Source: Halobacillus karajensis
Lineage (GTDB): Bacteria > Bacillota > Bacilli > Bacillales > Halobacillaceae
Direction of reading: 5' to 3'
DNA length: 64,000 nucleotides
NCBI RefSeq assembly: GCF_900108515.1
Contig: NZ_FNWW01000009.1
Span: 1-64,000, forward strand
This document shows, piece after piece, positions 1 through 64,000 of this stretch. A program made the translations under genes and the position numbers. Under the pieces are notes generated by a model. The model saw nothing but the letters and a program-made list of their open reading frames with translations. It was not told the origin of the DNA and searched no databases. The stretch's first letter is position 1; the number at the start of each line of letters is the position of its first letter.

Positions 1-2
1 CA

Positions 3-134
3 GATTCAAAAGAACTGCACGGGCTACGTTATTGTCGCTTGCGCGGAAAAGAGAAAGTGAAGGAACAGGCGCTGATGACGGCCGCCTGTCAAAATATGAA
101 AAAGATTGCCCTCCATTTAGCTAGGGTAAGTTAG
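3..134 (+). pseudogene. C-terminal tail of an IS1182-type transposase (runs off the left edge)
   Basis: The first 43 codons of the window, in the third + frame, read as the end of a transposase: [15 protein letters not shown] near the start, [15 protein letters not shown] near the end, then TAG. This matches my memory of the conserved C-terminus of DDE transposases of the IS1182 family. Only the tail is visible, so it cannot be judged whether the full gene to the left is intact. No ribosome-binding site or start is present here. The terminal inverted repeat of the element was not identified with confidence. It is the only trace of a mobile element in the window. Confidence 0.7.
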
Positions 135-172
135 ATGGAGGAGAGTCTTTTTTGGCTATAAGCTAGAGCGAA

Positions 173-285
173 GGAGCACAGACCATGACACTCCTGCGGA
201 AAAACGGGCGATCCGAGACCCCGCAGTGTGGGTTTCACGAGGAGGCTCGGGCGTTCGTCCGCGGAAAGGGAATGGTCTGTGCTCC
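173..285. repeat. Palindromic intergenic repeat, intact copy (113 bp)
   Basis: A 14-bp perfect inverted repeat, GGAGCACAGACCAT at 173-186 and ATGGTCTGTGCTCC at 272-285, bounds a GC-rich block. The block carries short motifs (CTCCTGCGG, GAGACCCCGC, GAGGAGGCTCG, CCGCGGAAAG) typical of repeated palindromic intergenic elements in Bacillaceae genomes. It would fold into one long hairpin. There is no reading frame in it. A decayed relative lies at about 3597-3715 in the opposite orientation. Function unknown; it may be a non-autonomous mobile repeat or a structured RNA. Confidence 0.65.
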
Positions 286-300
286 TGGAGGCAAGAAAAA

Positions 301-335
301 AGCTTGTAGAAAAACACGGGGTTTCTCTACAAGCT
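301..335 (-). terminator. Rho-independent terminator of the M42 peptidase gene
   Basis: On the minus strand AGCTTGTAG pairs with CTACAAGCT across a short loop, followed directly by a run of six T. It lies about 45 bases past the peptidase stop codon. Confidence 0.75.
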
Positions 336-336
336 G

Positions 337-366
337 AGCCAACCTTTTAAAAGGTTGGCTTTTTAT
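337..366 (+). terminator. Rho-independent terminator facing rightward
   Basis: The perfect 24-base palindrome AGCCAACCTTTT/AAAAGGTTGGCT at 337-360 is followed on the + strand by TTTTATT. It would stop transcripts arriving from the transposase side. With the hairpin at 301-335 it forms a back-to-back pair insulating both directions. Confidence 0.65.
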
Positions 367-379
367 TATTGGTTTGTAT

Positions 380-1465
380 TTAGTTAAAAGTGATTTCTTG
401 GACTTTATCTCCGTCGAGTCCCTTAATAACTTCTACAATCAAACGCACAGCATTTTCAAAATCATCCCGGTGTAGCATCGCTGCATGAGAGTGAATATAA
501 CGTGTAGCAATGGTAATGGATAGTGCCGGCACTCCATCATGACTCAAATGAATGGAACCAGAATCTGTCCCCCCTCCTGCAAGCGAATCAAATTGATAAG
601 GGATGTCATTTGCATCTGCTGTGTCCGTAACAAAATCACGTAAACCTTTATGGGAAACCATGGAGGCATCGTAAAGGATGATTTGCGGCCCTTCTCCCAT
701 TTTGCTTGAAGCATCTTTATCTGACACTCCTGGTGTATCCCCTGCAATACCAACATCAACCCCAAACGCAATATCTGGATTGATTAAGTTCGCAGATGTT
801 CTTGCCCCTCGCAGACCGACTTCCTCCTGTACCGTTCCAACACCGTAAACAACGTTTGGATGTTTTTCACCCTTGAGCTGTTTCAGCACTTCGATAGCAA
901 TGGCACATCCAATACGGTTATCCCAGGCTTTAGCTAATAACATTTTTTCGTTTTTCATTTGTGTGAACTCAAAGTATGGTACGACTGAATCCCCTGGTTT
1001 TACACCGAATTCCATAGCTTCTTCTCTGCTGGAAGCACCGATATCAATAAACATATCTTTAATATCTACCGCCTTTTTGCGTTGTTCTGGAGGCAGGATG
1101 TGTGGGGGTTTCGAGCCAATAACACCCGTGAGATCACCGTTACGTGTCATAATTGTCACACGCTGTGCAAGCATGACCTGGCTCCACCATCCACCAACTG
1201 TCTGAAAGTAAACATATCCATGGTCATCGATACGAGTAACCATGAACCCTACTTCATCTAAGTGGCCAGCCACCATAACGCTCGGTCCCTTTTTATTACC
1301 AACCTTTTTCGCGATCAAACTGCCTAAATTATCTGTGAAAACTTCATCTGCATAAGGAGTGATGTATTGCTTCATAACATCACGTGCTTCTCTCTCATTT
1401 CCTGGCACGCCTTTAGCGTCAGTCAAATCTTTCAACATTTGTAAGGTTTCATCTTTTTTAGCCAT
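380..1465 (-). CDS. ysdC: M42 family metallo-aminopeptidase (YsdC-like)
   Basis: Cytoplasmic M42-family aminopeptidase of 361 residues, normal for the family, which forms large tetrahedral complexes that trim peptides using two metal ions. Metal-binding motifs are present: GHLDEVGF (His68, Asp70), AWDNRIGCA with the bridging Asp near 182, QEEVGLRGA (Glu pair near 213), FGVDVG near 237 and the C-terminal RYIHSHA. The ribosome-binding site GGAGGAA lies 11 bases before the ATG. In B. subtilis ysdC follows ysdB and ysdA beside rplT, as here, except that a dUTPase gene has been inserted between. Substrate preference (glutamyl or broad) cannot be read from the sequence. Confidence 0.93.
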
Positions 1466-1548
1466 ATGTAATGGTTCCTCCTTTTCTTTTCCAATGATAT
1501 TATAAACCTTTTAAAGCGATTTCACAAAATATTGTGTCCATTTGAATC

Positions 1549-2031
1549 CTAATACCCTTGATCTTGTCGTTCAAAATTAATAGCATTCTTTTTTTCGTAA
1601 GCTTCTATTAATTCTTGCTCGGTTATACCTAAGGACCTCCCCAGTGCCAAATAGGAAGAGAAAGCCGCTACATAGGACTCTTTGTCTCTGTTTTCTCTCA
1701 TTGTTTCTACACACTGATAAACACGAAGAAAGGCCTTCGTCACAGATTCACTGTTTTTTAAAGGTGAAAAAGCATATCGGTGACCTAAATCTAAACCTAA
1801 AGAGAGCAGAAAATGAACACCATCCACATACTCTTCCAAGATCACGGTTTTCTCGCTCGGCCCTTTTTTACTCCAAAATTTGAAGCATCTTGTTTCATTG
1901 GCAAGCTCCCCTAATTCAACAAGCAAAGCCAAAACTTTCTCCTCTACCTTGTCGCCCCTTTCAATTTGGTGCTGATCCTCTATATATTCATCTAACTTTC
2001 TTTGCATATCGTATAAGAAATTCCAATTCAT
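1549..2031 (-). CDS. All-alpha (dimeric, MazG-like) dUTP diphosphatase
   Basis: Hydrolyses dUTP to dUMP and pyrophosphate, keeping uracil out of DNA. The 160-residue protein carries the paired acidic metal sites of the dimeric dUTPase_2 family: LVELGELANE (Glu39, Glu42) and ILEEYVDGVHF (Glu67, Asp70). It is not the beta-barrel trimeric type. The reading frame is open five codons further upstream, but GGAGGAGTC ends five bases before the ATG of MNWNFLYD, so that start is chosen. It lies between ysdB and ysdC orthologues, which are adjacent in B. subtilis, so it is an insertion relative to that order. It is transcribed away from ysdB. Confidence 0.85.
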   Translation of the reverse strand: MNWNFLYDMQRKLDEYIEDQHQIERGDKVEEKVLALLVELGELANETRCFKFWSKKGPSEKTVILEEYVDGVHFLLSLGLDLGHRYAFSPLKNSESVTKAFLRVYQCVETMRENRDKESYVAAFSSYLALGRSLGITEQELIEAYEKKNAINFERQDQGY

Positions 2032-2078
2032 CTTAGACTCCTCCATTTAAAAATTTGCTCATTTAATGTATCATTTTT

Positions 2079-2105
2079 TGAAACAAAAGGATATGCTCGT
2101 ACGTA
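2079..2105 (+). promoter_or_regulatory. Sigma-W-type ECF promoter of ysdB
   Basis: TGAAAC at 2079-2084, 17 bases, then CGTA at 2102-2105: the classic B. subtilis sigma-W arrangement. Transcription would start near 2112, about 30 bases before the ysdB ATG. B. subtilis ysdB is an established member of the sigma-W regulon. Confidence 0.8.
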
Positions 2106-2140
2106 TGGAAACATAGAACAAATACAGGGAGACGATAGAA

Positions 2141-2545
2141 ATGATCATCCTTTTATTTCGGTTGCTTTTACTAATCGCCATCGTTTTTATAATTTATACC
2201 GCCTATAAGTTCATTATCAATCCTAGAAGAAAACTGGAACTCGCGCGAGATAAGAAACAATTTTATTTTCATGATAACAAGGAAAATACGAAAGAAAACT
2301 TCCTTATGACATTAAAAGGTCATGTATTCGAAGGGGAGAAGTATTTAGGAACGACAGAAGATTCTTTTGAAGTAATCAATATCAGTGTGAGTGCCCATAA
2401 CCCTGAGAAATTACAAGGCTTGGACAGAGAGGATATTTACTTTATGGAAAAGGAAATCCTTATCCGTTACCCTCATGCTTCTATTGAATGGAAATATCCA
2501 ATCAACCGCTTAATCATTCAGCCGTTAAAAGGAAATCACGATTAA
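2141..2545 (+). CDS. ysdB: YsdB, sigma-W pathway membrane protein
   Basis: 134 residues with one N-terminal membrane segment (about residues 3-27, very rich in I and L), then a basic NPRRK stop-transfer and a cytosolic domain of about 100 residues (LKGHVFEGEKYLGTTEDSFEV). This matches B. subtilis YsdB, named for a role in the sigma-W pathway; its biochemical activity is unknown. GGGAG lies nine bases before the ATG. It is monocistronic and one of the few + strand genes, preceded by a textbook sigma-W promoter, which supports the orthologue call. A shared hairpin at 2549-2572 follows. Confidence 0.85.
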   Translation: MIILLFRLLLLIAIVFIIYTAYKFIINPRRKLELARDKKQFYFHDNKENTKENFLMTLKGHVFEGEKYLGTTEDSFEVINISVSAHNPEKLQGLDREDIYFMEKEILIRYPHASIEWKYPINRLIIQPLKGNHD

Positions 2546-2548
2546 AAA

Positions 2549-2572
2549 AACCTCACTCTATAGAGTGAGGTT
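2549..2572 (-). terminator. Terminator between convergent ysdB and the VTT gene
   Basis: Perfect palindrome AACCTCACTCTA/TAGAGTGAGGTT. On the minus strand it is followed by seven T, so it is a strong terminator for the minus gene. On the + strand the T tract is poor. Confidence 0.75.
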
Positions 2573-2574
2573 CC

Positions 2575-3147
2575 TTAAGGACTTGTTTGGAAAAAATCAC
2601 GCCATAAAAACACTTCATATTTTTTACGGATAATAAAACACAACCCAATTAATCCCCCCGAAAAGAGGATCATCACTGGAATTGAGAGTAAAGAGATCCA
2701 CTGCCCAATTGATGTATAAATAACCGCGAGTGGCAGGTTTGCAAATAACGATGATTTCGCATATTCCTTAAAATCCGTACTGATTTCCAACAAACAGTAG
2801 GAAAGTAAGTGGAAATGAATGAAGGGTATCAGTCTTAAAATGGCTACTTGCTTAACAGTTAAATGAGAATGTTTGTTCAACCATCTCTCTTTTAAGGATC
2901 GCAACTTCTTCAACCCGGATGGGACGAGCCGTATGGTGCGGTAAAACAATAAACTAGAAAGCATGGTTCCTACCACGGAATAAGCACTTCCAACGATGGG
3001 ACCGAATAGAACACCTCCTGTAATGCAGACGAGCATAACAGGTAAAAATAAAAAGGGTCGTAATAAATGAATACCAATAAATAAGAGCGGTGCCCAGGCT
3101 TCTTGATGTTCCATCCATGCAAAAATTGCACTTGCTGTTTCGCCCAT
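2575..3147 (-). CDS. TVP38/TMEM64 (VTT/DedA-like) membrane protein
   Basis: 190 residues with five or so hydrophobic segments (about 16-36, 38-64, 90-115, 128-150, 155-180). The family signature region reads FLPVMLVCITGGVLFGPIVGSAYSVVGTMLSSLLFY. VTT/DedA proteins are polytopic membrane proteins linked to lipid scrambling or proton-coupled transport; the substrate here is unknown. It may correspond to B. subtilis YtxB, although that gene sits elsewhere, so no symbol is given. GGAGGGGG precedes the ATG at good spacing. The neighbouring ysdA is transcribed the same way 38 bases upstream, so the two may be co-transcribed. Confidence 0.8.
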   Translation of the reverse strand: MGETASAIFAWMEHQEAWAPLLFIGIHLLRPFLFLPVMLVCITGGVLFGPIVGSAYSVVGTMLSSLLFYRTIRLVPSGLKKLRSLKERWLNKHSHLTVKQVAILRLIPFIHFHLLSYCLLEISTDFKEYAKSSLFANLPLAVIYTSIGQWISLLSIPVMILFSGGLIGLCFIIRKKYEVFLWRDFFQTSP

Positions 3148-3185
3148 ATCATCCCCCTCCCTGTCTACATAATATGACAGGAGCC

Positions 3186-3467
3186 CTAGAGATAGAACTG
3201 ATTTAACAAATACACCACTAGTGCTATGTAAAATAAGGTTAAAGCTGGAAATCCATACTGAAATGATGAGTGTTTTGTCTTATGTCTGAATAAGCTCATC
3301 CCTAGCCAGCCCCCAAAAGCGCCTCCAAGCATGGCAAATATCCAAAGTTTCTTTTCACGAATGCGCCAAGAACCCCTTTTGGATCTTCGCTTATCCACCC
3401 CCATCATCACAAATAGTAACAAGTTGATTATAATCGCATACCCTATAAGCAAAATTGCTATATCCAC
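3186..3467 (-). CDS. ysdA: YsdA, DUF1294 small membrane protein
   Basis: 93 residues with three hydrophobic stretches (about 4-20, 43-57, 73-90) and the DUF1294 signature GVDKRRSKRGSWRIREKKLW followed by GGAFGGWLGM. The function of this family is unknown. The start is GTG with GGGAGAG seven bases upstream. It lies next to rplT as in B. subtilis, but about 390 bases of non-coding sequence separate them here. Confidence 0.88.
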   Translation of the reverse strand: MDIAILLIGYAIIINLLLFVMMGVDKRRSKRGSWRIREKKLWIFAMLGGAFGGWLGMSLFRHKTKHSSFQYGFPALTLFYIALVVYLLNQFYL

Positions 3468-3596
3468 TTATCTCTCTCCCTATATAACCGATTTAATTAT
3501 TTCTCTACCACCAATTATCCCCTATCCGAACACAAAACTAATATTCCAAATATACCTCCTATAACCAGCCCCTTCAAATTCGATACATTTTGTGTG

Positions 3597-3715
3597 AGAA
3601 GAGGGGGGACGGCTCGCTTTCCGTCGATATGTGGTGAGCTTCCTAAGGCTTCGCCTTCCGGATCTCACCTATTCGTTCATCTAAAGGATGTTCAACGAAG
3701 GTTGGGACGTCCTGT
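3597..3715. repeat. Decayed copy of the palindromic intergenic repeat
   Basis: Within the gene-free stretch 3468-3806, the block with GCTTTCCG, GGTGAGCTTCCT, GGCTTCGCC, GGATCTCACC and CGTTCATC lines up by eye, in order, with the reverse complement of the repeat at 173-285 (CTTTCCGCGG, GAGCCTCCTCG, GCGGGGTCTCG, CCGCAGGAG). The terminal inverted repeats are lost. Nothing else was recognised in 3480-3600 or 3715-3800. Confidence 0.5.
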
Positions 3716-3806
3716 GCCATAATCGAACACAAACACTCGAAATCAAGCCTTCCATTTAGCTGAGAATAAGGAGACCACTCGTTATTTTTAAAATACTATA
3801 TATAAA

Positions 3807-3840
3807 AAGAGCCATTTCCTACCGAACGGAAATGGCTCTT
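3807..3840 (-). terminator. Terminator of the infC-rpmI-rplT operon
   Basis: On the minus strand AAGAGCCATTTCC pairs with GGAAATGGCTCTT, followed by TTTTATATA. It lies 19 bases past the rplT stop. Confidence 0.85.
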
Positions 3841-3858
3841 CAGTGTGTACGCTTTTTA

Positions 3859-4215
3859 TTACTTAAGGGCAGACTTAGCTTGCTCAGCCAAGCTTGCAAA
3901 TCCCTGCTCATCATTAACAGCAAGATCAGCTAGCATCTTACGGTTTACTTCGATGCCTGCAAGCTTCAAACCGTGCATTAAACGGCTGTAGGAAATGTCG
4001 TTCAAACGCGCTGCAGCGTTGATACGAGCGATCCATAGCTTACGGAAGTCGCGTTTTTTCTGACGACGGTCACGGTAAGCATACTGACCTGACTTCATTA
4101 CTTGTTGTTTTGCAGTTTTGAATAGTGCGTGTTTTGAACCATAATAACCTTTTGCTAGTTTAAGGACACGGTTACGACGTTGACGTGTCACTGTTCCACC
4201 TTTTACTCGTGGCAT
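3859..4215 (-). CDS. rplT: 50S ribosomal protein L20
   Basis: 118 residues, the usual length. It starts [15 protein letters not shown] and carries the conserved [20 protein letters not shown] and LWIARINAA segments. L20 binds 23S rRNA and is needed for early 50S assembly. In Bacillus it also binds the infC leader to shut off its own operon. It is the last gene of infC-rpmI-rplT, 30 bases after rpmI. GGAGGGAT precedes the ATG. Confidence 0.98.
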
Positions 4216-4245
4216 GGTAATCCCTCCTATTTATGTCGTTCTATA

Positions 4246-4443
4246 TTAGTCTTTTGGAAGCATGTGCTTGATGCGGCGGTAGTCTCCAGCAGAAACTAGT
4301 GCATCTTTACGCAATTTACGCTTTTGTTTTGTAGATTTATTCGCAAACAAGTGGCTTGTGAAGGCGTGGGAACGTTTCACTTTACCTGTTCCAGTCTTTT
4401 TAAAGCGTTTTTGAGAACCTTTATGGGTTTTCATTTTTGGCAT
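4246..4443 (-). CDS. rpmI: 50S ribosomal protein L35
   Basis: 65 residues, very basic, starting [18 protein letters not shown], diagnostic of L35. It is a component of the large subunit. It lies between infC and rplT, as in nearly all bacteria. GGAGGAAATTCAC precedes the ATG. Confidence 0.98.
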
Positions 4444-4475
4444 GTGAATTTCCTCCTTTTACTTGATACAATCAC

Positions 4476-4994
4476 TTACTTCTCATTTAGAGGAGCAAGC
4501 ATTAAGAACATACTACGACCTTCCATTTTAGGCTTGGTCTCAACTTGAGCAATATCTTTGCACTCTTCCGCCATGCGTTCAAGTACTTTTTGTCCAAGTT
4601 CTTTGTGTGTAATCGCACGACCGCGGAAACGGACAGATGCTTTCACTTTGTCACCTTTTGACAAGAACTTACGTGCATTACGAAGTTTTGTATTAAAGTC
4701 ATGATCTTCGATCCCAGGGCTGAGACGAACTTCCTTGACTTTGATGACTGTTTGTTTCTTACGAGCCTCTTTTTCTTTCTTCTGCTGCTCGAAACGATAT
4801 TTACCGTAGTCCATCACTCGGCAAACCGGAGGCTTCGCATTTGGTGCCACCATAACAAGATCAAGATTCGCATTCGCTGCTATATCTAATGCTTCGTTAC
4901 GTGATTTAACTCCAAGTTGCTCACCATTCACGTCGATTAGACGAACTTCACGGGCACGGATTTTTTCATTAACGTTCATGTTATCCTTGCTAAT
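4476..4994 (-). CDS. infC: Translation initiation factor IF-3, with an AUU start codon
   Basis: IF-3 keeps the 30S subunit free of 50S and checks start codons. The N-domain ([21 protein letters not shown]) and C-domain ([26 protein letters not shown]) are both present. The usual ATG at 4979 lacks a well-placed ribosome-binding site. GGAGGTGG lies six bases before an in-frame ATT at 4992-4994, giving I-S-K-D-N-M-N-V-N, which closely matches the N-terminus of B. subtilis IF-3 that begins at AUU. The rare AUU start lets IF-3 limit its own synthesis. The gene is first in the operon, behind an L20-responsive leader. Confidence 0.95.
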
Positions 4995-5207
4995 ATCGAG
5001 CCACCTCCAACTAATTTTAGAAAACTTATATGAGATCTGTCATCGACAAGATTTCCTAATGCAATAAAAAAAGTGTCGGTACACATAATGCACCCACACG
5101 TCTCCTAAAATATCAAAGGAATAAGTGACCTGCCAACTGCTTTTTGCGTCGATCAGGTGAGAAGCGGGTGCTCCTACTTGTCTCTAGATCCGTTCATTCA
5201 GTTACCT
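4995..5207 (-). ncRNA. L20-type autoregulatory leader (attenuator) of infC-rpmI-rplT
   Basis: The leader runs about 210 bases from the promoter to the infC start. It contains GGAGCACCCGC at about 5164-5174 and a terminator stem at 5071-5099 whose 5' arm includes GTGGGTGC and which ends in seven T. GCACCC can pair with either GGGTGC or the rest of the leader, so an antiterminator and a terminator exclude each other. In B. subtilis and related species L20 binding to this leader favours termination. Family assignment rests on position and these motifs. Confidence 0.75.
5071..5099 (-). terminator. Attenuator hairpin inside the infC leader
   Basis: On the minus strand GTGTGGGTGCA pairs with TGTACCGACAC (one mismatch), then TTTTTTTATTG. 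It lies about 80 bases before the infC ribosome-binding site. Confidence 0.75.
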
Positions 5208-5212
5208 AAACT

Positions 5213-5241
5213 ATAATAGCATGCTTTATGATACATGTCAA
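5213..5241 (-). promoter_or_regulatory. Sigma-A promoter of the infC operon
   Basis: Perfect -35 TTGACA (5236-5241), 17-base spacer, -10 TATTAT (5213-5218) on the minus strand. Transcription would start near 5206. Confidence 0.88.
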
Positions 5242-5395
5242 CAGTCAAAACCGCCGACATGACTACTTAAATTAGGATAAAGGATGATTGCTTAAAAATC
5301 AAGTTTTTTTAGATCTACCCTCTTCCTCATTTGTTGCCTAACATTACGTCTACAATAGTGATTCCGAAACGGCTGCATATAAATAATGAAGAAAA

Positions 5396-5425
5396 AGACC
5401 GTAAACCTTAATAAGTTTACGGTCT
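5396..5425 (-). terminator. Terminator of thrS
   Basis: On the minus strand AGACCGTAAAC pairs with GTTTACGGTCT, followed by TTTTTC. It starts eight bases past the thrS stop. Confidence 0.85.
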
Positions 5426-5432
5426 ATCTCCC

Positions 5433-7379
5433 TTATTTTCTTAAGAGTTTTTGGTCAATTTCATTGCTGATTTCTTGTTTAAATGTTTCAAGTGGTTTAG
5501 TTTCAGAATTCTGTTCTCCGTAGCGACGTACGTTGACCGCGTTGCCTTCGATTTCTTTATCACCGATTACTAACTGGAACGGAATCTTTTGCATCTGAGC
5601 TTCTCTAATCTTATAACCAATCTTCTCATTACGCTCATCCACTTCAACACGAACTCCTGCTTCACGAAGCTCATCTTCTAGTTTCTTTGCATGGTCCAAA
5701 TGTGCTTCAGCAGATACAGGAATGATTTTCGCCTGCACCGGTGCCAGCCATGTCGGAAAGACTCCTTTATACTCTTCAATCAAGAAGGCTACAAAGCGTT
5801 CCATTGTAGACACCACACCACGGTGAATGACCACAGGGCGGTGATCTTCTCCATCTTCCCCGACATAAGTGAGGTCGAATCGCTCAGGCAGGTGGAAGTC
5901 CAGTTGTACGGTAGACAATGTTTCATCTTTACCAAGTGCTGTCTTCACTTGAACATCAAGTTTTGGTCCGTAGAAGGCCGCTTCCCCTTCCGCTTCCACA
6001 TATTCAAGCTCCATATCCTCCATCGTTTCCTTAAGCATAGCCTGCGCTTTATCCCACATAGCATCATTATCTACATACTTTTCTTTGTCTTCTGGGTCTC
6101 TATAAGACAAACGGAAATAGTAATCATTAATACCAAAATCACGGTAAACTTCCTGAACAAGACGGACAACACGTTTAAATTCATCCTTAAGCTGATCCGG
6201 ACGTGCAAAAATATGAGCATCGTTCAATGTCATCGCACGAACACGCTGTAGTCCAGCGAGGGCTCCTGACATTTCATAACGGTGCATCATGCCAAGTTCT
6301 GCAATTCTCACCGGCAAATTACGGTAACTGTGTAGTTGATTTTTATAAATCATCATATGATGCGGGCAGTTCATAGGGCGAAGGACCAAATCTTCGTTGT
6401 CCATCTCCATTGTCGGGAACATGTCATCCTGATAATGGTCCCAGTGACCACTTGTTTTATACAAATCCACACTACCAAGCACTGGCGTATAAACGTGATC
6501 GTAACCGAGGCGTTCTTCTGTATCTACGATATAACGTTCGATCGTGCGGCGGATAGTTGCCCCTTTCGGAAGCCACATCGGAAGTCCTTGACCAACTTTC
6601 TGGTTTACAGTAAAAATGTCAAGTTCCTTTCCTAATTTACGGTGATCCCGCTCTTTTGCTTCTTCAAGCATTTTTAAATGTTCATCCAACTGAGCTTTTT
6701 TCTCAAAAGCAGTCCCATAAATACGCTGTAACATTTGGTTATCGCTGTCCCCGCGCCAATAGGCACCAGATATGCTCAATAGTTTAAATACTTTGATTTT
6801 GCTTGTTTGTGGAACATGAACGCCACGGCAAAGGTCAAAAAACTCCCCTTGCTGATAAATCGTAACTTGCTCTCCTTCAGGAATCGCATCGATCAATTCA
6901 AGCTTTAAGTCGTCCCCAATTTCCTTATATTTCTCAACGGCTTCTTCACGAGACAACTCCATGCGTTCAATTTCCAAGTTTTCATCTACAATACGCTGCA
7001 TTTCTCTTTCAATTTTCGGCAGGTCTTCGGGTGTAAGAGACTCTTCCATATCGATATCATAATAAAAACCATTCTCAATAACAGGACCGACACCTAGCTT
7101 AACATTTCCGTACAGACGCTTAATGGCTTGAGCCATCAAGTGTGCAGTGGAGTGGCGCAGTACTTCTACTCCCTCTGGATTTTTATATGTCAAGATTTCA
7201 ATTGCTCCATCTTGTTCGATTGGTCTTCTCAAATCATAAGGTTCGCCATCCAATTTGATCGCCAAGGCCTGTTTTTTTAAACCTGGAGAAATAGAATGTG
7301 CGATTTCTTCACCTGTCGTACCTTTTTCAAACTCCTTGATGTTACCATCTGGAAATTTGATTTGAATCGCATTCGACAT
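5433..7379 (-). CDS. thrS: Threonyl-tRNA synthetase
   Basis: 648-residue class II synthetase that charges tRNA-Thr. Order: TGS domain (about 1-64), editing domain ([10 protein letters not shown] with the HxxxH zinc-like motif; YYDIDMEE), catalytic core with [12 protein letters not shown] (zinc Cys and motif 2 region) and the motif 3 block [18 protein letters not shown], then the anticodon-binding domain from about 540. The frame is open three codons upstream at a GTG, but GGAGTG overlaps that codon, so the ATG six bases further on is used. Expression is controlled by the T-box leader upstream. Confidence 0.98.
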
Positions 7380-7395
7380 GTTAAACACTCCTTTT

Positions 7396-7673
7396 TCTAA
7401 AAATAAAAAAACGCCCGCCCCTTAGCATCAACTGCTAAGGGACGAGCGTTGTCACTCGTGGTTCCACCCAAATTCCCGCAGGGTTCTACCCTTACGGCTC
7501 ATTTTCCTTAACGCGGATCAAACGCTGCCCATTACTAATAAAATGTTCACAGACAGGGCTCCAAGGTGGTAAACAATAAAGTCGTCAACAAGGAACTTCC
7601 AGCCTATGGCTCCTCTCTCTGGTCTTGCGTCACTCTATGTTCGTATCCTTTTCCAAGCCGTTGATTTAATATG
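7396..7673 (-). ncRNA. T-box leader of thrS
   Basis: The minus strand carries the invariant T-box GGGTGGAACCACG at about 7456-7469, which pairs with the CCA end of uncharged tRNA. A terminator follows at about 7405-7450 (AACGCTCGTCCCTTAGCA pairing with GCTAAGGGGCGGGCGTT, then TTTTTTT). Stem I shows AGAGAG and GGAGCCATAGGCTG. A likely ACC threonine specifier lies in TTTACCACCTTGG near 7567. Uncharged tRNA-Thr would stabilise the antiterminator and switch thrS on. Confidence 0.93.
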
Positions 7674-7679
7674 TACGTT

Positions 7680-7708
7680 ATTATATCCATTTAGGAAAAG
7701 GAAATCAA
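7680..7708 (-). promoter_or_regulatory. Sigma-A promoter of the thrS T-box transcript
   Basis: -35 TTGATT (7703-7708), 17-base spacer, -10 TATAAT (7680-7685) on the minus strand. It overlaps the last codons of ytxC. Confidence 0.85.
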
Positions 7709-8523
7709 CCCATTTTAAATGGAAATTGGGATTTGGGCCGCCAGGAAGCTTTTTCTTCAAAGATACTCATCAGCAACTCCAAATTTGAATGGTCTGTTTC
7801 ATCAGAGTAAATAATCAACTCATCAGGTGCATGGGCAAGGGCTGGTGTTACCGGCCATTCAATAGGTAAGTGAGTAATGCATTCATCAGGATACTGGCTC
7901 ATATATAATCTCGTTTCCGAGGTACTGATCGGGTTCCCTTCATCATGATAATAGGTCAATCTCCCATCATCCAATAAGTGAAGCAACTGCACCCCCGTAT
8001 CTTTATGATGCACTCTATGCCGCCACGAATCCACCATCAGTTGATAGGCTTCTTCCTGTTTATACTCATCAATAACCTTCCCAGTGTATTCAATTAGAGA
8101 TTCATGGACAGATTGAAGGCAGGCAGCGCTCAACTCATCAAATTCGACAAAAGAACGGGCAATTAAATAATCCTGAATAAAAGCCCGTAAGTAGTGATAA
8201 ATCGGAGGGAGCTGCAGACCAGCCGGTGGTCTGTCATCAAAGTCCTGTCCTATTTCCAAAATACGTTGAACCTCGCCTGCGTCCTCATAGTAGTATCTAT
8301 GCTTCAGCACCCCTTCCATCCATCCAAGCATTTTACGTTTTCGAATCAATAGTAAAAAGGCTCGAATCGCCTCTACATAGGCTGTCCCATTCAGAGAGGC
8401 ATTCATAAGCTTAACTTCATAACAATCCACGTATTCTTTAAATATCCAAAGCTTTTGCTCAGAAACAATGGCCTTATAAAAGATGACGGCTTCTGTACGA
8501 TTAGAAAAATGAATGGAAAACAC
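7705..8523 (-). CDS. ytxC: YtxC-like protein (putative sporulation protein)
   Basis: About 272 residues, no clear signal peptide or membrane segment. It resembles the YtxC family, found in spore-forming Bacillaceae between thrS and dnaI; its function is not established. The frame is open to a TTG at 8562 with no ribosome-binding site. GAGGGG lies seven bases before an in-frame GTG at 8523, giving MFSIHFSNRTEAVIF, so this start is preferred, though an ATG at 8538 is possible. A 175-base gap separates it from dnaI; nothing was recognised there. Confidence 0.75.
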   Translation of the reverse strand: MFSIHFSNRTEAVIFYKAIVSEQKLWIFKEYVDCYEVKLMNASLNGTAYVEAIRAFLLLIRKRKMLGWMEGVLKHRYYYEDAGEVQRILEIGQDFDDRPPAGLQLPPIYHYLRAFIQDYLIARSFVEFDELSAACLQSVHESLIEYTGKVIDEYKQEEAYQLMVDSWRHRVHHKDTGVQLLHLLDDGRLTYYHDEGNPISTSETRLYMSQYPDECITHLPIEWPVTPALAHAPDELIIYSDETDHSNLELLMSIFEEKASWRPKSQFPFKMG

Positions 8524-8698
8524 CGAATTCCCCCTCATACCGACTTCAACTTCTATGTTCAATGTACGATCTCATGCGTGAGACCCGAAGGTATAACTTA
8601 GGAAGATGACGCACCTTAGACATAAAGTTGTCTATTCCCTGTTATATTTATGTGTCGGTAGGAGGAATCATGCTATTGTCATTCACCTTTTGTCCGGA

Positions 8699-9631
8699 TC
8701 AGCCGCGTCGATTCCGACCATTGACATGCACACCTTCACTTAGCTGGCGGATTCTCTCCGTAATCCTCTTCGCTTTAACCTGCTCCACATCACCACGATT
8801 ACTCGTCATTAATACTTTTTCTAATTCATTTAATGAATAATTAGAAGTGAAGAAAACAGGAAGTCTTTCCATCATTCTATAGTGCAGTATACTTCCAAGG
8901 ACTTCATCCCTAAACCAGGCAGATTGAGACTCTGCACCGATATCATCAAGCATAAGTACGGGAATTTCCTTAAATGCTTCAATTTTTTCGTTCATGGAAT
9001 CGTCTTTGATAGAAGCTTTAATTTCTCTGACGAATTCAGGCATATAGATAACCATAGATGGAATGTTTTTTGCACTTAATTCGTTTGCAATCGCGCCAAG
9101 AAAATAGGTTTTGCCAACGCCGAATGGACCATGAAAATAAAGCCCTTTGCTCGGAAGTTCATCTCCAAGGTTTTCTATATAATGCACAGTCCTTTCCACA
9201 GCCGTTCCGCGCTCAGGATCCTGTAAGTCCATTCTCTCCAAAGAAGCTTCAAGAATTTCCCTGGGCATATGCAGACTCTTCACCAATGACTTTTGTTCTT
9301 CTTGTTGTTCATGCTTACGTTGTCGTCTGCATTTATCATAAATGAGTTTCACATCTGAACCATCTACTTCCAATTGTGGGACATATCCCGGTAAGATATT
9401 AATACATTCTTCTCTAGAAGGACATTTTTCACAGTTTTTCGATTGAGTACGAAATTCATAAAGTTTAATCAGCTGTCTTTCAATAGCTTTTTCATCCAGC
9501 TCTTCATTGTTCTTCATCAACTTTTTCACTTCACTGGATTCCATTACTTCGGCCTTCATGTAGTTCATGCGTTCCTGAAACTGTTCATTATTACGCATCC
9601 ATTTCTTTAATGACTTTTGAATTGGTTCCAA
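8699..9631 (-). CDS. dnaI: Primosomal protein DnaI (helicase loader)
   Basis: 310-residue AAA+ ATPase that loads the DnaC replicative helicase onto origin DNA with DnaB and DnaD. The N-terminal zinc-binding, helicase-contact domain has Cys67, Cys70, Cys76 and Cys101. The AAA+ domain has Walker A GPFGVGKT at 168-175 and Walker B PVLMLDDIGAES near 229; FFTSNYS near 263 is sensor 1. The gene follows dnaB by 14 bases and belongs to the same operon. The length matches B. subtilis DnaI (311). Confidence 0.97.
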   Translation of the reverse strand: MEPIQKSLKKWMRNNEQFQERMNYMKAEVMESSEVKKLMKNNEELDEKAIERQLIKLYEFRTQSKNCEKCPSREECINILPGYVPQLEVDGSDVKLIYDKCRRQRKHEQQEEQKSLVKSLHMPREILEASLERMDLQDPERGTAVERTVHYIENLGDELPSKGLYFHGPFGVGKTYFLGAIANELSAKNIPSMVIYMPEFVREIKASIKDDSMNEKIEAFKEIPVLMLDDIGAESQSAWFRDEVLGSILHYRMMERLPVFFTSNYSLNELEKVLMTSNRGDVEQVKAKRITERIRQLSEGVHVNGRNRRG

Positions 9632-9645
9632 AAATCTCCCCCCTT

Positions 9646-11001
9646 TTAGTTTCCTTTATTCGTCAATTTCTTAATTCTCGCAGCAATATCATCTGTATTA
9701 ACCTCTGTACCTTTTTGCTTTTCATGGGATGGAGCTTCCTGGTTATTAAACCACGCAGGGATCACTTCTTCTTTCTGACCTTTGCGTTTTTGTGACTTTT
9801 GCTTGCCCCACTGCTGATATTTTTGGTGTTCTGCTTTAGCTAAATTCATCGCTTGTCTCACCGTTGTTACATTTTTTCGAGCCCAATGACTTGCAATTTT
9901 TTCAAGATAGGCTTTAGATAATTTCATGTCTGTTTTTAATAACACATAATGAACAAGGACATTCATTACTCCAGGCTCCAAGCCCTGTTCTGTCATCACA
10001 TCCCGAATCATTTTTAAATCTTGCTCGGATGCACGATTCCCATTAGATACATCTTCCAGTAACTCTCTAGGCGAAATTTCTTCAAGCATTTGAATAAACT
10101 GATCTTCTTTACTTCCCGCCGCTTGTGTTTTTTCTGTTTTTACTTTCTCTCTACGATCCACACCAGATTGTGGTGGTTGATTCGTTTTTTGTTCTTTCAT
10201 AAAGTCATGACAGGCCGCCTTCAACTCTTCTTCCACCAAATAATGATTTTCATCAATGGCCCAGGTTACGGCTTTTTCAAGCTCCATATTTGTAAGGTCG
10301 TATAATGTGGCTAATTGAACAATCAACTTTTTATTTCGACCATTCAGTATTTGATCAGCTGGATACATACGCTTCTTCAGAGCATGGGTTAACCATTCAA
10401 AATCTACGCGGTCTAATGATGTGATTGGACCTCTCGATTCTTGTTGATATTTCTCTTTTGCCAGTACCTCGGTTTCCTTTTGGACCGTTTCAATCATCTT
10501 GTTATGAAAGACTTGATCAAAAGTAGCCGTTACTTCTGTAAACCCCTCTAATGATTGCTGAGTTGTCAACAACCGGCCTTTCAAACGCTCATATTTCTCA
10601 TTCCCCAACTCATGACTCAATAGTAATGACAGCATATCATCAAGGAAAAATTCCTCAGGCGAGAAAGGTGGGTAAACGGAGTAAATGTATTCAGCCTGAT
10701 GATCTTCATTTTCAGATCGGAACGTCCGTATAAGACCAATCGCCTCAAGTTTTTCTCTCGCTTCATATATTCTGTCCAGCGGGGCAGACAAATAAGCCAT
10801 TAACATGTGGTGGGATTGTATCTGGTCTTGTCCAGACATGTCAGCTTCTGATATAAGGACATGGTAAAGAGACACAGCCAATCTTCCTACAATCGGCTGG
10901 TATAAATGGGATAACGAACGATGAAAACTTCGAGGCAGCTCTCCACTGCGTATAATTCTGAAACCATCTACAGGAAGAAGTTTGCCAATAGAGTAATTCA
11001 C
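9646..11001 (-). CDS. dnaB: Replication initiation and membrane attachment protein DnaB
   Basis: 451-residue primosome protein of the Firmicute DnaB/DnaD superfamily; it acts with DnaD and DnaI to load the helicase at oriC and on restart forks. The N-terminal winged-helix region (GRLAVSLYHVLISEA) is followed by two DnaD-like segments (about 190-260 and 320-400, including YDLTNMELEKAVTWAIDEN), with a charged linker between. The frame opens at a GTG at 11028, but AAGGAGGTG lies eight bases before the GTG of VNYSIGKLLPVDGF, which is taken as the start. This is not the E. coli helicase of the same name. Confidence 0.95.
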   Translation of the reverse strand: MNYSIGKLLPVDGFRIIRSGELPRSFHRSLSHLYQPIVGRLAVSLYHVLISEADMSGQDQIQSHHMLMAYLSAPLDRIYEAREKLEAIGLIRTFRSENEDHQAEYIYSVYPPFSPEEFFLDDMLSLLLSHELGNEKYERLKGRLLTTQQSLEGFTEVTATFDQVFHNKMIETVQKETEVLAKEKYQQESRGPITSLDRVDFEWLTHALKKRMYPADQILNGRNKKLIVQLATLYDLTNMELEKAVTWAIDENHYLVEEELKAACHDFMKEQKTNQPPQSGVDRREKVKTEKTQAAGSKEDQFIQMLEEISPRELLEDVSNGNRASEQDLKMIRDVMTEQGLEPGVMNVLVHYVLLKTDMKLSKAYLEKIASHWARKNVTTVRQAMNLAKAEHQKYQQWGKQKSQKRKGQKEEVIPAWFNNQEAPSHEKQKGTEVNTDDIAARIKKLTNKGN

Positions 11002-11129
11002 CGTTTTCACCTCCTTCAATCTTATCACTCATTTTTCGCAGGATATTAAATAAAATGTCCATTCGATCAGGTTATTTCAATTTCCCTGGAAGTATAGAAG
11101 AACAATCAAAAGAAGTACAGGAAAAAGAA

Positions 11130-11153
11130 AATGAGCCGGTCCATTGGCTCATT
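11130..11153 (-). terminator. Terminator of nrdR
   Basis: On the minus strand AATGAGCC pairs with GGCTCATT, followed by TTCTTTTTCC. The hairpin begins inside the last codons of nrdR. Confidence 0.6.
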
Positions 11154-11613
11154 CATCATCTTCATGTTTAATTAATTCTTTTAATTCATCGATGAATACA
11201 TTGATGTCCTTGAACTGTCTATACACAGAGGCAAAACGTACATAGGCTACCTCATCAATATCTGACAAACGCTCCATCACCATTTCACCAATGTCCTCAC
11301 TCATGACTTCTGAAACCCCACGATTTCTTAATTCTTTTTCAATATCCAACGTTACTTTTTCCAGTTCCTCTACAGCAACCGGACGTTTTTCACAGGCCCT
11401 GATTAATCCACGCATCAATTTTTCTCTACTAAATTCTTCTCTTGTTCCCTCTTTTTTGACTACAATTAAAGGAACCTCTTCAATTCTTTCAAAAGTGGTA
11501 AACCGAAACTGACATTGTTCACATTCTCGGCGTCTTCTAATGGTTTGTCCCTCTTCGATAGGCCTAGAATCAAGTACTTTTGTACTTTTATAGTGGCAAT
11601 TCGGGCATTTCAC
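11149..11613 (-). CDS. nrdR: Transcriptional repressor NrdR
   Basis: 154 residues, the family standard. A zinc ribbon (Cys3, Cys6, Cys31, Cys34; [13 protein letters not shown]) is followed by an ATP-cone domain ([16 protein letters not shown] onwards). NrdR senses ATP/dATP and represses ribonucleotide reductase genes genome-wide. No ribonucleotide reductase gene or NrdR box was seen in the window. It lies between dnaB and speD as in Bacillus. Confidence 0.98.
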
Positions 11614-11651
11614 GTATGATCAACTCCACATTAACTTCGTTTCGACTTTAT

Positions 11652-12026
11652 TTAAGACGGGTCGACAGTAGTAAATTGACTGTCCAGTTTTTCATAAAGC
11701 TGGACGATCAAATTCCGACTGTAGCCAAAGTCTACAGGTCCGCCAGAGTCTGTCGTTATAGAAAAATCTACTGCTGTATGAAAAGGTCGTACCATGATGA
11801 TGGTAGCCACTATAAACGCACGCCTTTTCCCTTTGTATTTGACGGTTAACTCTCCGCGTTCTTTAGAACTTGCGACAATTTCAGAAGGTGACTGGAACAG
11901 TTCTTCGACTGCCCGGAAAATATCGTCATGCTTCGCTTTATAATAGTGTGTGACAAGTGCGGAGTCCTTATGCTTTTCACTGGTTTCCGAATGATTGCTG
12001 ATATACCTGGAAATAAATGCTTTCAC
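11652..12026 (-). CDS. Conserved hypothetical small cytosolic protein
   Basis: 124 residues, GTG start with AGGGG eight bases upstream. No signal peptide or membrane segment, although a short hydrophobic strand (AFIVATIIMVRPF) lies in the middle. It ends in FGYSRNLIVQLYEKLDSQFTTVDPS. I did not recognise a family. Its position 38 bases upstream of nrdR, same strand, suggests co-transcription. The ribosome-binding site and unbroken frame support a real gene. Function unknown. Confidence 0.65.
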   Translation of the reverse strand: MKAFISRYISNHSETSEKHKDSALVTHYYKAKHDDIFRAVEELFQSPSEIVASSKERGELTVKYKGKRRAFIVATIIMVRPFHTAVDFSITTDSGGPVDFGYSRNLIVQLYEKLDSQFTTVDPS

Positions 12027-12212
12027 TTATCTAACCCCTTCAAATCCATTCGACATAAACTACCTTTATTTTAACATGTCTTAAGGAAATTAGAAACGAT
12101 TATTAGGGTAGAGGGGCCCTCGGGAGGAGGTCATCCCCTATCATTCACTAAAAGATGCTTCAACAGGTAAGGGATCAGAATTACATTTTCTCATAATTTT
12201 TTACCTACAAAA

Positions 12213-12243
12213 AACCCATGCAGACCTTTGCATCTGCATGGGT
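12213..12243 (-). terminator. Terminator of speD
   Basis: AACCCATGCAGA pairs with TCTGCATGGGTT on the minus strand, followed by TTTTTG, just past the speD stop. Confidence 0.85.
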
Positions 12244-12253
12244 TCATTCACAT

Positions 12254-12631
12254 TTATAAAGCACGGGATTCCTGTACTTCTACAGGTCCCATCCCTCTAG
12301 GGACTTCAACAGTTTCATTTTTTCCAGCTTCCAACGCATCCACGATAAATTGGGCGGCAATATTTGGGTCAATACGATCTCCGCAAGTATAAACATCAAT
12401 GCTTGCATACCCGTGCTCTGGAAAACTGTGAATCGTTAAATGCGATTCTGAAATAATAACGACTCCACTAACTCCATGCGGGGCAAATTTATGGAAGGCT
12501 ACTTCCCGTACTTCTGCTCCCGCCCTAAGGGCAGCATCCACAAATACTTGTTCTATATACGACATATCATTTAATTTTGATTCATTACAATCCCATAATT
12601 CGGCTATTACGTGTCTTCCCATTGTATCCAT
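12254..12631 (-). CDS. speD: S-adenosylmethionine decarboxylase proenzyme
   Basis: 125-residue class 1B AdoMet decarboxylase. It self-cleaves at the serine in [15 protein letters not shown] to make the pyruvoyl group, then forms decarboxylated AdoMet, the aminopropyl donor for spermidine. The active-site TCGD and CAPHGVSG-like region ([12 protein letters not shown]) are present. The frame extends nine codons upstream to a GTG, but AAGGGGG is placed for the ATG of MDTMGRHV, which aligns with B. subtilis SpeD. Its product would be a substrate for aminopropyltransferases such as the membrane enzyme at 44802-46358. Confidence 0.96.
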
Positions 12632-12871
12632 ATTCAGGATCCCCCTTCGTACATTCACTCTTCAATACCCCTGAAATAACAGCCATGTACTACCACGGGG
12701 GAAAGTTAGTCCTGAGAGGTCCTAACCCTTTGAGTAGACATGAATTTATGTGAAAATCAGAAGTTCAAGAGAAAGTATATATGGTTTACCCCTAATTTGC
12801 AAGATATATTTTCCTTCCTGAAAATCTTGCTCATCTGCCTTCAATATGGATACAACAGAATTTCGGTTCAC

Positions 12872-13906
12872 TTATGAAACTCGAGCTTCTTTTTGTTCCT
12901 TTATTAAGTTACTAACATGTTTAGCAAGGTCCACCACTCTACAAGAGTAGCCCCATTCATTATCATACCATGCCAACACTTTTACCTTACGATCTTCAAT
13001 GACTTGTGTCGATAATCCATCTATTATTGCTGAAGAGGGGGATGTCGTATAATCTATTGAAACGAGAGGCTCATCATTGTATTCAAGAATCCCCTTCATC
13101 TCCCCCTTAGCCATAAGGGCGAAGGTTTCGTTTACTTCCTCCACAGTTACTTCTCTCTTCAAATCTACTACTAAATCAACAAGAGACACGTTCGGTGTCG
13201 GTACACGGAGGGCCATCCCATTCAATTTCCCTTTGAGGGAAGGGATGACTTCCCCTAATGCTTTCGCAGCACCTGTAGAAGTCGGAATAATGGATTGCGT
13301 ACACCCTCGTGCCCGGCGTAAATCCTTATGGGGATTATCTAAGTTCTTTTGATCATTAGTAAAAGCGTGCACAGTTGTCATTAAACCATTCTCTATACCA
13401 AACTCATCTTCCAATACCTTCACAACAGGAGCAAGGCAATTGGTGGTACAAGAGGCATTTGAAATGACATCATGGCTGTCTGGTAAATAACTTTCCTCAT
13501 TGACGCCCATTACAATGGTAGCATCAACCTCTTTCCCAGGTGCAGTAATGATTACTTTTTTCGCTCCCGCTTCTAAGTGAAGACCCGCTTCTTCTTTAGT
13601 CTTAAATTTACCTGTGGCTTCTATAACTATATCAATATTTAGTTCATTCCATGGTAATTCTAAAGGATTTCTTGTGCTGCACAACTTCACTTTTTTTCTA
13701 TTAACAATGAGGTCTCCGTCAACCACATTTACTTCCCCATCATAACGTCCATGGACACTGTCATACTTTAACATGTGTGCAATCGTTTCAGCTGGATAAC
13801 TTGCATTAACGGCAACCAGTTCCATAGATTCATCTGTAACAACTTTTCTAAAAACCATGCGTCCAATTCTTCCTAACCCATTAATCGCGATCTTTGTTTT
13901 CCCCAT
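12872..13906 (-). CDS. gapB: NADP-preferring gluconeogenic glyceraldehyde-3-phosphate dehydrogenase
   Basis: 344 residues. Rossmann motif AINGLGRIGR, catalytic SNASCTTNC (Cys153), HAFTNDQ and the phosphate-binding STGAAKA. After the second strand it reads VAVNASYPAET instead of the VAVNDLTD seen in glycolytic GapA. Loss of that Asp goes with NADP use and the gluconeogenic role of GapB. It follows coaE and precedes speD as in B. subtilis. AGGGGG precedes the ATG. A strong candidate cre site lies at 13970-13983, suggesting glucose repression. Confidence 0.93.
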   Translation of the reverse strand: MGKTKIAINGLGRIGRMVFRKVVTDESMELVAVNASYPAETIAHMLKYDSVHGRYDGEVNVVDGDLIVNRKKVKLCSTRNPLELPWNELNIDIVIEATGKFKTKEEAGLHLEAGAKKVIITAPGKEVDATIVMGVNEESYLPDSHDVISNASCTTNCLAPVVKVLEDEFGIENGLMTTVHAFTNDQKNLDNPHKDLRRARGCTQSIIPTSTGAAKALGEVIPSLKGKLNGMALRVPTPNVSLVDLVVDLKREVTVEEVNETFALMAKGEMKGILEYNDEPLVSIDYTTSPSSAIIDGLSTQVIEDRKVKVLAWYDNEWGYSCRVVDLAKHVSNLIKEQKEARVS

Positions 13907-13969
13907 GCTGTTCCAGCCCCCTATATATGATATACTTTATAACGCAATTTCAAAATTAGTATAACATAT

Positions 13970-13983
13970 TGCAAGCGCTTTTA
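13970..13983 (-). promoter_or_regulatory. Candidate CcpA cre site upstream of gapB
   Basis: Minus-strand TAAAAGCGCTTGCA matches the cre consensus TGWAARCGYTWNCW at 13 of 14 positions. An extended -10-like TGTTATACT follows, so CcpA bound here would block transcription. Confidence 0.6.
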
Positions 13984-14010
13984 CATACTGAATGAGAACT
14001 TTCCACAAAA

Positions 14011-14038
14011 AATAACACGTCAGCCCAGACGTGTTATT
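14011..14038 (-). terminator. Terminator of the polA-mutM-ytaF-coaE run
   Basis: AATAACACGTC pairs with GACGTGTTATT on the minus strand, then TTTTTTG. The coaE stop codon lies within the hairpin. Confidence 0.8.
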
Positions 14039-14636
14039 ATACGAGGTTCCATGCTAGAAGTATGTCTTTTAATTGTTGAAAACTTTCTTCAACCGTTCCA
14101 TTGTTATCGATGACGGCATCTGCCATCTCTGCTTTCTTTTTAACAGGAATCTGCGCGTTAATCCGTTCGATTGCATCTTCCTGATCTGATTGATCTCTTT
14201 TCATTAAGCGATTCAGCTGTGTTGTTTCGTTGACATAAACAACAATTGTCTTCTCTACATACCCTGTAAGTTGACTTTCAAACAATAGCGGGATATCCAG
14301 GACAACTGCCGCAAAGCCCTGCTGTTTATATTTTTCTCTCTGCCTTACCATCTCTTCTCTTACTCTAGGATGGACGATTTTATTTAACTTCTGACGCTTC
14401 GATTCATCGGTAAAAACAACTTTTCCGAGCTTCTTCCTATCTAATGTTCCATCAACCTGTAAAACAGAATCACTGAAAGTTTCTACAATATCTCTATATG
14501 CCGGTTCCCCAGGTTCCACTACATCACGTGAAATCTGATCTGCGTCTACTACCGGGATGCCCAAATCTCTGAACATATGAGCAACTGTGCTTTTGCCACT
14601 TGCAATACTGCCTGTCAATCCAATGACCAATGTCAT
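14037..14636 (-). CDS. coaE: Dephospho-CoA kinase
   Basis: 199-residue P-loop kinase for the last step of coenzyme A synthesis, phosphorylating the 3'-OH of dephospho-CoA. Walker A is LTGSIASGKS (residues 7-16). VVDADQISRDVVEPG and the LDIPLLFESQL lid region are typical. AAGGGGGGAG lies upstream of the ATG. It follows ytaF by 12 bases in the polA-mutM-ytaF-coaE operon, the B. subtilis order. Confidence 0.97.
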   Translation of the reverse strand: MTLVIGLTGSIASGKSTVAHMFRDLGIPVVDADQISRDVVEPGEPAYRDIVETFSDSVLQVDGTLDRKKLGKVVFTDESKRQKLNKIVHPRVREEMVRQREKYKQQGFAAVVLDIPLLFESQLTGYVEKTIVVYVNETTQLNRLMKRDQSDQEDAIERINAQIPVKKKAEMADAVIDNNGTVEESFQQLKDILLAWNLV

Positions 14637-14648
14637 CCTGCTCCCCCC

Positions 14649-15251
14649 TTAAGATAATTTAATCAAACCAATAACAATGAGTAGAACTCCTGGTAAGATC
14701 GACAAACTTTCCGCCTTATTACTCAGTTTAGAGCCGCTTAAAATGCCACAGCTGAGCATGAAAAATGTGGCAGCTGTAATCATAACGGCCGTAAATAAAG
14801 TAGGAATGCCGATGAGCGCCCCGCTAATTCCTGCTCCAATCGTATCCAGAGAAAGCGCAGCACCCAGCAGCCACACTTCTTTACCATGGATCCCGCCAGA
14901 CCGGTCCACATCTGCTGCCACAGGATCATTCAGTACTTTAGTAGGGTTCAACCACGGCTCCTGTCCCTCCTCATCTCCTTTTTCCTTTTTAAAGAACTGC
15001 CACAAAAAATATATCCCAATTCCTATTAGAGCTAAGGCTCCCACGCGTTCTGCATCTTCCGGAGAAACAATGGAAGTGAGTATGTGCCCTAAATAGGAGG
15101 AAAGGAGAAACATACCTCCTGATACGCTCGAAATTAGTAATACCCCTTTAAAAGTCAGACCTACTTTTTTCAAACCTAATACACAACCGATACCGAAGCT
15201 ATCAATACTGACAGCCGTAACGAATAAAAATATAAACATCCCAATCCCCAT
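14649..15251 (-). CDS. ytaF: YtaF, MntP-like sporulation membrane protein
   Basis: About 200 residues with six predicted membrane helices in two homologous halves (SIDSFGIGCVLGLKKVGL and SLDTIGAGISGALIGI), each with the Asp of the MntP/DUF204 cation-efflux fold. In B. subtilis YtaF is linked to sporulation; transport has not been shown. The frame opens at a GTG at 15260 that sits on the ribosome-binding site; AAAGGTG suits the ATG at 15251 better. It lies between mutM and coaE as expected. Confidence 0.88.
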   Translation of the reverse strand: MGIGMFIFLFVTAVSIDSFGIGCVLGLKKVGLTFKGVLLISSVSGGMFLLSSYLGHILTSIVSPEDAERVGALALIGIGIYFLWQFFKKEKGDEEGQEPWLNPTKVLNDPVAADVDRSGGIHGKEVWLLGAALSLDTIGAGISGALIGIPTLFTAVMITAATFFMLSCGILSGSKLSNKAESLSILPGVLLIVIGLIKLS

Positions 15252-15298
15252 ATATCCCACACCTTTATCTCTTAAGCTGTGGGATAGTATATGGGAGT

Positions 15299-16138
15299 TT
15301 ACCTAGTAGTGTGTAAAGGCTGACATTCAGGACATATATGTGTCCCTCTTCCGCTTACTTTAAGCTTTCTCACAGGGGCGCCGCAATTGACACAAGAAGA
15401 GTCTTGTTTCCCATACACACGGAGTTTTTGTTGGAACATCCCCATCTCACCTTGACTGTTCAAATAAGAACGAATGGTGGTGCCTCCTTGCTCAATGGCT
15501 TCTAAAATCACAGAGATACTAGCATCATGGACTTTTTCGGCCTCTTCTCGTGTCAATGAATGGGCGATTCGTTCAGGATGAATCCGAGCTCGAAAAAGGG
15601 CTTCATCTACATAGATATTGCCAAGCCCAGCGACAATGGACTGATCCAATAAAACAGCTTTCATATTTCGTGATGTTTTTTTCAACTTATTGTAGAAATA
15701 ATCCACGGTAAAAGCTTTCTCAAAAGGATCGGGCCCTAATTGCCTCAAGGGTTTATTTTCCAGCTCCTTCCCTTTCTGAAAGACGTGCATTGTTCCAAAT
15801 TTGCGGACATCGTTGTAGCGGAGCTCTGTACCATCTGTAAAATGGAAAATGACGTGGGTATGCTTCGTTTTTTCAACCGCTTCGTCGTATACGCCAAACT
15901 TTCCTTCCATTCGGAGATGGGAGACCAGTGAAAGATCATCCATTTGAAAAATAAGAAATTTCCCTTTACGGTTTATATCTTTGATGGTTTGACCGATCAG
16001 AAGTTGCTCAAACTCTTTAGGGTCCTGAGGCTGTTTAATAATATTTCCCCAAAACACAGAAACACGATCAATCTTTTTTCCTAAGGCTAAATGTTTCAAT
16101 GTATTTCTAACGGTTTCTACTTCAGGTAATTCCGGCAT
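15299..16138 (-). CDS. mutM: Formamidopyrimidine-DNA glycosylase
   Basis: 279-residue DNA repair enzyme that removes 8-oxoguanine and cuts the strand. It has the catalytic N-terminal MPELPEVE (Pro2, Glu3), the H2TH segment with GLGNIYVDEALF, and the C-terminal zinc finger CVNCG...CPEC. It lies 15 bases downstream of polA, as in B. subtilis, so the two repair genes are co-transcribed. Confidence 0.98.
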   Translation of the reverse strand: MPELPEVETVRNTLKHLALGKKIDRVSVFWGNIIKQPQDPKEFEQLLIGQTIKDINRKGKFLIFQMDDLSLVSHLRMEGKFGVYDEAVEKTKHTHVIFHFTDGTELRYNDVRKFGTMHVFQKGKELENKPLRQLGPDPFEKAFTVDYFYNKLKKTSRNMKAVLLDQSIVAGLGNIYVDEALFRARIHPERIAHSLTREEAEKVHDASISVILEAIEQGGTTIRSYLNSQGEMGMFQQKLRVYGKQDSSCVNCGAPVRKLKVSGRGTHICPECQPLHTTR

Positions 16139-16153
16139 ATTTCTATTCTCCTC

Positions 16154-18793
16154 TTACTTTGCATCATACCATGTGTCTCCAAAGGAAGAGTCCACTTTAA
16201 GAGGAACGTCCAACTCCACTGTACTTTCCATAACAGATACTACAATTTCCTCAAGTTTCGTTACTTCTTCTTTTGGTGCTTCTATAATTAGTTCATCGTG
16301 CACTTGTAATAATACTTTTGCTTCCATATTTTCCTGCTGAAGACGTTCTTCAAGGTCAATCATTGCTTTTTTAATAATATCCGCAGCACTACCTTGTATA
16401 GGTGTATTCATCGCTGTCCGTTCAGCAAAGCTGCGCTTATTAAAATTACGGCTCTTAATGTCAGGGAGGTAGCGCCTGCGGTTCATGAATGTAGTTACAT
16501 AGCCGGTGTCTTTAGCTTCTCTTACCGTTTCATCCATATAGGCCTTAACCCCAGGGTAGCTTTCTAAATATCTATCAATGAATGCCTGCGCTTCCTTTCT
16601 TGCAATTCCAAGACTTTGAGATAAGCCATAATCACTGATTCCATAAACAATTCCAAAATTAACTGCTTTCGCCTGTCTTCTCATTTCTCCAGTCACTTCT
16701 TCACTCGTGACACCAAAAACTTCACTGGCGGTTTGCGTATGGATGTCTTCCCCTTCCTTGAAAGCCTGCATAAGCTTCTCATCTTGAGCAATATGGGCAA
16801 GCACACGGAGTTCAATTTGAGAATAGTCGCTCGCAAATATCACCCATCCGTCTTGAGATGGAATGAATGCCTGTCTAATTTTACGTCCTTCCTCTAAACG
16901 GATCGGGATGTTTTGCAGGTTAGGGTCAGTCGAGCTCAACCGACCTGTTTGAGTCAAAGCCTGATTAAAGCGGGTATGAATTTTTCCTGAATCTTTATGA
17001 ACCACTTTCAAAAGCCCTTCGATATAGGTGGACTTTAATTTACGGAGTTGACGATTCAAGAGGATTTTCGGAATAATCTCATGCTGATCTTCCAATTGCT
17101 CAAGAACATCTGCAGAAGTGGAGTAGCCCGTTTTGGTCTTCTTAATGACCGGAAGCTCCAACTTCTCAAATAAAACAGGACCCAATTGTTTGGGAGAATT
17201 TAAATTGAACTCTTCACCAGCAAGATCATAAATCTCCTGTTCGACTTTATTGAGCCGCTCTTCCAATTCATCCCCCATCTCTTCTAATCGCTGGACATCT
17301 ACACAAACTCCCCTGTGTTCCATGAGACCGAGAATAAGCGCAAGCGGCATTTCTAACTCTTTAAACAAACGATATTGTTCATTTTCCTTCAGTTGTTTTT
17401 CCATGTTTTCTTTCATGTTATAAAGGGCGGAAGCTTTCCTGCTAATATGATCACGGAATCCATCATTATTTTCCGGCCGCTTCATCTTAGCTCCTTTGCC
17501 ATAGACTTCTTCATCATATTTCACCGCTGTTTCACCAAGACGGTGGGCAATAGCAGGAATATCATGATTGTTCTCAGACGGGTTCAGCAAATAAGAAGCC
17601 AGTAAAAGATCGAACGTAATTCCCTTCATATAAATGCCGTAGCGCAAAAGGGCTACAGTCGTCCTTTTGGCATCAAAAACCCATTTCTCTTTTTCAGCGT
17701 TCTCCGCCCAAGCTTTAAAAGCTTCTGAATCTTTGGCATCTTCTATCGATAAAACAAACGTTTTATTCTCATTTACAATCGCGATGCCTTCTACCGGTGC
17801 TGTATGGTAATTATCATATAACATCTCTACAACGACTGCTTCTTTCCCTGTGAATAGATGTGGCTTGACATCTTTGATGATTTCAATATCCATTTCAGGA
17901 AGTTCTGCTGTATCTTCAGAATCTGCTCCACCTTCCTGAATACGAGAAAGAAGTGATTGAAAGCCTAGTTCTTTGAAAAATTGCCCTACTTTTTGAGAGT
18001 GATACCCTGAGTAACTGATATCGGATAAAGCAACCTCAATCGGGGCATTACGTTCAATCGTGACAAGCTGCTGACTCATCAAGGCCTCTTCTTTATTCGC
18101 CTCCAGCTTTTCTTTCAGTTTTTTCCCGCTGACATCTTCAAGGTTTGTGTAAAGGTTTTCCAGCGTATCAAACTGTTTTAATAACTTAACTGCCGTTTTT
18201 TCACCGACACCTGGAACACCTGGAATATTATCAGAACTATCCCCCATAAGGGCCTTTAAATCTATGATTTGATCTGGCCTAACCTCCATTTTTTCCATTA
18301 AGAACGATGGGGTATATGTATCGACATTGGTGATCCCTTTCTTCGTTAAACTTACTGTCACATGATCATTGACAAGTTGAAGGAGGTCCTTATCCCCGGA
18401 AATGACTTTAACTTCCAGACCTTTTTCCCCTGCTTCTGCTGCCAAGGTACCAATGATATCATCTGCTTCATAATTTTCCAGCTGATAATAGTTGACCTCA
18501 AAGGCATCCAACAATTCCTTGAGTATAGGAAATTGTTCCGAGAGTTCAGAAGGTGTTTTTTGGCGCCCTCCTTTATACTCCTTATAAGTCTGATGCCTGA
18601 AAGTTGTTTTACCAGCATCAAAGGCCACTAATAAGTGATCCGGATTATCTTCTTCTAAAATTTTCAGCAACATTGTTGTAAAACCATACACGGCATTTGT
18701 ATAAACACCTTTATCATTATTCAATAGGGGCAATGCAAAAAAAGCCCTGTATGCTATACTATTTCCATCGATCAATACAACTTTTTCAGCCAT
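16154..18793 (-). CDS. polA: DNA polymerase I
   Basis: 879 residues. A 5' nuclease domain (1-290; GDKDLLQLV, GDSSDNIPGVPGVGEKTA), a degenerate 3'-5' exonuclease fold (about 300-470, acidic exo motifs missing, as in other Bacillus Pol I), then the polymerase with motif A ASDYSQIELRVLAH, motif B RRQAKAVNFGIVYG and motif C LQVHDELI. It fills gaps in repair and lagging-strand synthesis. GAGGAG is placed eight bases before ATG GCT GAA, so the GTG three codons upstream was rejected. Confidence 0.98.
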   Translation of the reverse strand: MAEKVVLIDGNSIAYRAFFALPLLNNDKGVYTNAVYGFTTMLLKILEEDNPDHLLVAFDAGKTTFRHQTYKEYKGGRQKTPSELSEQFPILKELLDAFEVNYYQLENYEADDIIGTLAAEAGEKGLEVKVISGDKDLLQLVNDHVTVSLTKKGITNVDTYTPSFLMEKMEVRPDQIIDLKALMGDSSDNIPGVPGVGEKTAVKLLKQFDTLENLYTNLEDVSGKKLKEKLEANKEEALMSQQLVTIERNAPIEVALSDISYSGYHSQKVGQFFKELGFQSLLSRIQEGGADSEDTAELPEMDIEIIKDVKPHLFTGKEAVVVEMLYDNYHTAPVEGIAIVNENKTFVLSIEDAKDSEAFKAWAENAEKEKWVFDAKRTTVALLRYGIYMKGITFDLLLASYLLNPSENNHDIPAIAHRLGETAVKYDEEVYGKGAKMKRPENNDGFRDHISRKASALYNMKENMEKQLKENEQYRLFKELEMPLALILGLMEHRGVCVDVQRLEEMGDELEERLNKVEQEIYDLAGEEFNLNSPKQLGPVLFEKLELPVIKKTKTGYSTSADVLEQLEDQHEIIPKILLNRQLRKLKSTYIEGLLKVVHKDSGKIHTRFNQALTQTGRLSSTDPNLQNIPIRLEEGRKIRQAFIPSQDGWVIFASDYSQIELRVLAHIAQDEKLMQAFKEGEDIHTQTASEVFGVTSEEVTGEMRRQAKAVNFGIVYGISDYGLSQSLGIARKEAQAFIDRYLESYPGVKAYMDETVREAKDTGYVTTFMNRRRYLPDIKSRNFNKRSFAERTAMNTPIQGSAADIIKKAMIDLEERLQQENMEAKVLLQVHDELIIEAPKEEVTKLEEIVVSVMESTVELDVPLKVDSSFGDTWYDAK

Positions 18794-18934
18794 TTGGCTC
18801 ACTCCTCAATATAAAAGAGATACGTGAAAGAATTTTCATAAGATCCATTCTTCTGCCTTGTCCTTAACATAGTCTTTGTCTATATACCTTCCATATTCTT
18901 ACGAAAGTGGTCTATTCAAATGTATGATAAAGAA

Positions 18935-18985
18935 AACGCCTTTTCCTCCATTCTACCATGTTTACAGTAGAGAAGGAAAAGGCGT
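18935..18985 (-). terminator. Terminator of hflK-hflC
   Basis: A 13-bp GC-rich stem (ACGCCTTTTCCT pairing with AGGAAAAGGCGT) with a further inner pairing. T tracts occur on both strands, so it can stop transcription both ways. Confidence 0.75.
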
Positions 18986-18995
18986 GTTTTTTCTA

Positions 18996-19922
18996 TTATT
19001 CAAAATAGCCTAAAAGCAATTCAGCATAAGGAGAATCCTGAGGGAGGATAATTGTCGTCTCCCCATCCACCGTTTTCTTGTAGGATTCTAGTGTACGATA
19101 TAACTGGTAAAACTCAGGGTCCTTAGAAAAAGAATCATTATAAATTTGTGCAGCTTCCTGTTCTCCTTCAGCGCGAATTTTTTCAGCATCTGCTCTAGCT
19201 GTCGAGAGCATTTCCTTCACTTCTCTGTCGACCTCTGCACGAATACGACTCTTATCTGCCTCGCCTTCCGATAGATACTGTTGAGCAATTTTTTCACGAT
19301 CAGTAATCATTTGATTAAAAACCGCTTCTTCATTGGCTTCTGGTAAATCAGAACGCTTAATCCGGACATCATCCACAACAATCCCATAGTTGTCTCTCTC
19401 TAAGTATTCGTTAACCCTGGCAGTAATTTCCTCATTCAATACCCCTCGTGAACTTTCCTCTTCATTAATAATTTCTGAAAAGTCCATCTTTCCTAATTCC
19501 GACCGAACAATGGAAAATATAAATTCTCCCATCCTTGCTTCCGCATTCATTTCAGTCCGTGCATTAGATATCATTTTTTCGGGATCTGAAATACTCCATA
19601 TAGCATAATTATCGATAATCATCCGTTTTTTATCCAATGTAGTAATCTCTTTTTCATCCACATCATAGACCATTTTCTTTTTCGAGAGAGTACTCACTTC
19701 CTGCAGTAGAGGTATTTTAAATTTGAGACCAGGGTTCTCATGAATTTTCACTACATCTCCAAATTGACGGACTACTTTATATTCGCCTTCTTTAGCGATA
19801 ACGACTGAACTCAATCCTAACAATAATAAACCAATGGCGGCGATTAAGGTTACACCGACTTTTATATATTTTTTTAGGTCATTCTTTTGTTTTTCATTTT
19901 CATTATAAATGACTTCACTCAT
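18996..19922 (-). CDS. hflC: SPFH/Band 7 protein HflC
   Basis: 308 residues: cytosolic basic N-terminus, one membrane helix (about 22-43), then the SPFH domain (VVIAKEGEYKVVRQFGDVVKI), coiled coil (about 210-260, rich in EAD) and C-terminal oligomerisation segment. With HflK it forms membrane cages that in E. coli surround the FtsH protease and restrain it. The ATG overlaps the hflK stop (ATGA), so the two are translationally coupled. The pair is absent from this locus in B. subtilis, where polA is next to phoR. Confidence 0.9.
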   Translation of the reverse strand: MSEVIYNENEKQKNDLKKYIKVGVTLIAAIGLLLLGLSSVVIAKEGEYKVVRQFGDVVKIHENPGLKFKIPLLQEVSTLSKKKMVYDVDEKEITTLDKKRMIIDNYAIWSISDPEKMISNARTEMNAEARMGEFIFSIVRSELGKMDFSEIINEEESSRGVLNEEITARVNEYLERDNYGIVVDDVRIKRSDLPEANEEAVFNQMITDREKIAQQYLSEGEADKSRIRAEVDREVKEMLSTARADAEKIRAEGEQEAAQIYNDSFSKDPEFYQLYRTLESYKKTVDGETTIILPQDSPYAELLLGYFE

Positions 19923-20884
19923 GATTGATCACCCTCCTCCTCTCCTTCTTCAGTAGAACTAGGTGGGGTCACCTTTTGAACTGTACTTTGATTTAAAGGC
20001 AAGTATTTCATTGTGTTTCCATCATCATTCATTATAAATACATTCGCGTCAGGAAGTACCTCTTCTAAAGTTTCCATGACAAGACGTTCACGAGTAATCG
20101 TTTCATGACCCTGGTACTCCTCCAACAAAGCATTAAAACTTGAAACGGCACCTGTAGCCTGCTGAACTCTTTCCACTTTTGACCCTTCTGCTCTTTGAAT
20201 GATAGCATCCTTTTCACCAAGCGCTTCTTCACGCTTCTGGTTGGCATATTTCTCTGCTTCATTGACCTTACTCTGTTTTTGTTCTCTGGCATCTGTCACC
20301 TTTGTAAAAGCTGAACGGACTTCCTTGTTAGGTAAATCAACTTCCTGCAAGCGGACATCTATAATGGATACTCCAATTTCATAACTGTCAATCAGGCTCA
20401 CCAAACCTTCTCGTACTTCATTCTCAATTTCGGCTTTTCCCGATGTTAAAGCCTCATCGATTTCGCTGCTGCCGATTACTCCCCTTAGCGAAGAAGAAGT
20501 TGCATTGAAAAGAACTTGTTCTGGATTTTCAGAAGCAAACAAATAAGCTGCTGGTTCGGTGATTTTCCACTGAACCACTAAGTCAGCTTGGAGGATCATA
20601 TCATCCCCTGTTATCATCGTCACTTTGTCTGCTTCTTCCCCACTATCGTCAAAACCGAAGTCCAAACTGAACGTTTCTTTGGACATCTTTTCAACTTCCT
20701 GGATTGGCCAAGGCATTTTGAAATGAAGGCCTGGTTCTGTAATTCCGTCTTCAGCTTTCCCGAATGTTAATACAACTGCTTGTTCCGATTCATCTACGGT
20801 ATACCACGTCGTTAATAAAACAATGATCAGCAGCGCTCCAACAACGATCAGACCAGCCCATTTATAAATTTGTTTTAGACTCAT
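19919..20884 (-). CDS. hflK: SPFH/Band 7 protein HflK
   Basis: 321 residues: one membrane helix (about 8-27), SPFH domain (VDESEQAVVLTFGKAEDGITEPGLHF), coiled coil (about 205-245) and an acidic C-terminal tail of GEEEGD type. It lacks the long Gly-rich N-terminus of E. coli HflK. The frame is open 17 codons upstream without a start; AAGGGGAAG serves the ATG at 20884. It is preceded by a sigma-W-like promoter. The partner of hflC, making membrane microdomain-type assemblies. Confidence 0.9.
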   Translation of the reverse strand: MSLKQIYKWAGLIVVGALLIIVLLTTWYTVDESEQAVVLTFGKAEDGITEPGLHFKMPWPIQEVEKMSKETFSLDFGFDDSGEEADKVTMITGDDMILQADLVVQWKITEPAAYLFASENPEQVLFNATSSSLRGVIGSSEIDEALTSGKAEIENEVREGLVSLIDSYEIGVSIIDVRLQEVDLPNKEVRSAFTKVTDAREQKQSKVNEAEKYANQKREEALGEKDAIIQRAEGSKVERVQQATGAVSSFNALLEEYQGHETITRERLVMETLEEVLPDANVFIMNDDGNTMKYLPLNQSTVQKVTPPSSTEEGEEEGDQS

Positions 20885-20919
20885 AGCGACTTCCCCTTTA
20901 CCTTTTTGATTACTATTAT

Positions 20920-20945
20920 TACGATTATGTAACAAAAAGGTTTCG
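20920..20945 (-). promoter_or_regulatory. Sigma-W-like ECF promoter of hflK-hflC
   Basis: Minus-strand CGAAAC (20940-20945), 16 bases, CGTA (20920-20923). Only the first base departs from the TGAAAC consensus. The start site would be near 20912, leaving a leader of about 28 bases to the hflK ATG. Confidence 0.65.
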
Positions 20946-21029
20946 AAAAATAAAGATTCAAATAATAATTAGCGGACTTCCATAAAATGTAGCCAAGTTC
21001 ATATAGATAGAATAGAAAACATAAAAAAA

Positions 21030-21053
21030 GACAGAAGCTGGGAAACTTCTGCC
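21030..21053 (-). terminator. Terminator between phoR and hflK, lying inside a transcription path toward hflK
   Basis: On the minus strand CAGAAG TTTCCCAG CTTCTG is followed by TTTTTTT. It lies about 80 bases past the phoR stop and ends phoP-phoR transcripts before the hflK promoter. Confidence 0.75.
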
Positions 21054-21130
21054 AAAAGAGAAAACACCTTGGATGAAAGGGTTTCAAAGGTATTTTATCT
21101 AATAATTGTTAATTATGATTTAATGAAGTA

Positions 21131-22885
21131 TTAATTTTCTGTAAACTCTTTAGGAAGCTCTACGTAAAACGTCGTCCCTTGCCCGACAACACTCTCCACC
21201 CGGATTGTTCCGTGATGGGCTTCCACAATATGTTTAACAATAGCCAGACCTAACCCTGTCCCTCCAGAATTCCTGCTTCTAGCCTTATCCACTCGATAGA
21301 ACCTTTCAAAAATACGCGAAATTTCCTCTTGAGGAATACCTACTCCATTATCAGACACACTTATAACCACAGAATCTTTTTCTTCTCTAAACTCTAATAA
21401 AACTTCTCCTTCCCCCCCTGTATAATTGATTGCGTTCGTAAGTAAATTCATAAATACTTGTTTCAAACGGCTCGAGTCACCCTGAATAAAAGTATCTCCC
21501 TCTACAAATAAGTGGAGTTCCACCTCTTTTTGTTCAGCATGCTGCCTCACAATTGGCAATAAATCTTTTAATAAACGCTGTACACCTACTTTTTCTATGT
21601 TCAATAAGAAATCTTCCCTCTCAAGCTTCGACAACTCCAACAGATCTTGTATTAACGATTGTAATCTTCCACTCTCTTTCAAGATGATTCCTAAAAACTG
21701 TTCCAGCATTTTTTCATCTTTCATGGCCCCGTCCAACAAAGTCTCCGAGAAACCACGTATGGAAGTAATGGGGGTCTTCAATTCATGAGAGACGTTGGCC
21801 ACAAAGTCTTTTCTCATCTGCTCCAATTGCTTGAGGTCTGAAATATCATGAAAAACAAGGACTACTCCTTTCCATTTTCGATCTTCACTGAAAATTGGAG
21901 CCCCTGTGACTTCTATATGTTTTCGATCAATATTCATAGGCAGTACAAAAGACTCTCTTACTGTTTCCTCAAACATATAAACCTTTTGTACTGTATCATG
22001 CAACTTTGTGTAAGGGATAGCATCATGATACAAATGTCCGATGAAATCACCTTGTTTTCCCTTGAATGTTTCCAGAAAAGCACGATTTATTAAAAGAATG
22101 TATCCTTTCTCATCAATAAGGACTAATCCGTTTCCCATATTATTAATGACCGCTTCTAATTGGTTCTCCTGCATCCCTTTGGTAGTTGTCATCTCCTGAA
22201 GGTTCCTTGCAAGGATATTTATAGATTGGCTTAGTTGTCCAGCTTCTCCGAAATGGCCTTCATATGTTCTTGCATTATAATTTCCCCTAGCTAATTCAGT
22301 AGCTACATTAGCTGCAGATCGAATCGGACGGATATATTTTGAGAAAACATTAAAACCTATAAAGAAAATAACCAGAAGCCCCAGAAGTAAAGTGAATCCA
22401 ATTAACAGCCAGATGTTCTTCGTAATGTTCGCTAAAGGATCAACGGGGGATAGCAAGATGAGTGTCCCTTCAATCTCCTCTAACTGCGTACTTACAGGAT
22501 AATAAAAAATATTATCAATCAGCTGCCCTTCACCAGCCTGTGATGTACGAACCTCCACCCTTGAAATGACCTCTTGCTTCTCTTCTCCTGTAATGACCGG
22601 GACCATTTCCACTGTATCAATAACTTTCTCTCCGGAATCAGAGATAAAAATCATTCCTGTATTTAGTTGTTGACTGAAATTATATAACTCTTCCTGGCTG
22701 ACTTCCCGATCTTCTGTGAACTTTTCCAAATACGTAATAAAATATTGACTTTCTAACTCAACGCGCTGTTCGAAAATGTTGATAAAATACCCCCGTGTCA
22801 ACTGGGCTAGAATGATTCCTAATCCGAGCATAACCGTGATCACGAGAACCGCATAGGTCATCAATGGTCTGGTATTTGACGACAT
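21131..22885 (-). CDS. phoR: Phosphate-sensing histidine kinase PhoR
   Basis: 584 residues: two membrane helices (about 8-30 and 158-180) flanking an extracytoplasmic PAS-like domain, then HAMP (about 180-232), a cytosolic PAS domain (240-350), HisKA with VSHELKTPITS (His367) and an HATPase domain with NAINYTGG, DNGVGIP and GGTGLGLAI. It phosphorylates PhoP under phosphate limitation. The ATG follows the phoP stop directly (TAAATG), with GGAGG inside the end of phoP. Confidence 0.96.
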   Translation of the reverse strand: MSSNTRPLMTYAVLVITVMLGLGIILAQLTRGYFINIFEQRVELESQYFITYLEKFTEDREVSQEELYNFSQQLNTGMIFISDSGEKVIDTVEMVPVITGEEKQEVISRVEVRTSQAGEGQLIDNIFYYPVSTQLEEIEGTLILLSPVDPLANITKNIWLLIGFTLLLGLLVIFFIGFNVFSKYIRPIRSAANVATELARGNYNARTYEGHFGEAGQLSQSINILARNLQEMTTTKGMQENQLEAVINNMGNGLVLIDEKGYILLINRAFLETFKGKQGDFIGHLYHDAIPYTKLHDTVQKVYMFEETVRESFVLPMNIDRKHIEVTGAPIFSEDRKWKGVVLVFHDISDLKQLEQMRKDFVANVSHELKTPITSIRGFSETLLDGAMKDEKMLEQFLGIILKESGRLQSLIQDLLELSKLEREDFLLNIEKVGVQRLLKDLLPIVRQHAEQKEVELHLFVEGDTFIQGDSSRLKQVFMNLLTNAINYTGGEGEVLLEFREEKDSVVISVSDNGVGIPQEEISRIFERFYRVDKARSRNSGGTGLGLAIVKHIVEAHHGTIRVESVVGQGTTFYVELPKEFTEN

Positions 22886-23578
22886 TTATTGAGGCGCCTC
22901 CATTTTATATCCGAGCCCACGAATCGTTTTAATATACACAGGCTTTTTAGTATCCGGTTCAATCTTTTCACGTAAATGGCTCACATGTACATCAACAATT
23001 CTTGTATCTCCTGCAAAGTCATAATTCCATACGGCACTTAAAAGTTGGTCTCTTGAAAGAACACGTCCCAAATTTTGCGCGAGGTATAAGAGCAGTTCAA
23101 ATTCTTTCGGTGTGAATGTTAAAGATTCTCCTTTTATAGTCGCTTCATACTGTTCAGGATAAATAGAAAGTTCAGCTATTTGGAGTTGACTATTTGTTTC
23201 CACTGGTTCACGAACCATTCTTCTTAATATCGCTTTTATTCTCGCGACAACCTCTCTTGGGCTGAAAGGTTTGGTTAAGTAATCGTCAGCTCCAAGCTCC
23301 AAGCCCAACACTTTATCAAATTCTTCATCTTTAGCCGTAAGCATAAGGACAGGGGTATTTACTTGTTTCTGCCTAAGTTGCTTACAGACTTCCATCCCGT
23401 CCATTCCTGGAAGCATGACATCCAGTACAATCAAATCAAATGACCCTTTCGATGCTTTCTCTAAAGCATCTGTCCCTGTATAGGCTACTTCTGTTTCGTA
23501 TCCTGCCTGTTCAATATTATATTTTAGTAAAGTTACAATCGATTCTTCATCGTCTACGATTAAGATTCTTTGTTCCAA
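22886..23578 (-). CDS. phoP: Phosphate response regulator PhoP
   Basis: OmpR-family regulator of about 230 residues: receiver domain with phosphoacceptor Asp53 (LIVLDVMLPGMDG) and Lys of LTKPFSPRE, then winged-helix DNA-binding domain (TFTPKEFELLLYL, DVHVSHLREKIEP). The frame starts GTG-ATG-GCA-TTG. GAGG is eight bases before the TTG, and starting there gives MEQRILIVDDEESI, which aligns exactly with the B. subtilis N-terminus MNKKILVVDDE, so TTG is chosen; ATG at 23584 is the alternative. Confidence 0.95.
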   Translation of the reverse strand: MEQRILIVDDEESIVTLLKYNIEQAGYETEVAYTGTDALEKASKGSFDLIVLDVMLPGMDGMEVCKQLRQKQVNTPVLMLTAKDEEFDKVLGLELGADDYLTKPFSPREVVARIKAILRRMVREPVETNSQLQIAELSIYPEQYEATIKGESLTFTPKEFELLLYLAQNLGRVLSRDQLLSAVWNYDFAGDTRIVDVHVSHLREKIEPDTKKPVYIKTIRGLGYKMEAPQ

Positions 23579-23636
23579 TGCCATCACCTCTGGTACAAGT
23601 TAACTTCATCATACAATGAAGCTTACAATTTGAATA

Positions 23637-23667
23637 CAGATCTTAACAATCTTTACTTAATCTTAAT
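23637..23667 (-). promoter_or_regulatory. Candidate PhoP boxes upstream of phoP
   Basis: On the minus strand TTAAGA, TAAAGA and TTAAGA recur at steps of 11 and 9 bases. PhoP of Bacillus binds TTAACA-like direct repeats about 11 bases apart. It is about 60-90 bases before the phoP start, consistent with autoregulation. Confidence 0.4.
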
Positions 23668-23748
23668 ATAGAGCATTAAACGTTTCTTCATCCATGTAAA
23701 AAACTATGAATCCGATAGCTGCAGGAAGGGAGCATTAGGGCAAAGGAA

Positions 23749-23775
23749 AACAGCCGCTTCCTTCAAGCGGCTGTT
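23749..23775 (-). terminator. Terminator of the MaoC-like gene
   Basis: AACAGCCGCTT pairs with AAGCGGCTGTT, with TTTTCC on the minus strand and TTAT on the plus strand. Confidence 0.65.
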
Positions 23776-23842
23776 TTATAAGCGATTCATTTAATTCAGA
23801 CGATTGAACATCCATATTTAAACTTCACCATATCATGGATCA

Positions 23843-24319
23843 TTAATAAAAGTTCTCTAAGGAAATTGCATTCATTGAATCAGGCTCATAAGGAGGCTGT
23901 ACGATCAGATTTCCTTTAACAACTTCTTCTCCTTCTCCATCATAACCTTGCACTTCTAGTTGAATATAGTGATCTTTCTTATTTATATCTACTATTTCTA
24001 GATGAAAACGAACCTCGGCATAATGATAAAGTGGTTTAGGATACTGCAGGTTCTGTTGGGTGATGTGACTCCCTGGCCCGGGAAGGTGCATAGAGATCAT
24101 CGACGAGACCATGCCAACAATCATAACTGTTGGAACGACTGGCCGCTTAAAGGGGGTCTGTGAAGCATAATCATGTTGAATATAAAGAGGGTTGGCATCA
24201 TCTGTCAGACCTAAATATATAAGCAAATCCCGGTCTTCAATAGTAAATGATTTCGTGAACTTCTCTCCTGTTTGTAAATCATTTATTTTTTTCCCGAGTT
24301 TTCTCTTTTTACCTAGCAT
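23843..24319 (-). CDS. MaoC-like hot-dog-fold dehydratase
   Basis: 158 residues, single hot-dog domain with the hydratase-like segment FTIEDRDLLIYLGLTDDANPLYIQHDYA; the D...N...H pattern of (R)-specific enoyl-CoA hydratases is present. The later part PVVPTVMIVGMVSSMISMHLPGPGS is typical. It probably acts on an acyl-CoA or acyl-ACP, but the substrate is unknown. The open frame begins 14 codons upstream; GGAGTGGG suits the ATG of MLGKKRK. It is monocistronic between mdh and phoP; the gene next to it gives no clue to its pathway. Confidence 0.78.
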   Translation of the reverse strand: MLGKKRKLGKKINDLQTGEKFTKSFTIEDRDLLIYLGLTDDANPLYIQHDYASQTPFKRPVVPTVMIVGMVSSMISMHLPGPGSHITQQNLQYPKPLYHYAEVRFHLEIVDINKKDHYIQLEVQGYDGEGEEVVKGNLIVQPPYEPDSMNAISLENFY

Positions 24320-24510
24320 ATTCCCACTCCTTGTAAACGTTTTCTTTTTAGAACAAGTCAAGTTAAACGCTGGTGTTGACTATGATAATCTGATTCACTA
24401 ACCATCATTTTCCGGAAGGCTGGATGTTCATACATACCGATCAACCCCTCAAAGTCCCACATAAAAATCTACTAAAAAGATTAAAACTTAAGGTAAGGTA
24501 AAAAAAGGGA

Positions 24511-24538
24511 CCCGAGGGTTTACCCCGAATCCCTAATC
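24511..24538 (-). terminator. Terminator of citZ-icd-mdh
   Basis: On the minus strand GGGATTCGGGG pairs with CCCTCGGGTCCC (with G-T pairs), followed by TTTTTTT, directly past the mdh stop. Confidence 0.75.
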
Positions 24539-24539
24539 T

Positions 24540-25478
24540 TTATTTTAGTACATTTAGAACATTTTTTACAGAATCAGCTGATTTATCCAGCTGTTGCTTT
24601 TCATCTTCTGTCAATTCCAGTTCTATTACTTCTTCAATTCCATTTCCTCCAAGAATCGTCGGTACTCCTAGATAAATACCATCATAACCGTATTCCCCTT
24701 CTAAGTAGGCGATCGATGGAAGAATACGACGCTGATCTTTAAGAATAGCTTCCGCCATCTGTACCAAGGAAGCAGCAGGAGCATAATAAGCACTTCCGTT
24801 ACCAAGAAGCCCTACAATTTCTCCGCCACCCTTACGAGTTCGTTCAACAATAGCATTCAGTCGTTCTTTGGAGATCAATGTTTCCAATGGAATGCCGCCT
24901 GCAAAAGAATATCGTGTTAATGGCACCATGTCATCACCATGGCCTCCTAAAACAAATCCAGTAACATCTTTGATAGATACGTTTAGCTCTTCAGCAACAA
25001 ATGTACGGAAGCGAGCTGTATCCAGTACTCCAGACTGCCCAATTACCCGGTTCTTTGGTAACCCGGCTTCCTGAAATACGGAATAAGTCATGGCGTCAAC
25101 AGGGTTAGTCAAAACAACGATAAAGCAATCTGGAGAGTTTTTAACAATTTCTTTCGTCACATTCTTCATAATTTTAGAGTTGGTATTAACTAGATCATCA
25201 CGACTCATGCCTGGCTTTCGTGCAATTCCTGCAGTGATGATGACAAGGTCTGAATCTTTCGTATCTGCATAGTCAGAGGTTCCTGTAACTTTAGCATCGA
25301 AACCTTGCACAGGGCTTGCCTCCAACATATCTAATGCTTTCCCTTTCGTCGGATCTTCCATATCAGGAATATCAACTAAGACAACATCTCCTAGCTCTTT
25401 TTGTGCGAGCATAAGTGCTGTCGTAGCACCAGTAAAGCCAGCACCGATTACTGATATTTTGCTTCTACGAATAGCCAT
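24540..25478 (-). CDS. mdh: Malate dehydrogenase
   Basis: 312-residue LDH-like malate dehydrogenase, NAD-dependent, converting malate to oxaloacetate. NAD-binding [10 protein letters not shown], Asp of VDIPDM, the Arg-containing active loop [14 protein letters not shown] and catalytic His in GGHGDDMVP are present. It is the last gene of the citZ-icd-mdh TCA operon, 24 bases after icd. The length matches B. subtilis Mdh (312). Confidence 0.98.
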
Positions 25479-25501
25479 AATGATCCCCTTTCCCTATCTG
25501 A

Positions 25502-26776
25502 TTACTCCATATTTTTAATCAGTTGATCACCGAACTCTGAACATTTCACTTCTGTTGCACCTTCCATCATACGTGCGAAATCATAAGTAACGACTTTGCT
25601 TCCAATCGTTTTGTCCATAGACTTCGTAATTAAGTCAGCAGCTTCTCTCCATCCGAGATGTTCTAGCATAAGTACACCGGAAAGAATAACAGAAGACGGA
25701 TTTACTTTATCAAGACCAGCATATTTAGGTGCCGTACCGTGGGTAGCTTCAAAAATGGCATGTCCTGTTTCGAAATTAATGTTAGCACCAGGAGCGATAC
25801 CGATTCCACCTACTTGAGCAGCCAATGCATCAGAAATGTAGTCACCATTTAGGTTCATTGTTGCAACAACATCGAACTCTTTTGGACGAGTAAGAATCTG
25901 TTGAAGGAAAATATCTGCAATAGCATCTTTAACGATAATTTTCCCTTCTGCTTCAGCAGCATCCTGAGCTTTGTTGGCTGCATCTTTGCCGTCTTTCTCA
26001 ACAATACGATCGTACTCAGCCCATGTGAATACTTTATCACCGTATTCTTCTTCAGCCACTTCATAGCCCCAAGATTTGAAGGATCCTTCCGTAAACTTCA
26101 TTATATTCCCTTTGTGTACAAGCGTGACATTCTTACGTCCTTCGTTTAATGCATAATCAATTGCTGCACGAACGAGTCGCTTTGTACCTTCTTCGGAAAC
26201 TGGCTTTATTCCGATTCCGGAAGTTTCAGGAAAACGAATGTTATGTACACCCATTTCATTTTGAAGGAAATCGATGACTTTCTTCACTTCTGGTGTTCCT
26301 TTTTGCCATTCGATACCAGCATAAATATCCTCTGTATTTTCACGGAAAATCGCCATGTCTGTATCTTCTGGACGCTTAACTGGAGAAGGTACACCTTCGA
26401 AATAACGGACTGGACGCAGGCATGTAAACAAATCCAGTTCTTGACGTAGAGCTACATTCAAGGAACGAATACCTCCGCCGATTGGTGTTGTCAGGGGTCC
26501 TTTAATCGCAATTTTGTAATCTCTGATTGTATCAAGCGTTTCAGCTGGTAGCCATTCACCTGTTTGGTCATAAGCTTTTTGGCCAGCCAGGACTTCCTTC
26601 CACTCAATAGATTTCTCACCATTGTATGCCTTATCAACCGCTGCCTCAATCACACGGCTTGCGGCTGCCCAAATATCAGGACCGATTCCGTCACCTTCGA
26701 TGAAAGGAATCACTGGACGTTCTGGTACGTTTAGTGTTCCGTTTTGTTCTACTGTGATTTTTTCTGCTTGTGTCAA
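25502..26776 (-). CDS. icd: Isocitrate dehydrogenase (NADP)
   Basis: 424 residues, oxidising isocitrate to 2-oxoglutarate and CO2. Substrate motif [23 protein letters not shown] holds the key serine and arginines; [14 protein letters not shown] and the NADP-binding region near the C-terminus follow. The start codon is TTG with GGAGGG seven bases upstream. It lies between citZ and mdh, 111 bases after citZ; no terminator was seen in that gap. Confidence 0.98.
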
Positions 26777-26887
26777 AATAAACCCTCCTAATATTTTGTA
26801 TGAAATAGGGATGGATCATCCTCTTCTATCATACGTTAAAATAGAACGAATAAAAAGTGAGTTTTACCAGTGAACTGGTCTCTCAGT

Positions 26888-28006
26888 TTATCTATCTTCG
26901 ATTGGTGTGTAGCTTTGCCCTCTCGGACCTACATATTCAGCACGTGGACGAATCAGACGGTTGTTGGAGTATTGCTCAAGTATATGCGCAAGCCATCCGG
27001 ATACTCGTGAAACCGCAAAAATCGGTGTGAAAATATCGTGATCGATTCCAAGGCTGTGATAAACAGAAGCGGAATAGAAATCAACGTTGGCCGGTAGACC
27101 TTTGTTTTCCTTGATATAATCCTCGATTTTAATAGACATTTCATAGTACTTGGAGTGACCTGTCAATTTTGTCAATTCACGGGACATTTCTTTTAAGTGC
27201 TTCGCACGTGGATCGCCGGAACGATAGACACGGTGACCCATTCCCATGATTTTCTCTTTGTTTTCCAGTTTCTTTTCGATCGCTGGAACAGCGTTCTCAA
27301 CGCTTCCGATCTCAGTAAGCATCTTCATCACACGTTCATTTGCACCACCATGTAGCGGGCCTTTTAGTGCTCCGATGGCAGCCGTTATCCCTGAGTAAAC
27401 ATCGGAAAGTGTGGCAACACAAACCCGTGCTGTAAATGTAGAAGCATTCAATTCATGATCGGCATGTAGGACAAGCGCTTTATTAAAAGCTTCCACTTCA
27501 AGGTTTTCTGGATCTTTCCCATTCAACATGTAAAGGAAATTTCCTGCGAAACTTAATTCCTTTTTTGGCGAAACAGGTTCTTGGCCCTTGCGAATACGTG
27601 CAAACGCCGTTACGACAGTAGGAATTTTCGCCTGCAGGCGGAGGGCTTTCCGCTTATTAGCTTCTTCTTCCATAACATCAGATTCAGGATCAAAGAGTCC
27701 CAGCATGGAAACTGCTGTACGCAAAGCTGCCATAGGATGTACCGTTGATAGATCATAAGATTTCAGATGATCGACAACCTCAGTCGGAATATCCATATTA
27801 GATATAAGCTCAGACTTAAATGCATCCAATTCTTCCTTATTTGGTAACTTCTGATTCCAGAGAAGATAAACAACCTCTTCAAAGCTGGAATTATCCGCTA
27901 GATCATCGATGTCATAACCGACATATGTCAGTTTGTCGTCAATAATTGAACTTATGGATGATTCAGTTGCTGTAATTCCTTCAAGACCTTTAGTTGATGA
28001 TGACAT
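26888..28006 (-). CDS. citZ: Citrate synthase
   Basis: 372-residue type II citrate synthase. Catalytic residues lie in HADHELNAST, MGMGHRVYR and the Asp of NVDFYSASVYHSLG. The frame is open six codons upstream to a TTG, but AGGGAGAG serves the ATG of MSSSTKGLEG, which aligns with B. subtilis CitZ. It is the first gene of citZ-icd-mdh. A -35/-10 pair and a cre-like site lie upstream, suggesting CcpA repression. Confidence 0.98.
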   Translation of the reverse strand: MSSSTKGLEGITATESSISSIIDDKLTYVGYDIDDLADNSSFEEVVYLLWNQKLPNKEELDAFKSELISNMDIPTEVVDHLKSYDLSTVHPMAALRTAVSMLGLFDPESDVMEEEANKRKALRLQAKIPTVVTAFARIRKGQEPVSPKKELSFAGNFLYMLNGKDPENLEVEAFNKALVLHADHELNASTFTARVCVATLSDVYSGITAAIGALKGPLHGGANERVMKMLTEIGSVENAVPAIEKKLENKEKIMGMGHRVYRSGDPRAKHLKEMSRELTKLTGHSKYYEMSIKIEDYIKENKGLPANVDFYSASVYHSLGIDHDIFTPIFAVSRVSGWLAHILEQYSNNRLIRPRAEYVGPRGQSYTPIEDR

Positions 28007-28110
28007 ACAATCTCTCCCTTTCAAAGAATTCCATCAGTTCTCGTCCATTCCGACAAGAAAACGCTTTACTTTTTGCTTAGTACCTATATAGGAAAACTAC
28101 CCCACAGACA

Positions 28111-28154
28111 ATTATAAAGTATTCTGAAGAGAATGTGAATTGAAACCGTTTAAT
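28111..28154 (-). promoter_or_regulatory. Promoter of citZ with an adjoining candidate cre site
   Basis: Minus strand: -35 TTCACA (28134-28139), 17-base spacer, -10 TATAAT (28111-28116). One base upstream of the -35 lies the cre-like TGAAACCGTTTAAT (28141-28154, + strand), 12 of 14 to consensus. The B. subtilis citZ promoter is likewise under CcpA. Confidence 0.65.
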
Positions 28155-28265
28155 TTTGGTGGATTTTATCGAAAGTACTCCCGTCGTTCAAAAGTTCTTA
28201 GATCAGAGAATAAGTGCTTAGATGCTTTAATAATAGAAATTCACATCAAATAAGGGGGCAGCAAA

Positions 28266-29375
28266 ATGGAAAACCAGATATTACAAGTAGGCTTGCGTGC
28301 TGCCTACATCCTTGTAATCCTGACTGGTATTATACTTTTATCATTCTTTTCATGGGTTTATCTTCAGCCCTTTGTTATTGCTTTAGTATTTTCAGTCATG
28401 CTCCAGCCATTCATATTACTCCTGGACCGTCGGTTACATTTGCCAAGGACAGTATCCATTCTGCTCGTACTTTTAATTTTCGGGGGGTTATTGGGTTCTC
28501 TCATGACCCTGCTTTTGGCAGAATTAATTAGAGGGATACAATTTTTAGGTTCTGATATCCCTGGGTATTTTTCACGCTTAACAAATTATATATCTAATGA
28601 ATTCATGAATCTCATTAGCCCTTTATCCGCGAAGATAGAATCATTAACCAGCCGTTTGAGCTTAGATCAGCAACAATCTTTGGATGAATATATGCAGTTG
28701 GCGCAAGAGAGGTTCAGTGAGACGGGAATCTCTGTATTGAATCGTTGGTTTGAAAGTTTAGGCACATTTCTTGCAGGACTACCTGCCTCTTTTACTTCTA
28801 TGTTTATAACACTGCTCGCAACCTTTTTTATATGTAAGGACTGGGAACGAATCCTGGGATTTTTCCAAAAAAGCTTTCCTCATTCCGTTTCCAAAAGAAT
28901 CCATGTATTTCGAAATGAGCTTCTTCGTACACTGAAAGGATTAATCCGAGCACAATGCACCCTCGTCCTTATATCTACCACGATTATCGGGATAGGTTTG
29001 CATTTAATCCAAGCTCCCCACCCTTTGACCATAACATTCCTTGCCGCTCTTGTCGATTTTATCCCTTATGTAGGGACAGGGATCATTTTTCTACCTTGGA
29101 TTTTATATCAGTTTTTAAGTGGGGAATTTATGATGACCATTAGTCTATCAATCCTTTATATGATCGTTTTGCTCACAAGACAGTCCCTTGAACCTAAGTT
29201 GCTCGCCGATCACTTTGGCGTGCCTCCAATAACATTACTTATGAGCCTCTTCCTCGGGTTCCAAATTTTCGGTGGACTTGGAATGATTATTAGCCCAATT
29301 GCTCTCATGATCATTCAAACATTGAATAAAACCGGGGTGACACATGAAGTGTGGACGTTTATTTCCGGTAAATAA
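28266..29375 (+). CDS. ytvI: YtvI, AI-2E family sporulation membrane protein
   Basis: 369 residues with about eight membrane helices in the AI-2E/PerM exporter pattern: two N-terminal helices, a large soluble segment (about 95-150), and the C-terminal block AALVDFIPYVGTGIIFLPW and GGLGMIISPIALMII. B. subtilis YtvI is called a sporulation integral membrane protein; its substrate is not established. GGGGGC lies ahead of the ATG. It is divergent from citZ and convergent with fxsA. B. subtilis has ytvI in the same place. Confidence 0.88.
   Translation: MENQILQVGLRAAYILVILTGIILLSFFSWVYLQPFVIALVFSVMLQPFILLLDRRLHLPRTVSILLVLLIFGGLLGSLMTLLLAELIRGIQFLGSDIPGYFSRLTNYISNEFMNLISPLSAKIESLTSRLSLDQQQSLDEYMQLAQERFSETGISVLNRWFESLGTFLAGLPASFTSMFITLLATFFICKDWERILGFFQKSFPHSVSKRIHVFRNELLRTLKGLIRAQCTLVLISTTIIGIGLHLIQAPHPLTITFLAALVDFIPYVGTGIIFLPWILYQFLSGEFMMTISLSILYMIVLLTRQSLEPKLLADHFGVPPITLLMSLFLGFQIFGGLGMIISPIALMIIQTLNKTGVTHEVWTFISGK
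29357..29373 (+). repeat. 17-bp direct repeat, copy 1 (end of ytvI)
   Basis: GTTTATTTCCGGTAAAT, encoding the FISGK end of YtvI and its stop. An identical copy lies 81 bases downstream. Confidence 0.85.
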
Positions 29376-29394
29376 TAAGTAATCAGCCCTAATA

Positions 29395-29423
29395 AAGCTC
29401 AGAGGGTATTTTCCTCTGAGCTT
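29395..29423. terminator. Shared terminator between convergent ytvI and fxsA
   Basis: AAGCTCAGAGG pairs with CCTCTGAGCTT. T tracts on either side are short, so strength is moderate. Confidence 0.6.
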
Positions 29424-29437
29424 CTAGTATCAAGTAG

Positions 29438-29454
29438 GTTTATTTCCGGTAAAT
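29438..29454 (+). repeat. 17-bp direct repeat, copy 2 (end of fxsA, antisense)
   Basis: Identical to 29357-29373. Read on the minus strand it encodes the TIYRK end and stop of the FxsA protein. Confidence 0.85.
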
Positions 29455-29832
29455 GGTTATCGTTCCTTTTTGCATCGCTCTTTGAATAGCATTTCTCAAG
29501 AAGTGTTTAATAGGGAACCTTGTAGCAGGAAGCAGCAAAAGGAAACCAATGGCATCTGTAATAAAACCAGGGGTAAGCAAAACTGCTCCTCCTACTAAAA
29601 TACAAGCGCCATCCAATAGCGTATCTTGAGGCATCTGACCAAATTGCACCGATTGTTGGAAATTTCTTATGGTCTCTAATCCTTGTTTCTTTGCTAACCA
29701 AGCACCGATGACTCCTGTCAAAATAATTAAAAGAATCACCCATAATGGACCAATCAAATTCCCAGTCCATATAAGCACACCTATCTCTAGAGCTGGTACT
29801 ACTAAAATAAAAAGCAATAACCAACGAAACAT
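29440..29832 (-). CDS. fxsA: FxsA family membrane protein
   Basis: 130 residues with two or three membrane helices and the FxsA signature GVIGAWLAKKQGLETIRNFQ followed by GACILVGGAVLLTPGFITDAIGFLLLLP. In E. coli FxsA relieves phage T7 exclusion when overproduced; its cell function is unknown. The frame is open seven codons upstream; AAGGGA is placed for the ATG of MFRWLLLF. It lies downstream of pyk as in B. subtilis (there called ytzA). Confidence 0.88.
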   Translation of the reverse strand: MFRWLLLFILVVPALEIGVLIWTGNLIGPLWVILLIILTGVIGAWLAKKQGLETIRNFQQSVQFGQMPQDTLLDGACILVGGAVLLTPGFITDAIGFLLLLPATRFPIKHFLRNAIQRAMQKGTITIYRK

Positions 29833-29891
29833 AGAATCTTCCCTTCTTTCCATTTCCTCTAGTATACACCTTCTTAGAACTGAATAAAAAG

Positions 29892-29923
29892 AAAAGGCAG
29901 AGAAGTATCCTCCCCTGCCTTTC
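29892..29923 (-). terminator. Terminator of pfkA-pyk
   Basis: AAAGGCAG pairs with CTGCCTTT on the minus strand, followed by TCTTTTT. It lies just past the pyk stop. Confidence 0.7.
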
Positions 29924-29939
29924 TTTCTACAATATTCCT

Positions 29940-31703
29940 TTACAATACACTCGCATGTCCTTCATAAATGTCACCACGTGAACTATCAATTGTGATGTCT
30001 GTTTCATCTTTGATAAGATCAAGAGCATCATTTACTCCAACAATTACTGGGATCCCAAGGCTCAATCCAACAACCGCTGCGTGGGAAGTAAGACCACCTT
30101 CAAGTGTAACGATTCCGGCAGCCTTTTCGATAGCTGGCATCATGTCACGATCCGTACCTTGTGTGACAAGGATATCGCCTTCTTCTACACGGTCAATGGC
30201 TTCTTGGGCATTTTTAGCCACAATAGCACGACCATACGCACTCTTCTGGCCAACCCCTTGTCCTTTTACAAGGACATCTCCAATCACATGGACTTTCATA
30301 AGGTTGGTTGTGCCACTTTCACCTACAGGTACCCCACCTGTGATCACAACGCGATCTCCTCGAATGGCAAGACCCGATGCAAGACTGCGTTCAACAGCAA
30401 CATCAAGCATATCATCGGTAGAATACGCACGTGGTCCCATTACAGCATACACACCCCACACAAGGGATAGCTTACGATTTACTTCTTCGTCAGAAGTGAT
30501 AGCAACAATTGGAGCTTTTGGTCGATATTTTGAAATCATACGGGCGGTATGACCACTCTCCGTTGGTGTAACAATCGCCGCTGCATTCAAGTTGATAGCG
30601 GTATGAGTTACCGATTGGCTGATGGCATCTGTAATCGTCATATCACTATGCTTTGTACGCTCTTGCAAAAGCCCCATGTGGTTTAAACCTGTCTCTGTTT
30701 TACTGGCTATATTGTGCATAGTTTGAACTGCTTCCACAGGATAATCTCCTGCAGCCGTTTCACCAGAAAGCATAATAGCATCTGTTCCATCAAAGATCGC
30801 ATTGGCAACATCTGATGCTTCTGCACGAGTCGGACGTGGGTTACGCTGCATTGAATCGAGCATTTGAGTTGCTGTTATTACAGGTTTTCCGGCCTCGTTA
30901 CACTTACGAATCAAGCGTTTTTGAACAAGAGGCACATCCTCAGCTGGAATTTCTACCCCTAGATCTCCACGAGCAACCATTAAGCCATCACTGACTTCAA
31001 GAATCTCGTCAATGTTGTCGACACCTTCTTGATTTTCAATTTTAGGAATGATCTGGATGTGATTAGCCTTATGTTTTTCCAATAGCTCTTTTATTTCAAG
31101 AACATCAGAAGCACGACGCACAAAGGAAGCAGCAATGAAATCTACACCTTGCTCAATTCCAAATTCAATATCCTTTGCATCTTTTTCGGTAATTCCCGGC
31201 AAGTTTACACTTACGTTCGGAACATTTACTCCCTTTTTATTTTTTAAAGGGCCATTGTTCAATACAGTTGTCTTAATTTCATTGTTTTCTTTATGGATTT
31301 CATCTACTTGAAGTTCTACAAGACCATCATCCAATAAAATTTTTGACCCAGGATGAACATCATTGATCAGACCAGGATATGTGACAGAGAAGCGTTCAGC
31401 ATCTCCTTCAATATCTTCCATTGTCACGTAAGCCGTGGACCCTTTTTCCAAATAAACTTCTCCGTCTTTCAGTGTACCTGTGCGGATTTCCGGTCCTTTC
31501 GTATCTAAAAGAACAGCCACAGTCTTCCCAGTTGCTTTCGATGCTTCACGAATATTTTTGATTCTTGCTCCATGCTCCTCAAAATCTCCATGTGAGAAAT
31601 TTAAGCGTGTTACATTCATTCCTGCTTCAATAAGCTGAGTTAATTTTTCTACAGACTCAGAAGCAGGTCCGATTGTACTTACGATTTTAGTTTTTCTAAA
31701 CAT
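29940..31703 (-). CDS. pyk: Pyruvate kinase with C-terminal PEP-utilising domain
   Basis: 587 residues; the last glycolytic step, PEP plus ADP to pyruvate plus ATP. Barrel domain ([15 protein letters not shown]; active Lys in [10 protein letters not shown]-type [31 protein letters not shown]) followed by the regulatory domain and, from about 475, the extra phosphohistidine-type domain seen in Bacillus enzymes ([23 protein letters not shown]). GGAGGAAATAAA precedes the ATG. It is 28 bases after pfkA in one operon. Confidence 0.98.
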
Positions 31704-31731
31704 TTTATTTCCTCCTCAAATGCCTCTTACA

Positions 31732-32712
<981 letters not shown>

Positions 32713-32823
32713 CTAGTTATGTTGTCCCCAACCATAGATGAATTGAAACTTCCGTCCATTTCAGAAGTATAGCCTATCCTCTAGTCTATACAATTAATAA
32801 AAACTTCAACAACCACCCATCAA

Positions 32824-32837
32824 TGATAACGTTACCA
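32824..32837 (+). promoter_or_regulatory. Candidate cre site upstream of pfkA-pyk
   Basis: TGATAACGTTACCA; read on the other strand it matches the cre consensus at 12 of 14 positions. A -10-like TATAGA lies at 32785-32790 on the minus strand, so the site would be centred about 52 bases before the start of transcription, a position typical for activation. Confidence 0.45.
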
Positions 32838-32852
32838 TCCTGTTAAGATGCG

Positions 32853-32878
32853 AAAAGCCGCACTAAAGTGCGACCTTT
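32853..32878 (-). terminator. Terminator of the accD-accA unit
   Basis: On the minus strand GTCGCACT pairs with AGTGCGGC (one G-T pair), followed by TTTTCG. It precedes the pfkA promoter region. Confidence 0.65.
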
Positions 32879-32911
32879 CATTTACGGACATATTTTACTT
32901 CAACCCTCTTA

Positions 32912-33874
32912 TTATAAATCAAGATACGTGTAATCGCCAATATTTTTATATTTGACGAACCGTTGTTCTAATAAATCTTCTGTTTTAAGTATGCTTAATT
33001 CATCCAAGGATTGTTTAATAACTTTTTCAATTTCGAATGCTTGGGTTTGGATATCCCTGTGCGCTCCTCCTCTTACCTCTGGTACTACCCCGTCGATGAT
33101 GTTTAATTTCTTCAAATCATAGGAGGTGATCTTCATGGATTCAGCCGCTTCCTGAGCCAAACCAGCGTCTTTCCATAGAATAGATGAAGCCCCTTCTGGA
33201 GATATCACGGAATAGGTAGAGTTTTCAAGCATATAAATTCTGTCGCCGATACCAAGACCTAAAGCTCCTCCACTACCACCTTCTCCAATGACGATACAAA
33301 TAATCGGAACGGTAAGCCCCGCCATTTCCATCAAGTTTCTTGCAATAGCTTCACTTTGACCTCTTTCTTCTGCTGCTTTCCCTGGATAGGCCCCTTTCGT
33401 ATCTATGAAGGTGATGATCGGCCTCTGGAATTTCTCCGCCTGCTTCATCAATCGAAGGGCTTTCCTATAACCTTCAGGATGTGGCATGCCGAAATTACGT
33501 CGTATATTTTCTTTTGTATCTTTTCCTCTTTGATGACCAACCACAGTCACAGGTTGATTCTTAAACTTCGCAATCCCTGAAATGATAGCTGAGTCATCTC
33601 CAAAGTTACGATCCCCATGAAGCTCCAGGAAATCTGTAAAAAGATGTTCAATATAATCTAAAGTCGTTGGTCTTTCTGGATGCCTAGCCATTTGAACACG
33701 GTCCCATGGTGCCATCCTGTCATACACATCGGTTTCTAGCTTTTCCAACCGTTTCTCCAGTGTAATGATTTCATCACTTAAATCCATTTCACTATTCTCT
33801 GTGAGTTTTTTCAGATCAGCAATTTTTTCTCTTAATTCAATTACAGGTTTTTCAAATTCAAGGACATGCTTCAT
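32912..33874 (-). CDS. accA: Acetyl-CoA carboxylase carboxyltransferase, alpha subunit
   Basis: 320 residues. With AccD it forms the carboxyltransferase that moves CO2 from biotin to acetyl-CoA, starting fatty-acid synthesis. The N-terminal coiled coil ([17 protein letters not shown]) is followed by the crotonase fold with [14 protein letters not shown]-type [24 protein letters not shown] and [13 protein letters not shown]. Its ATG overlaps the accD stop (ATGA), coupling translation of the two subunits. Confidence 0.98.
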
Positions 33875-34731
33875 GTTCGATCACCTCCTCCTGTGTGAAG
33901 ATCAAGTACTGTTGTCAATGTCTTTCTCATATCATGGCGGTGGACAACGCGGTCAAGTTGACCATGCTCTAATAAAAATTCAGCAGTTTGGAAATCTTGC
34001 GGCAGCTTTTCACGGATGGTCTGCTCAATAATTCTCCGGCCAGCAAACCCGATAAGTGCACCGGGCTCTGCAAAGTTATAGTCTCCAAGAGATGCAAAAC
34101 TTGCGGATACACCACCAGTTGTAGGGTGGGTCATTACAGATATGAAAAGGCCTCCGCCTGCATGTAATCGCTGAAGCGCCACTGAGGTTTTCCCCATTTG
34201 CATCAGGCTTAGGACGCCTTCCTGCATACGAGCGCCTCCTGATGCCGTGAAGATAATAAATGGGATTTTTTCCTTTCTTGCCTCTTCAATGGCATTGGTA
34301 ATCTTCTCTCCAACCACTGACCCCATACTCCCCATGCGGAACCTTGAGTCCATAACAGCTACAGCTGTCTCCATACCACTCATTTTCGCTTTTCCTGTCA
34401 CGACTGCTTCATTTAAGTCTGATTTGTGTCGGTCTTTTTCTAATTTCTCTTCATACTCAGGGAAGTGTAAAGGATTATTTGAAATCATATGCTTGTCCCA
34501 CTCCACAAAGGATTCCTCATCGAACAAATGCTGGATGCGTTCATACGCGCTAAGACGATGATGATGGTCACAATGAGGGCAAACATTCATATTTCTGTTC
34601 AATTCTTTTCTGTAGAAGATCTTTTGACAGTTTGGGCATTTCTGCATCAAACCTTCGGGTACATCCTGCCTCGCTTCTTGGCTAGGTATGGATGCGTATC
34701 TTTTTTTCTTGCTGAAAAAGTCTCTTAGCAA
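33871..34731 (-). CDS. accD: Acetyl-CoA carboxylase carboxyltransferase, beta subunit
   Basis: 286 residues. An N-terminal zinc ribbon (Cys32, Cys35, Cys51, Cys54) that can bind nucleic acid, then the crotonase-type domain with [19 protein letters not shown] and the [14 protein letters not shown] turn. It precedes accA with a four-base overlap. Upstream are the GntR-type regulator and malic enzyme genes, same strand, as in other Bacillaceae. Confidence 0.98.
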
Positions 34732-34802
34732 GGTGATTCCTCCTTTGGGACAAAGCTTCCTTTCTTACCAATATACAAAAAGTCTGTTGCATAAAAACAA
34801 TC

Positions 34803-34820
34803 AATTTGGCGAACCAAATT
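34803..34820 (-). other. Inverted repeat between the GntR gene and accD
   Basis: AATTTGG and CCAAATT around a four-base loop that is TTCG on the minus strand, then GATTGTTTTTA. It could be a weak terminator of the regulator gene or an operator before accD. The half-sites differ in spacing from the malic-enzyme operator. Confidence 0.45.
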
Positions 34821-34833
34821 TAACATAGTTCTT

Positions 34834-35430
34834 TTAGTTGAACAGTCGTAAAATTTTCATGGTGTCTCCATTCCCCATGACGGCGATCATTTCCTCATAC
34901 CATTCATCCGTGTATCTGACCTTGTGCACCGTTTGTGTGAACCCAGAGATAAACTGCCACATAGATAGGAGAAGAGGTTGATCGCAAAGACCAAACAAAT
35001 ATTCGAATAACTGGTGATGCCTTTGTTCTGGAGTATTATGAAAGATGATTTCTCTCATTTTATCTATCTCATGGTTGGTCACCCGTCCATTTAATAACAG
35101 TAAGACTTCTTTTTCAATCATCTGTTTTGCTGTTAACAGTTCACTTTTCGTCCTCGACTCATTAAGTAGAAAATTGGATAGAAGTTCGACCATATGATAA
35201 GGACGGTAAGCCCTCATGTAGGTTCCTTCTCCTCTTCTTGTCTCAATAAGCCCCAGGAGTTCCATAGCTCTGAAAGCTTCTCTAATCGATGACCTGCCTA
35301 CATGGAGTTGTTCACTTAATTCCCTCTCAGAAGGCAGCTTATCTCCAGGTTTCAAGTGATGCTCCTCTATAAAGGATTTCAGTTGCTGAATAACACTTTC
35401 ATAAACTTTCCCGCGTTGCTCATGGGTCAC
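34834..35430 (-). CDS. FadR-subfamily GntR transcriptional regulator
   Basis: 198 residues. N-terminal winged helix (LKPGDKLPSERELSEQLHVGRSSIREAFRAMELLGLIETRRGEGTY region, residues 27-70) is classic GntR. The C-terminal helical FCD-like domain is short, and the usual D-x3-H metal ligands are not evident where HHQLFEYLFGLCDQ stands, so ligand binding may differ. GTG start with GAGGTG upstream. It follows the malic enzyme gene by 82 bases and likely represses that operon through the palindrome at 36792-36806. Effector unknown. Confidence 0.82.
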   Translation of the reverse strand: MTHEQRGKVYESVIQQLKSFIEEHHLKPGDKLPSERELSEQLHVGRSSIREAFRAMELLGLIETRRGEGTYMRAYRPYHMVELLSNFLLNESRTKSELLTAKQMIEKEVLLLLNGRVTNHEIDKMREIIFHNTPEQRHHQLFEYLFGLCDQPLLLSMWQFISGFTQTVHKVRYTDEWYEEMIAVMGNGDTMKILRLFN

Positions 35431-35512
35431 GTTTAACGGACACCTCTTTTCTACACGTACCAGAACATTTTATAAGAAGGAGAAAACCAGTAACCTGGCT
35501 TCCCCCTCCTTA

Positions 35513-36751
35513 TTATTCTTCGTCAATCAATGTCAGTTGTCGCGTTTTTTCTGCCACTTCCTCCGGATCAACATGATGGCGAGCCACGCCAGATTCCATA
35601 GCGGCTTTTGCAACACTTGCAGCTACAGCAGGCGCTACCCTTGGATCAAATGGAGCCGGGATGACATAATCTTCGCTCAGTTCATCTTCACTTACTAAAG
35701 AAGCAATGGCCTCAGCTGCAGCAATTTTCATTTTCTCATTAATCCGCGTTGCTCTGACATCCAGAGCCCCTCGGAAAATCCCTGGGAATGCCAGTACATT
35801 ATTTACCTGATTTGGGAAATCGGAGCGGCCTGTCCCAATCACGCGGGCGCCTGCTTCTTTTGCAGCTTCAGGCATTATTTCCGGTTCTGGGTTTGCCATC
35901 GCGAAAATTATAGAATCATCATTCATTCGCGCAACCATCTCCTGGGAAAGCAATCCGCCAACTGATACACCGATGAAGACATCAGCGCCTTCCATGACCT
36001 CTTCAAGGTTCCCTTCTGTGCGGTCTTTATTCGTGATTTTAGCAATCTCATCTTTTACCTCGTTCATGCCGTAATCCCGTCCTTCAAAGATTGCGCCTTT
36101 GGAGTCACACATAATAATATCACGGACACCGAAATGATAAAGCAATTTAATAATGGCTATCCCAGCAGCACCAGCGCCATTGGCAACCACCTTAATCTCT
36201 GAAAATGATTTACCAGTAATCTTTAAGGCATTCATAAGCCCGGCCACTGTTACAATCGCCGTTCCATGCTGGTCATCATGGAAAATTGGGATATTCGTTT
36301 CTTTCTTTAAGCGATCTTCGATAATGAAGCAATTAGGAGCGGCAATATCCTCCAAATTCACACCACCGAAAGTAGGTTCCATCAATTTTACTGTCTGGAC
36401 AATTTGGTCAATATCTCGTGTATTTAGACAAATAGGAAATGCATCCACACCAGCAAAACTCTTAAATAGCGCTGCTTTGCCTTCCATGACAGGCAGGGAG
36501 GCTTCCGGACCAATATTCCCCAGTCCAAGTACAGCCGATCCATCACTAACGACAGCGACCATATTTCCTTTCATTGTATAATCATAGACGGTATCCTTAT
36601 GGTCATAGATTTCTTTACAAGGCTCAGCTACCCCAGGGGAATAAGCCAAGCTTAAATCTCGTGCATTTTTAACAGGTACTTTGGAGTGGGTTTCAAGTTT
36701 TCCTTTGTTAACACGGTGGATGTGCAATGCTTCATCTCTTAAATTCGACAC
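35513..36751 (-). CDS. NAD(P)-dependent malic enzyme (YtsJ-like)
   Basis: 412 residues; oxidative decarboxylation of malate to pyruvate with NAD(P)H. VAEPCKEIYD and SDGSAVLGLGNIGPEASLPVMEGKA hold the catalytic Lys and Asp region; FHDDQHGTAIV binds the metal; the Rossmann motif is VVANGAGAAGIAI. It resembles the NADP-linked YtsJ of B. subtilis at the same locus, but cofactor preference cannot be read safely. GTG start with GGAG nine bases upstream. It has its own strong promoter and an operator-like palindrome. Confidence 0.93.
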   Translation of the reverse strand: MSNLRDEALHIHRVNKGKLETHSKVPVKNARDLSLAYSPGVAEPCKEIYDHKDTVYDYTMKGNMVAVVSDGSAVLGLGNIGPEASLPVMEGKAALFKSFAGVDAFPICLNTRDIDQIVQTVKLMEPTFGGVNLEDIAAPNCFIIEDRLKKETNIPIFHDDQHGTAIVTVAGLMNALKITGKSFSEIKVVANGAGAAGIAIIKLLYHFGVRDIIMCDSKGAIFEGRDYGMNEVKDEIAKITNKDRTEGNLEEVMEGADVFIGVSVGGLLSQEMVARMNDDSIIFAMANPEPEIMPEAAKEAGARVIGTGRSDFPNQVNNVLAFPGIFRGALDVRATRINEKMKIAAAEAIASLVSEDELSEDYVIPAPFDPRVAPAVAASVAKAAMESGVARHHVDPEEVAEKTRQLTLIDEE

Positions 36752-36791
36752 GACGACACGCTCCTTTTTAACTTATAATAATACCGATCCA

Positions 36792-36846
36792 GGTGGTCTG
36801 ACCACCATTAACTTCTTAATTATAACAGATGATCATGGAGTGTAAA
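36792..36846 (-). promoter_or_regulatory. Promoter and GntR-type operator of the malic-enzyme operon
   Basis: Minus strand: -35 TTTACA (36841-36846), 16-base spacer, extended -10 TGTTATAAT (TATAAT at 36819-36824). About six to twenty bases past the expected start lies the perfect palindrome GGTGGTCAGACCACC (36792-36806), containing TGGTCAGACCA, the known half-site pattern of FadR-subfamily GntR repressors. Bound repressor would block elongation. Confidence 0.75.
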
Positions 36847-36878
36847 GGAATACAAAAGCACGGGCTTAGTTTTTAATT

Positions 36879-39800
36879 TTATTCTCCATTCTTTATTGGC
36901 CGTACGGCTACAGAAGTTTCACCAAAAAACTCATATAGTTTATTTAAGGTTTTTTTTGAAAGGCTAAGAGAGTAATCATCATCCAATTTGTAGGTTCCCC
37001 TGTCTTCAGATCGAAAAATGAAGACTGGTGTATTCCCCGGGAAATATTCAGCTAGCTTTTTCAGCTTTTCTATTGAATAATGTTCATTTTCTTTAGATAC
37101 TTTAATAAAAAGTCGCCGTTTTTCATGCTGTTCTGTTCCTTCTTGAGCGAAAGGAGTGGCATGATCTATAATCAGTTGTTTTTGACCGTTCCTTTCTTCA
37201 ACCCTACCCGCTAAATAAACCAACATCTGTTCTTGCATCCAAACTTTTACGTTTCGATATGTTTCCGGAAAAAGTACAGCATCCATTTCAGTCGATTCAT
37301 CACTAATAGTCAAGAATGCCATCGGATCTCCCCGCTTTGTACGGATTTCCCGTACACCGTCTATGACACAAGCCACTTCTACTTTTCTCTTAGGTGGTAC
37401 ACGATGAGCTTGTAATATAGATAGAATGCCGCTCTCATTTAGTCTTCCCCGCTGATGTGCAAGAGGATGTTGGGACATATATGAACCTAATACTTCTTTT
37501 TCCATAGATAAACGCTTCAAAGGAGGGAATGGTTCGACATGGATCATTTCCATATCTAATTCATTTCCAAAGAAACCTGGCTGATCTTGAAACTCTTTAA
37601 AAAGCTCTCCTTGTTCAAGAGCTTGATCAATGCTTGCAAGTACACTTGCTCTATTTTGGTGAAGTTCATCAAAAGCCCCCGCTAAAACTAGTGCTTCAAT
37701 TACTTTTCTTGAAACAATCTTCCCATCAGTGCGAAGACAAAAATCATTGAGATTTCTAAACTGACCCTTTGATCTTTCTTCCAAGATGCTTTGAGCTGCT
37801 TGATAGCCCACACCTTTAATAGCTGTCAGTCCTATTCTTATATCCCCTGAATCGTTTTGGGAAAGAATATGACTTCTATTCACAGAGGGAGCATTTACTT
37901 TCACTCCCATATCCCTAGCTTCTCTGATGTAGATCGTCATTTTATCCTTGTCTCCAAGGTGAGCGTTCATAAGTTCGGCTAGAAAATAAGAGGAATAGTG
38001 AGCTTTCATATAAGCTAATCTATAAGAAATCATACTGTAAGCCACTGCGTGGCTTCTGTTAAAACCATAATTAGAAAACTTGACAATCCAATCAAACAAT
38101 TGATGAGCAACCGAATCATCATAACCTTTCAGATTACAGCCATTTACGAATTTCAATCGTTCGTTTTCTAACACTTCCCCTTGTTTTTTACTTACTGCTC
38201 TTCGTAACAGGTCGGCTTGACCTAAAGAGTAGCCGGCAACATACTGAGCTACTTGCATAATCTGTTCTTGATAGACCAACACCCCAAAAGTATGAGATAA
38301 AATCGGCTTCAGATCTGGATGGGGATATTCGATGTTTTTACGTTTATTTTTTCTATCAATATAAACAGGAATATATTCCATTGGACCTGGACGATAGAGA
38401 GCATTAACGGCTACGACATCCTCAAAATGATTAGGTTTCAACCGCATTAGAACGTTTTTCATTCCTTGTGACTCCAATTGGAATACGCCATTAGTTCTAC
38501 CTTCCTTAAGTAAACGAAAAGTAGAAGAATCATCCAGCGGAATTTGATCTATGGAAAATGACTTGTTTTGATAACGTTTCACTTTTCTTTCCATTTGTTC
38601 CAAAAACGATAGATTCCGGAGACCGAGAAAATCAATCTTTAGCAGTCCAATTTTTTCTAAATCTCCCATAGCGAATTGTGTTAAAGCCACCGGCCCTTGA
38701 CTATTCAGCAAGGCCGTGTAATTCACTAGAGCATGCTCACTCAATACCACTCCTGCTGCGTGCGTGGATATATGCCTCGGAAGTCCTTCCAGCTTTGCGG
38801 CTACTCGAAATAATAACTTCAGACGGTCTGAATTCCGAATATAACTCTTTAATTCTTCGGAATCTTTCACAAGATCAACTAAAGATATGGATGTTGTCTT
38901 AGGGATATGATGAAGTATGAAAGAGGCATCATTTTCATCTATTTTAAGCACCTTAAACAGCTCTCTAAGAACACTTCTTGCAGCGAATGTTCCAAACGTA
39001 CATATTTGAGCGACACGATCACTACCATATTTTTCAGCAACATAGGTAATGACTTCATCCCTGCGGTGATCAGGGAAATCAATATCTATATCCGGCATCG
39101 AAATTCTTTCCGGGTTTAAAAACCGCTCAAACAATAAATTATACTCAAGAGGGTCGATTTGAGTAATGCCGAGCAGATAGGCGACTATAGAGCCTGCGGC
39201 AGACCCTCGCCCTGGACCTGCGTGTATCCCTTTTTGTCTGGCATAGCTAATAAAATCCCAAACAATAAGGAAATAATCACTGAAACCCATGGAAGTAATG
39301 ATCGATAATTCATGAGCTAATCGTTCTTTTGCCTGTACACGCCTTTCAGATTCATATTTTTTCACCAGAGATATCTCACACAACTCCCTCAAATAATCTT
39401 CCGACTTAGCTTGATCTGGAGTCGGATAAGAGGGAAGCAATTGCCGATCAAGCTCCAATTCCACATTACACGCGGCCGCAATGTCACTTGAGGCATCTAA
39501 CGTTTCAGGCCACCACTCCCCGAAAAAGTCTTCCATCTCCCTCTGTGACTTAAGGTAATAGTGATGTTCATTTTCGTCAGAACTATAACGTGTCCCTTCA
39601 TTTATCGCCTGCAAACATTGATAAGCATCTGCATCTTCTTTATGAAGATAGCGTACATCCCCAATGGCTACAACGCTCATTCCGTTTTCTTTCACCCATT
39701 CTTTCAAAGGTGTATGTAACTGCCGTTCTGAGTGAAGATCACGATCTTGAATGCTCAAGTAAAAACGATCAGCCCCTAATAATTCTAACCAGCGCTGTCG

Positions 39801-40229
39801 TGAGTCCTCAAGTTTTTCAGTCATACGATTAGCTATCGTTTCTGCCCAGGGGGATGAGGAGGTTAACTGAACAAAGATCAAACCATCTCTATAATTGGTC
39901 AACTGATCCAGCGTCATATCTTCACCTTTTGTCTGAACAAGCGTGCTGATTTGAAGTAGGTTTTGATAACCTTTATTAGTTTCTGCCAGAAGGATCATTG
40001 GAAATGGAAGAGAACGATCTAACACTGTTGTTTTTAACCCGATGATTGGTTTAATCCCCATTTTTATACATTTATCGTAAAATGTAACCGCTCCACTCAT
40101 CGTATTCTCATCTGTGATCGCCATCGCGTGAAAGCCGACATCTTTCGCCGTCTTTACCAATGGATCAATTTTGACTGTACTCTTCATTAAGCTGTATCCT
40201 GTCTGGACATTTAAATGAGTAAAAGTCAT
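36879..40229 (-). CDS. dnaE: DNA polymerase III alpha subunit DnaE
   Basis: 1116 residues (B. subtilis DnaE has 1115). PHP domain (HLNVQTGYSLMKST to about 290), C-family polymerase core with PDIDIDFPDHRRDEVI catalytic aspartates and FGPGRGSAAGS-type AGPGRGSAAGSIVAYLLG, helix-hairpin-helix (LTAIKGVGYQAAQSI) and a C-terminal OB fold (VACVIDGVREIRTKRGDPMAFLTI). It extends RNA primers on the lagging strand before PolC takes over. AAGGTG is six bases before ATG ACT; the GTG three codons upstream was rejected. Confidence 0.98.
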   Translation of the reverse strand: MTFTHLNVQTGYSLMKSTVKIDPLVKTAKDVGFHAMAITDENTMSGAVTFYDKCIKMGIKPIIGLKTTVLDRSLPFPMILLAETNKGYQNLLQISTLVQTKGEDMTLDQLTNYRDGLIFVQLTSSSPWAETIANRMTEKLEDSRQRWLELLGADRFYLSIQDRDLHSERQLHTPLKEWVKENGMSVVAIGDVRYLHKEDADAYQCLQAINEGTRYSSDENEHHYYLKSQREMEDFFGEWWPETLDASSDIAAACNVELELDRQLLPSYPTPDQAKSEDYLRELCEISLVKKYESERRVQAKERLAHELSIITSMGFSDYFLIVWDFISYARQKGIHAGPGRGSAAGSIVAYLLGITQIDPLEYNLLFERFLNPERISMPDIDIDFPDHRRDEVITYVAEKYGSDRVAQICTFGTFAARSVLRELFKVLKIDENDASFILHHIPKTTSISLVDLVKDSEELKSYIRNSDRLKLLFRVAAKLEGLPRHISTHAAGVVLSEHALVNYTALLNSQGPVALTQFAMGDLEKIGLLKIDFLGLRNLSFLEQMERKVKRYQNKSFSIDQIPLDDSSTFRLLKEGRTNGVFQLESQGMKNVLMRLKPNHFEDVVAVNALYRPGPMEYIPVYIDRKNKRKNIEYPHPDLKPILSHTFGVLVYQEQIMQVAQYVAGYSLGQADLLRRAVSKKQGEVLENERLKFVNGCNLKGYDDSVAHQLFDWIVKFSNYGFNRSHAVAYSMISYRLAYMKAHYSSYFLAELMNAHLGDKDKMTIYIREARDMGVKVNAPSVNRSHILSQNDSGDIRIGLTAIKGVGYQAAQSILEERSKGQFRNLNDFCLRTDGKIVSRKVIEALVLAGAFDELHQNRASVLASIDQALEQGELFKEFQDQPGFFGNELDMEMIHVEPFPPLKRLSMEKEVLGSYMSQHPLAHQRGRLNESGILSILQAHRVPPKRKVEVACVIDGVREIRTKRGDPMAFLTISDESTEMDAVLFPETYRNVKVWMQEQMLVYLAGRVEERNGQKQLIIDHATPFAQEGTEQHEKRRLFIKVSKENEHYSIEKLKKLAEYFPGNTPVFIFRSEDRGTYKLDDDYSLSLSKKTLNKLYEFFGETSVAVRPIKNGE

Positions 40230-40360
40230 TTCGTACACCTTCTTTCATATAAATTATAGCTAGTCTATGAAATGGATGAAAGCCTCCTGCATAAATAGGC
40301 ACAAGAAAGAATAATGGTTATTGTAAGAGACTATTTCAAGCCAGCGAAAAGAGGGACAAG

Positions 40361-40693
40361 ATGGAAGATCGCTTAGTCATATCCATGATTCAATGCTTCT
40401 TTATCGCTTTCGGGGTTATTGTAGGAGGAACGATTATTGGAAGTATCGGAAGTTTTTTAACAGGGGAAGCAGCATTAACCTCTATGTTCCGCATCGCAAA
40501 AGGTTTAAGAATTTGGGCGATTGTTGCGGCAATCGGAGGAACATTTGATGCCATTAGCAATTTTGAAAAAGGAATCTTTGACGGATCCACTTTTGATGTT
40601 TTTAAACAAGTAATGATTATTATCGCAGCAATGGGCGGAGTCAAAACAGCCCTGCTTCTTTTCGAATGGTTATTAGGTGATGAGGTGACCTAA
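40361..40693 (+). CDS. ytrH: Sporulation membrane protein YtrH
   Basis: 110 residues with three hydrophobic segments (about 10-33, 47-65, 82-105) and the conserved GGTIIGSIGSFLTGEAALTSM. B. subtilis YtrH is made in the mother cell under sigma-E and is needed for efficient sporulation; its mechanism is unknown. It is divergent from dnaE. The stop overlaps the ytrI start (TAATG). I could not identify a convincing sigma-E promoter. Confidence 0.9.
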   Translation: MEDRLVISMIQCFFIAFGVIVGGTIIGSIGSFLTGEAALTSMFRIAKGLRIWAIVAAIGGTFDAISNFEKGIFDGSTFDVFKQVMIIIAAMGGVKTALLLFEWLLGDEVT

Positions 40694-41190
40694 TGCATTT
40701 TCCAGCCTATCATAAAAGCAAAGAATGGAGACGCCTGTTCGCTGGTCTTGTATTAGGCGCTGTCATCGGTTACGCCTTTTTTGTTTATGTTCACGGTCAA
40801 TTACAACAAAAGTATACGGAAGAACACATTGAAATGACCGCTAAAATCAGTGAGTGGGAAACAAAATATGAGGCCTTATTAAAAAACCAGGAACAAGGGT
40901 CAAACGAAAAACCGATGAGTATCAAAGATATATCGATCACTTTTACAAATGCGAAAAAGTTGGAAGTCGACCTCCTTACCCAACATCAATTGACAACCTT
41001 AGTAAAGGATCAACTGGTCAGTATCACAGGAAAAGATATTACAACTGTTGCGGATCAAGTAGACTTAATCGTTTCAGCAATTGAAAATAAGAACTATGTG
41101 GTCGATGATTTCACTTACGAACTTAAAATCACACGACTCATCGTTTCGGAGACCCTTTCTTTTCACCTGGAAATTAAATTAGTCCGATAA
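40693..41190 (+). CDS. ytrI: Sporulation membrane protein YtrI
   Basis: 165 residues: one N-terminal membrane helix (about 16-33), a coiled stretch, then an extracytoplasmic alpha/beta domain (LEVDLLTQHQLTTLVKDQL). It partners YtrH in B. subtilis sporulation. The ATG shares its first base with the ytrH stop, with GAGGTG just upstream, so translation is coupled. Confidence 0.9.
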   Translation: MHFPAYHKSKEWRRLFAGLVLGAVIGYAFFVYVHGQLQQKYTEEHIEMTAKISEWETKYEALLKNQEQGSNEKPMSIKDISITFTNAKKLEVDLLTQHQLTTLVKDQLVSITGKDITTVADQVDLIVSAIENKNYVVDDFTYELKITRLIVSETLSFHLEIKLVR

Positions 41191-41197
41191 TGATTTT

Positions 41198-41227
41198 GAG
41201 CAGGCTTTATTCAGCCTGCTCTTTTTT
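41198..41227 (+). terminator. Terminator of ytrH-ytrI, embedded in the nrnA 3' end
   Basis: GAGCAGGCT TTATTC AGCCTGCTC followed by TTTTTTA on the + strand. The hairpin overlaps the stop and last codons of nrnA on the other strand. Confidence 0.85.
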
Positions 41228-42166
41228 ATACTCCAAGCATTTCTCTCGCAGTTCTTCCGCAATTTCATCTGTCTCTTCCCAGGAAGAAGCGGTTGCTCCG
41301 GAAGCCAAAGGATGACCACCACCTTTATGGTTTGCAGCAATCCCATTTATTACCGGACCTTTAGAACGCAAACGGACTCTAATCGTATCCTCTTCTTCCA
41401 CAAAGAACGCCCAAGCTAACATCCCTTCAATATCTCCCAGCAACCCTACCAATTGACTAGTTTCAGAAGGTGTGACTTCAAATTTTTCCAATGTTGCCCG
41501 GTCAAGACGAATGGTTGAACACCCTGCTTCATGGACAGTGAAATTTTGTAAAACATATCCCTTAAGCTTGGCGACATGAAGAGGTGTTTTATACATTTCG
41601 TTATATAAGATAGGGCGATCAAAATTATAATTAACAAGTTCAGCGGCATAAGAAAGGGTTTGTTTGGTCGTACTCGGGTATAGGAATCGACCAGTATCCC
41701 CTACGATACCTGCATAAAGCAAACGAGCGGCTTCATCATTCATCTTCAACCCTTCATCAGCAAATTCTAAATAGAACTGAAAAATCATTTCAGAAGTAGA
41801 ACTTGCTGATGTATCCACCCATTGAATATCACCATAGTTATCCACTTCAGGATGATGATCAATCTTAATCAATAGCTCTCCCTGGTTGTAACGTTGATCG
41901 TCAATTCGAGCCTGATTGGCAGTATCGCAGACGATGTTTAGAGCTCCATGGAAAGTTTCATCAGGGACTTCGTCCATAGTGATGAGAAAATCCAATGAGG
42001 GTTCCCCTTCCCCTGTTACATATACCATCTTTTTTGGAAACGTTGCCTGTATGAGCCTCGCTAATCCTGCTTGTGAACCATAAGCATCAGGGTCTGGACG
42101 AATATGTCGATGAATGATAATCGTATCATGATTCTTAATGGCATCTAAAATCGCTTGTTTACTCAT
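41207..42166 (-). CDS. nrnA: Bifunctional oligoribonuclease / pAp phosphatase NrnA
   Basis: 319-residue DHH/DHHA1 phosphoesterase that degrades nano-RNA and removes the 3' phosphate of pAp. Motifs: HRHIRPDPDAYGSQ, VCDTAN, DHHPEVDNYGDI (the DHH triad) and the DHHA1 GGGHPLASGA. It is in the same relative position as B. subtilis ytqI. The C-terminus carries EYKKEQAE, encoded by the opposite-strand terminator. Confidence 0.96.
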   Translation of the reverse strand: MSKQAILDAIKNHDTIIIHRHIRPDPDAYGSQAGLARLIQATFPKKMVYVTGEGEPSLDFLITMDEVPDETFHGALNIVCDTANQARIDDQRYNQGELLIKIDHHPEVDNYGDIQWVDTSASSTSEMIFQFYLEFADEGLKMNDEAARLLYAGIVGDTGRFLYPSTTKQTLSYAAELVNYNFDRPILYNEMYKTPLHVAKLKGYVLQNFTVHEAGCSTIRLDRATLEKFEVTPSETSQLVGLLGDIEGMLAWAFFVEEEDTIRVRLRSKGPVINGIAANHKGGGHPLASGATASSWEETDEIAEELREKCLEYKKEQAE

Positions 42167-42287
42167 AAAAAAAGCCTCCTCTTCTTCTTTCCATACTTTA
42201 TAATAATAGAATCCTCTGTACAGGTAGCCTTTTCAAGAGAAACAAGCTACAATAAGAGGGAAAATTAACTTCAGGAGTCGATCTATA

Positions 42288-42590
42288 ATGATAATTTTTC
42301 CGATCCTTATCTTAGTCTCTTTTGTACTCTATATCTACTACAAGGTGATGATTATCCGTTCCACTGATCCTTTAACACAAGAGTACCTGAACAGCAAAGC
42401 GAAGTTATTCCTTGGAAGCTTCATCTTCTTTTTTGGAATCAACCAATATGTATTCTACCAGACGAAACTTTCCTTATTTATAGGAATCGTATTTATCGCT
42501 CTGGGTATTTTCCAGGCAAGGCTGGGGTGGAAAGCAAGCAAGCATTATCAAGCTGAATATCAAAAGCACCGGACAAGCCCTCAATCTTGA
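42288..42590 (+). CDS. ytpI: YtpI-like small membrane protein
   Basis: 100 residues, three hydrophobic segments (about 3-20, 43-60, 63-80) and a basic C-terminus (ARLGWKASKHYQAEYQKH). It resembles the YtpI family of unknown function. CAGGAG lies upstream of the ATG. It lies between nrnA and ytoI as in B. subtilis. Confidence 0.85.
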   Translation: MIIFPILILVSFVLYIYYKVMIIRSTDPLTQEYLNSKAKLFLGSFIFFFGINQYVFYQTKLSLFIGIVFIALGIFQARLGWKASKHYQAEYQKHRTSPQS

Positions 42591-42603
42591 GCTTGGCGCG
42601 GAA

Positions 42604-42630
42604 AAGTCGCTGATCTACAGCGACTTTTTT
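42604..42630. terminator. Terminator between convergent ytpI and ytoI
   Basis: AAGTCGCT GATCTAC AGCGACTT followed by TTTTTT on the + strand. On the minus strand the stem is followed by TTCCGC, so it mainly serves ytpI. Confidence 0.8.
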
Positions 42631-43942
42631 ATCGATCAATAAGTTGTGCCATGAGCAATGCCTTACCAACAACCGATTTGTTATGATGGACCTCTATGTC
42701 CACTTTCGCAAATTTCCTTCCAACTTCTAGAATTTCCGGTCTTACTTCGATCTCGCTTTCAATCTGTACAGGCTTGATAAAAAACACAGAAATGTTTTCA
42801 ACGACAAGATCGCCTTTTTTATATTTTCTCAACAACCGGCTTGAAGCTTCTGTAATCAATGAGATAAAAACGCCATAAGACATCGTGCCCAGCGGATTTG
42901 TCATCTGAGGCGTAACCATCGTTTTCCATACGGGAGACGTATCATTCTCCTCCAAAATTTCCATGCGATTTGTAGCGAGGTCATCAATAGTTTCTCCTAC
43001 TTGAGGCTGTCTCTGGATATGCTGTAACGCTTTTAATACATCCTGACGGGAAATAATCCCTTGTAGTTTATGAGAGGGATCCACAACAGGCATTAATTCA
43101 ATCCCTTCCCATACCATGACATGGGCTGCATTTGCTAGTGAAGTCTTTGCATGGACGGTCATTGGATTCCTTGTCATGACCTTATCAATCCTCATATTTT
43201 TATCTTTCCCAATGACATCTCTGGAAGTTACAATTCCGACTACACGATTTTGTTGATCAACAACCGGATATCGGCTGTGTCCCGTTTCCGTATTAAAATC
43301 ATGCCAGCGGGAGACTAAATCTGCAGATCGTAAGAACTTGGAATGACTATATGACGTATAAATATCATCGACAAGCACAATTTCTTTTTTGATCAACTGA
43401 TCATAAATGGCCCTGTTGATCATGGTAGCGACTGTAAAGGTATCATAGCTAGTTGAAATCACTGGCAGTTTCTTTTCATCTGCTAGTTTTTTTACGGTTT
43501 CACTTGTATCGAAACCTCCTGTGATTAAGACGGCCGCTCCTTCTTTAACGGCAAGCTCATGGGCATTTGTCCGGTTCCCTACAATTAGTAGAGAACCAGC
43601 CTCCGTATAACGCATCATAGCTTCGAGCTTCATAGCTCCTATAACGAATTTACTTAACGTTTTATATAAACCTTCTCGACCACCTAGAACCTGCCCGTCC
43701 ACAATGTTAACAATTTCGGCAAATGTCAGCCTCTCAATGTTTTCTTTTTTCTTCTTTTCAATCCTAATAGTGCCGACACGTTCCATCGTACTGACCAAGT
43801 CTTGGTTCTCCGCTTCCTTAATGGCCCTGTAGGCTGTCCCCTCACTCACGTTTAAAGCCTTCGCTATTCCTCTTACAGATATTTTACTGCCGACTGACAG
43901 AGACTCAATATGTTCCAGAATCTGTTCATGCTTCGTTGCCAT
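42629..43942 (-). CDS. ytoI: YtoI: HTH, DRTGG, tandem CBS and hot-dog domain protein
   Basis: 437 residues. Domains: N-terminal helix-turn-helix (about 1-60, RGIAKALNVSEGTAYRAIKEA), DRTGG domain (75-180), two CBS domains (about 190-310, VVDQQNRVVGIVTSRDV and VVDPSHKLQGIISRQDV) and a thioesterase-like hot-dog domain (about 325-437). CBS domains often bind adenine nucleotides, so it may sense energy state; the target is unknown. The frame is open 26 codons upstream, but MATKHEQI with GGTGG before it matches the usual family length. Confidence 0.9.
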   Translation of the reverse strand: MATKHEQILEHIESLSVGSKISVRGIAKALNVSEGTAYRAIKEAENQDLVSTMERVGTIRIEKKKKENIERLTFAEIVNIVDGQVLGGREGLYKTLSKFVIGAMKLEAMMRYTEAGSLLIVGNRTNAHELAVKEGAAVLITGGFDTSETVKKLADEKKLPVISTSYDTFTVATMINRAIYDQLIKKEIVLVDDIYTSYSHSKFLRSADLVSRWHDFNTETGHSRYPVVDQQNRVVGIVTSRDVIGKDKNMRIDKVMTRNPMTVHAKTSLANAAHVMVWEGIELMPVVDPSHKLQGIISRQDVLKALQHIQRQPQVGETIDDLATNRMEILEENDTSPVWKTMVTPQMTNPLGTMSYGVFISLITEASSRLLRKYKKGDLVVENISVFFIKPVQIESEIEVRPEILEVGRKFAKVDIEVHHNKSVVGKALLMAQLIDR

Positions 43943-44043
43943 ATGACCACCAAACTTTCTAACTGTACTAATCATTTTACTTTTAATTGTTATTATACAG
44001 TTGATACAGATGATCCGCAATTTCTTCCAGAAGTTTCAGAAAA

Positions 44044-44077
44044 AAAGCCGTTTGCCTTTGATAAGACAAACGGCTTT
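44044..44077 (-). terminator. Terminator of ytkL
   Basis: AAAGCCGTTTG pairs with CAAACGGCTTT, followed by TTTTCTG on the minus strand, just past the ytkL stop. Confidence 0.85.
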
Positions 44078-44090
44078 ATATAGCCTGCTT

Positions 44091-44771
44091 TCACAGCTCT
44101 AATGACTCACCCGGCTTCAGTGCTTTTCCTGTACCTGGTTTTACCTCTTCCGCAAAAGCATCTCCATCTTGGTTAATTAAATCAAAGGTGTTGTAGTGGA
44201 CTGGGACCACCTGTTTCGCTTGAATCCATTCTGCTGCTACAAGAGCATCTGAAGGCCCCATAGTAAAATTATCACCAATAGGAAGAAAAGCCAGATCGAT
44301 ATCATTTCGTTCGCCAATTAATTTCATATCGCTGAACAACCCAGTATCCCCAGCATGATAAATGGTTTTCCCATCAATGGTTAGAAGGATCCCCGCGGGC
44401 ATACCGGTATATATAATCGTGCCATCTTCTTCTGTATAAGACGAACCGTGGAAGGCCTGTGTAAATTTCACATACCCAAAATCAAACTCATGACCACCTC
44501 CAATGTGCATTGGATGAGCATTCAGCCCTTTGTTTCCAAGGTATTCCGCCAGTTCGAAAGGGGCTACAACTTGCGTGTCATTTCGTTTAGCAATTTCAAA
44601 TGTATCCCCAACGTGATCATTGTGTCCATGCGTAAGCAAGATCACATCAGCTTTCACCTCGTCCGCATCCAGGTCTGTGTTCCCGTTTTCTGAGATGAAC
44701 GGATCAATAAGTATCGTTTTCCCATTTGCTTCAACTTTTACTACGGCATGACCATGATAAGAAACTTTCAT
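44091..44771 (-). CDS. ytkL: UPF0173 metal-dependent hydrolase YtkL
   Basis: 226-residue metallo-beta-lactamase fold hydrolase. Metal ligands: [10 protein letters not shown] (HxHxDH), HGSS near 113, [10 protein letters not shown] and a late His in VPVHYNTF. Substrate unknown. GGAG lies eight bases before ATG AAA; the GTG three codons upstream sits on that site. It is 30 bases downstream of the aminopropyltransferase gene on the same strand, so read-through from the PspA operon is possible. Confidence 0.93.
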
Positions 44772-44801
44772 TTCCAACACTCCTTTAAAAAGAATACCTA
44801 T

Positions 44802-46358
44802 TTAATAGTTTTGCCAAGCTCGTTCATATTTTTGAATTAAATGAGGATCTATTAATGTATTTGGTTTTAATGGGATCGCTTGGCCATCCTTGTTCAAGAT
44901 TTCCCCATCTTCATCTTTTCCAAACACCGTCATGGATTGAAAGACTTCTTCTGTAAGAAACTTCGTATCTACTGAAAAGCGAACCTCCTCAATATCAATA
45001 GGCTTCCGGCTCGCCATTACAAACCCCCAATTGCCAAAACTAGGTACATCCACATGAAAGTTTTCTGTATGAAGCCCTGTAGAAGCAATCGTCTTATCAA
45101 TTGTCCAATAAACATCTGTTGCAAATAACGGACTTGTTGCCTGAACCATCGTTGCTCCACCAGGAGATAAGTGGTTTCTTACTAGTGAATAAAATTCTTT
45201 TGTGTACAACTTGTTCAGACTTTCATTATTTGGATCAGGCAGATCTATAATAATCACATCATAAAACTCATCCGATTTTTCCAGAAACTCAAAAGCATCT
45301 TGATTTAATACATCCACTCGAGGATCATCAAGGGCTCCCTTGTTTATTTGCAGCAAATGGTAATTGCTCCTGGCGAGATCTGTGACGGCAGGATCAAGAT
45401 CCACAAGAGTGATTTCCTTAATCTCTTTATACTTAAGCAATTCATTGGCAGCTATTCCATCTCCTCCACCCAGAACAAGGACTTTATCCTTATTCTCTGC
45501 AAAAGCAACAGGCGGGTGGACAAGGGTTTCATGGTATCGATGTTCATCTGTTGAACTAAACTGTAAGGATCCATTTAAAAATAGGCGAGTGTCCCCCTGT
45601 TCCTTGGTAAGCACTATTCTTTGGTAAGCACTTTCTTCCATATGAATAATAGGGTCTTTATACAGCTTCTGTTCAAAAGAAAAAGCCATCTCTTCCCCGA
45701 AAAACAATCCCGCTATAAGAAGAACGCCTATCACAATGGCACCTGTTAAATGAATCGATAAGGTCTTTATTTCGGACCGAAATAAATATAAGACGGTAAC
45801 GGCAACAGCTAAGTTTATACATGCGACAAAGAAAGCACTCTTCACCATCCCCATCTGGGGTCTTAAATAGAAAGCAAATAACAAACCACCGATTAATCCA
45901 CCCGCGTAATCCGAAAAAAGCACCCGAGCTGTACTACGATTTAACTCTTCCCCGATTTCATTGGCTTTTCTAATTAATATGGGCAGTTCTAATCCTGTCA
46001 GTGCACCTATGGTGAATGTCACCAGGTATAGAAATAAGGCATCTGTGCCAGAAGGAGCGAAAGCGGTCATTCCAAACATTGTAAAACTGGAAAAACCACC
46101 AATTAATGCCACCATGAATTCAATCCAAATAAAAGTGACAATTAGTTGTTTCATCACTCGTTCACTTATACTTGCCCCAATACCCATTCCCGTTAGAAAA
46201 AGGCTGATGGTCAACGTGTACTGCTTTACCCCATCGCCTAATATATAGGAACCCAGTGCACCGAATAACACCTCAAAAATAATCCCACATATGGAAACAA
46301 TGCCAGATGCCCAGTATATAAAATGACTTTTTCTAAAATTTGCTTCCACTTTGTTCAC
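44802..46358 (-). CDS. Membrane-anchored spermidine synthase-like aminopropyltransferase
   Basis: 518 residues. The first 215 or so form about seven membrane helices (YWASGIVSICGIIFEVLFGALGS and on). The C-terminal half is a spermidine synthase domain: YQRIVL, LFLNGSLQFSSTDEHRYHE gate region, AdoMet site VLVLGGGDGIAANEL, VDLDP, and catalytic IIIDLPDPNN. It should transfer an aminopropyl group from decarboxylated AdoMet to an amine, perhaps at the membrane. It is the last gene of a PspA/DUF4178/DUF4247/DUF350 operon, 72 bases after DUF350, with a hairpin in the gap. GTG start, poor ribosome-binding spacing. Confidence 0.88.
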   Translation of the reverse strand: MNKVEANFRKSHFIYWASGIVSICGIIFEVLFGALGSYILGDGVKQYTLTISLFLTGMGIGASISERVMKQLIVTFIWIEFMVALIGGFSSFTMFGMTAFAPSGTDALFLYLVTFTIGALTGLELPILIRKANEIGEELNRSTARVLFSDYAGGLIGGLLFAFYLRPQMGMVKSAFFVACINLAVAVTVLYLFRSEIKTLSIHLTGAIVIGVLLIAGLFFGEEMAFSFEQKLYKDPIIHMEESAYQRIVLTKEQGDTRLFLNGSLQFSSTDEHRYHETLVHPPVAFAENKDKVLVLGGGDGIAANELLKYKEIKEITLVDLDPAVTDLARSNYHLLQINKGALDDPRVDVLNQDAFEFLEKSDEFYDVIIIDLPDPNNESLNKLYTKEFYSLVRNHLSPGGATMVQATSPLFATDVYWTIDKTIASTGLHTENFHVDVPSFGNWGFVMASRKPIDIEEVRFSVDTKFLTEEVFQSMTVFGKDEDGEILNKDGQAIPLKPNTLIDPHLIQKYERAWQNY

Positions 46359-46376
46359 TCACTCCACTTTTCACAA

Positions 46377-46409
46377 AAATCCACTATGAGGTCTATTCAT
46401 AGTGGATTT
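46377..46409 (-). terminator. Internal hairpin between the DUF350 and aminopropyltransferase genes
   Basis: AAATCCACTATGA pairs with TCATAGTGGATTT on the minus strand (13 bp), followed by TTGTG (five T in all with the stem end). It could reduce transcription of the last gene. Confidence 0.6.
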
Positions 46410-46429
46410 CTTGAAGATGTCTGGTGCGA

Positions 46430-46825
46430 TTACGTAATCGACGCGCCGATAACAAAAGCTAACCCGATGGATACCCCCATCGTAATAATACCAACAGCTG
46501 TATTATTTTCCTTCAGCTGTGTTTCTACAGAAAAACTGCGTGTGAATAATTCAAACAAAAGATAGGCAATCATTTGAAGAATAACACCGTAAGCTCCCCA
46601 AATTAGTGTATCCCATACGGTAAAACTGTGATAGATGGCAAATGATAGCACAATACAAATCCCTATAACCTTACCTGCAATAGACATGGCAACTGCTTGA
46701 TTTCCCTGCTTTACTTCTTCCCAATCCTTGTACTGCCTAGTTAACCATTCAAAGATCACCAGTCCGATGACAACAATGATAATAGCCATGACAAAATAAC
46801 CTAGAGTAGACAAAAATGGTTCCAT
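46430..46825 (-). CDS. DUF350 family membrane protein (YjfL-like)
   Basis: 131 residues, four membrane helices (about 7-27, 45-65, 71-95, 108-130). The two halves are similar, with the DUF350 signature DWEEVKQGNQAVAMSIAGKVIGI and the repeat KENNTAVGIITMGVSIGLAF. Function unknown; in E. coli the DUF350 protein YjfL is likewise encoded with a PspA paralogue (YjfJ) and a glutathionylspermidine-synthase-like enzyme (YjfC). AAGGAGG precedes the ATG. It is fourth in the five-gene operon. Confidence 0.88.
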   Translation of the reverse strand: MEPFLSTLGYFVMAIIIVVIGLVIFEWLTRQYKDWEEVKQGNQAVAMSIAGKVIGICIVLSFAIYHSFTVWDTLIWGAYGVILQMIAYLLFELFTRSFSVETQLKENNTAVGIITMGVSIGLAFVIGASIT

Positions 46826-46840
46826 TATTAATAACCTCCT

Positions 46841-47509
46841 TTATTTTCCTGTCCCGGGACCCCCACCACGATTGGTAGATCCTCTCATAGAACTTGTTCC
46901 TCCGGAATTATAATTCCCATACATGCCATAACCTCCATAACAATTCCCGGTTTGCTGACAGCTGGACCTTCTCCGGTCATACCAATCATTGGATCCAAGA
47001 GCCCGATTCAGCAAGGACCCTAAAAATAGTCCCTGAAAGAAGCTTGGAGAATAATTATTTCTAACAAATTCATCAGATGCTAGCTCAATGGTAATCAATC
47101 CCGCTTCTTCGTCACTCTCCTGTATAATTACAAAATGATCCGGATAGATGAGTGCCTGCTTATTTTCCTGTCTTTCACTTATCTCTTCCGGGGAGATTGC
47201 CGACGACAAAGAATCTGCGACTTCTTTCAAAGTCAACTCCTTTGTCATATAAATTCTCGATATGCCTTGATCCGATCTCACTGTATCTAATAAAGGAAAA
47301 CTTTCCTGAACCAATGATTCTATATCCTTTGCTTCAGACATTTCAATCGTATTTAATATTTCAGAGCGATCAGGCTCTGAGGGAAGTTCACCATATGTAT
47401 CTTCGGTAGCAGAGCCTGACATTCCTCTCTGGTCATTTCCACCGAATACATTGAACAATAAGAAAAAGGCAATGATTCCTACGACTATGATTCCTGCATA
47501 ATCTTTCAA
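46841..47509 (-). CDS. DUF4247 family membrane-anchored protein with Gly-rich tail
   Basis: 222 residues. One N-terminal membrane helix (about 4-21, YAGIIVVGIIAFFLLFNVFGG), a mixed alpha/beta domain (DIESLVQESFPLLDTVRSDQGISRIYMTKEL), then a low-complexity C-terminus rich in G, N, Y and S with a Cys pair (SCQQTGNCYGG). It probably faces outward, but topology is inferred. The frame opens at a GTG; GGAGG is seven bases before a TTG giving MKDYAGII, which is chosen. It is third in the operon after pspA. Confidence 0.82.
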   Translation of the reverse strand: MKDYAGIIVVGIIAFFLLFNVFGGNDQRGMSGSATEDTYGELPSEPDRSEILNTIEMSEAKDIESLVQESFPLLDTVRSDQGISRIYMTKELTLKEVADSLSSAISPEEISERQENKQALIYPDHFVIIQESDEEAGLITIELASDEFVRNNYSPSFFQGLFLGSLLNRALGSNDWYDRRRSSCQQTGNCYGGYGMYGNYNSGGTSSMRGSTNRGGGPGTGK

Positions 47510-47578
47510 AACACATCCTCCTTCCACAAAAAATAGCCGTGCCTGACTTGTGGCCAGGCACGAGACTTCGACCAGAGA

Positions 47579-48250
47579 TTACCCTTTATTCATCTTTTTC
47601 TTCAATGCTTCCAATTCACTATCTACACTATCTTTATTATTCAATTCCTCGAATTCATCATCAAGGGACCGGCTTTGGGAAGACATATCTTCACTTGTTT
47701 CGGCCTCTGCTTCATAATGCATCACTTTTTCTTCCATACGATCAAAACCTTGACGCGATTCGTCTCCTCCGATATTTGACATCGTACGATTCATCTTCGT
47801 ACGTGTTTTTGCCGATTCTGCACGTGCTTTCAATGAATCTTTTTTCAGTTTCATTTCCTGGTATTCTTTTTTCATTTCATCCAGTTTCTGGCGAAGATTG
47901 TCAGCATCCTGCTGTGCACGTTCCCAAGAAGATTTTAACTGATCTGCTTGATCCTGGTGATTTTTCTTATCCTCCAAAGCCCGGCGTGCTAAATCTTCAT
48001 TTCCTGCTTCAATCGCCTTTTCAGCTTGCTGCATACGCTTATCTACAAGAGCTTGAGAATCATCATATTTCCGTTTCAGCATTTTTTCATTGGCAATTTG
48101 TTTCGCTACTGCACTTTCCGCTTCACGAATGTCGTTTTCCATATCCCTCATAAATTGATCCAGCATCTTGACAGGATCTTCAGCTTTATCCAACATCGAA
48201 TTTAATTCGGAACCCACCACTGTCTTCACACGTTTAAAAAATTTGAACAT
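47579..48250 (-). CDS. PspA/IM30 family membrane-stress protein
   Basis: 223 residues, the ESCRT-III-like PspA fold: an amphipathic N-terminal helix (MFKFFKRVKTVVGSELNSML) and long alpha-helical coiled coil with LDQFMRDMENDIREAESAVAK. PspA proteins polymerise on damaged membranes and limit proton leakage; the B. subtilis homologue is sigma-W controlled. It is second in the operon, 15 bases after the DUF4178 gene. A 70-base gap to DUF4247 contains no terminator that I can see. Confidence 0.93.
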   Translation of the reverse strand: MFKFFKRVKTVVGSELNSMLDKAEDPVKMLDQFMRDMENDIREAESAVAKQIANEKMLKRKYDDSQALVDKRMQQAEKAIEAGNEDLARRALEDKKNHQDQADQLKSSWERAQQDADNLRQKLDEMKKEYQEMKLKKDSLKARAESAKTRTKMNRTMSNIGGDESRQGFDRMEEKVMHYEAEAETSEDMSSQSRSLDDEFEELNNKDSVDSELEALKKKMNKG

Positions 48251-48265
48251 CTTTATATTTCCTCC

Positions 48266-48778
48266 TTATTTTGAACCTGCAATAATTTTAATTTCATAAG
48301 CTTCAATATCATGACCTACACTAACTTCAACTTCACTCCCCCACGATTCGACACTTACATATGTCTCTTCATCTTCTGAAATATATTCGGCATAACGGGA
48401 AGTTCGGCCGTTAATATTTTTGCTTCTTCCTTCTCCCACCACGCGCGCTTCCCCTTCTTCATCTTTGAAAAAGGATTGGCCCTCGTATTCCAGTGTCTTA
48501 GGGAAAGGCAAAGTTACAGGTAATTTCACTGTTTCATATATGCCTAACTCTAACTCGTCATCCATTTCAGCGGCCAGCCATTTTGTTTGATTCCCCTCTA
48601 ATAACTGATAGGAAAACCATTCATACCCTCCATCCCGGTACGTAATTTTACCGACGACTTCATAATCCACAAGATCATAGGTGACAATGTCACCTACTTG
48701 GATATTCAGGGGAGTTCGCTCTGTTACTTCAGGTGTCTGTTTGTCCTTATTTGAAAACAATCTTGAAAAGAATCCCAA
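48266..48778 (-). CDS. DUF4178 domain protein
   Basis: 170 residues, soluble, acidic, beta-rich. N-terminal MGFFSRLFSNK may be amphipathic; the DUF4178 core has VGDIVTYDLVDYEVVGKITYRDGGYEW and the second half VKLPVTLPFPKTLEYEGQSFF. Function unknown, but this family regularly accompanies PspA, DUF350 and polyamine enzymes. TTG start with GGAGAGGTG about ten bases upstream. First gene of the operon, 48 bases from a sigma-W-type -10. Confidence 0.85.
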   Translation of the reverse strand: MGFFSRLFSNKDKQTPEVTERTPLNIQVGDIVTYDLVDYEVVGKITYRDGGYEWFSYQLLEGNQTKWLAAEMDDELELGIYETVKLPVTLPFPKTLEYEGQSFFKDEEGEARVVGEGRSKNINGRTSRYAEYISEDEETYVSVESWGSEVEVSVGHDIEAYEIKIIAGSK

Positions 48779-48825
48779 CTCTTCTCTTCACCTCTCCTTC
48801 AACTTTGACCCTGTGTACTTGTATG

Positions 48826-48852
48826 TACGTTTGTTACCAATCAAAGGTTTCA
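48826..48852 (-). promoter_or_regulatory. Sigma-W-type ECF promoter of the PspA/polyamine operon
   Basis: Minus strand TGAAAC (48847-48852), 17 bases, CGTA (48826-48829): full match to the sigma-W consensus. The start site would be near 48819, about 40 bases before the DUF4178 TTG. Confidence 0.8.
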
Positions 48853-49003
48853 CTTTTTCTTTTTATTTTACGTTCTATTTGAAAGAATCTCAAATCCCCC
48901 CTAAACCGTCTTTTTTTCGTTTTTTTCCCAGAGAAGATCCTTTGATTTTTCAGAAAAGCGAGTATAATCAGACATTATCTTTCTACAATTGGAGTGATAT
49001 CGC

Positions 49004-49966
49004 ATGAAGACATTAGAAAAAATAAGCCAATTCGCTGGCAGCACCTTTGCCTTATGGGTTCTTCTTTTTGCCGCATTATCTTTTTATGTTCCGGAAGGAT
49101 TCACATGGATTGCCCCATACATTGTCCCCTTATTAGGAATTATCATGTTTGGTATGGGGTTGACCCTTTCAAAAAAGGATTTTCTGGAGGTTTTTAAACG
49201 ACCGAAAGATGTTGCGATTGGAGTAGGCGCACAATTCATTCTGATGCCCCTTCTGGCCTTTCTATTAGTGACTATACTTCCTGTATCCCCTGAAGTGGCC
49301 GTCGGGGTGATCCTCGTAGGATGCTGTCCTGGAGGGACATCTTCAAATGTTATGACCTATTTATCAAAAGGAGATACAGCACTCTCTGTAGCTATTACGT
49401 CTGTATCAACTATACTTGCGCCCCTCTTTACGCCATTTTTAGTTTGGATATTTGCCAGTCAATGGCTTCCCGTTTCAGCTGGAGATCTGTTTCTTTCAAT
49501 TGTTAATGTTGTCCTTTTACCTATTATTCTTGGGGTTGGTGTGAAAACCATTTTCAAAGAAAAGGTCGAAGCAACAATCAAGGCTCTTCCCCTTATTTCT
49601 GTTATCAGCATTGTGGCTATTGTAGCGGCCGTTGTAAGTGTAAACCATACCCAAATTGCAGAGACAGGAGCCACCATCTTCGCTATTGTTGTTGTTCACA
49701 ACCTTCTTGGTTATTTGACTGGGTATGGATTAGGAAAACTCTTTAATATGGAGCCCATCAAAAAGCGCGCCGTTTCTATTGAAGTTGGTATGCAAAATTC
49801 CGGTTTAGGGGCGTCTCTAGCAGCCGTGCATTTCAGTCCACTTGCAGCTGTACCAAGTGCCATTTTCAGCGTGTGGCATAACATATCCGGACCAATCATA
49901 GCGACCATCTTTCGAAAACAGAAGGAGGTTAAGTCGACAGATCATCATTATACAAAATCCGCTTAA
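49004..49966 (+). CDS. Bile acid:sodium symporter (BASS) family transporter, YocS-like
   Basis: 320 residues with nine or ten membrane helices. BASS signatures: GMGLTLSKKDF, VGCCPGGTSSNVMTYLSKGDTALSVAITSVST (the sodium-site crossover) and IEVGMQNSGLGASLA. Sodium-coupled uptake of an organic anion is the family activity; related bacterial proteins move ketopantoate or bile acids. The substrate here is unknown. GGAGTGATATCGC precedes the ATG. Single gene facing ald. Confidence 0.88.
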   Translation: MKTLEKISQFAGSTFALWVLLFAALSFYVPEGFTWIAPYIVPLLGIIMFGMGLTLSKKDFLEVFKRPKDVAIGVGAQFILMPLLAFLLVTILPVSPEVAVGVILVGCCPGGTSSNVMTYLSKGDTALSVAITSVSTILAPLFTPFLVWIFASQWLPVSAGDLFLSIVNVVLLPIILGVGVKTIFKEKVEATIKALPLISVISIVAIVAAVVSVNHTQIAETGATIFAIVVVHNLLGYLTGYGLGKLFNMEPIKKRAVSIEVGMQNSGLGASLAAVHFSPLAAVPSAIFSVWHNISGPIIATIFRKQKEVKSTDHHYTKSA

Positions 49967-50041
49967 AACAGAACTCCTAGACAATTCCCTTATAGATGCC
50001 TGCTTATAACTTCTTTTCAGGGATGCTACAAATAGATAATG

Positions 50042-50073
50042 AAAGCGAGGGTAGATTCGTTTATCCTCGCTTT
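50042..50073. terminator. Terminator between convergent transporter and ald genes
   Basis: AAAGCGAGG pairs with CCTCGCTTT. T tracts are short on both sides. Confidence 0.65.
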
Positions 50074-50082
50074 TCCCAATCA

Positions 50083-51201
50083 TTATTTATGGAGAAATTC
50101 CTTAGCATCTGCATATTTTAAACCTTGCGCCTCAGCCACAGCTTTATAGGTTACATATCCGCCAAGTGTATTAACCCCTTTGTATAGAGCTTCGTTTTCC
50201 TGACAAGCCCTCACATACCCTTTGTTTGCTAACTGTAGAGTGTAAGGAACTGTAACATTCGTTAATCCTATTGTTGATGTTCTTGGCACAGCACCAGGCA
50301 TATTAGCTACAGCATAATGGAGCACCCCATGCTTCACATAGGTAGGATCATCATGGGTCGTAATTCGATCCGTTGTCTCGAAGATACCACCTTGATCAAT
50401 GGCCACATCAACGATAACCGATCCATCCTTCATTGATTTCACCATATCCTCCGTTACAAGGCTAGGTGCTTTGGCACCTGGAATAAGAACAGCGCCTATG
50501 ACAAGGTCGGACTCTGACAATGCTTCCTGGATATTTAATGGATTGGACATTAATGTATTAATATCCGAGCCGAAGATGTCATCAAGCTGTCGCAAGCGTT
50601 CGGGATTAACATCTATAATAGTCACATCTGCTCCAAGTCCCATTGCGATCTTAGCAGCATTCGTTCCCACAACTCCGCCGCCAATAATCGTTACGCGTCC
50701 CCGTCGGACACCTGGTATTCCCCCTAACAGGATCCCTTTCCCTCCTCTTGACTTTTCAAGGAATTGGGCACCAATCTGAGAAGACATTCTCCCTGCCACT
50801 TCACTCATCGGTGTAAGTAAGGGCAATGATCCATTAGGTAATTGCACTGTTTCATAGGCTATAGAAATAACTTTCTTATCTACAAGTGCTTTGGTTAATT
50901 CTGGCTCTGGAGCCAAGTGTAAATAAGTAAACAAAATTAATCCTTCATTAAAATAATGATATTCTTCCGGTAATGGCTCCTTTACCTTCATGACCATGTC
51001 CTGGTTCCAGGCTTCCTTGGCTGAATTTACGATAACAGCCCCAGCTTCTCTATATTGTTCATCTGTAAAGCTCGATCCTAGTCCAGCTTTAGTTTGGACA
51101 TAAACTTCATGACCTTCGGTTGTTAAACTGACAACTCCTGCCGGTGTCATTGCTATGCGATTTTCATTGTTCTTTACTTCTTTGGGTACTCCAATTTTCA
51201 C
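50083..51201 (-). CDS. ald: Alanine dehydrogenase
   Basis: 372 residues; NAD-dependent interconversion of alanine with pyruvate and ammonia. [23 protein letters not shown] holds the substrate Arg and Lys region, [13 protein letters not shown] the catalytic His, and [27 protein letters not shown] the NAD fold. In B. subtilis it supports alanine use and sporulation. GTG start with GAGGAGG upstream. Single gene. Confidence 0.97.
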
Positions 51202-51286
51202 TGTTACAACCTCCTCATTCTATTGTTCATGTAACATATAGATGAATCCGTTTAGCGAAATGATTTTCTCTTTTATTTTACACTCC

Positions 51287-52045
51287 TTATCGGTGCCTAT
51301 GTATGACATCTAGGCCACCTGTTACTTCATAAATGGTTCCAGTGATCATATCAGAATCCTCTTCACAAAGAAAGGCTATCATCCTTGAAATATCTTCACC
51401 TGTTCCTGGTCTTCCGATGGGAGTCTCTTTATCCTCCATTCCTCTGCTATCCTTTATAGAGGCTTCCTTCCAATCTCCTACAATGTTCCCCGGGCAGATC
51501 ATATTTGAGGTGATTCCATATTCTGCTTCTTCATAAGCGACTGTTTTCGTAAGTGATACAAGGCCCACTTTAGCTGCTGCGAAAGCCGAACGATAAATCC
51601 ATCCTGATGCTGATTGCGCCCCCTGAAACCCATAATTAATAATTCTCCCAAAGTTCTGCTTTCTCATAAGCGGAACCGTGCGTTTAAGTAAATAGAAGAC
51701 AGCATCAAGATTCCCACGAATCATCGTATCCCACTCATCTTCTGTGTAATCCATCAGTTTTTTTCGTTTAAAAATATAAGGTCCCGCATTGTTAATTAAG
51801 TAATCGACCCTTCCAAAACGTTCCACCGTTTCTTTAACAAGACGATCTAAATCTTCCAGCACTGTTACATCAGCCTGGATTAATTGAATCCTTTCATGAT
51901 CGTTAGGAAACTCTTCAAGTAACGCAAAAGCCTTTTCCTTATCGTTCCTATACGTAACAGTTACGGAATGATTGAGATTTAATAGCTGCTCTGTCACTTT
52001 CCTCCCCAATCCTTTTGTGCCTGCTGTAATGATCGCATGTCTCAT
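51287..52045 (-). CDS. ytkK: Short-chain dehydrogenase/reductase-like protein YtkK, lacking the usual catalytic Ser and Tyr
   Basis: 252 residues, Rossmann fold. The nucleotide site reads TAGTKGLGRK (GxxxGxG form) and LINNAGPY is the structural NNAG. The catalytic YxxxK position reads FAAAK (in RSAFAAAKVGL), and 13 residues before the Phe a Gly stands where Ser is usual (NYGFQGAQ). The fold is kept, but standard SDR chemistry may be lost. GGAGGATGATAG precedes the ATG. It resembles B. subtilis YtkK, whose locus is nearby. Role unknown. Confidence 0.82.
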   Translation of the reverse strand: MRHAIITAGTKGLGRKVTEQLLNLNHSVTVTYRNDKEKAFALLEEFPNDHERIQLIQADVTVLEDLDRLVKETVERFGRVDYLINNAGPYIFKRKKLMDYTEDEWDTMIRGNLDAVFYLLKRTVPLMRKQNFGRIINYGFQGAQSASGWIYRSAFAAAKVGLVSLTKTVAYEEAEYGITSNMICPGNIVGDWKEASIKDSRGMEDKETPIGRPGTGEDISRMIAFLCEEDSDMITGTIYEVTGGLDVIHRHR

Positions 52046-52351
52046 CTATCATCCTCCTCTTACGCCTTTACTTAGGTAATGATTTACTCCCCCTTACCCT
52101 TACACTAACCCCCTTATTTAGAGGGAGAGGTTGTTTGAATTTGGTAGAGTGGTCGTATGATAGCTTTTCTAATCTTTGCAAAAGTCAGGCCTTATATTCC
52201 CATTTAATGATTCACGTATACTACAATAACTGTACTACAAATCATGAGCACGATTCACTATTGATGCTTTACACATGTATGTATAGGCTAACTAGCCTTC
52301 TCGACAAATAAATTTTGTCCTCAATAGTCCATTTCTTTATAGTTCATTAAA
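52046..52351. other. Gene-free interval
   Basis: About 300 bases between ytkK and the small ORF at 52384. I see no open frame with a ribosome-binding site, no strong hairpin and no clear promoter in it. Confidence 0.5.
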
Positions 52352-52375
52352 CCCAACAGAAAGTCTTCTGTTGGG
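52352..52375 (-). terminator. Terminator after the small basic peptide gene
   Basis: CCCAACAGAAG pairs with CTTTCTGTTGGG on the minus strand, followed by TTTAAT. It begins nine bases past the stop of the 36-codon gene. Confidence 0.7.
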
Positions 52376-52383
52376 CTTACGTA

Positions 52384-52494
52384 TTATCGCTTATCTTTAT
52401 TTTTCACACCTGACTGGTAACTTTCGTTTATAGATGACATTAGTCGCTTTTCCATATCTTTTTCTTTCTCCAATGGATTCTTTGGTTTTTTCAT
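52384..52494 (-). CDS. Small basic peptide of 36 residues, unknown
   Basis: MKKPKNPLEKEKDMEKRL begins the peptide and GVKNKDKR ends it; highly charged, net basic, probably helical, no membrane segment. A perfect GGAGGTG lies six bases before the ATG and a terminator follows at once, so a real gene is likely. The longer upstream frame has no ribosome-binding site. It is divergent from the universal stress protein gene. I do not recognise the family; a small spore or RNA-associated protein is possible but unproven. Confidence 0.65.
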   Translation of the reverse strand: MKKPKNPLEKEKDMEKRLMSSINESYQSGVKNKDKR

Positions 52495-52570
52495 AAAAAC
52501 ACCTCCTTTTATAATATTCGCAAAATTATCGAAATTATGCATGTATAGAGAGTCTATGGGCGAAGAGGAC

Positions 52571-52580
52571 ATGATATAAT
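52571..52580 (+). promoter_or_regulatory. Extended -10 element upstream of the universal stress protein gene
   Basis: TGATATAAT (TATAAT at 52575-52580) is an extended -10; no good -35 was seen. Start near 52587, then AGAGAGGGGG before the ATG. Confidence 0.55.
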
Positions 52581-52611
52581 AGAGATAACAAAAAGAGAGG
52601 GGGCATCAAGC

Positions 52612-53073
52612 ATGACTTTTGAGTACAAAGATATTGTAGTGGCTGTCGATGGGTCGGTAACGGCTGAAGTAGCATTTAATAAAGCGATCGATATCGCAAA
52701 CCGGAACGATTCAAAGTTAATTTTAGCCCACGTAGTCGATACAAGAGCTTTTGCTACAGTGGAAGCATATGACCGGTCTTTAGCCATCCGTGCCGAACAA
52801 TATGCAACAGAATTGTTAAATGACTACCAGGAAAAAGCAGAAAAAGCCGGGGTAAATCATGTGGTTGTTGACGTAGAATATGGTTCTCCTAAGGTGAAGA
52901 TTGCTAAAGATGTCGCTCCCAAATACAATGCTGATCTCATCATTTGTGGTGCCACAGGTTTAAGTGCCATGGAACGGTTCTTTATCGGTAGTGTATCCGA
53001 ACACATCACACGGTATGCCTCCTGTGATGTGCTTGTTGTCAGACCGGATAATGCAACAGAGGGGCAAAAATAG
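52612..53073 (+). CDS. Universal stress protein (UspA family)
   Basis: 153 residues, single Usp domain. It has the N-terminal VVAVDGSVTAEVAFNKA and the ATP-binding pattern GATGLSAMERFFIGSVSEHI (G-x2-G-x9-G-S). These proteins bind ATP and support survival under stress; a precise role is not known. GAGAGGGGG precedes the ATG. Single gene, closed by the hairpin at 53197. Confidence 0.92.
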   Translation: MTFEYKDIVVAVDGSVTAEVAFNKAIDIANRNDSKLILAHVVDTRAFATVEAYDRSLAIRAEQYATELLNDYQEKAEKAGVNHVVVDVEYGSPKVKIAKDVAPKYNADLIICGATGLSAMERFFIGSVSEHITRYASCDVLVVRPDNATEGQK

Positions 53074-53196
53074 AGCTAAAGTACCCTTCCCTGCTCCCCT
53101 TGACTTAGGAAGTGGAGAGAAGTTGCTGGAGCAGGGAATACTGCCTCTTCACAAAGAAATGCTCACGGAAGGCTATCCTTTACTTAATCAATAAAA

Positions 53197-53213
53197 AGCC
53201 CGGCCCCCGGGCT
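53197..53213. terminator. Terminator between convergent usp and moaB
   Basis: AGCCCGG CCC CCGGGCT with CTTTTATT on the + side and TTTTTATT on the minus side. Confidence 0.75.
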
Positions 53214-53216
53214 CTT

Positions 53217-53729
53217 TTATTGATCTTTATACAATTCGCGGACAACATGCGGAAGTTCTGGAATAATTAATCGATCCATAGCAAGCTTAACAGCACCTGA
53301 AGATCCAGGAGTAGAAAAAACCGCTGTTTTCCCAGCCACTCCTGCAATAGCCCTCGATAAAATAGCAGCAGATCCGATATCTTCCGTATAGCTTAACATA
53401 CGGAAAATTTCCCCGAAACCAGGTATTTCTATATCAATCACGCTTTGAACAACATCTATCGTTACATCCCTCTTCGCTATCCCTGTACCTCCGTTCAACA
53501 ACACGGCATGCACGTCAGGAGAGTCAATTCCCTTTTGCAAATAGCCCCGGATGAGTTCTTCTTCATCTGCCACAATATGATATTCTACAACCTCATACCC
53601 TTCATTTTTTAGTTTCTCTATCATCAAACTCCCACTCTTATCTGTTTTTTTGGTACGTGTATCACTAACAGTAAGAATAAAACATGTGATAGGAAAGCTT
53701 GTATTTGCTTTATGTTCTTTCACGGACAT
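53217..53729 (-). CDS. moaB: Molybdenum cofactor biosynthesis protein MoaB
   Basis: 170 residues, MogA/MoaB fold with LTVSDTRTKKTDKSGSLM and NGGTGIAKRDVTIDV, plus TPGSSGAVKLAMDRLIIPELPH. It adenylylates molybdopterin or supports that step. It starts directly after the EcsC-family stop (TAAATG) with AGGGGAG before it, so the two are one transcript. No other molybdenum genes are in the window. Confidence 0.95.
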   Translation of the reverse strand: MSVKEHKANTSFPITCFILTVSDTRTKKTDKSGSLMIEKLKNEGYEVVEYHIVADEEELIRGYLQKGIDSPDVHAVLLNGGTGIAKRDVTIDVVQSVIDIEIPGFGEIFRMLSYTEDIGSAAILSRAIAGVAGKTAVFSTPGSSGAVKLAMDRLIIPELPHVVRELYKDQ

Positions 53730-54560
53730 TTATTGCTCCCCTTCCTGTTCCATGAGGTGGCGATACTGGTAGAATTTCATCGCAAACTCTGTTACTTGTT
53801 TCGTTAAATGGTAGTTAGAATATGCCCCTATTGCAATACTGATGAAAGGTAAGCCTTGGATGAGTTTTTTTCTGAACATCAGAATAAACAAAGACTTAAA
53901 ACATTGTTTTACTGGTTGTTCCAGCCAGGCTTCATCCGTTAATTGGTCCTCCCCTGAAAAAATATAAGGGTGTTCCTTTCTTTTCACCTCGTCCATTAAC
54001 TCATTCCACGCAGTTACTCTCAAACGTTTAGGCAATGTAGCCGCATGAAAAACTTTGAGGGAGATCATCATTTCATATGGATGGTTCATCTCATGACCAA
54101 ACGTCAAACCAATTAATTGAATAGCACGGATGTTCATCAACATCATTAAAGGGTAATCAATTCCGAGGAACAGCCATCCCCCTGCCCCTGTCAAACCACC
54201 TTGAGCAAAAGAATAAAATCGACCGCGTGTCATTTGCTGCTCTGCTATGTAAGTTAACTGCTCAACCGTCAATTCATTATTCATATCTTCAATCCGCTCA
54301 ATACGGGTAGAAAAAATACGCCCAACTGTCAATATTCGTTCCCTTGCCTCATATTGGTATGAAGTTCCTTGCAAGAAAGCATGAGTATGAAAAAACCAAG
54401 CATCAAGTTTTGAAAAAAAGGCTTTCCTTACATTCGGGTTTATGTTCCTAAAATGTTGCTGAACCCAATGATCATAAACCATTTCAAAATCATTGGGCTG
54501 ATATTGTTTATATTGTTCCAACCAGTTGTTTAATTCAGTACGTATTCTTTGGTGTGACAA
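53730..54560 (-). CDS. EcsC family protein
   Basis: 276 residues. A helical N-terminal half, then the EcsC segment with hydrophobic stretches QGGLTGAGGWLFLGIDYPLMMLMNIRAIQLIG and LIQGLPFISIAIGAYSNYHLT. EcsC proteins are linked to the EcsAB ABC transporter in Bacillus but their function is unclear. The frame is open 34 codons upstream across the ackA terminator; GGAGG is seven bases before TTG TCA CAC, taken as the start. Upstream of moaB in one operon. Confidence 0.82.
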   Translation of the reverse strand: MSHQRIRTELNNWLEQYKQYQPNDFEMVYDHWVQQHFRNINPNVRKAFFSKLDAWFFHTHAFLQGTSYQYEARERILTVGRIFSTRIERIEDMNNELTVEQLTYIAEQQMTRGRFYSFAQGGLTGAGGWLFLGIDYPLMMLMNIRAIQLIGLTFGHEMNHPYEMMISLKVFHAATLPKRLRVTAWNELMDEVKRKEHPYIFSGEDQLTDEAWLEQPVKQCFKSLFILMFRKKLIQGLPFISIAIGAYSNYHLTKQVTEFAMKFYQYRHLMEQEGEQ

Positions 54561-54614
54561 AGCGATCCCTCCTCGTCTTTGTTCCTTACCATTTATTGTA
54601 GACTTAAAGTTCAA

Positions 54615-54659
54615 AAAAAAGCAATCGCGCCTATCTTCATCAGGAGCGATTGCTTTTTT
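54615..54659 (-). terminator. Terminator of ackA
   Basis: GCAATCGC pairs with GCGATTGC (longer with flanking A/T pairs), then a run of T on the minus strand. It separates ackA from the EcsC gene. Confidence 0.8.
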
Positions 54660-54661
54660 CA

Positions 54662-55852
54662 TTAAAGTCCTTTCTCAACTGTGTCACGAGCAATCATGAC
54701 TTCTTCGTTTGTAGGAATAACCATTACTTTCACAGGAGAATGTGGGTAATTAACAAATGCGTCTTTTCCACGAACTTTGTTAAGAGCCGGGTCCCAATAG
54801 ACACCCATAAACTCCAACCCTTTCAATACTCGTTCACGCATTGTAACACTATTTTCACCTACACCAGCTGTAAAGATGATCCCGTCGATCCCGTGCATCC
54901 GTGCCGCGTAGGAACCAATATATTTGTGAATACGAGCAGCAAAGACCTCTAAAGCAAGCTCTGCGCGCTCATCTCCATTATCCGCACGTTTTTCAATATC
55001 ACGTAAGTCACTTGAAAAACCAGATAATGCAAGCATCCCACTTTCTTTATTTAATACGTTCATGACTTCATTCGCTGTTTTACCCGTCTTCTCCATAATG
55101 AACGGAATCAAGGCTGGGTCGATGTTACCTGAACGTGTCCCCATTGTAACACCTGCTAACGGTGTAAAGCCCATGGATGTATCAATCGATTTACCACCTT
55201 CGATCGCTGCAATACTAGCGCCGTTCCCAAGGTGGCAGGATAGAAGACGCAGTTCTTCCAAAGGACGCCCCAGCATCTCTGCCGCACGCTCAGAAACGTA
55301 TTTATGAGAGGTACCGTGGAAACCGTACTTACGGATACCATATTCTTCATAATACTCGTAAGGCAAGCTGTAAAGATAAGATTGCTCAGGCATAGACTGG
55401 TGAAAAGCCGTGTCAAAAACAGCCACATGAGGGACATTTGGTAACACTTCACGGAAAGCATGGATTCCAGTCAAGTTTGCTGGATTATGCAATGGAGCTA
55501 AATCAGACACTTCTTCAATCTCTTTAATTACTTCATCTGTGATATACACAGATTCGCTGAAACGCTCCCCGCCATGGACCACACGGTGACCCACACCATT
55601 AATCTCATCAAGAGATTCGATGATTCCATTTTCAGTCAATTTATTAAGAAGCATTTTAACAGCTTCTCCATGATCAGGAATATCTGTTACTGTTTCATTT
55701 TTTTCATCATTTACTTCAATTGTAAACACACTATCATTTAGGCCGATACGTTCAACCAGCCCTTTGGTTATTACTGTTTCTTCAGGCATGTCGATCAGTT
55801 GGAATTTCAGTGATGAACTACCTGCATTTATAGCAAGAATATTATGACTCAA
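54662..55852 (-). CDS. ackA: Acetate kinase
   Basis: 396 residues; acetyl phosphate plus ADP to acetate plus ATP in overflow metabolism. Nucleotide and substrate motifs: [55 protein letters not shown] and [13 protein letters not shown] start with AAGGGG about ten bases upstream. A candidate cre about 55 bases before the start of transcription suggests CcpA activation as in B. subtilis. Confidence 0.98.
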
Positions 55853-55923
55853 TGTTGCTCATCCCCTTAAAATTTAGGTTCGTAATTTTCTACCATTACT
55901 ATTTAATCACCCGTCTTCACCGA

Positions 55924-55956
55924 TTTCAAGGTAGTTGGGAAATGATAGCGTTTACT
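55924..55956 (-). promoter_or_regulatory. Candidate ackA promoter with upstream cre
   Basis: cre AGTAAACGCTATCA (55943-55956, minus strand; 13 of 14 to consensus), then -35 TTGAAA (55924-55929) and a weak -10 TTAAAT 17 bases on. This upstream position matches the activating cre of B. subtilis ackA. Confidence 0.65.
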
Positions 55957-55975
55957 TGTTATATTCGTTATTTTC

Positions 55976-56968
55976 TCACAATTGCGTTCCTTGATAATCA
56001 TCAAACCATTTATTCATTTGGGCAAGAATATCTGCCATCCCGTTCGGGTTTTTGAACGATGGTAATTTGACCAGCAAAGCCTGTTTTGGTGCCTTTGTCT
56101 CGGGACCTTTTTTCTGTAATATTAAAATGCTTTTGCCATGTTTCTCATCTTTGAATAAAGAGTCAGACAATTGAAGCATGCCAACAATGTGGGCATGTTC
56201 GCGAAGAAAGGCGTTTAGCTCTTTTGATTGATCACTATCAAAAAGGAAGTTCGGCACAATAAACATAAGGAAGCCGCCTTCTGTTGTGTAATTCAAACCT
56301 TGTTCAATGAACAGGTGGTGGGCATAGGATAACCCTTCTTTCGATTTCAAATCATATCGTTCTGCTTGAGCATCATCTGGATAATACCCTACTGGCAGAT
56401 CACCTAACACAAAATCGACCGGTTCCATAAGGAAAGGGGCCAAACTGTCCTGATGGAAAAATTCAATTTCATTTTTTTGCAAGTTTGCATTAGCTACAGC
56501 TAGTTGGATTAAGGTAGGGTCAACTTCACTTGCATAAGCTCTCACTGGCATATCTAATTGATTCATAACAGAAGTGATCAAATTCCCACTCCCCGCTGCC
56601 GGGTCAAACAATTTTAAATCCTCTTTACCTTCGTAAAGTTTTGATGCCAGATACCCCATAAACATAGCTACAGAATCGGGAGTGATTAAATGCTGTTGCT
56701 GTGTTGCTCCCTTCATTCCCTTTAAAATAGCAAGCTGGACTGCTTTACGAATTTCTTCTTTTTCGAATTCTTCTTTTTTCATCTTCAAAAGTTCATTAGT
56801 GAGATAAGTTTGCAACGACTCTCCCATATCATCAAAAGGTTGACCATTGAATAAGACATCCATAGTTTCAGCAATTGCCTCTAAATAGGTGATATTCAAA
56901 TCTTCAGAAATAACGGTGGCCGTATCATCAACCCATTGAAATAGTTTTTCCACTTGTTCCTGCTTCAT
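55976..56968 (-). CDS. ytxK: YtxK, class I SAM-dependent methyltransferase-like protein
   Basis: 330 residues, N6-adenine methylase-like fold. AdoMet site FDPAAGSGNLITSVMNQL; catalytic motif reads LGDLPVGYYP in place of the NPPY/DPPY of DNA methylases. It resembles YtxK upstream of ackA in B. subtilis; the target is unknown. GGAG is seven bases before ATG AAG CAG; the ATG two codons upstream is too close. About 150 bases separate it from ackA. Confidence 0.9.
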   Translation of the reverse strand: MKQEQVEKLFQWVDDTATVISEDLNITYLEAIAETMDVLFNGQPFDDMGESLQTYLTNELLKMKKEEFEKEEIRKAVQLAILKGMKGATQQQHLITPDSVAMFMGYLASKLYEGKEDLKLFDPAAGSGNLITSVMNQLDMPVRAYASEVDPTLIQLAVANANLQKNEIEFFHQDSLAPFLMEPVDFVLGDLPVGYYPDDAQAERYDLKSKEGLSYAHHLFIEQGLNYTTEGGFLMFIVPNFLFDSDQSKELNAFLREHAHIVGMLQLSDSLFKDEKHGKSILILQKKGPETKAPKQALLVKLPSFKNPNGMADILAQMNKWFDDYQGTQL

Positions 56969-57010
56969 AATCATTCTCCTTCACTTAAATTCGTGGGCTC
57001 TCTATATTCC

Positions 57011-57205
57011 TTAAGAGAGCTCTTGTAAATCAAAAGAAATTGGCGCAGCTGTTTTTACACATGATGCGCCAATACCAACTTTCCTTTTTGCGTTTTCGTC
57101 TACTCCCACCATATCGAAATCCACACCGCAATTCAACAATGATAAACTTTCACGATTTATTTGAAAATTGTGTGCGGTTTCAAGAGTGAAATGATAAAAT
57201 GACAT
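57011..57205 (-). CDS. Doubtful small ORF between ytxK and nadK
   Basis: 64 codons (ATG at 57205), ending KRKVGIGASCVKTAAPISFDLQELS. No good ribosome-binding site lies before the ATG. The C-terminal half looks protein-like (VGVDENAKRKVGIG), so it may be a gene remnant. A hairpin at 56996-57023 overlaps its stop. I recognise no family. Confidence 0.25.
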   Translation of the reverse strand: MSFYHFTLETAHNFQINRESLSLLNCGVDFDMVGVDENAKRKVGIGASCVKTAAPISFDLQELS

Positions 57206-57233
57206 CAAGCTTTACATAAGAGGAGGATCCTAG

Positions 57234-58037
57234 ATGAGCGATCAACGAAGAAACTTATACTTTTTTTATCAACAAACCGAAGAATTAAATGATAAATTGG
57301 AGTCGCTGTTCCAACTGGCAAGAGATAACGACTTTCAGGTCGTAGAAGATTCGAATAAGGCCAACATCATCATTGCAGTAGGAGGCGACGGCACATTCCT
57401 TCAAGCCGTGCGTAAAACAGGCTTCAGGCAGGACTGCTTGTATGTAGGAATTAGAGCTGGAAATGAAGCCGGACTATATTGCGATTTCGATATAGATAAT
57501 CATGATGAGATGATCGATGCCATGAAAAATTCGGAAATTGAAGTTCGGCGATTCCCCCTGATTGAGACAACCATCAATAATGAGTCAACTTTTTCCTCCC
57601 TGAACGAGTGTAGTGTGCGTTCAACATTGATAAAATCGATTGTCGTTGATGTGTACATCGATGATCTCCACTTTGAAACGTTTCGCGGGGACGGCTTAAT
57701 CATTGCTACCCCAACAGGAAGTACAGCTTACAACAAATCCATCAATGGAGCCGTTGTTGATCCTAAACTTCCTTGCTTCCAAATTAGCGAACTTGCTTCC
57801 CTTAATAATAATCGTTACCGTACACTGGGTTCATCGTTCATTCTCAGTGGAGAGCGAACATTGAAGCTTACCGTCCGTCAAGATGGAAACGATCACCCGA
57901 TTATCGGTATGGACAACGAAGCATTCTCTATACGTAACATCCATGATGTAACCATTAAACTTAGTGAGAATGTCATTAAGACAGTCAAACTTAAAAACAA
58001 TACCTATTGGGATCGTGTTAAACGAACATTCCTTTAA
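57234..58037 (+). CDS. nadK: NAD kinase (NadK2/YtdI type)
   Basis: 267 residues; phosphorylates NAD to NADP. It has the GGDGTF motif at 50-55, the GLYCDF loop after GIRAGNEA, the conserved NEC (SSLNECSVRS) and the FRGDGLIIATPTGSTAYN active region. It corresponds to the second Bacillus NAD kinase (ytdI). GGAGGATCCTAG precedes the ATG. Single gene on the + strand. Confidence 0.95.
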   Translation: MSDQRRNLYFFYQQTEELNDKLESLFQLARDNDFQVVEDSNKANIIIAVGGDGTFLQAVRKTGFRQDCLYVGIRAGNEAGLYCDFDIDNHDEMIDAMKNSEIEVRRFPLIETTINNESTFSSLNECSVRSTLIKSIVVDVYIDDLHFETFRGDGLIIATPTGSTAYNKSINGAVVDPKLPCFQISELASLNNNRYRTLGSSFILSGERTLKLTVRQDGNDHPIIGMDNEAFSIRNIHDVTIKLSENVIKTVKLKNNTYWDRVKRTFL

Positions 58038-58042
58038 TGGAA

Positions 58043-58078
58043 AACGAGGGGCTTCCAAATAATTGGAGGCCCCTCGTT
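58043..58078. terminator. Strong hairpin between convergent nadK and ytcJ
   Basis: A 16-bp stem, AACGAGGGGCTTCCAA pairing with TTGGAGGCCCCTCGTT (one G-T). The minus side has TTTTCC; the + side has AGTTAAT. Confidence 0.75.
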
Positions 58079-58122
58079 AGTTAATATCATTCAAATAAGG
58101 TAAGGATCTTTGTTCATTACTA

Positions 58123-59709
58123 TTACCTTTGATAAACAATTTCTTCATCAACCACTGTCATGGTTACAGTAGCGTCAGCAAGCTCGTGGGATTTGAGTGC
58201 AAAGAGATCCCGGTCCAATACCGTAAAATCTGCGAGATAGCCTTCCTCTATCATTCCTTGTTCCCTTTCTTTGTTGATCGCTTGAGCGCTTCCTTTCGTA
58301 TAGAGAGAAATAGCCTCATAAACGGTCAATTTTTCCTCTGCTTGGTAAACCGCATGATCATATGTGGCTCTTCGATCGACTGCTGCCCTGATTCCAAGCA
58401 AAGGATTTATTTCTTCAATGGGGGCATCGGAGCCGCCCGCACATTTGATACCTGCATCTAATAGTGTTTTCCAAGAATATGAATTTTTCAACCTTAAATT
58501 TCCTAGGCGTTCGATTACCCAAGGAAAATCAGAAGCAACGAAGGTCGGCTGAATATCCAGCACAATATTTAAACGTTGCAATTTATGAATAAGATCAGGA
58601 CTTAATATTTGCGCATGAATAATCCGATCACGCTCTCCGTTTTTCAGTGGATTAGCCGCTATAGCATCAGCAACTGCTTCAACAGCCCCATCTCCGATAG
58701 CATGGACAGCTACCGGCATATCCCTTTTTCTCGCTTCCTTTACTAACGAATCAAGCCCCTCATCTGTATGAATAGCGACACCTTTATTTTCAGGGTCATC
58801 GGCATAGTCATCTTTCAACCACGCTGTTCTGCCTCCTAAGGCTCCATCAGAAAAAATTTTCAATGCACCCAATTCTACAAAATCAGTCCCTTGCTTGAAC
58901 CCAAGTCCTTCTTGGTCTACTTGGTCGATCACTCCATGATGGACCAAAAGATGAGCCCTGAATTTTGTCTGTTTGCCATCGATCACATGAAGGAAAGCAT
59001 CAAACGTTTTTCTAAAGCCCCCGTAATAATTCAAATCTTCACTATGACCACCAACAAGACCATAGGAATGCATATCTTTTACTGCTAAATCAGCAGCTTT
59101 CCTTAAATATTCTGGTGTTACTTCCGGCATGGCTTGTTTGATGATTTCCTGGGCTTGGTCATGGAAGTACCCGACAGCCTCTCCCTGTTCATCTCTTACA
59201 ATTACTCCGCCTTGAGGGTCTGGTGTGTCTTTGTTAACTCCGGCCATGTCCATTGCTTTTGAATTAGCAAGCAAGGCGTGACGACAGACCCTTGTGAGCA
59301 TCATCGGATGATCAGCAGAAATTTCATCAAGCTCTTGCTTATGTATAATCCGTTTATCTTCCCACTGATTTTCATTCCAGCCATCACCGATAATCCACTC
59401 TCCAGCAGGCAGTTGCTCAGCATGCTGTTGCAATGCTTGTTTTACCTCTTCCGCTGATTTCATAAAGGAAAGATCCAATCTCATGAGGCGTTCTCCATGA
59501 CCAATGATATGCAGATGACTGTCAGTGAAACCTGGATACATAACTGAACCTTTCAGGTCACATTCTTCAGTAATATCCTCTTTATAAATTTTATAAAGTT
59601 GTTGTGTATCCCCAGTCGCTTTAACTTTTCCCTCGGAGGTTACAACCGCTTCTACCCATTCTCCCTCATTTTTCATCGTATAAATTTTTCCACCGTACCA
59701 GAGTTTCAT
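58123..59709 (-). CDS. ytcJ: Amidohydrolase family protein YtcJ
   Basis: 528 residues, metal-dependent hydrolase of the YtcJ/N-substituted formamide deformylase type. It has the N-terminal beta sandwich, FTDSHLHIIGHG metal motif, AVHAIGDGAVEAV, HAQILSPD and SDAPIEEINPLLGI. Substrate unknown. GGAG is eight bases before ATG AAA CTC; the GTG three codons upstream was rejected. Single gene between nadK and thiI as in B. subtilis. Confidence 0.9.
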   Translation of the reverse strand: MKLWYGGKIYTMKNEGEWVEAVVTSEGKVKATGDTQQLYKIYKEDITEECDLKGSVMYPGFTDSHLHIIGHGERLMRLDLSFMKSAEEVKQALQQHAEQLPAGEWIIGDGWNENQWEDKRIIHKQELDEISADHPMMLTRVCRHALLANSKAMDMAGVNKDTPDPQGGVIVRDEQGEAVGYFHDQAQEIIKQAMPEVTPEYLRKAADLAVKDMHSYGLVGGHSEDLNYYGGFRKTFDAFLHVIDGKQTKFRAHLLVHHGVIDQVDQEGLGFKQGTDFVELGALKIFSDGALGGRTAWLKDDYADDPENKGVAIHTDEGLDSLVKEARKRDMPVAVHAIGDGAVEAVADAIAANPLKNGERDRIIHAQILSPDLIHKLQRLNIVLDIQPTFVASDFPWVIERLGNLRLKNSYSWKTLLDAGIKCAGGSDAPIEEINPLLGIRAAVDRRATYDHAVYQAEEKLTVYEAISLYTKGSAQAINKEREQGMIEEGYLADFTVLDRDLFALKSHELADATVTMTVVDEEIVYQR

Positions 59710-59784
59710 TTTCTCCACTCCTTCTCTCCTTTAATTCTATCTATATCCTATTTTACTTAAAAAAAGAAATATTGTCCTAAAAAA

Positions 59785-59806
59785 CCCCAGCTTTTTATAG
59801 CTGGGG
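59785..59806 (-). terminator. Terminator of iscS-thiI
   Basis: CCCCAGCT ATAAAA AGCTGGGG followed by TTTTTT on the minus strand. Confidence 0.88.
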
Positions 59807-59812
59807 GGAATT

Positions 59813-61024
59813 TTATAATAAATCATCAAAATCATCTTCCTCTTGACCTGTATGTTCGTCTGGTGAGACTTCAATAATATAACTTTCTTGCAATGCCTTT
59901 TCAATATCTCCATTAAAGTCTACATTTGATTCGTAATAGTTCGCTTTCTCTCTTGTAGGTTTTGTCTTTGGAGATTTGGGTACAAACACTGTGCAACAAT
60001 CTTCAAATGGACGAATGGAAATGTCATACGTTCCAATTGTTCTAGAGATATCAATAATCTCAATTTTATCCATAGATACGAGTGGACGAATAATTGGATA
60101 GTTAGTTACCTCGTTGATTGTATTCATACTTTCCATCGTCTGACTTGCAACTTGCCCGAGGCTTTCCCCTGTAGTAATAGAAAGAAGACCATTTCTCTCA
60201 GCGATCCGTTCACTTATTCGCATCATCATTCGTCTCATGATTGTCATACTGTAGCCTTCAGGCATTTCACGATGAATTGTTTGCTGAACTCCCGTGAACG
60301 GAATGACATGAATTTTCACCTTGGAACCAAATTTGGACAGCTCCTGTGCTAAATCAATAACTTTCTGTTTTGCTCTCTCACTTGTATATGGAGGAGAATG
60401 GAAATGAATCGCTTCAATTTCCACCCCACGTTTCATAGTTAAATAGCCGGCGACCGGACTATCAATACCCCCAGAAAGCATCAACAAGCTCTTCCCTGTT
60501 GTTCCTACAGGTAATCCTCCGGCACCTGGGTAATCCTGTGCTGTAACATAACAGCCTTCATGACGGACTTCCACTTTTATCTCAACATCAGGGTTATGGA
60601 CATCAACGGTGACCCCTTCAGTGTGACGTAAAATATGTCCACCTAATAAGGGATTCATTTCTTGAGAAGGAATAGGAAAGGTTTTGTCCGTACGTTTAGA
60701 AGAAATCTTGAACGTTCGAGCACCTTTCGCATCTTGGAAAGCTAGTAATGCCGCACCTTTCATTTCTTCCTCATCTTTTTCAATTTTTACAGCAAAACTC
60801 AAACTATGAATGCCGAAAATTTCCTGACATTCCTTCATCACCTGATGTGGATCTTCTCCATTTAATAAAACATACATCCGTCCTTGAGTCTTTTGTATAG
60901 TTGTATTTGAATACTTTTTTAGTTTAATGGCAATATTGCTTTGCAACTTTTGTTCAAACGCTCTTCTGTTTTTTCCTTTTAGTGCCATTTCACCATAGCG
61001 GATCATAATGCGATCGAATTTCAT
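59813..61024 (-). CDS. thiI: tRNA 4-thiouridine synthase ThiI
   Basis: 403 residues. Ferredoxin-like and THUMP domains (about 1-165), then the PP-loop ATPase SGGIDSPVAGYLTMKRG. Sulfur is moved from the cysteine desulfurase to tRNA U8. As in other Bacillus ThiI it ends without the rhodanese domain of E. coli, so the persulfide relay must differ. It lies five bases after the paired desulfurase gene. Confidence 0.96.
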   Translation of the reverse strand: MKFDRIMIRYGEMALKGKNRRAFEQKLQSNIAIKLKKYSNTTIQKTQGRMYVLLNGEDPHQVMKECQEIFGIHSLSFAVKIEKDEEEMKGAALLAFQDAKGARTFKISSKRTDKTFPIPSQEMNPLLGGHILRHTEGVTVDVHNPDVEIKVEVRHEGCYVTAQDYPGAGGLPVGTTGKSLLMLSGGIDSPVAGYLTMKRGVEIEAIHFHSPPYTSERAKQKVIDLAQELSKFGSKVKIHVIPFTGVQQTIHREMPEGYSMTIMRRMMMRISERIAERNGLLSITTGESLGQVASQTMESMNTINEVTNYPIIRPLVSMDKIEIIDISRTIGTYDISIRPFEDCCTVFVPKSPKTKPTREKANYYESNVDFNGDIEKALQESYIIEVSPDEHTGQEEDDFDDLL

Positions 61025-61029
61025 TCAAC

Positions 61030-62169
61030 TCACCCCATCGTTGCTTTTAAATTTTCTACGGTTTGATCTAATTTTCTCAGAAAAGTGTGGATCTCATCCA
61101 TTTCATTCAACGTAGAAAGACTGACTCTTAAAGCAGAGGTAGTTCGTTCATAATCTAAATGACATGCCTTTAACACAGCACTTACATCTGGCTGCTTGGA
61201 AGAACATGCGGATTTAGTAGAAATGAATATTCCTTCCTCTCCTAACGCATGAATGACCACTTCTGGTTTGTACTTCGGAATTGAAAAGTTAAGAATATGA
61301 GGAGCCCCATCTTCTGGAGAATTAATCATATAACTCGCTCTTTCTTCAAGGCCTTTCCACAAAACCTGTCTCATTTCTGCCAAATGGGCCACCTTTTGTT
61401 CCAGGTTTTCATTCAATAGTCGAAGGGCTTTCACGAAAGCTACAGTGCCTGGCAGATTTTCTGTACCTGCCCTTACCTCCGACTCTTGACTCCCTCCATG
61501 TAAGAGGGGAAACAGTGTAACATGTGGTTGTTTAATAAGTGCGCCTGTCCCTTTCAAACCATGAATTTTATGACCGGATAGTGTACACAAATCAATGCCC
61601 CATTCTTTAATGGAAAGATCCACTTTTCCTAAGCCCTGTACATGATCAACATGGAAAAAGACTTTAGGGTATGATCTCAGAAACTGTCCGATTTGTCTTA
61701 CAGGTTGGATGGTACCTACTTCATTATTCACGCTCATTACACTGACAAGGATTGTATCGGGTCTTATAGCATTTTTAATATCATCGGGGTTAACCTTCCC
61801 GTTCCGGTCCACATTTATATAAGTAACATCAAAGCCCAGTGTCTCCAGTGCCCGAAATGCTTCCATAACCGACGGATGTTCAATCTGAGTTGTAATTAAA
61901 TGTTTTCCTCTGGATTGGTGCTGCAGAGCTATTCCTTTAACAGCCATATTATTTCCTTCCGTTCCTCCTGAAGTAAAAATAACCTCTTGGGGGGCTACAT
62001 TCAATATTTGAGCTGCCTGTTTTCTTGAGCGGTCCAGCAAACGTTCCGCCTCACTTCCAAAACTGTGTACAGAGGAAGGATTGGCATAATATTGGTCCGC
62101 GACCTTTTGGAAACTATTTAACACTTCCGGATGCGGGTGTGTAGTAGCACTATTATCTAAATAGATCAT
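61030..62169 (-). CDS. iscS: Cysteine desulfurase (NifS/IscS-like partner of ThiI)
   Basis: 379 residues, PLP enzyme. TSGGTEGNNMAVKG, EHPSVMEAF, the PLP lysine in LSGHKIHG (Lys201) and the active Cys loop STKSACSSKQ near 326. It gives sulfur to ThiI for 4-thiouridine. In B. subtilis the orthologue is NifZ. Same order and spacing as there. ATG start; the upstream AAGGAG is well placed. Confidence 0.95.
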   Translation of the reverse strand: MIYLDNSATTHPHPEVLNSFQKVADQYYANPSSVHSFGSEAERLLDRSRKQAAQILNVAPQEVIFTSGGTEGNNMAVKGIALQHQSRGKHLITTQIEHPSVMEAFRALETLGFDVTYINVDRNGKVNPDDIKNAIRPDTILVSVMSVNNEVGTIQPVRQIGQFLRSYPKVFFHVDHVQGLGKVDLSIKEWGIDLCTLSGHKIHGLKGTGALIKQPHVTLFPLLHGGSQESEVRAGTENLPGTVAFVKALRLLNENLEQKVAHLAEMRQVLWKGLEERASYMINSPEDGAPHILNFSIPKYKPEVVIHALGEEGIFISTKSACSSKQPDVSAVLKACHLDYERTTSALRVSLSTLNEMDEIHTFLRKLDQTVENLKATMG

Positions 62170-62383
62170 GAGCTTTGACTCCTTTACTTCAAATTGCAGT
62201 CCATTATTTTATCATAACATGTAAACAAAAGAAACAAATTGTTCTATGCCTACAAAAGCGTCTAACGGAATTTAATCATGTTAAGCCGAGCATTAAAATA
62301 AAAGTTTTTTCATAGAGTCACTACAGATTTAAGGATCCAGGGATATTTAAAATCATTCCTGTTATATAGCTTCTGAAAATTGC

Positions 62384-62414
62384 AAAAGAGCGGCTGCCGA
62401 CGGCAGCCGCTCTT
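62384..62414 (-). terminator. Terminator downstream of ezrA and the 25-codon ORF
   Basis: AGAGCGGCTGCC pairs with GGCAGCCGCTCT, followed by TTTTGC on the minus strand. Confidence 0.8.
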
Positions 62415-62438
62415 TCCTTAACTAATCTTCAACATCAC

Positions 62439-62516
62439 TCACCAAACTCTTAGATAGGCACTTCCCCACACGAGAAAGGTTCCTGATGCAAGTCCAATCA
62501 ATAGGCGTTTTTTCAT
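62439..62516 (-). CDS. Possible 25-residue membrane peptide after ezrA
   Basis: ATG AAA AAA CGC begins a 25-codon frame: MKKRLLIGLASGTF then LVWGSAYLRVW. It has a basic start, hydrophobic core and aromatic end, like a tiny membrane protein. It begins 11 bases past the ezrA stop with GGATGG before it, and a terminator follows. A longer overlapping frame (stop at 62422) is also open. Too short to be certain. Confidence 0.4.
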   Translation of the reverse strand: MKKRLLIGLASGTFLVWGSAYLRVW

Positions 62517-62527
62517 CGTTTCCCATC

Positions 62528-64000
62528 CTAGAGAAGAACTTCTTCCTCCTTATCGATCTTAGAAAGGGCTGCAGGATCCACTTCCTTAATGGCTTCAGAA
62601 GCAAGTTTCAGTGCCTCCTCATAATGACAGGACCTAAACTTTTCTTCTGATTCGAGAAGTTTCGCAGCCAGAATAGGATATTTACTTCTGTACCGGTTGC
62701 CGTATTGAATGACACGTTCAGCTAAATGGGCCGTTTCCATTACCTTCTCAGCATCTTCATTTAGCTGCTCTATCATACCGGAAGCTTCTTCTAACATCTC
62801 ATTCACCACAACCATATCTAAGGGATGCATCTCCATGCCTCGAAAAACTTCATCTACTTTCTCACTGGCAGCTTTCATATCATCATAGACAGAAGTAGGG
62901 ATGCCAGGGATATTACTGCGTTTGAGCCGTCGGTGTGTGTCAAGAAGCAGATTTTCCATTTTTGTTAATTTCTGTTTTGCTTCCCGCTCATCTTTTCTAA
63001 GGTTTTGTACACGTTCATGGAAATAACTATGTTGTTCTTCAAGCTCCTTCAATTGCCTCTGGGCTTCTTCTAAGTCATCACGCAGACTGGCGTAAGATGT
63101 TTCCCCATCCTCCCGCCTGAATTCAAGGCTTGTTACACGTTTATGCATTTGACTAAACCAATTCATTAGGCTGCGATGTGCTTCTATATCTTCTTGCTCT
63201 ACTTGATAAGTTTTCTGAATCTCATCCAATTCACGTTCAGTTTCTGCCAATACATGCCCCAATTCATCCAATTGGACTTTCAGGGGTACGAATTGTTTTT
63301 CTACATAATGATGAGCAATTGCTTCACTTTCTAATAATTGATACATCTCCTGGATTCGGGTTTCGATTTCTTGCAAAGACTCTTCCACACCTGTCTGATC
63401 ACCCATTTCCAGCTGACTCATCATTTCTTCTAGGGAGCGCTCAAAACTATGTATCTCTGGAAGCAAATCGAATTGAGAAATTCGATAACCTTCTGCTTTC
63501 ATATCTTCCACACCATTTTTTAGCTCTGCCAACTGCTCAGGGAGTTCTGTTCTCACTAACTTATATCGTTCCGGGAAGTACTGAACATCTTCTTGGAGCT
63601 TCGTAGTCTCTTGACGAATCGTACGAACGAGAGCATTTGCTTCAATATAATTCCCTTTATTCGCTAATTGTTCGTACCCCTCAAGCTGTTGTTTTAAGTC
63701 TTCTACCCTTTGTTCGAATACACGTACCGCTTTCCCATATTGGTGGCGGTTCTGAATTAATACTTTCGTCAGTTCTTTAAGATCCGGCTCCATAGATTCA
63801 ATTTCCAAACGGCTTTGCTTTTCAGAATCCAGAAGATCTTCTAATTCCTGAAGCATCGCTTTGATGTCTTCCTCAATGGCTACCAACTTTTTTTCCGTTT
63901 TTCCTAAAACGACTTTGACACGTTTCATGCGATAACGGTCAGCCGCTTCTTCCGCATCGAAAAGATCTTCCTCAAGCTCAGGGAGCTCCTTCGTCAAAAT
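62528..64000 (-). CDS. ezrA: Septation ring formation regulator EzrA (5' end outside the window)
   Basis: About 491 codons are visible; the full protein is about 560, so the N-terminal membrane helix and first 70 or so residues lie beyond the right edge. The visible part is an almost continuous coiled coil of spectrin-like repeats (EKKLVAIEEDIKAMLQELEDLLDSE onward), rich in E, L and K, ending DPAALSKIDKEEEVLL. EzrA sits at the division site, binds FtsZ and blocks stray Z rings. It is divergent in arrangement from nothing here; iscS lies downstream on the same strand. Confidence 0.95.
   Translation of the reverse strand: MLTKELPELEEDLFDAEEAADRYRMKRVKVVLGKTEKKLVAIEEDIKAMLQELEDLLDSEKQSRLEIESMEPDLKELTKVLIQNRHQYGKAVRVFEQRVEDLKQQLEGYEQLANKGNYIEANALVRTIRQETTKLQEDVQYFPERYKLVRTELPEQLAELKNGVEDMKAEGYRISQFDLLPEIHSFERSLEEMMSQLEMGDQTGVEESLQEIETRIQEMYQLLESEAIAHHYVEKQFVPLKVQLDELGHVLAETERELDEIQKTYQVEQEDIEAHRSLMNWFSQMHKRVTSLEFRREDGETSYASLRDDLEEAQRQLKELEEQHSYFHERVQNLRKDEREAKQKLTKMENLLLDTHRRLKRSNIPGIPTSVYDDMKAASEKVDEVFRGMEMHPLDMVVVNEMLEEASGMIEQLNEDAEKVMETAHLAERVIQYGNRYRSKYPILAAKLLESEEKFRSCHYEEALKLASEAIKEVDPAALSKIDKEEEVLL

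Follow-up and report, generated by a model that had tools for sequence, protein, structure and literature searches.

Within a window of 64,000 nucleotides from Halobacillus karajensis (contig NZ_FNWW01000009.1), positions 44802 to 48852 contain five genes, all on the minus strand, encoding a DUF4178 protein, PspA, a DUF4247 protein, a DUF350 protein and a seven-helix aminopropyltransferase. The genes lie at the positions given in the initial annotation, and Pfam matches bear out its family names (Table 1). Weak matches of the DUF4178 protein to pilus proteins (E 0.018) were taken as chance. The AlphaFold2 model of the DUF4247 protein consists of an N-terminal anchor helix, a folded domain and a disordered tail. 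Translation of this protein is more likely to start at the TTG at 47509, which is preceded by GGAGG, than at the GTG at 47527. Sequence searches returned no solved relative of DUF4247, nor of DUF2617, a family considered below.

Table 1 Features of the operon and the speD gene in the window
Feature	Position	Strand	Evidence
Sigma-W-type promoter TGAAAC-N17-CGTA	48826..48852	-	Exact motif, also kept upstream of DUF4178 in relatives
DUF4178 protein, 170 aa, TTG start	48266..48778	-	Pfam PF13785, E 9.6e-35
PspA/IM30 family protein, 223 aa	47579..48250	-	Pfam PF04012 (PspA_IM30), E 1.3e-49
Strong terminator-like hairpin between pspA and DUF4247 gene	47537..47563	-	Hairpin scan
DUF4247 protein	46841..47527	-	Pfam PF14042, E 8.9e-12; AlphaFold2 model
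DUF4247 C-terminal tail RGGGPGTGK plus stop, proposed acceptor peptide	46841..46870	-	106/106 end RGGGxxxGK; pLDDT
DUF350 (YjfL-type) membrane protein, 131 aa	46430..46825	-	Pfam PF03994, E 2e-38
Second terminator-like hairpin, between DUF350 and enzyme genes	46377..46409	-	Hairpin scan
Seven-helix membrane domain (residues 3-232) and aminopropyltransferase domain (about 235-518)	44802..46358	-	NF002956, structure model, fold match to 1uir
speD, S-adenosylmethionine decarboxylase	12254..12658	-	Only PF02675 match in genome; ~32 kb from operon

The motif at the head of the operon, already recorded as a full sigma-W match, conforms to the consensus TGAAAC-N16/17-CGTA. Two exact motifs occur in the window against 0.43 expected, and 8 of 100 shuffles give at least two. 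One motif by itself is weak evidence; its recurrence across loci strengthens the case. TGAAAC-N15-18-CGTA was found in 26 of 35 upstream regions (the window and 34 loci), where shuffles expect 0.0013 per region, and the other nine fit a looser pattern, given without a chance rate. SigW is encoded in the genome (TIGR02948, 314.8 bits, cut-off 243.1). The conserved motif and the presence of SigW thus support, at the level of sequence, the sigma-W control that had been suggested for the operon. In the excerpts of PMC3498285, B. subtilis pspA is listed as a 'secondary' sigma-W operon, and hence as sigma-W-dependent. A scan for sigma-70 promoters gave 10 matches against 13.4 expected.

Two terminator-like hairpins lie inside the operon; both had escaped the initial annotation. 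A hairpin with a T-run is present at the PspA-DUF4247 junction in 43 of 106 loci and at the DUF350-enzyme junction in 45, with 1 and 3 loci only at the remaining junctions, which are short gaps in a scan confined to gaps longer than 25 bases. Because of these two hairpins, it is doubtful that the five genes are evenly expressed, and partial termination may occur at the hairpin that follows pspA. The single operon first described therefore stands as to its gene set and promoter, while the claim of one transcript has to be qualified.

The five-gene order, a search for which had been set as a check, is the same in 34 of the 37 enzyme-bearing genomes of the host's order. Across loci of the order, where other neighbours are annotated in part, these five genes alone are constant. 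Beyond the order, 9 of 10 loci still have PspA and DUF4178 beside the set. Three loci (L063, L067 and L245) keep the enzyme, DUF350 and DUF4247 with PspA absent from the same run, and PspA is divergent from the set in a fourth (L069). One genome (G006) holds DUF4178, PspA, DUF4247 and DUF350 together though the enzyme gene is gone. The enzyme was seen in Bacillota, Proteobacteria, Gemmatimonadota and, more distantly, haloarchaea; B. subtilis, a named control, gave no NF002956 match at E 1e-60. DUF4247 was detected by Pfam in 31 of 120 genomes, every one of them enzyme-bearing, including one (G077) whose enzyme copy is broken into two frames and scores below the cut-off. Since this search missed DUF4247 in 7 of 37 enzyme genomes where BLAST finds the protein, the count overstates how sure its absence elsewhere is.

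Against the NCBIfam model NF002956 ('polyamine aminopropyltransferase', cut-off 472), the enzyme reaches 605 bits over residues 6-517 of 518, and its catalytic domain matches Pfam Spermine_synth (E 1.6e-40). Structure prediction places seven long helices before the catalytic domain, in agreement with the initial annotation. The closest solved folds are the T. thermophilus aminopropyltransferase 1uir (Z 35.1 over 278 residues, rmsd 2.8) and thermospermine synthase (Z 33.9), in lists that cover residues 223-497 almost alone and hence say nothing on the kinship of the seven-helix part. This fold match, together with the catalytic Asp motif, upholds the earlier assignment as an aminopropyltransferase. 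Both GGGDG and DLPDP motifs are kept; D300 (in the GGGDG region) and D372 are conserved in the enzyme alignment, and D375 and Q406 occur in all membrane-class rows except two haloarchaeal ones. The intramembrane acids E80, E124 and D150 are invariant among aligned Bacillales members, and across phyla only D150 is nearly so. The genome additionally encodes a separate, ordinary spermidine synthase (speE), and a second synthase match occurs in 35 of the order's 37 enzyme-bearing genomes. This separate synthase and the conserved lysine tail described next indicate that the doubt first raised over putrescine as the acceptor was well placed.

All 106 distinct DUF4247 proteins end in RGGGxxxGK. The six fixed residues of this tail are 100% conserved, against an average of 0.49 for well-filled DUF4247 columns, although the 106 tails come mostly from one order, some loci may be one genome seen twice and homologous operons are not independent. 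AlphaFold2 predicts the tail to be disordered (pLDDT under 50 for residues 216-228). Among neighbouring proteins, C-terminal lysine is found in 28 of 99 DUF4178, 17 of 99 PspA, 0 of 107 DUF350 and 0 of 115 enzyme sequences. Outside the order, the partner protein ends in GK in 10 of 10 Bacillota loci; among 10 plasmid loci from Proteobacteria and Gemmatimonadota, 8 (in 5 of 6 genera) have a partner ending in Lys. Four partners from non-order loci, scanned whole, gave no Pfam match over the cut-off. Haloarchaeal partners end in PRI or PRV rather than Lys (9 of 9 proteins from 8 records), and in the two Burkholderia loci examined a search of the 900 upstream bases gave no same-strand partner, the downstream side being covered in part. 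All 8 proteins examined beside relatives of peptide-spermidine ligases have Gly or Ser, and none has Lys, as the last residue, in keeping with a ligase acting on the C-terminal carboxylate.

Decarboxylated SAM for the enzyme is presumed, from gene content, to be supplied by SpeD. The speD gene is present in 44 of 47 enzyme-bearing Bacillota genomes (37 of 37 in the order and 7 of 10 further ones), a co-occurrence that carries less weight because 113 of the 120 genomes overall have SpeD anyway. In Alteromonas speD is the next gene to the operon, in Novosphingobium it lies one gene away, and in a further genome (G075) about 1.1 kb off on the opposite strand. The three enzyme-bearing Bacillota that lack SpeD are the only ones of the 47 with DUF2617 (PF10936), a family that has a short SpeD-like motif in common with SpeD. 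Corynebacterium glutamicum and haloarchaea are the other SpeD-less lineages, and in the loci seen from Bacillota and haloarchaea the operon itself includes DUF2617. A haloarchaeal DUF2617 query matched 12 haloarchaeal records; relatives of a Bacillota DUF2617 were not found on plasmids, and the family has no match anywhere in the host genome. SAM itself was considered as the donor in SpeD-less lineages and is less likely given the complementarity of DUF2617 and SpeD and their common motif.

We propose, with a probability of roughly 0.45, that this is a sigma-W envelope-stress operon whose enzyme aminopropylates the C-terminal lysine of DUF4247, the tail being its substrate. Envelope damage would switch on the operon through sigma-W, PspA and DUF4178 would work at the inner face of the membrane, and the membrane-bound enzyme would take the aminopropyl group from SpeD-made decarboxylated SAM. 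Transfer to the side-chain amine of the invariant lysine, on the disordered RGGGxxxGK tail, would yield -(CH2)4-NH-(CH2)3-NH2, a spermidine-like group. Under stress, the cell would thus carry a more cationic, membrane-anchored tail at its membrane, with a possible protective effect. The proposal gains from the invariance and disorder of the tail and the lysine ends of partners elsewhere, from the finding of DUF4247 only with the enzyme, and from the Gly/Ser ends of the ligase-neighbour proteins. It is weakened by the haloarchaeal and Burkholderia departures from the lysine-tail pattern, by the resemblance of the catalytic domain to enzymes acting on free polyamines, and by the chance that the tail serves in docking or sorting.

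The side of the membrane on which the enzyme would act bears on this proposal. Lys/Arg counts place the N-terminus inside in 16 of 16 diverse members (8-17 inside, 0-2 outside), so that, with seven helices, the catalytic domain is predicted to lie on the outer side. We know of no decarboxylated SAM outside the cell, and this topology therefore counts against the lysine-tail proposal. The catalytic domain is Cys-free in 112 of 116 fused enzymes, and one or more Cys occur in 13 of 14 soluble SpeD-linked relatives; Cys content was nevertheless rejected as a sign of an outside domain, as 16 of 21 ordinary cytosolic SpeE are also Cys-free. Net charge, at -7.3 per 100 residues against -6.5 in ordinary and -5.6 in soluble linked enzymes, likewise showed no clear difference. 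A version whereby the seven-helix part passes decarboxylated SAM across the membrane, the external domain aminopropylates the partner's C-terminal lysine and DUF2617 supplies the donor where SpeD is missing appears unlikely.

The enzyme might instead be a membrane-bound polyamine synthase that makes spermidine, thermospermine or spermine under stress, with synthesis at the membrane, the seven-helix part exporting the product and the conserved DUF4247 tail having some other role, for example docking to the enzyme or DUF350. We regard this as doubtful. The nearest folds are indeed triamine/agmatine and thermospermine synthases, DLPDP and Gln406 are kept, the NCBIfam label is that of a polyamine aminopropyltransferase, and the excerpts of Ravi et al. 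2024 (PMC11237479) describe the N-terminal part as transporter-like. However, the host has its own speE, as the second synthase matches suggest for most enzyme-bearing genomes of the order, and neither the last-residue lysine of partners without a common Pfam family nor the restriction of DUF4247 to enzyme genomes is explained.

Alternatively, a protease, a ligase or the DUF350 protein may read the tail as a signal for recognition or sorting, and what the enzyme modifies may be a lipid or wall polymer. An invariant, disordered C-terminal motif and the tie to membrane homeostasis through PspA would suit this. It is improbable, because the genes seen constant in loci of the order are only the five and the contrast between Lys and Gly/Ser ends is left unexplained. 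Very improbable is mere regulatory convenience, whereby sigma-W drives DUF4178-pspA, most transcripts end at the hairpins and the three genes further down form a separate unit of unrelated function: the recurrent hairpins and the four loci with PspA absent or divergent are in line with it, but the order kept in 34 of 37 genomes, the adjoining PspA and DUF4178 beyond the order and the four genes still together in G006 speak against it.

The gene grouping was already published in 2024; the candidate acceptor, the lysine tail, is the new part. The excerpts of Ravi et al. 2024 (PMC11237479) group PspA with a 7TM-spermidine synthase fusion, DUF350, DUF4178 and an envelope protein, as here, and already propose polyamine sensing or 'aminopropylation of other substrates'. 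Their operons carry a CesT/Tir-like chaperone, whereas no Pfam match to one was found among the five genes and three neighbours scanned, making the host operon a variant. In the same excerpts DUF4247 belongs to variants lacking the CesT/Tir-PspA pair; unlike the DUF4247/DUF2617 variant, the host genome is without a DUF2617 gene. The sigma-W promoter, the lysine tail and a named acceptor are features here that were not seen in those excerpts. The B. subtilis operon pspA-ydjG-ydjH-ydjI (PMC3498285, excerpts) likewise includes pspA, which depends on sigma-W there, and has other partners.

In E. coli, YjfC and YgiC are annotated as peptide--spermidine ligases. In the yjfIJKLMC genes, likewise, a polyamine enzyme is accompanied by a PspA paralogue, a DUF350 protein and a lipoprotein whose tail is rich in Gly, while ygiBC share only the lipoprotein and ligase; a study by Pederick et al. 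in 2023 is reportedly associated with these systems. Their enzyme, however, is an ATP-grasp ligase and not an aminopropyltransferase, and their lipoproteins end in Gly-Gly and not Lys. No ATP-grasp ligase was found among the eight genes scanned at our locus. We propose a similarity of working with YgiC/YjfC-type systems, not membership. In hypusine formation, a lysine of eIF5A gains an aminobutyl group from spermidine in the cytosol. There too, an aminoalkyl group derived from polyamine metabolism is placed on a lysine of one protein; the group, its source, the unrelated enzyme and the cytosolic location differ.

The lysine-tail proposal gives a widespread, unexplained operon a concrete job, the tail modification of one named protein, and offers DUF2617 a putative function as a hidden, diverged SAM decarboxylase. 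If the outward topology is true, this would be a stress-induced, hypusine-like modification outside the cytosol, and the use of a SAM derivative outside the cell would call for an explanation. If the proposal is true, it would also unite two operon types, some with DUF350 in common: one in which a ligase joins spermidine to a C-terminal Gly or Ser, and one in which a C-terminal Lys is built up by a transferase into a spermidine-like group. A new protein modification would then connect polyamine chemistry with envelope stress and PspA.

The initial annotation had described five minus-strand genes of named families (encoding DUF4178, PspA, DUF4247, DUF350 and a seven-helix membrane domain fused to an aminopropyltransferase domain, hereafter the enzyme) behind a full sigma-W match. 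Gene calls, profile searches and a motif scan confirmed this observation (see table). A profile search placed the enzyme above the NF002956 cut-off in 37 genomes of a 120-genome panel of the order; its closest named matches are 90% identical, H. faecis and H. litoralis among them. Gene order was compared in the window and in stretches from the other 36 enzyme-bearing genomes. The search for the same five-gene order in relatives succeeded in 34 of the 37, window included, with an extra DUF350 gene inserted in one (L041). The five genes are also present in G077 (L070), where the enzyme is split over two frames and falls below the cut-off. The exceptions, G006 (L063), G033 (L067) and G075 (L069), each retain enzyme-DUF350-DUF4247, adjoined in L069 by a pspA gene on the opposite strand. 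In G006 the enzyme is gone from its usual site, where the DUF4247 gene retains its C-terminal tail. A diverged enzyme-DUF350-DUF4247 set lies elsewhere in this genome of the same genus (relevant stretches L234:5785-9003 and L063:1135-3696).

Features of the window and of fetched loci (L-numbers, each with its own coordinates)
Feature	Position	Strand	Basis or remark
DUF4178, PspA, DUF4247, DUF350 and fused membrane aminopropyltransferase genes	48778 down to 44802	minus	gene calls, Pfam/NCBIfam profiles
Sigma-W-type promoter TGAAAC-N17-CGTA, exact	48852-48826	minus	motif scan
Terminator-like hairpin and T-run	47563-47537	minus	between pspA and DUF4247 gene
Second terminator-like hairpin	46409-46377	minus	between DUF350 and enzyme
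Metal-dependent hydrolase	44091-44780	minus (enzyme's strand)	next gene after enzyme
Sodium/bile-acid-type symporter	49004-49966	divergent	upstream neighbour of operon
speD	12254-12658		within window; sole SpeD of genome
SpeD and soluble sister as single open frame	L193:4496-5830, L195:5096-6406, L200:5089-6411		three genomes of the order
DUF2617 genes	L238:6025-6564, L239:9065-9622, L240:5773-6336, L161:7752-8366
Potassium-channel-like genes	L240:8386-9411, L241:5873-6892, L244:8427-9476, L246:4972-5994

The exact sigma-W pattern lies 5' of DUF4178 in 26 of 35 upstream regions (the window, 33 loci and L070), against 0.0013 expected per region for this exact form; the remaining nine carry a looser form. 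These counts, together with a SigW encoded by the Halobacillus genome (profile match), support the proposed sigma-W control. In B. subtilis, pspA belongs to a sigma-W-dependent operon, according to a passage of PMC3498285. Terminator-like hairpins inside the operon would make graded expression of the five genes likelier than a single even transcript. Six terminator-like sites were found in the scanned region against 2.7 expected. Across 106 loci that carry the five genes on a single strand (out of 120; some possibly the same genome), hairpins numbered 43 at PspA-DUF4247 and 45 at DUF350-enzyme junctions, against three at DUF4247-DUF350 and one at DUF4178-PspA. This contrast is partly due to length, because median gaps are 71 and 66 bases at the first two junctions and 19 and 16 at the others, and the scan covered gaps longer than 25 bases.

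To the earlier interpretation we add a specific, testable scheme of acceptor and donor, with the DUF4247 tail as the candidate acceptor of the aminopropyl group. Bacillota loci L034-L153 yielded 114 DUF4247 matches, corresponding to 106 distinct proteins. All 106 end in RGGGxxxGK, although the family is otherwise variable; the tail's six fixed positions are 100% conserved, against a mean top-residue frequency of 0.49 over 192 well-filled alignment columns. Neighbours in the same loci carry a C-terminal lysine less consistently (DUF4178, 28/99; PspA, 17/99; DUF350, 0/107; enzyme, 0/115). The DUF4247 structure model (28 sequences, mean pLDDT 80.8) comprises a membrane helix at 7-28, a confident folded domain at 54-200 and a tail (207-228) with pLDDT mostly below 50, and a simple pattern detected a lipobox-like start in 86 of the 106 proteins. 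Pfam DUF4247 was found in 31 of the 120 genomes, every one enzyme-bearing (G077 counted); its sensitivity is limited, because it misses seven enzyme genomes in which BLAST finds the protein.

The enzyme exceeded the cut-off in 12 of 348 Bacillota genomes. In the ten of these that lie outside the order, the protein encoded beside the enzyme (its partner) ends in GK in every case, with DUF4178 and PspA alongside in nine. A gene for a potassium-channel-like protein (Ion_trans_2 and TrkA_N) adjoins the enzyme at four loci in Bacillota of other orders. Twelve plasmid records, all from Proteobacteria or Gemmatimonadota, contained at least 80% of the enzyme. Eight of the ten analysed encode a small or lipoprotein partner with a terminal lysine: GGGPESGK in Ensifer, RGPSSGK in Alteromonas, FRHGK in Gemmatirosa, GPSHK or GPTHK in three Novosphingobium and NRVK in two Tritonibacter. 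In two Burkholderia loci a same-strand search of the 900 bases upstream found no partner. Five of the lysine-ending plasmid partners were compared with Pfam (four whole, the fifth as a 27-residue piece), and none exceeded a family cut-off. Contrary to the lysine rule, haloarchaeal partners end in PRI or PRV (9/9 proteins, 8 records), and two aligned haloarchaeal enzymes also lack D375 and Q406. These lipoproteins combine a WKVSPRI-like ending with a Gly-rich inner stretch (L161:4427-5929); Halorussus aquaticus has two adjacent copies.

Proteins encoded beside relatives of E. coli YgiC/YjfC, a peptide--spermidine ligase according to RefSeq, end in glycine or serine (8/8 examined, neighbours picked by eye), whereas lysine is found beside the membrane enzyme. 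A ligase acts on a carboxylate, whereas a transferase requires an amine, and we infer that these endings match the respective chemistries.

The enzyme model (mean pLDDT 88.6, pTM 0.66) shows seven long helices followed by the aminopropyltransferase domain, and fold comparison matched the catalytic domain to T. thermophilus 1uir (Z 35.1, rmsd 2.8, 278 residues) and thermospermine synthase (Z 33.9). In an 18-protein alignment, D300 and D372 are invariant, soluble relative and ordinary spermidine synthase (SpeE) included; D375 and Q406 are conserved in all membrane-class rows but two haloarchaeal ones. An ordinary SpeE is encoded separately in the same Halobacillus genome. SpeD, the SAM decarboxylase presumed to make the donor, accompanies the enzyme in all 37 genomes of the order that carry it, a count that is weak by itself because 113 of the 120 genomes have SpeD anyway. 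Stronger evidence for the donor is the proximity of speD and the fusion of SpeD to a sister enzyme. The speD gene directly follows the enzyme gene in Alteromonas and lies one gene away in Novosphingobium; in G075 it is encoded about 1.1 kb away on the opposite strand. In G026, G029 and G054, SpeD and a soluble sister enzyme share one frame. This sister, 44-46% identical to the membrane enzyme over the catalytic domain, is elsewhere a close neighbour of SpeD. In many relatives, as in the window (12254-12658 versus 44802-48852), speD lies some 30-40 kb from the enzyme gene, a spacing that probably reflects old gene order. Downstream of the enzyme gene in Novosphingobium come a gene for a flavin amine oxidase (PF01593) and then speD (L156:8442-10432), as if the added group were perhaps oxidisable.

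Across 116 enzymes, the N-terminus and the same-side loops average 2.6, 2.0, 4.1 and 3.3 K+R, and the loops of the opposite side 0.9, 0.0 and 1.0, with segment borders drawn by hand on the enzyme of the window. In 16 diverse enzymes, from haloarchaea to Proteobacteria, the N-terminal side holds 8-17 K+R and the other side 0-2. This bias and the seven helices predict a catalytic domain outside, on the same side as the lipoprotein tail and away from the cytosolic donor. Either the helical part would handle decarboxylated SAM, or the K+R rule misleads and the tail would be modified before export. Cysteine content and charge, tried as guides to the side of the catalytic domain, did not discriminate.

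The earlier view, that envelope stress switches on both PspA and local synthesis of a polyamine or polyamine-like modification at the membrane, is partly supported and was partly published before. Passages of Ravi et al. 2024 (PMC11237479) describe a PspA / 7TM-synthase / DUF350 / DUF4178 operon with a CesT/Tir chaperone and a DUF4247/DUF2617 variant lacking the CesT/Tir-PspA pair (example CCP45395), and suggest aminopropylation of other substrates. Passages of that paper and of PMC13118837 describe none of the tail, the sigma-W footprint or the DUF2617/SpeD complementarity; PMC11107197 characterises bacterial aminopropyltransferases and, in its passages dealing with membranes or fusions, mentions none that is membrane-fused. 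A literature search on aminopropylation, C-terminal lysine and lipoprotein, its scope mostly outside subscription journals, gave nothing relevant in the best 10 of 205. The gene grouping and the idea of aminopropylation of other substrates are prior, and the acceptor and donor scheme is the addition. CCP45395 is presumably a mycobacterial accession.

Three of the ten Bacillota enzyme genomes outside the order lack SpeD. DUF2617 was found in exactly these three of the 348 Bacillota genomes, its gene inside the operon; the 120-genome panel of the order gave none. The 47 distinct genomes with the enzyme divide into 44 with SpeD alone and three with DUF2617 alone, a split with a chance of 1 in 16,215 by counting, which ignores relatedness. 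Two of 14 named controls match DUF2617 and not SpeD: Corynebacterium glutamicum, whose enzyme scores above the cut-off, and Haloferax volcanii, whose enzyme match falls below it; the control Lactococcus lactis matches Spermine_synth and none of SpeD, DUF2617 and NF002956. Profiles of 11 DUF2617 and 10 SpeD proteins align over 31 columns around F-x-P...T...HTYPE with a score of 32.6 (E 1.4e-4, probability 52%). The highest score among 200 column-shuffled controls was 21.5, and the reversed profile scored 15.5; with only five DUF2617 proteins the probability was 27%. DUF2617 has an invariant Ser-His and an invariant Cys 19 residues past the Ser, an arrangement also present in SpeD at a spacing of 20, where the residues concerned are the pyruvoyl Ser and catalytic Cys. 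Counting against kinship, one DUF2617 protein has a weak, sub-cut-off Pfam match to Cas6b_C (E 4e-5); none of those scanned in Pfam matched AdoMet_dc. As the profile match is short, kinship is a lead, and DUF2617 is possibly a hidden SAM decarboxylase. If true, this would explain the presence of the enzyme in genomes without SpeD.
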